This document shows, piece by piece, positions 1-10,311 of a stretch of DNA of 10,311 nt. The position numbers and the translations under genes are program-made. Origin of the DNA: an uncultured Limnohabitans sp. (lineage in GTDB: Bacteria > Pseudomonadota > Gammaproteobacteria > Burkholderiales > Burkholderiaceae_C); assembly GCF_937889215.1 (NCBI RefSeq), contig NZ_CALBEX010000417.1, forward strand, positions 1 through 10,311, read 5' to 3'. The notes under the pieces are model-generated. The model was not told the origin of the DNA, did no database searches, and saw only the letters and a list, made by a program, of their open reading frames with translations. Within the stretch, counting starts at the first letter, position 1; the number at the start of each line of letters is the position of its first letter.

Positions 1-93
1 GCCCGGAATGACGCCAATGTGCTCGGGCCGCAAACCGTGTTCACGGATGTGGGCCAGGGCCTTGGGGCCGGCGTGGATGTGAAGGGCTTGCAT
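1..93 (-). CDS. Patatin-like phospholipase family protein, N-terminal 31 residues only
   Basis: A minus-strand reading frame starts at the ATG at 93-91 and runs off the left edge. The 31 residues begin MQALHIHAGPKALAHIR and end HIGVIPG. From memory, this resembles the start of a family of patatin-like phospholipases common in Burkholderiales, in which an opening 'hAGP..A...I...GL.P..IgVIPG' leads into a glycine-rich oxyanion-hole segment. That segment and the Ser-Asp dyad lie outside the window, so lipase activity cannot be judged. Only 5 bp separate it from the tex stop codon, which suggests co-transcription with tex. The only purine-rich tract before the ATG (AAGG, 98-95) is one base away and too close for a normal ribosome-binding site. 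The start is therefore chosen by resemblance. No signal peptide is visible. Confidence 0.6.
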   Translation of the reverse strand, partial: MQALHIHAGPKALAHIREHGLRPEHIGVIPG

Positions 94-98
94 GCCTT

Positions 99-2480
99 TT
101 ACTTTTTAAGGCCTTGCAATTTGGCAAAAGCGCTGGCCATGGCAGAACCGGAGCCAGCGGCTGGGGGCGAGGTATAACCCCCAACCGATCCGCCGCCACG
201 CTGGCGGTTGTCCCGCCCTGCCCCTTCAAACTTGTTGTCTCTCGGGCCATCGCGGCGGGCAGGTGCAGCGTCGAGCTTCATGGTCAAGCTGATGCGCTTG
301 CGGGCCACATCGACTTCGAGCACCTTCACTTTGACGATGTCGCCGGTCTTGACCACCTCGCGGGCGTCGGTCACAAACTTGTTGGCCAGCTGGCTCACAT
401 GCACCAAGCCGTCCTGGTGCACGCCCAAATCGACAAAAGCGCCGAACTGGGCCACGTTGCTCACGGTGCCTTCCAAGGTCATGCCTTCTTTCAGGTCTTT
501 GATGTCTTCCACGCCATCGGCCAGGCGCGCCACCTTGAAGTCGGGGCGTGGGTCGCGGCCGGGTTTTTCCAGCTCACCCAAGATGTCCTTGATGGTGATC
601 GCGCCGAACTTGTCGTTGGCAAACAGCTCAGGCTTGAGGGTTTTCAAAACGTCCGAACGGCCCATGATCTCTTGAATCGGCTTGGCGGTTTTGACGATGA
701 TCTGCTCGACCACCGGGTAGGTTTCGGGGTGCACGCCGGTCATGTCCAGCGGGTTGTCGCCGCCACGAATGCGCAAAAAGCCAGCGCTTTGCTCAAAAGT
801 CTTGGCACCCAGGCCGGTCACTTTGAGCAAATCTTGGCGGGTCTTGAACACGCCATTGGCATCACGCCAACGCACGACCGACTTGGCCACGCTGCCCGAC
901 AGGCCCGACACACGGGTCAGCAAAGGCACGCTGGCCGTGTTCAGGTCCACGCCCACCGAGTTCACGCAGTCTTCCACCACCGCGTCCAGGGTTTTGGCCA
1001 GCTCGCTTTGGTTCACGTCGTGCTGATACTGGCCCACACCAATCGCTTTGGGGTCGATCTTGACCAGCTCTGACAGCGGGTCTTGCAAGCGGCGGGCAAT
1101 GGAGGCCGCGCCACGCAGGCTCACGTCCACGTCGGGCATTTCCTGGCTGGCAAATTCGCTGGCCGAGTACACCGAAGCGCCGGCCTCACTGACCACCACT
1201 TTCGTGATCTCCACCCCATCGCGAATACCTTCTCGCAATCGGGCGAGTTGTTTGATCAGGTCACCCGCCAGTTTGTCGGTCTCGCGGCTGGCGGTGCCAT
1301 TGCCAATGGCGATCAGGTTCACGTTGTGTTTTTCGCACAGCTTGGCCAGGGTGAAGAGCGAGCCCTCCCAGTCCTTGCGCGGCTCGTGCGGGTACACCGT
1401 GGAGGTGTCGACCAGCTTGCCCGTGGCATCGACCACGGCCACTTTCACGCCCGTGCGGATGCCTGGGTCCAGGCCCATGACGACGCGGGGGCCAGCGGGC
1501 GCGGCCAGCAATAGGTCGCGCAGGTTGTCGGCAAACACCTTGATGGCGACCTTTTCGGCGTCTTCGCGCAGGCGGGTGAACAGGTCGCGCTCGGTGGACA
1601 GGCTGAGTTTGACGCGCCAAGTCCAGGCCACGCATTTGCGGATCAGGTCGTCCGAGGGGCGGGCCGCATGGCTCCAGCCCAGGTGCATGGCGATCTTGCC
1701 TTCGGCGATGCTGGGCTTGCCGGGTTCTGGTTCAACAGGAAGAACCAGCTTGGCGTCCAGCATTTCCAGCGCGCGGCCACGGAAGACGGCCAGCGCCCGG
1801 TGGCTGGGCACGCGGCCAATGGGCTCGTCGTAGTCAAAGTAATCGCGAAATTTGGACACATCGGCATTGTTCTCGTCCTTGCCGTCGGCCAGCTTGCTTT
1901 TGAAGAGGCCTTCGTTCCACAGCCATTCGCGCAGAGCTTGCACCAGTGACGCATCTTCAGCCCAACGCTCACTCAGCAAATCGCGCACGCCGTCGAGCAC
2001 AGCGGCGGTGGTGGTGAAGTCCGCGCCTTCAATCGCGCCTGCAGCCAACACAAAGGCTTGCGCTTCGGCATGCGGGTCAAGGCGCGGGTCAACAAACAGC
2101 TTGTCGGCCAAGGGCTCCAGCCCGGCTTCGCGGGCAATCATGCCCTTGGTGCGGCGCTTGGGCTTGAAGGGCAAATACAGGTCTTCCAGCTCTTGTTTGG
2201 TCGGCGCGGCGTCGATGGCGGCCAGCAAATCGGGCGTCATCTTGCCCTGCTCGGTGATGCTTTTGATCACCGCAGCGCGGCGGTCTTCCAGCTCACGCAG
2301 ATAGCCCAGGCGCGACTCCAGCTCGCGCAGCTGGATGTCGTCCAGCCCGTCGGTCACTTCTTTGCGGTATCGGGCAATGAAGGGGACGGTGGCACCACCG
2401 TCCAGCAATTCCACAGCGGTTTTGACTTGGTCTGGGCGGATTCGGATTTCTGCGGCCAGTTGGGCCAGGATTTTTTGCAT
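99..2480 (-). CDS. tex: Tex, S1-domain RNA-binding transcription accessory protein
   Basis: A complete 793-residue Tex protein, the usual length for the family. Tex is a conserved cytoplasmic nucleic-acid-binding protein related to eukaryotic Spt6 and acts in transcription and RNA metabolism. Visible domain order: helical Tex N-terminal region (about 1-200, with the family signature GATVPFIARYRKE at 29-41); YqgF/RNase H-like domain (about 332-430, opening VVMGLDPGIRTG at 333-344); helix-hairpin-helix region (about 505-575, with VSGLSGSVAKSVV and VTGLGAKTFEQSAGFLRI); and an S1 RNA-binding domain (about 663-737, EGTVSNVAQFGAFVDLG through RKRISLTMK). A basic, Gly/Arg-rich tail follows and ends in SAMASAFAKLQGLKK. 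The ATG at 2480 gives the canonical N-terminus. The Shine-Dalgarno sequence is weak (AAGAG only two bases upstream). The patatin-like gene follows after 5 bp. It is divergent from the lipoprotein genes on the other side. Confidence 0.97.
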   Translation of the reverse strand: MQKILAQLAAEIRIRPDQVKTAVELLDGGATVPFIARYRKEVTDGLDDIQLRELESRLGYLRELEDRRAAVIKSITEQGKMTPDLLAAIDAAPTKQELEDLYLPFKPKRRTKGMIAREAGLEPLADKLFVDPRLDPHAEAQAFVLAAGAIEGADFTTTAAVLDGVRDLLSERWAEDASLVQALREWLWNEGLFKSKLADGKDENNADVSKFRDYFDYDEPIGRVPSHRALAVFRGRALEMLDAKLVLPVEPEPGKPSIAEGKIAMHLGWSHAARPSDDLIRKCVAWTWRVKLSLSTERDLFTRLREDAEKVAIKVFADNLRDLLLAAPAGPRVVMGLDPGIRTGVKVAVVDATGKLVDTSTVYPHEPRKDWEGSLFTLAKLCEKHNVNLIAIGNGTASRETDKLAGDLIKQLARLREGIRDGVEITKVVVSEAGASVYSASEFASQEMPDVDVSLRGAASIARRLQDPLSELVKIDPKAIGVGQYQHDVNQSELAKTLDAVVEDCVNSVGVDLNTASVPLLTRVSGLSGSVAKSVVRWRDANGVFKTRQDLLKVTGLGAKTFEQSAGFLRIRGGDNPLDMTGVHPETYPVVEQIIVKTAKPIQEIMGRSDVLKTLKPELFANDKFGAITIKDILGELEKPGRDPRPDFKVARLADGVEDIKDLKEGMTLEGTVSNVAQFGAFVDLGVHQDGLVHVSQLANKFVTDAREVVKTGDIVKVKVLEVDVARKRISLTMKLDAAPARRDGPRDNKFEGAGRDNRQRGGGSVGGYTSPPAAGSGSAMASAFAKLQGLKK

Positions 2481-2667
2481 TGCTCTTTTGGCGCTTCAGC
2501 GGCGCTCACCTCTGACAAAGGGCGTGAGTTTGCCACAGCGCTCAAGTTGGGCCGCGCGAGCCGGCCAAGGTCAAGCCTAGGGCACCCAAAAACCGCATAA
2601 ATCATCAAAAAACACAGTACAAGCCCTTCATCCGTTGGTATTTGTGAATTTCCACATAAAAACAACA

Positions 2668-2690
2668 TTTGTGGGTATTTAATCCACAAA
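2668..2690. promoter_or_regulatory. Candidate operator: 7-bp inverted repeat upstream of lipoprotein gene 1
   Basis: TTTGTGG (2668-2674) and CCACAAA (2684-2690) form a perfect inverted repeat around a 9-base AT-rich centre. The dyad abuts the proposed -35 box at 2692, a usual place for an activator or repressor. Its GTATTT-AT-ACAA half recurs in the dyad before lipoprotein gene 2. A weaker TGTG/CACA dyad lies just upstream at about 2644-2657. That these are protein-binding sites is inference; AT-rich DNA makes such dyads by chance fairly often. Confidence 0.35.
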
Positions 2691-2691
2691 A

Positions 2692-2720
2692 TTGAAATCT
2701 TTATAGCAAATATGTAAACT
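2692..2720 (+). promoter_or_regulatory. Putative sigma-70 promoter for lipoprotein gene 1
   Basis: TTGAAA (2692-2697, 5 of 6 matches to the -35 consensus) is followed by a 17-bp spacer and TAAACT (2715-2720, 4 of 6 matches to the -10 consensus). Transcription would begin near 2727, leaving a leader of about 32 nt before the ATG at 2759. The spacing is optimal and the setting AT-rich, but this is by eye only. Confidence 0.45.
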
Positions 2721-2758
2721 CTGCTCCATTGATGACTTTAACAATATTGGAGTAAAAA

Positions 2759-3151
2759 ATGACAATTTTCAACAAATCCGCAATTCGCCACACCACTCGC
2801 CGTTTGGCCTTGGCTTGCGCAGCCGGTGTGTTGCTGGTGTTGACTGGCTGCGCCTCGGTGCAAGGTCCATCTTTGCCGGTCTCCGAGTTGGAGTCTTTCG
2901 TGCCCGTAGCCAAGCATGCCCGAGTCATGAACGACGTCAAAGTCCGTTGGGAAGTTCGTGAAAACGTCTCAGAAGTCTGCAGCCGGGCCGCCAAGCTCAC
3001 GACCACACAAGCCTGGATGACTCCCCCGCTGGCCTGCGCGATGTGGAATGTGGCCAGCAATGAATGCGTGATCATCACAGGCAAAAAAGTTTCCCACGTT
3101 GAGCTGGGTCACGAGTTGCGCCATTGCTTCGAAGGCAATTTCCACCGTTGA
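2759..3151 (+). CDS. Small lipoprotein with C-terminal HExxH motif, paralogue 1
   Basis: A 130-residue predicted lipoprotein of a family I cannot name. The N-terminus has basic residues, a hydrophobic stretch (about 16-28) and a lipobox LTGC at 28-31. Cys31 would be lipidated, and Ala at +2 favours outer-membrane sorting. The mature part has WEVR (64-67), TPP (88-90), ACAMW (92-96), cysteines at 74, 93, 103 and 123, and ends LGHELRHCFEGNFHR. HELRH (118-122) is a perfect HExxH zinc-peptidase motif, with E125 and H129 as possible third ligands. The start is supported by GGAG at 2749-2752, six bases before the ATG. The stop TGA is followed at once by an in-frame TAA. A same-length paralogue follows 96 bp downstream. 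A lipid-anchored periplasmic metalloprotein is an inference; protease activity is unproven and the motif could be structural. Confidence 0.85.
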   Translation: MTIFNKSAIRHTTRRLALACAAGVLLVLTGCASVQGPSLPVSELESFVPVAKHARVMNDVKVRWEVRENVSEVCSRAAKLTTTQAWMTPPLACAMWNVASNECVIITGKKVSHVELGHELRHCFEGNFHR

Positions 3152-3196
3152 TAAGCACACACCGATGAAACATTCATGACTTTAGGGTCTTTTTAA

Positions 3197-3224
3197 TTAG
3201 AAATTGTTGTATTTGATATACAAT
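3197..3224 (+). promoter_or_regulatory. Putative promoter for lipoprotein gene 2 (good -10, weak -35)
   Basis: TACAAT (3219-3224) matches the -10 consensus at 5 of 6 positions. The best -35 at a 16-bp spacing is the poor TTAGAA (3197-3202). Transcription would begin near 3231, giving a leader of only about 17 nt. The poor -35 would fit dependence on an activator, but this is inference. Confidence 0.3.
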
Positions 3225-3226
3225 TT
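3201..3226. promoter_or_regulatory. Candidate operator: 7-bp inverted repeat over the -10 of lipoprotein gene 2
   Basis: AAATTGT (3201-3207) and ACAATTT (3220-3226) are perfect inverted arms around a 12-base centre. The right arm overlaps the proposed -10, where a bound protein would block transcription. Aligned on GTATTT, this site and the dyad at 2668-2690 agree at 17 of 28 positions by my count, mainly in GTATTT-AT-ACAA. A shared regulator is possible but not shown. Confidence 0.3.
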
Positions 3227-3247
3227 GCCAATTCATACATTCTCATC

Positions 3248-3640
3248 ATGCGCAAAGCGGTTGTTGTTTCATCTTTTTTTCGGTCTGCCTTCTTACGCTT
3301 TGCATTCTTGACCATCCTGCTGTTAACAGTGAGCGGATGCCAAACAGTGGCAAGCCACAAAGTCGCGGCTCACGAATTCATCCCATTCAACGTCATGCCT
3401 GCCCAGCACCGCATCATGAATCAGGTGCGCATCAACTGGGAAGTGCGTGACGATGTGGCACACGTCTGCGCCCATGCGTACAGCATGGGACGCCAACAGG
3501 CTTACTTAACCCCTCCCGTGGCCTGCGCCATTTGGGACATCCTCAAAGCAGAATGCACGGTGGTCACCGGCCCGTTGACCAGCCATGTGGCCTTAGGCCA
3601 CGAACTCAGGCACTGCTTTGAAGGCCACTATCACCGATAA
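3248..3640 (+). CDS. Small lipoprotein with C-terminal HExxH motif, paralogue 2
   Basis: A 130-residue paralogue of the preceding lipoprotein. The signal peptide differs (hydrophobic about 14-28, lipobox VSGC at 28-31, Gln at +2, so outer-membrane sorting is likely), but the mature domain aligns without gaps. I count 41 identities in the last 80 residues. Cysteines 31, 74, 93, 103 and 123 fall at identical positions. Shared blocks are WEVR (64-67), TPP (88-90), ACA.W (92-96), EC (102-103), SHV.LGHELRHCFEG (112-126) and a terminal HR. HELRH at 118-122 is the HExxH motif. No Shine-Dalgarno tract precedes the ATG at 3248, yet no other start would keep the signal peptide. It probably has its own promoter, since the gap holds a -10-like box. 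The function is unknown: a lipid-anchored periplasmic metalloprotein is the best guess. Confidence 0.84.
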   Translation: MRKAVVVSSFFRSAFLRFAFLTILLLTVSGCQTVASHKVAAHEFIPFNVMPAQHRIMNQVRINWEVRDDVAHVCAHAYSMGRQQAYLTPPVACAIWDILKAECTVVTGPLTSHVALGHELRHCFEGHYHR

Positions 3641-3655
3641 AACCGGCCATCGGTT
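3641..3655. terminator. Small hairpin between convergent genes, possible weak terminator
   Basis: AACCG (3641-3645) and CGGTT (3651-3655) pair around a 5-base loop, starting immediately after the stop of lipoprotein gene 2 and touching the stop of the convergent SDR gene. On the minus strand the stem runs into TTTT, which could give weak intrinsic termination for the long operon. On the plus strand no T-tract follows. The stem is short, so confidence is low. Confidence 0.25.
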
Positions 3656-4560
3656 CAGCATCCGCGCAATGCATTGCGCAGCTTGTCGCCCAGATCGGGG
3701 CGTGCTGCAAACGGGTCGGGCGGGTTGTGGCCTTGCACGATGGCTTCCATGCGGCTTTGCACGTTGCCCAGCGCTTGGGGGTGGCTGTAGATGTAAAACT
3801 GGTCGCTGGCAACGGCATCAAACACTTTTTGGGCCACATCGGCCGCTGACACTTTGCCACTGCTGACGGCTTTGTCGCTTTGGGCTTGGCCAATCAATTG
3901 GCTGGCTGTGGGTTTGTCAGCCGCCAGATCGGTGGGGCGGTTGCGTTGGCTTTGGCTGATGCCGGTGGGCACAAAATAAGGGCACAAGACGCTGGCGCTG
4001 ACTTGGTCGGTCACCAAGTGCAGGTCTTGGTAGAGGGTTTCTGTCAAAGCCACCACGGCGTGTTTGCTGACGTTGTAGATGCCCATGTTGGGCGCAGTGA
4101 GCAAACCGGCCATGCTGGCGGTGTTGACGATGTGGCCGCGGTAAGCCGGGTCGGCCTTGGCGGCGGCAAGCATCATGGGCGTGAACAAGCGCACGCCGTG
4201 CACCACGCCCCAGAGGTTGACGCCCAGCACCCATTCCCAGTCGGCGACCGAGTTTTCCCAAACCAAGCCCCCTGCCCCCACGCCCGCGTTGTTGAACACG
4301 AAGTGCGGTGCGCCAAAGCGCTCTTGCACGTCGGTGGCCAGCTGTTCCATGGCCTGGGCGTTGGAGACATCCACTTTGCGAGCCAGCACTTGCGCGCCTT
4401 GGGCGGTCATTTCGGCTTCGGCCTTGTCGAGTGCGTCTTGCTGCACGTCGATCAGCACCAGGTTCATGCCCAGTTTGGCACCGATGCGGGCGCATTCCAG
4501 CCCGAAGCCCGAGCCTGCACCCGTCAAGACGGCGGTTTTGCCTTGGAAGTTGTCAATCAT
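3655..4560 (-). CDS. SDR family NAD(P)-dependent oxidoreductase (last gene of operon)
   Basis: A 301-residue classical short-chain dehydrogenase/reductase, somewhat longer than the usual 250. The Rossmann motif TGAGSGFG is at 13-20. D38 at the end of the second strand suggests a preference for NAD(H). D64, NNAG (90-93), N115, catalytic S149 (NTASMAG), and Y162 and K166 (YNVSK) complete an intact active site. A C-terminal extension of about 50 residues (YIYSHPQALGNVQSRMEAI onward) resembles that of SDRs often found beside acyl-CoA genes. The ATG at 4560 overlaps the stop of the GST-like gene as ATGA and has AAGG seven bases upstream, indicating translational coupling. Upstream in-frame codons belong to the overlapping gene's shadow and look non-native. 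The likely role is oxidation or reduction of a hydroxyl/keto group on a lipid or hydrophobic substrate; the actual substrate is unknown. Confidence 0.93.
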   Translation of the reverse strand: MIDNFQGKTAVLTGAGSGFGLECARIGAKLGMNLVLIDVQQDALDKAEAEMTAQGAQVLARKVDVSNAQAMEQLATDVQERFGAPHFVFNNAGVGAGGLVWENSVADWEWVLGVNLWGVVHGVRLFTPMMLAAAKADPAYRGHIVNTASMAGLLTAPNMGIYNVSKHAVVALTETLYQDLHLVTDQVSASVLCPYFVPTGISQSQRNRPTDLAADKPTASQLIGQAQSDKAVSSGKVSAADVAQKVFDAVASDQFYIYSHPQALGNVQSRMEAIVQGHNPPDPFAARPDLGDKLRNALRGC

Positions 4561-5492
4561 GGTGTGGCCTTTTTCAAAGTGAATCCCACGCGAGGAAAGT
4601 GAACATGGACCGTGCCGGTCTGCGCATCGCTGCGGCGCAGGGTGTAACGGGTGCGGGTGGCGGCGATCAATTCGCCTTCGGTGGGCTCCAGCCCAAAGTG
4701 GTCGGCCGCGATCACGACCTGGCTGCCCAGGGCGATGCCGTGTGCGTCCTGAAAAGTTTGATCTTGCAAAGCCGCTGGCGTGGCGTTGTGGGCCACTTGC
4801 AGAGCTTCTGCGGCATGGCACTTGCCGGGTGTGCCCTGCCCGATGGCTTTCATGCGGGCCATCCAAGATTTGACCTCGGGTGTCGCGTCAAAAATACCGG
4901 CCAAGGCGGGCGTGCGCTCTTGCGTGAACCACAACGGGTGATAGGCGGCAAAGTCGGCCAAGCTGGCTTGTGCGCCGAGCAAGAAGTCTTGCCCTTGCAG
5001 CATGTTGGCCAGGTGACGCAGATAGCTTTGGTAGGTGGGGGTCGCTTCGGCGGGCGACATGCGCGCCGCGCCGCTGCGCATGGCCGTGCGGTCGGCCACA
5101 AAGGCCTGCACGCCTTCTGCAGGCGCACCGGCAAAGACCTGTGCCACGCCTGCGGGCTGAAAGTTGTAGGCCATGGCGGCGGTGAACAAGGCGCTGTCGG
5201 CCCATTGCGCCACGATGCGGGCATTGCCTTCAACACCCGCGGGGTACAAGCTGGGCGTGGGCGCAATGTGCTCCAGCACATCGCAAATCAGGGCCGTGTC
5301 GCAATACACGTCCGCACCGATCTGCAACACCGGGGTTTTGCGGTAACCGCCCGTGAGCGCTGTCAGCTCGGGCTTGGGCATGACCATCGGGATGAACACG
5401 CTTTTCCAGGCCAGTTGTTTGTGGCCCAAAACCAGCCGGATCTTCTCGGCAAACGGCGAGGTTGGGTAGTGGTGCAGGATCAGATCGGACAT
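4557..5492 (-). CDS. Glutathione S-transferase-like protein with extra C-terminal domain
   Basis: A 311-residue protein. Residues 1-80 form a GST N-terminal thioredoxin-like fold: HHYPTSPFAEKIRLVL (7-22) with S12 in the catalytic position, TPVL (53-56) with the cis-proline, and DT (65-66) in place of the usual glutathione-binding ES. Residues about 90-220 are the helical GST C-terminal domain (FLLGAQASLADFAAYHPLW at 170-188). A further 85-90 residues, predicted to be strand-rich, follow (HGIALGSQVVIAADHFG, GTVHVHFPRVGF); plain GSTs of about 200-230 residues lack them. The start is fixed by GAGG (5504-5501), eight bases before the ATG and overlapping the stop of the upstream MDR gene. The stop overlaps the next gene as ATGA. 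Conjugation or isomerisation of an electrophilic intermediate is plausible from context but not demonstrated. Confidence 0.88.
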   Translation of the reverse strand: MSDLILHHYPTSPFAEKIRLVLGHKQLAWKSVFIPMVMPKPELTALTGGYRKTPVLQIGADVYCDTALICDVLEHIAPTPSLYPAGVEGNARIVAQWADSALFTAAMAYNFQPAGVAQVFAGAPAEGVQAFVADRTAMRSGAARMSPAEATPTYQSYLRHLANMLQGQDFLLGAQASLADFAAYHPLWFTQERTPALAGIFDATPEVKSWMARMKAIGQGTPGKCHAAEALQVAHNATPAALQDQTFQDAHGIALGSQVVIAADHFGLEPTEGELIAATRTRYTLRRSDAQTGTVHVHFPRVGFTLKKATP

Positions 5493-5502
5493 ACGGCCAG
5501 CC

Positions 5503-6519
5503 TCAGACCAGTTTGACCAGCTGCTTGCCGAAGTTCTTGCCCTTGAGCAAGCCGAGGAAAGCCTCGGGCGCAGCGGCCAAGCCTGGGGCCACGGATTCAC
5601 GGGGGCGCAGCTTGCCGGTGCCCACCAAGGTGCCCAGCTCTTGCAGGGCCTCGGGCCAGATTTCCATGTGTTCGCTGACGATGAAGCCTTCGATCTTCAT
5701 GCGGTTGACCAAAATGAGGGCTGGGTTGGCCATGGGCAGGGGCGCGCCGTCGTAGCCAGCGATCATGCCGCACACCGCGATGCGGGCGAAGGCGTTGGTG
5801 CGCAGCATCACGGCGTCGAGCACCATGCCACCGACGTTTTCAAAGTGGCCATCGATGCCGTTCGGGCAGGCTTCGCGCAGCGCCTTGGACAAGCTGATGT
5901 AGTCCTTGTGTTCCTTGTAGTCGATGCAGGCGTCAAAGCCCAGCTCCTTGACCACGTAGTCGCATTTATCTTTACCGCCTGCAATGCCCACCACGCGGCA
6001 GCCACGGGCCTTGGCCAATGCACCATAAGCACTGCCCACCGCGCCGCTGGCGGCGCTCACCGTGACGGTCTCGCCTGCTTTGGGGTTGATGATTTTGACC
6101 AGGCCATACCAAGCGGTCACGCCAGGCATGCCCACGGCACCCAGGTAGTGCGACAGCGGCACATGGGTGGTGTCGACTTTGCGCAGTGCGCCGAACACGT
6201 TGGCATCGACCACGCTGTACTCTTGCCAGCCGCCCATGCCCACGACTTGGTCACCGGCTTTGAACTTGGGGTGGCGGCTGTCCACCACTTCGCCCACGGT
6301 GCCGCCAATCATGACGTCACCCAAGGGCTGGGGCACGGCATAGCTTTTGCTCTCGTTCATGCGGCCGCGCATGTAGGGGTCGAGGCTCAGGTAGTGGTGA
6401 CACACCAGAACTTCACCTTCTTTGAGTTCAGGCAATGGCAATTCGACCATCTTGAAGTTGTTGGCGGTGGCCTCGCCCTGAGGGCGGTTGTCCAAAACGA
6501 TGCGGTGGTTGATGGGCAT
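5503..6519 (-). CDS. MDR-family NADP-dependent oxidoreductase (CurA/PTGR-like enone reductase)
   Basis: A 338-residue zinc-independent medium-chain reductase of the leukotriene B4 12-hydroxydehydrogenase / prostaglandin reductase / curcumin reductase group. The family opening (NHRIVLDNRPQGEATANNF, 4-22) is followed by LSLDPYMRGRM (44-54) and the nucleotide-binding stretch SAASGAVGS (155-163). Next come GIAGGKDKCDYV (178-189) and FENVGG (226-231). It ends LLKGKNFGKQLVKLV. No zinc-binding cysteine cluster of classical alcohol dehydrogenases is seen. Family members reduce the C=C bond of alpha,beta-unsaturated ketones and aldehydes with NADPH. The start has GGAG six bases upstream (6529-6526). 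It lies 26 bp after the thioesterase stop and 10 bp before the GST-like gene. The true substrate is unknown. Confidence 0.93.
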   Translation of the reverse strand: MPINHRIVLDNRPQGEATANNFKMVELPLPELKEGEVLVCHHYLSLDPYMRGRMNESKSYAVPQPLGDVMIGGTVGEVVDSRHPKFKAGDQVVGMGGWQEYSVVDANVFGALRKVDTTHVPLSHYLGAVGMPGVTAWYGLVKIINPKAGETVTVSAASGAVGSAYGALAKARGCRVVGIAGGKDKCDYVVKELGFDACIDYKEHKDYISLSKALREACPNGIDGHFENVGGMVLDAVMLRTNAFARIAVCGMIAGYDGAPLPMANPALILVNRMKIEGFIVSEHMEIWPEALQELGTLVGTGKLRPRESVAPGLAAAPEAFLGLLKGKNFGKQLVKLV

Positions 6520-6545
6520 GTGTGACTCCAGTGAATTTGAAAGCG

Positions 6546-6968
6546 TTAATCGGTGGAAGGTGAAGCGGTTTCGCGACGGCTGACGTATTTGAAGGTGCCC
6601 GTGGCGTGGGCGCAGAGTTGGCCTTGGGCATCGAACACGCTGGCTTCGGTGAAGGCCATGCTGCGTGTGCGGTGTTGCAAATGGCCTTTGCCCACCAGGG
6701 CTTGGCCAGCCAACACTTTGGCGGGGCGCATGAAGCTGGTTTTCATCTCGATGGTGACCACACCCATGTCGGGGTCCACGCTGCGGGCAGCGGTGGCCAT
6801 GATCACGTCGAGAAAGGTCATGACGGCACCGCCGTGTGTGACATCGAATGAATTGAAGTGCTCGGGGCGCGGCGCGAAATGCAGCTCGGACTCGCCGCCT
6901 TCAAACTTTTCGAGCGTAAAACCCAGGTGGTCTACAAAGGGGATCTTGGCGCCAAACGGAATGCTCAT
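6546..6968 (-). CDS. PaaI-family hotdog-fold thioesterase
   Basis: A 140-residue hotdog protein. The PaaI/YbgC-type active-site region is FNSFDVTHGGAVMTFLD (38-54), with N39, HGG (45-47) and D54 on the central helix. A strand-rich half follows (VVTIEMKTSFMRPAKVLAG; ASVFDAQGQLCAHATGTFKYV). Such enzymes hydrolyse acyl-CoA thioesters, often relieving CoA trapped on dead-end intermediates. I chose the ATG at 6968 because MSIPFGAKIPFV looks like the family start and GGGAAAG (6984-6978) lies nine bases upstream. An alternative ATG at 6986 adds six residues and overlaps the preceding SDR stop as TGATG, so it cannot be excluded. It sits between an SDR and the MDR reductase in the operon. Substrate unknown. 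Confidence 0.88.
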   Translation of the reverse strand: MSIPFGAKIPFVDHLGFTLEKFEGGESELHFAPRPEHFNSFDVTHGGAVMTFLDVIMATAARSVDPDMGVVTIEMKTSFMRPAKVLAGQALVGKGHLQHRTRSMAFTEASVFDAQGQLCAHATGTFKYVSRRETASPSTD

Positions 6969-6985
6969 GTTCAAGGGCTTTCCCA

Positions 6986-7777
6986 TCAGCCGCCGATGAT
7001 GGCGCTGACACCGCCATCGACCGCCATCCATTGACCGGTGATGTGTTTGCCCGCGTCCGATGCAAACAACAAGGCCAGGCCTTTGAGGTCTTCGTCGTCG
7101 CCCAGGCGGCGCAGCGGCGCGCCTTGGGCCATCTTGTCTGCGCCCAGTTTTTCCAGCAGGCCGTAGGTCATCTTGCTGGGGAAAAAGCCCGGGCAAATGG
7201 CGTTGACGGTGATGCCGTGTTCGCCCCACTCGCCCGCCAATGCGCGGGTGAAGTTGACCACGGCACCTTTGGAGGTGTTGTAGGCGATGGTCTTCATCTC
7301 AGACGGGTTGCCCGCCAAACCGGCGATGGAGGCGACGTTCAGGATGCGGCCTTTGCCACGCGGAATGAACGACAGCTTGGCCACTTCTTGCGACAAGATG
7401 AAATAGCCGCGGACATTCAGGTTCATGACCTTGTCCCAGGCCTCAACCGGGTGGTCTTCGGCTGGAGCGCCCCATGTGGCACCGGCGTTGTTCACCAAAA
7501 TGTCGATTTGCCCCATGCGCTCCATGGTCTCGAAGGCCAGGCGGCGGATGTCTTCTTCTTTGCCGCAGTCGGCGGCAATCCAGCGGGCATCAATGCCCGC
7601 CGCTTGCAGCTCGGCAGCAGCGGCTTCCAGATCGGCCGCTTTGCGCGAGCTGAGCATGATCTTGGCACCGGCTTCGCCCAGGGCATGCGCCATTTGCAGG
7701 CCCAGGCCACGAGAGCCGCCCGTGACCAAGGCCACTTGGCCGGTCAGGTCAAAAAGTTGTTGAACAGTGCGTGTCAT
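6986..7777 (-). CDS. SDR family oxidoreductase (FabG / gluconate 5-dehydrogenase-like)
   Basis: A 263-residue classical SDR of normal length. TGGSRGLG (19-26) is the cofactor motif, and SSRK (43-46), with R45 after the second strand, suggests NADP(H). D70, NNAG (96-99), N121, S150 (NVASIAG), and Y166 and K170 (YNTSK) form an intact catalytic set. ICPGFFPSKMT (194-204) is the usual post-catalytic loop, and ITGQWMAVDGG (246-256) the usual C-terminal signature. The start has a strong AAGGAG (7790-7785), seven bases before the ATG, so the gene can be initiated independently 13 bp behind the Dabb gene. Within this operon a 3-hydroxyacyl/3-oxoacyl oxidoreductase is more likely than a sugar dehydrogenase, but sequence alone does not decide. 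Confidence 0.93.
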   Translation of the reverse strand: MTRTVQQLFDLTGQVALVTGGSRGLGLQMAHALGEAGAKIMLSSRKAADLEAAAAELQAAGIDARWIAADCGKEEDIRRLAFETMERMGQIDILVNNAGATWGAPAEDHPVEAWDKVMNLNVRGYFILSQEVAKLSFIPRGKGRILNVASIAGLAGNPSEMKTIAYNTSKGAVVNFTRALAGEWGEHGITVNAICPGFFPSKMTYGLLEKLGADKMAQGAPLRRLGDDEDLKGLALLFASDAGKHITGQWMAVDGGVSAIIGG

Positions 7778-7790
7778 CGGTTGGCTCCTT

Positions 7791-8096
7791 TTATTCGACG
7801 TTGAAATCCATGCAGCGGCGCTCTTGCACGACCGCTTTCATGAAGGGTTTGATGGCCACATGATCGGGGTGATTCTGGTAAGCCGCTAGCACCTGCGCGT
7901 CATCGACGAGCATGTGCAACACCAAGTCGTTGGTGCAGTCCATGCCGGGCGTGGCGGTGGCGACTTCAAAAGCGCGAATACCGGGCACCACCTGGGCGCA
8001 CGACAACAGCAAGCCCTTGGCCTTGACCAGATTGGTGGCTTTGTCGGCCCCCTCGGCGTGGTCCTGGAGGTTCCACATCACGATGTGGCGGATCAT
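7791..8096 (-). CDS. Dabb (stress-responsive alpha/beta barrel) domain protein
   Basis: A 101-residue single-domain protein. MIRHIVMWNLQDHAEG at the N-terminus, VVPGIRAFEVATATPG (36-51), DLVLHMLVDDAQVLAAYQNHPDHVAI (57-82) and the C-terminal strand CMDFNVE are typical of the Dabb family, a dimeric ferredoxin-like fold. Dabb proteins include a polyketide cyclase in plants and many bacterial members of unknown function. Residues H4 and the YQNHPDH stretch (73-79) line the cavity in relatives. The ATG at 8096 overlaps the upstream dehydrogenase stop (TGATG), with GAGGA nine bases upstream, so translation is probably coupled. Its job in an acyl-CoA operon is unknown; binding or cyclising a small hydrophobic intermediate is speculation. 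Confidence 0.88.
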   Translation of the reverse strand: MIRHIVMWNLQDHAEGADKATNLVKAKGLLLSCAQVVPGIRAFEVATATPGMDCTNDLVLHMLVDDAQVLAAYQNHPDHVAIKPFMKAVVQERRCMDFNVE

Positions 8097-9910
8097 CAGA
8101 ACGCGTCCTCGGGCAAGTCGGCGCAAGTGGCGTCGCGGCTGCTGACCACGGCCAGCCAAGCCCCGATCTTGGGCAGCTCATAACGGAAAAAGTAGCGGCA
8201 AGCGGCGCGCCGGCCCACCGCAGCAGGGCTGTGGTCGTTGCCCAGGCTGTTGGCCACGTCGAGCCAGATCCAGGCGATGACCGTGTGGCCAAAGGCCTGC
8301 AAATACGGCACGGCGTTGGCCAAGGCTTGCGCAGGCTGGGCACCGTCCCAGGCTTGTTGGGTGGCTTGGCCCACTTGATGCAGGGCATCGCGCAAAGCGG
8401 CTGCCTCTGGGCCCCAACCCGATTCGGCTTTGGCGGCCGTGGCCAACATGCGCTCGGCCAAGAGCTGCAGGCCTCGGCCGTTTTCCATCAGCACTTTGCG
8501 GCCCAACAAGTCCATCGCCTGGATGCCGTGGGTGCCCTCGTGGATCATGTTCAGGCGGTTGTCGCGCCAGTACTGCTCGACCGGAAAATCCCGCGTGTAG
8601 CCGTAGCCGCCGTGGATCTGGATGGCCAAGCTGTTGGCTTCCAGGCACCACTCGCTGGGGAAACTCTTGACGATGGGCGTGAGCACCTCCAGCAGCAGGC
8701 GCGCCACATCGGCGTCTTCGGCTGTGCCGGTGTGTTGCTCGTCCACCAGGCGGGCGCAGTACAAGGCCAAAGCCAGAGCGCCTTCGCTGTAAGCCTTTTG
8801 CGCCAACAGCATGCGTTTGATGTCGGCGTGCTCAATGATGCGAACTTGGGGCTGGCTGGCGTCCTTGCCCCCTGCCCCGGTGGGTCTGCCTTGAGGGCGG
8901 TTTTTGGCGTAGTCCAAGCTGGCGTAATAACCGGCCATGCCCAGCATGGTGGCGGCCATGCCCACGCCAATGCGGGCTTCGTTCATCATGTGGAACATGC
9001 AGCGCAGGCCTTCACCGGGCTTGCCGACCAAGTAGCCCACGGCACCTGTGTCACCTCTCACCGGGTACTTGCCCTCACCAAAGTTCAGCAGCGTGTTGGT
9101 CGTGCCGCGCCAGCCCAATTTGTGGTTCAGGCCGGCCAGCGCCACGTCGTTGCGCTCACCCGTCAGCTGCCCATTCGTGTCCACCATCTTTTTGGGCACG
9201 ATGAACAGCGAGATGCCGCGAACGCCCGGCACCAACTGGCCATTGGCATCGGGGATCTTGGCCAACACCAAATGGATGATGTTTTCGGAGAGCTCATGCT
9301 CACCCGAGGAGATCCACATCTTGTTGCCCTTGAGGCGGTAGCGTGCCCCCAAGGCATCGGATTCAAAGTCTGCACCATCGGGCGTGGCGCGGGTGGTCAC
9401 GTCGCTGAGCGACGAGCCCGCTTGCGGCTCAGACAGGCACATGGTGCCTGAGAAGCGCCCATTGAATTCGTTGGCCGCAAACACCTGCTTTTGCAAATCG
9501 GTGCCGTGCACCATGAGCAAATTGGCGTTGCCGCTGGTCAGCATGCCTGAGCCAATGCTGACCGAGGCCATGGCAAAAAACGCGTTGGCCGCCGCCTCCA
9601 CGGTGTAGGGCAGCTGCATGCCACCGATCTCGTAGTCCTGTGCGGCGCTCAACATGCCCGACTCGGCATAGGCCTTGTAGGCGTCGTGTGTGGCTTGCGG
9701 CAAGATGACTTTTTCGCCATCAAAGTGCGGCTCTTGCGTGTCGACCAGGCGGTTAAAAGGCGCGTACTTCTCGCGGGCAATGCGCTCGCAGGTGTCGAGC
9801 ACGGCGTCAAAGGTTTCACGCGAGTGGTCGGTAAAACGCTCGCGGCTTTGCAGGCTTTCAACCTTCAGCCAGTCGTGCAGCAAAAAATCAACGGTGGGGC
9901 GCAGGCTCAT
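8096..9910 (-). CDS. Acyl-CoA dehydrogenase, DmdC-type long form (first gene of operon)
   Basis: A 604-residue flavoprotein of the long acyl-CoA dehydrogenase subfamily that includes DmdC (3-methylmercaptopropionyl-CoA dehydrogenase). It introduces a C2-C3 double bond into an acyl-CoA using FAD. Visible: N-terminal helical domain with the family start LRPTVDFLLHDWL; MCLSEPQAGSSLSD (157-170) and KMWISSGEHE (197-206) of the FAD-binding middle domain; GLNHKLGWRGT (260-270); loop YAKNRPQGRP (334-343); and IHGGYGYTRDFPVEQYWRDNR (432-452). IHEGTHGIQ (456-464) places the likely catalytic base at E458. The last about 120 residues match the extra C-terminal domain of this subfamily. The Shine-Dalgarno is weak (GGGA, nine bases upstream). 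The stop overlaps the Dabb start. A terminator lies directly upstream, so the promoter is unclear. Chain-length or substrate preference cannot be read. Confidence 0.95.
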   Translation of the reverse strand: MSLRPTVDFLLHDWLKVESLQSRERFTDHSRETFDAVLDTCERIAREKYAPFNRLVDTQEPHFDGEKVILPQATHDAYKAYAESGMLSAAQDYEIGGMQLPYTVEAAANAFFAMASVSIGSGMLTSGNANLLMVHGTDLQKQVFAANEFNGRFSGTMCLSEPQAGSSLSDVTTRATPDGADFESDALGARYRLKGNKMWISSGEHELSENIIHLVLAKIPDANGQLVPGVRGISLFIVPKKMVDTNGQLTGERNDVALAGLNHKLGWRGTTNTLLNFGEGKYPVRGDTGAVGYLVGKPGEGLRCMFHMMNEARIGVGMAATMLGMAGYYASLDYAKNRPQGRPTGAGGKDASQPQVRIIEHADIKRMLLAQKAYSEGALALALYCARLVDEQHTGTAEDADVARLLLEVLTPIVKSFPSEWCLEANSLAIQIHGGYGYTRDFPVEQYWRDNRLNMIHEGTHGIQAMDLLGRKVLMENGRGLQLLAERMLATAAKAESGWGPEAAALRDALHQVGQATQQAWDGAQPAQALANAVPYLQAFGHTVIAWIWLDVANSLGNDHSPAAVGRRAACRYFFRYELPKIGAWLAVVSSRDATCADLPEDAF

Positions 9911-9940
9911 GTCGCATCATCCCGGTTTAAAAAACAGACA

Positions 9941-9975
9941 AAGAAAAAGGCGGTCAGCTGCAAACCGACCGCCTT
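9941..9975 (-). terminator. Intrinsic terminator behind the thiolase gene
   Basis: AAGGCGGTC (9947-9955) and GACCGCCTT (9967-9975) are perfect 9-bp complementary arms with an 11-base loop. Read on the minus strand, the stem ends in a run of five Ts, then C and three more Ts. This is a textbook rho-independent terminator for the thiolase transcript, 31-66 bp behind its stop codon. On the plus strand no T-tract follows. The hairpin lies only 31 bp ahead of the acyl-CoA dehydrogenase gene and so should insulate the operon from the thiolase, at least partly. Confidence 0.85.
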
Positions 9976-10006
9976 GGTGTTGATCAGGCGTCAACAGCCA
10001 CGGGCA

Positions 10007-10311
10007 TCACAGCACTTCAAAAATGCCGCAAGCGCCCATGCCGCCGCCAATGCACATGGTCACCGCCACGCGCTTGGCACCACGGCGTTTGCCTTCAATC
10101 AAGGCGTGACCCGTCAGGCGTTGGCCTGACACGCCGTAAGGGTGGCCCACCGCAATCGCGCCGCCGTTGACGTTCAGCCGGTCGGCTGGGATGCCCAGCT
10201 TGTCGCGGCAGTAAAGCACCTGCACGGCAAACGCTTCGTTCAGCTCCCACAGGTCGATGTCGTTGACTGTGAGGCCCAGACGCGCCAGCGCTTTGGGCAC
10301 GGCGTACACGG
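10007..10311 (-). CDS. Thiolase (acetyl-CoA acetyltransferase family), C-terminal part
   Basis: This is the last 100 codons of a thiolase; the gene enters from the right edge. The first complete codon in the window (10309-10307) is GTG for an internal valine, not a start. Thiolase signatures are intact: ELNEAFAVQ (the NEAFA active-site loop), [14 protein letters not shown] with the catalytic histidine, and [17 protein letters not shown] with the second catalytic cysteine, ending at the usual C-terminus. The nucleophilic first cysteine lies outside the window. Thiolases either cleave 3-ketoacyl-CoA at the end of beta-oxidation or condense acetyl-CoA; the genes next door favour the degradative role. 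It is followed by an intrinsic terminator. Confidence 0.95.

Follow-up and report, generated by a model that had tools for sequence, protein, structure and literature searches.

The two adjacent genes described here, from an uncultured Limnohabitans sp., both appear to encode small zinc endopeptidases of the cell envelope, of a minimal zincin type. We hold this reading with modest confidence and infer lipidation, zinc binding, proteolysis and disulfides from the sequence and a predicted model. Limnohabitans is a common freshwater genus; the pair lies in a window of 10,311 nucleotides (the whole stretch of DNA that was analysed), and the source assembly is 2.7 Mb and 82% complete. Newly seen in the present analysis are single secreted copies of the family in phages and a 49-member clade of pseudo-enzymes that lack the catalytic Glu. 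The features of the window are:

99..2480, minus strand: Tex-like gene, conserved left flank (name recognised by eye)
2759..3151, plus strand: gene 1, 130-aa putative lipoprotein of a mini-zincin-like family, stop included; full-identity (100%) match in its own genome
2840..2851, plus strand: gene 1 lipobox LTGC, residues 28-31, by pattern alone; Ala follows the Cys
3110..3145, plus strand: gene 1 putative metal site HELRHCFEGNFH (H118, E119, H122, H129), by conservation; a predicted helix (113-125) spans HExxH
3152..3247, no strand: gap of 96 bases between gene 1 and gene 2, with one promoter-like match at 3213-3241
3248..3640, plus strand: gene 2, 130-aa paralogue of gene 1, stop included; second match place in its own genome
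3329..3340, plus strand: gene 2 lipobox VSGC, residues 28-31, by pattern alone; Gln follows the Cys
3599..3634, plus strand: gene 2 putative metal site HELRHCFEGHYH (H118, E119, H122, H129), by conservation
3655..4866, minus strand: SDR oxidoreductase ORF, conserved right flank; NF004843 match from about residue 104 of the ORF

An earlier note on this DNA had described two neighbouring lipoproteins of 130 residues, and the ORFs at 2759-3151 and 3248-3640 on the plus strand indeed encode 130 aa each, with a hydrophobic signal followed by a Cys at residue 31 (lipobox by pattern). Our recount of the gapless alignment returned the same 41 identities in the last 80 residues that had been given there, with 51/130 overall; the signal peptides have diverged as claimed (10/50 identical among the first residues). 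By BLASTP, 50 of 115 residues are identical without gaps (E 8e-40), so the likeness is far above chance. The five cysteines said to align do so (the lipobox C31, C74, C93, C103 and C123), and gene 1 has an extra sixth, C20, absent from the earlier note. Pairwise dN/dS was calculated from the final 95 codons at nine loci with two copies, the window among them (a tenth locus, L256, was omitted). The median is 0.04 for gene 1, where 33 of 36 comparisons could be used and dS is close to saturation, and 0.12 for gene 2, where all 36 could. These values support the proposal of an old duplication with a mature domain under selection. Genes 1 and 2 may be on separate transcripts. By one pattern, the palindrome seen in the stretch that separates them (3152..3247) is absent from nine other two-copy loci. 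When compared with NCBIfam, the Tex-like ORF gave partial S1-domain and comEA-type matches, all under their cut-offs, and the SDR oxidoreductase ORF scored above the NF004843 cut-off.

Our alignments A1 and A2 had been collected with the pattern HE[LV]RHCF and were thus seeded with the motif, so its conservation was judged instead from a whole-domain profile search of the genus and from a phage search with the upstream part of the protein. The genus search returned 146 family ORFs, of which 96 carry HExxHC. The later His is present in 95 of these 96 active-type ORFs, the sole exception being the broken copy L277. For the phages, IMG/VR, whose contigs are predicted viruses, was searched with the upstream-of-motif part of eight phage proteins. 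This unseeded set comprised 39 loci with 22 distinct C-termini, two of them truncated by a contig end or a stop; all 20 complete ones have HExxHC with a His seven residues past the second His. The arrangement of zincin clan MA, HExxH with a third ligand C-terminal of it, is therefore found in both sets, which strengthens the idea of a zincin-type site. Arg121, invariant in the seeded alignment, is variable in the unseeded phage set. The earlier note had regarded freely varying HExxH residues as evidence against its reading. They do not vary freely among the active-type members; the Glu is lost in the 49-member clade, but in one group and at fixed positions rather than randomly.

The earlier note could not name a family, and no Pfam or NCBIfam family fits: neither protein has a Pfam match up to E 5, and gene 2 gave only two NCBIfam rows (E 0.08 and 0.11), which we take as chance. 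The nearest catalogued family by sequence is PHROG 27783, where the function is not known. It was matched by gene 1 (E 9.2e-5), by gene 2 (E 0.0028; other PHROG rows were above E 0.05) and by 72 of the 79 members of A2 (E <= 0.01). Its model matches the HExxH-bearing C-terminal part of both window proteins, but its description holds no function, fold or lipobox and does not include the bacterial lipoprotein and pseudo-enzyme branches. Identification as a Cor exclusion protein or Rz-like spanin, from PHROG matches of single members among the 79, was rejected as noise, as were scattered Pfam matches in the same set (best E 0.0004, one member).

A structure search against the zincin clan, which had been suggested before, gave a mixed outcome. 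The predicted fold is confident (three strands and a few short helices in a domain of about 95 residues), and the matches of the model to solved structures were weak, with zincins mixed with unrelated folds; zincin families missing from these lists are not thereby excluded. A sequence search of the PDB gave no match under E 1. No sequence-profile relation was seen to SprT-like (PF10263) or Peptidase_M78 (PF06114) proteins, with hhalign probabilities of 1.0 and 2.1 over 10-11 columns, from alignments in which 5 of 6 SprT rows (A4) and 3 of 10 M78 rows (A5) were kept after the removal of rows that lacked the motif or were not in frame. A metzincin assignment was rejected: HExxHxxGxxH is absent, the window proteins having HELRHCFEGxxH, one residue longer, and there is no Met-turn, both proteins stopping one residue past H129. 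Mini-zincins (Acel_2062 / PF06262) demonstrate that a domain this small can adopt the zincin fold and, as far as the accessible part of PMC3890501 describes them, they share with our family a single minimal zincin-like domain, scant sequence past the third ligand and the lack of a Met-turn. They differ in their HEXXHXXGXXD motif and in having no signal peptide, whereas the window family has HExxH with a His seven residues on and is exported (PMC3890501, same part). Membership in PF06262 was discarded, given no Pfam match up to E 5 and a His at the third ligand position; PF06262 itself was found in 0 of 40 family genomes. The open-licence PMC literature yielded no description of this mini-zincin-like family among the matches listed. 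If our inference holds, the family would function like a zincin, yet without the tested sequence hallmarks of metzincins, PF06262, SprT and M78.

Among 5.8 billion proteins, a search with gene 1 found 195 relatives at E <= 0.001 out of 233 candidates, and a profile built from 8 sequences found 1539 at E <= 0.01 (7993 candidates scored); no Pfam domain was annotated on the 120 matches listed, in either search. A motif-based scan of species genomes gave 106 encoding stretches, reduced to 78 loci, all titled Limnohabitans, Comamonadaceae, Burkholderiales or other beta-proteobacterial names; the same scan of IMG/VR gave 126, of which 80 were kept. Matches are present in 50 of 90 Limnohabitans genomes (36 of the 56 good ones). 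These contain 98 loci, 51 single, 46 double and 1 triple, where L277, scored as double, consists of fragments of one broken copy. A second Burkholderiales genus matched in 7 of 121 genomes. A single-sequence search of 150 family genomes hit three: the genome of the window itself, a congener (G087) and one with a 43-residue match (E 7e-4) taken as chance. Broader draws, in searches of limited sensitivity, were nearly empty (2/369 class genomes and 3/398 phylum genomes, own included).

Matches to both tex and the SDR gene are present at 43 of the 78 kept genome loci, 35 of them with one copy and 8 with two; four further loci have the tex match without the SDR. With two copies at 8 of 43, the window arrangement is the less common form of a stable locus. 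The earlier note had asked whether homologues come in pairs; as a general feature this is not supported, either here or across the genus (51 single loci of 98). Two active-type genes spaced by 90-267 nt occur at ten loci in the genus, and a two-copy locus is also found in Limnohabitans sp. 2KL-51 and Bal53 (L016, L019), whose records are titled as strains and not as metagenome bins. In a tree of 186 rows and 115 columns, gene 1 falls inside an 11-row clade (SH-aLRT 100) and gene 2 inside a 13-row clade (SH-aLRT 99) that takes in single-copy rows of three genomes. The tree is short, unrooted and carries a long-branch warning, so it sets neither the deep order nor the direction of transfer between phage and host. 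The lipobox is not universal either: a loose pattern was found in 78 of 86 distinct bacterial versus 9 of 57 distinct viral sequences, a count based on heuristic start codons in which about three of the nine viral matches look spurious.

Fifty of the 146 family ORFs in the genus lack the Glu, one of them a piece of L277; the 49 Glu-less copies group together in a single clade of the tree. In 36 of them a Leu stands at position 119, in 13 an Ala, and none has a His aligned with H129, though L231 carries one a residue before it. All 49 retain the next Cys, although the placing pattern itself demands it. Thirty-six of these dead copies lie directly upstream of an active copy, in invariable order. 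In 30 of the 36 pairs the nearest in-frame start overlaps the upstream stop by 1 or 4 nt, a count that takes the start closest to that stop and favours short overlaps; the remaining six distances are -8, -8, +1, +2, +4 and +23. This coupling suggests that the activity needs restraint or guidance. At L077 and L180, the two loci inspected by eye, a plain signal peptide is seen in the dead paralogue and a lipobox in its active partner. The other 13 dead copies are single, and in all 13 cases the gene follows that end of a hybrid histidine kinase which carries the receiver domain (HisKA, HATPase_c and Response_reg domains, scanned in L184 alone). It is possible that they are periplasmic sensor partners of this kinase. 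Lone copies of the GNAVRxC type were noted behind the kinase at L184:2940-5289, L201, L209, L215, L222, L229, L232, L236, L242, L249, L252, L254, L264 and L282.

A hydrophobic N-terminus was found in all 57 distinct viral sequences. By tblastn, annotated phage and plasmid collections gave no match for gene 1, and the annotated phage collection gave none for four viral members. Neighbours of the viral genes, named from scans of cluster representatives, include a polymerase-like cluster at 20 and an IF-1-like cluster at 21 of the 55 distinct viral loci. The representative of the latter (L118:6269-6535) matches translation initiation factor IF-1 (PF01176, E 4e-20), a case of IF-1-like genes carried by phages. 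One representative each of ten recurrent neighbour clusters was scanned, with one weak partial endolysin match (E 6e-5) and no match to a holin or spanin. Glycosidase-like ORFs, recognised by eye 4-5 kb off in L109, count toward a role in lysis; all in all, membership in a phage lysis cassette is unlikely.

The viral copies raise another explanation, possible if doubtful, by which the gene is a phage accessory gene, kept or gained by the host, that serves superinfection exclusion or anti-phage defence, either through a change to a phage receptor or through a block to DNA entry at the envelope. For this, catalysis would be optional, and the role could be compatible with an endopeptidase. Consistent with it, 84 of 85 viral loci (some sharing a contig) hold a single copy with an export signal, the copy at one locus being split by a stop, and the gene runs antiparallel to both its neighbours at 22 of the 55 distinct viral loci, as is often the case with free-standing accessory genes; it is, however, co-directional with both at 17 of 55. 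Four loci of the second Burkholderiales genus were read, and at two of them the copy is part of an island that also encodes WYL regulators, an IetA-like AAA protein and a Cas4-like/DUF2779 protein, but island membership is no proof and the other two stand amid ordinary genes. The window copy, moreover, has a stable chromosomal address outside a prophage, with both flanks recurring at 43 of the 78 kept loci, and the unrooted tree gives no direction of transfer. In the island itself (L456:2418-13806 and L464), the phage-like copy accompanies two WYL regulators, the IetA-like protein and the DUF2779/Cas4-like protein; the domains were scanned in L456, and L464 was assigned from similar ORFs.

Rather unlikely, in our judgement, is a non-catalytic lipoprotein that binds metal or is stabilised by disulfides, with a His/Glu cluster that serves the structure or the capture of a metal or partner. 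The weak structural matches would fit such a protein, the four conserved cysteines could stabilise its fold, and a whole clade persists without the Glu; but this clade has given up the terminal His too, and unseeded members keep the exact HE..H spacing and the further His though the intervening residues vary. Another reading, less probable still, is that the family processes a large surface protein or releases it, as a dedicated adhesin protease does. It draws on L077, where one type of paralogue pair comes immediately after the gene for a protein that has six stretches of bacterial Ig-like (Big_13) type and an OmpA-family gene adjoins, and on homologues of the C-terminus of this Big_13 protein near 13 of the 98 genus loci. 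The window pair, however, has no Big_13-type neighbour, and only 13 loci matched as against 36 with dead/active pairs, a count limited by short flanks and a 130-residue query.

Under the endopeptidase reading that we prefer, Cys31 would be lipidated after export and anchor a domain of about 95 residues, in which the four conserved cysteines may pair as two disulfides. Zinc would be held by H118 and H122 in the last helix and by H129 at the C-terminus, with E119 activating water, and the enzyme would cleave an envelope or surface protein close to its lipid anchor; that this target belongs to the outer membrane or the cell surface is a guess. The envelope peptidase, immunity and maturation roles put forward in the earlier note are likewise proposals. 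The two old paralogues would have been retained in one Limnohabitans branch, both of the active type and probably expressed separately, as two active copies that diverged in place of the dead/live coupling. At other loci of the genus an active copy is paired with a dead, putatively co-translated paralogue, which probably binds it or holds it in check, and in freshwater phages the family occurs as a single secreted accessory gene. We tentatively propose, as an idea with more chance of failing than of holding, a so far undescribed zincin/pseudozincin system common to freshwater phages and Limnohabitans. In it, a soluble dead paralogue, translationally coupled before its lipid-anchored active partner, would be an inhibitor, a chaperone or a substrate-presenting subunit, other dead copies would be periplasmic sensors for a hybrid histidine kinase, and the window pair would be a branch with both partners active.

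For such an arrangement, Mtz/Tim of Listeria is a precedent by analogy, namely for a phage-derived exported HExxH protease with an envelope-altering partner, and not for the window family. In the part of PMC8235301 that is accessible, Mtz is a metzincin with a Met-turn and the lipoprotein Tim its TIMP-like substrate partner. The likeness, compared by description, lies in a phage-associated exported HExxH protease beside a partner gene, with an effect on the envelope, and in a partner that bears an SPI or SPII signal depending on the host; unlike there (PMC8235301), the partners in the Limnohabitans family are paralogues. Regulatory pseudopeptidases resemble our case in that dead relatives act alongside live ones, whereas a bacterial family with fixed order and overlapping frames is not described in the accessible part of that review (PMC11266112). 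If true, our reading would add to the zincins a very small family whose last ligand sits at the extreme C-terminus and which occurs in phages and a freshwater genus. It would also provide a natural experiment on pseudo-enzymes, with dead and live paralogues that keep a fixed order and overlap in their frames, and with dead copies tied to a two-component kinase.

Some individual members deviate from the general pattern. Divergent members at L276 and L288 (genomes G571 and G585) read HEVWHCMGAFHH and contain a metzincin-spaced HExxHxxGxxH. The sole triple locus, L220 (genome G526, contig 11), combines one dead and one active copy with an ORF of 51 residues that has another intact HExxHC end. A distant relative from another family of the class, at L192:4844-5227 on the minus strand (genome G415), has no Pfam match and ends in GHEVLHCFYGSYHRY.
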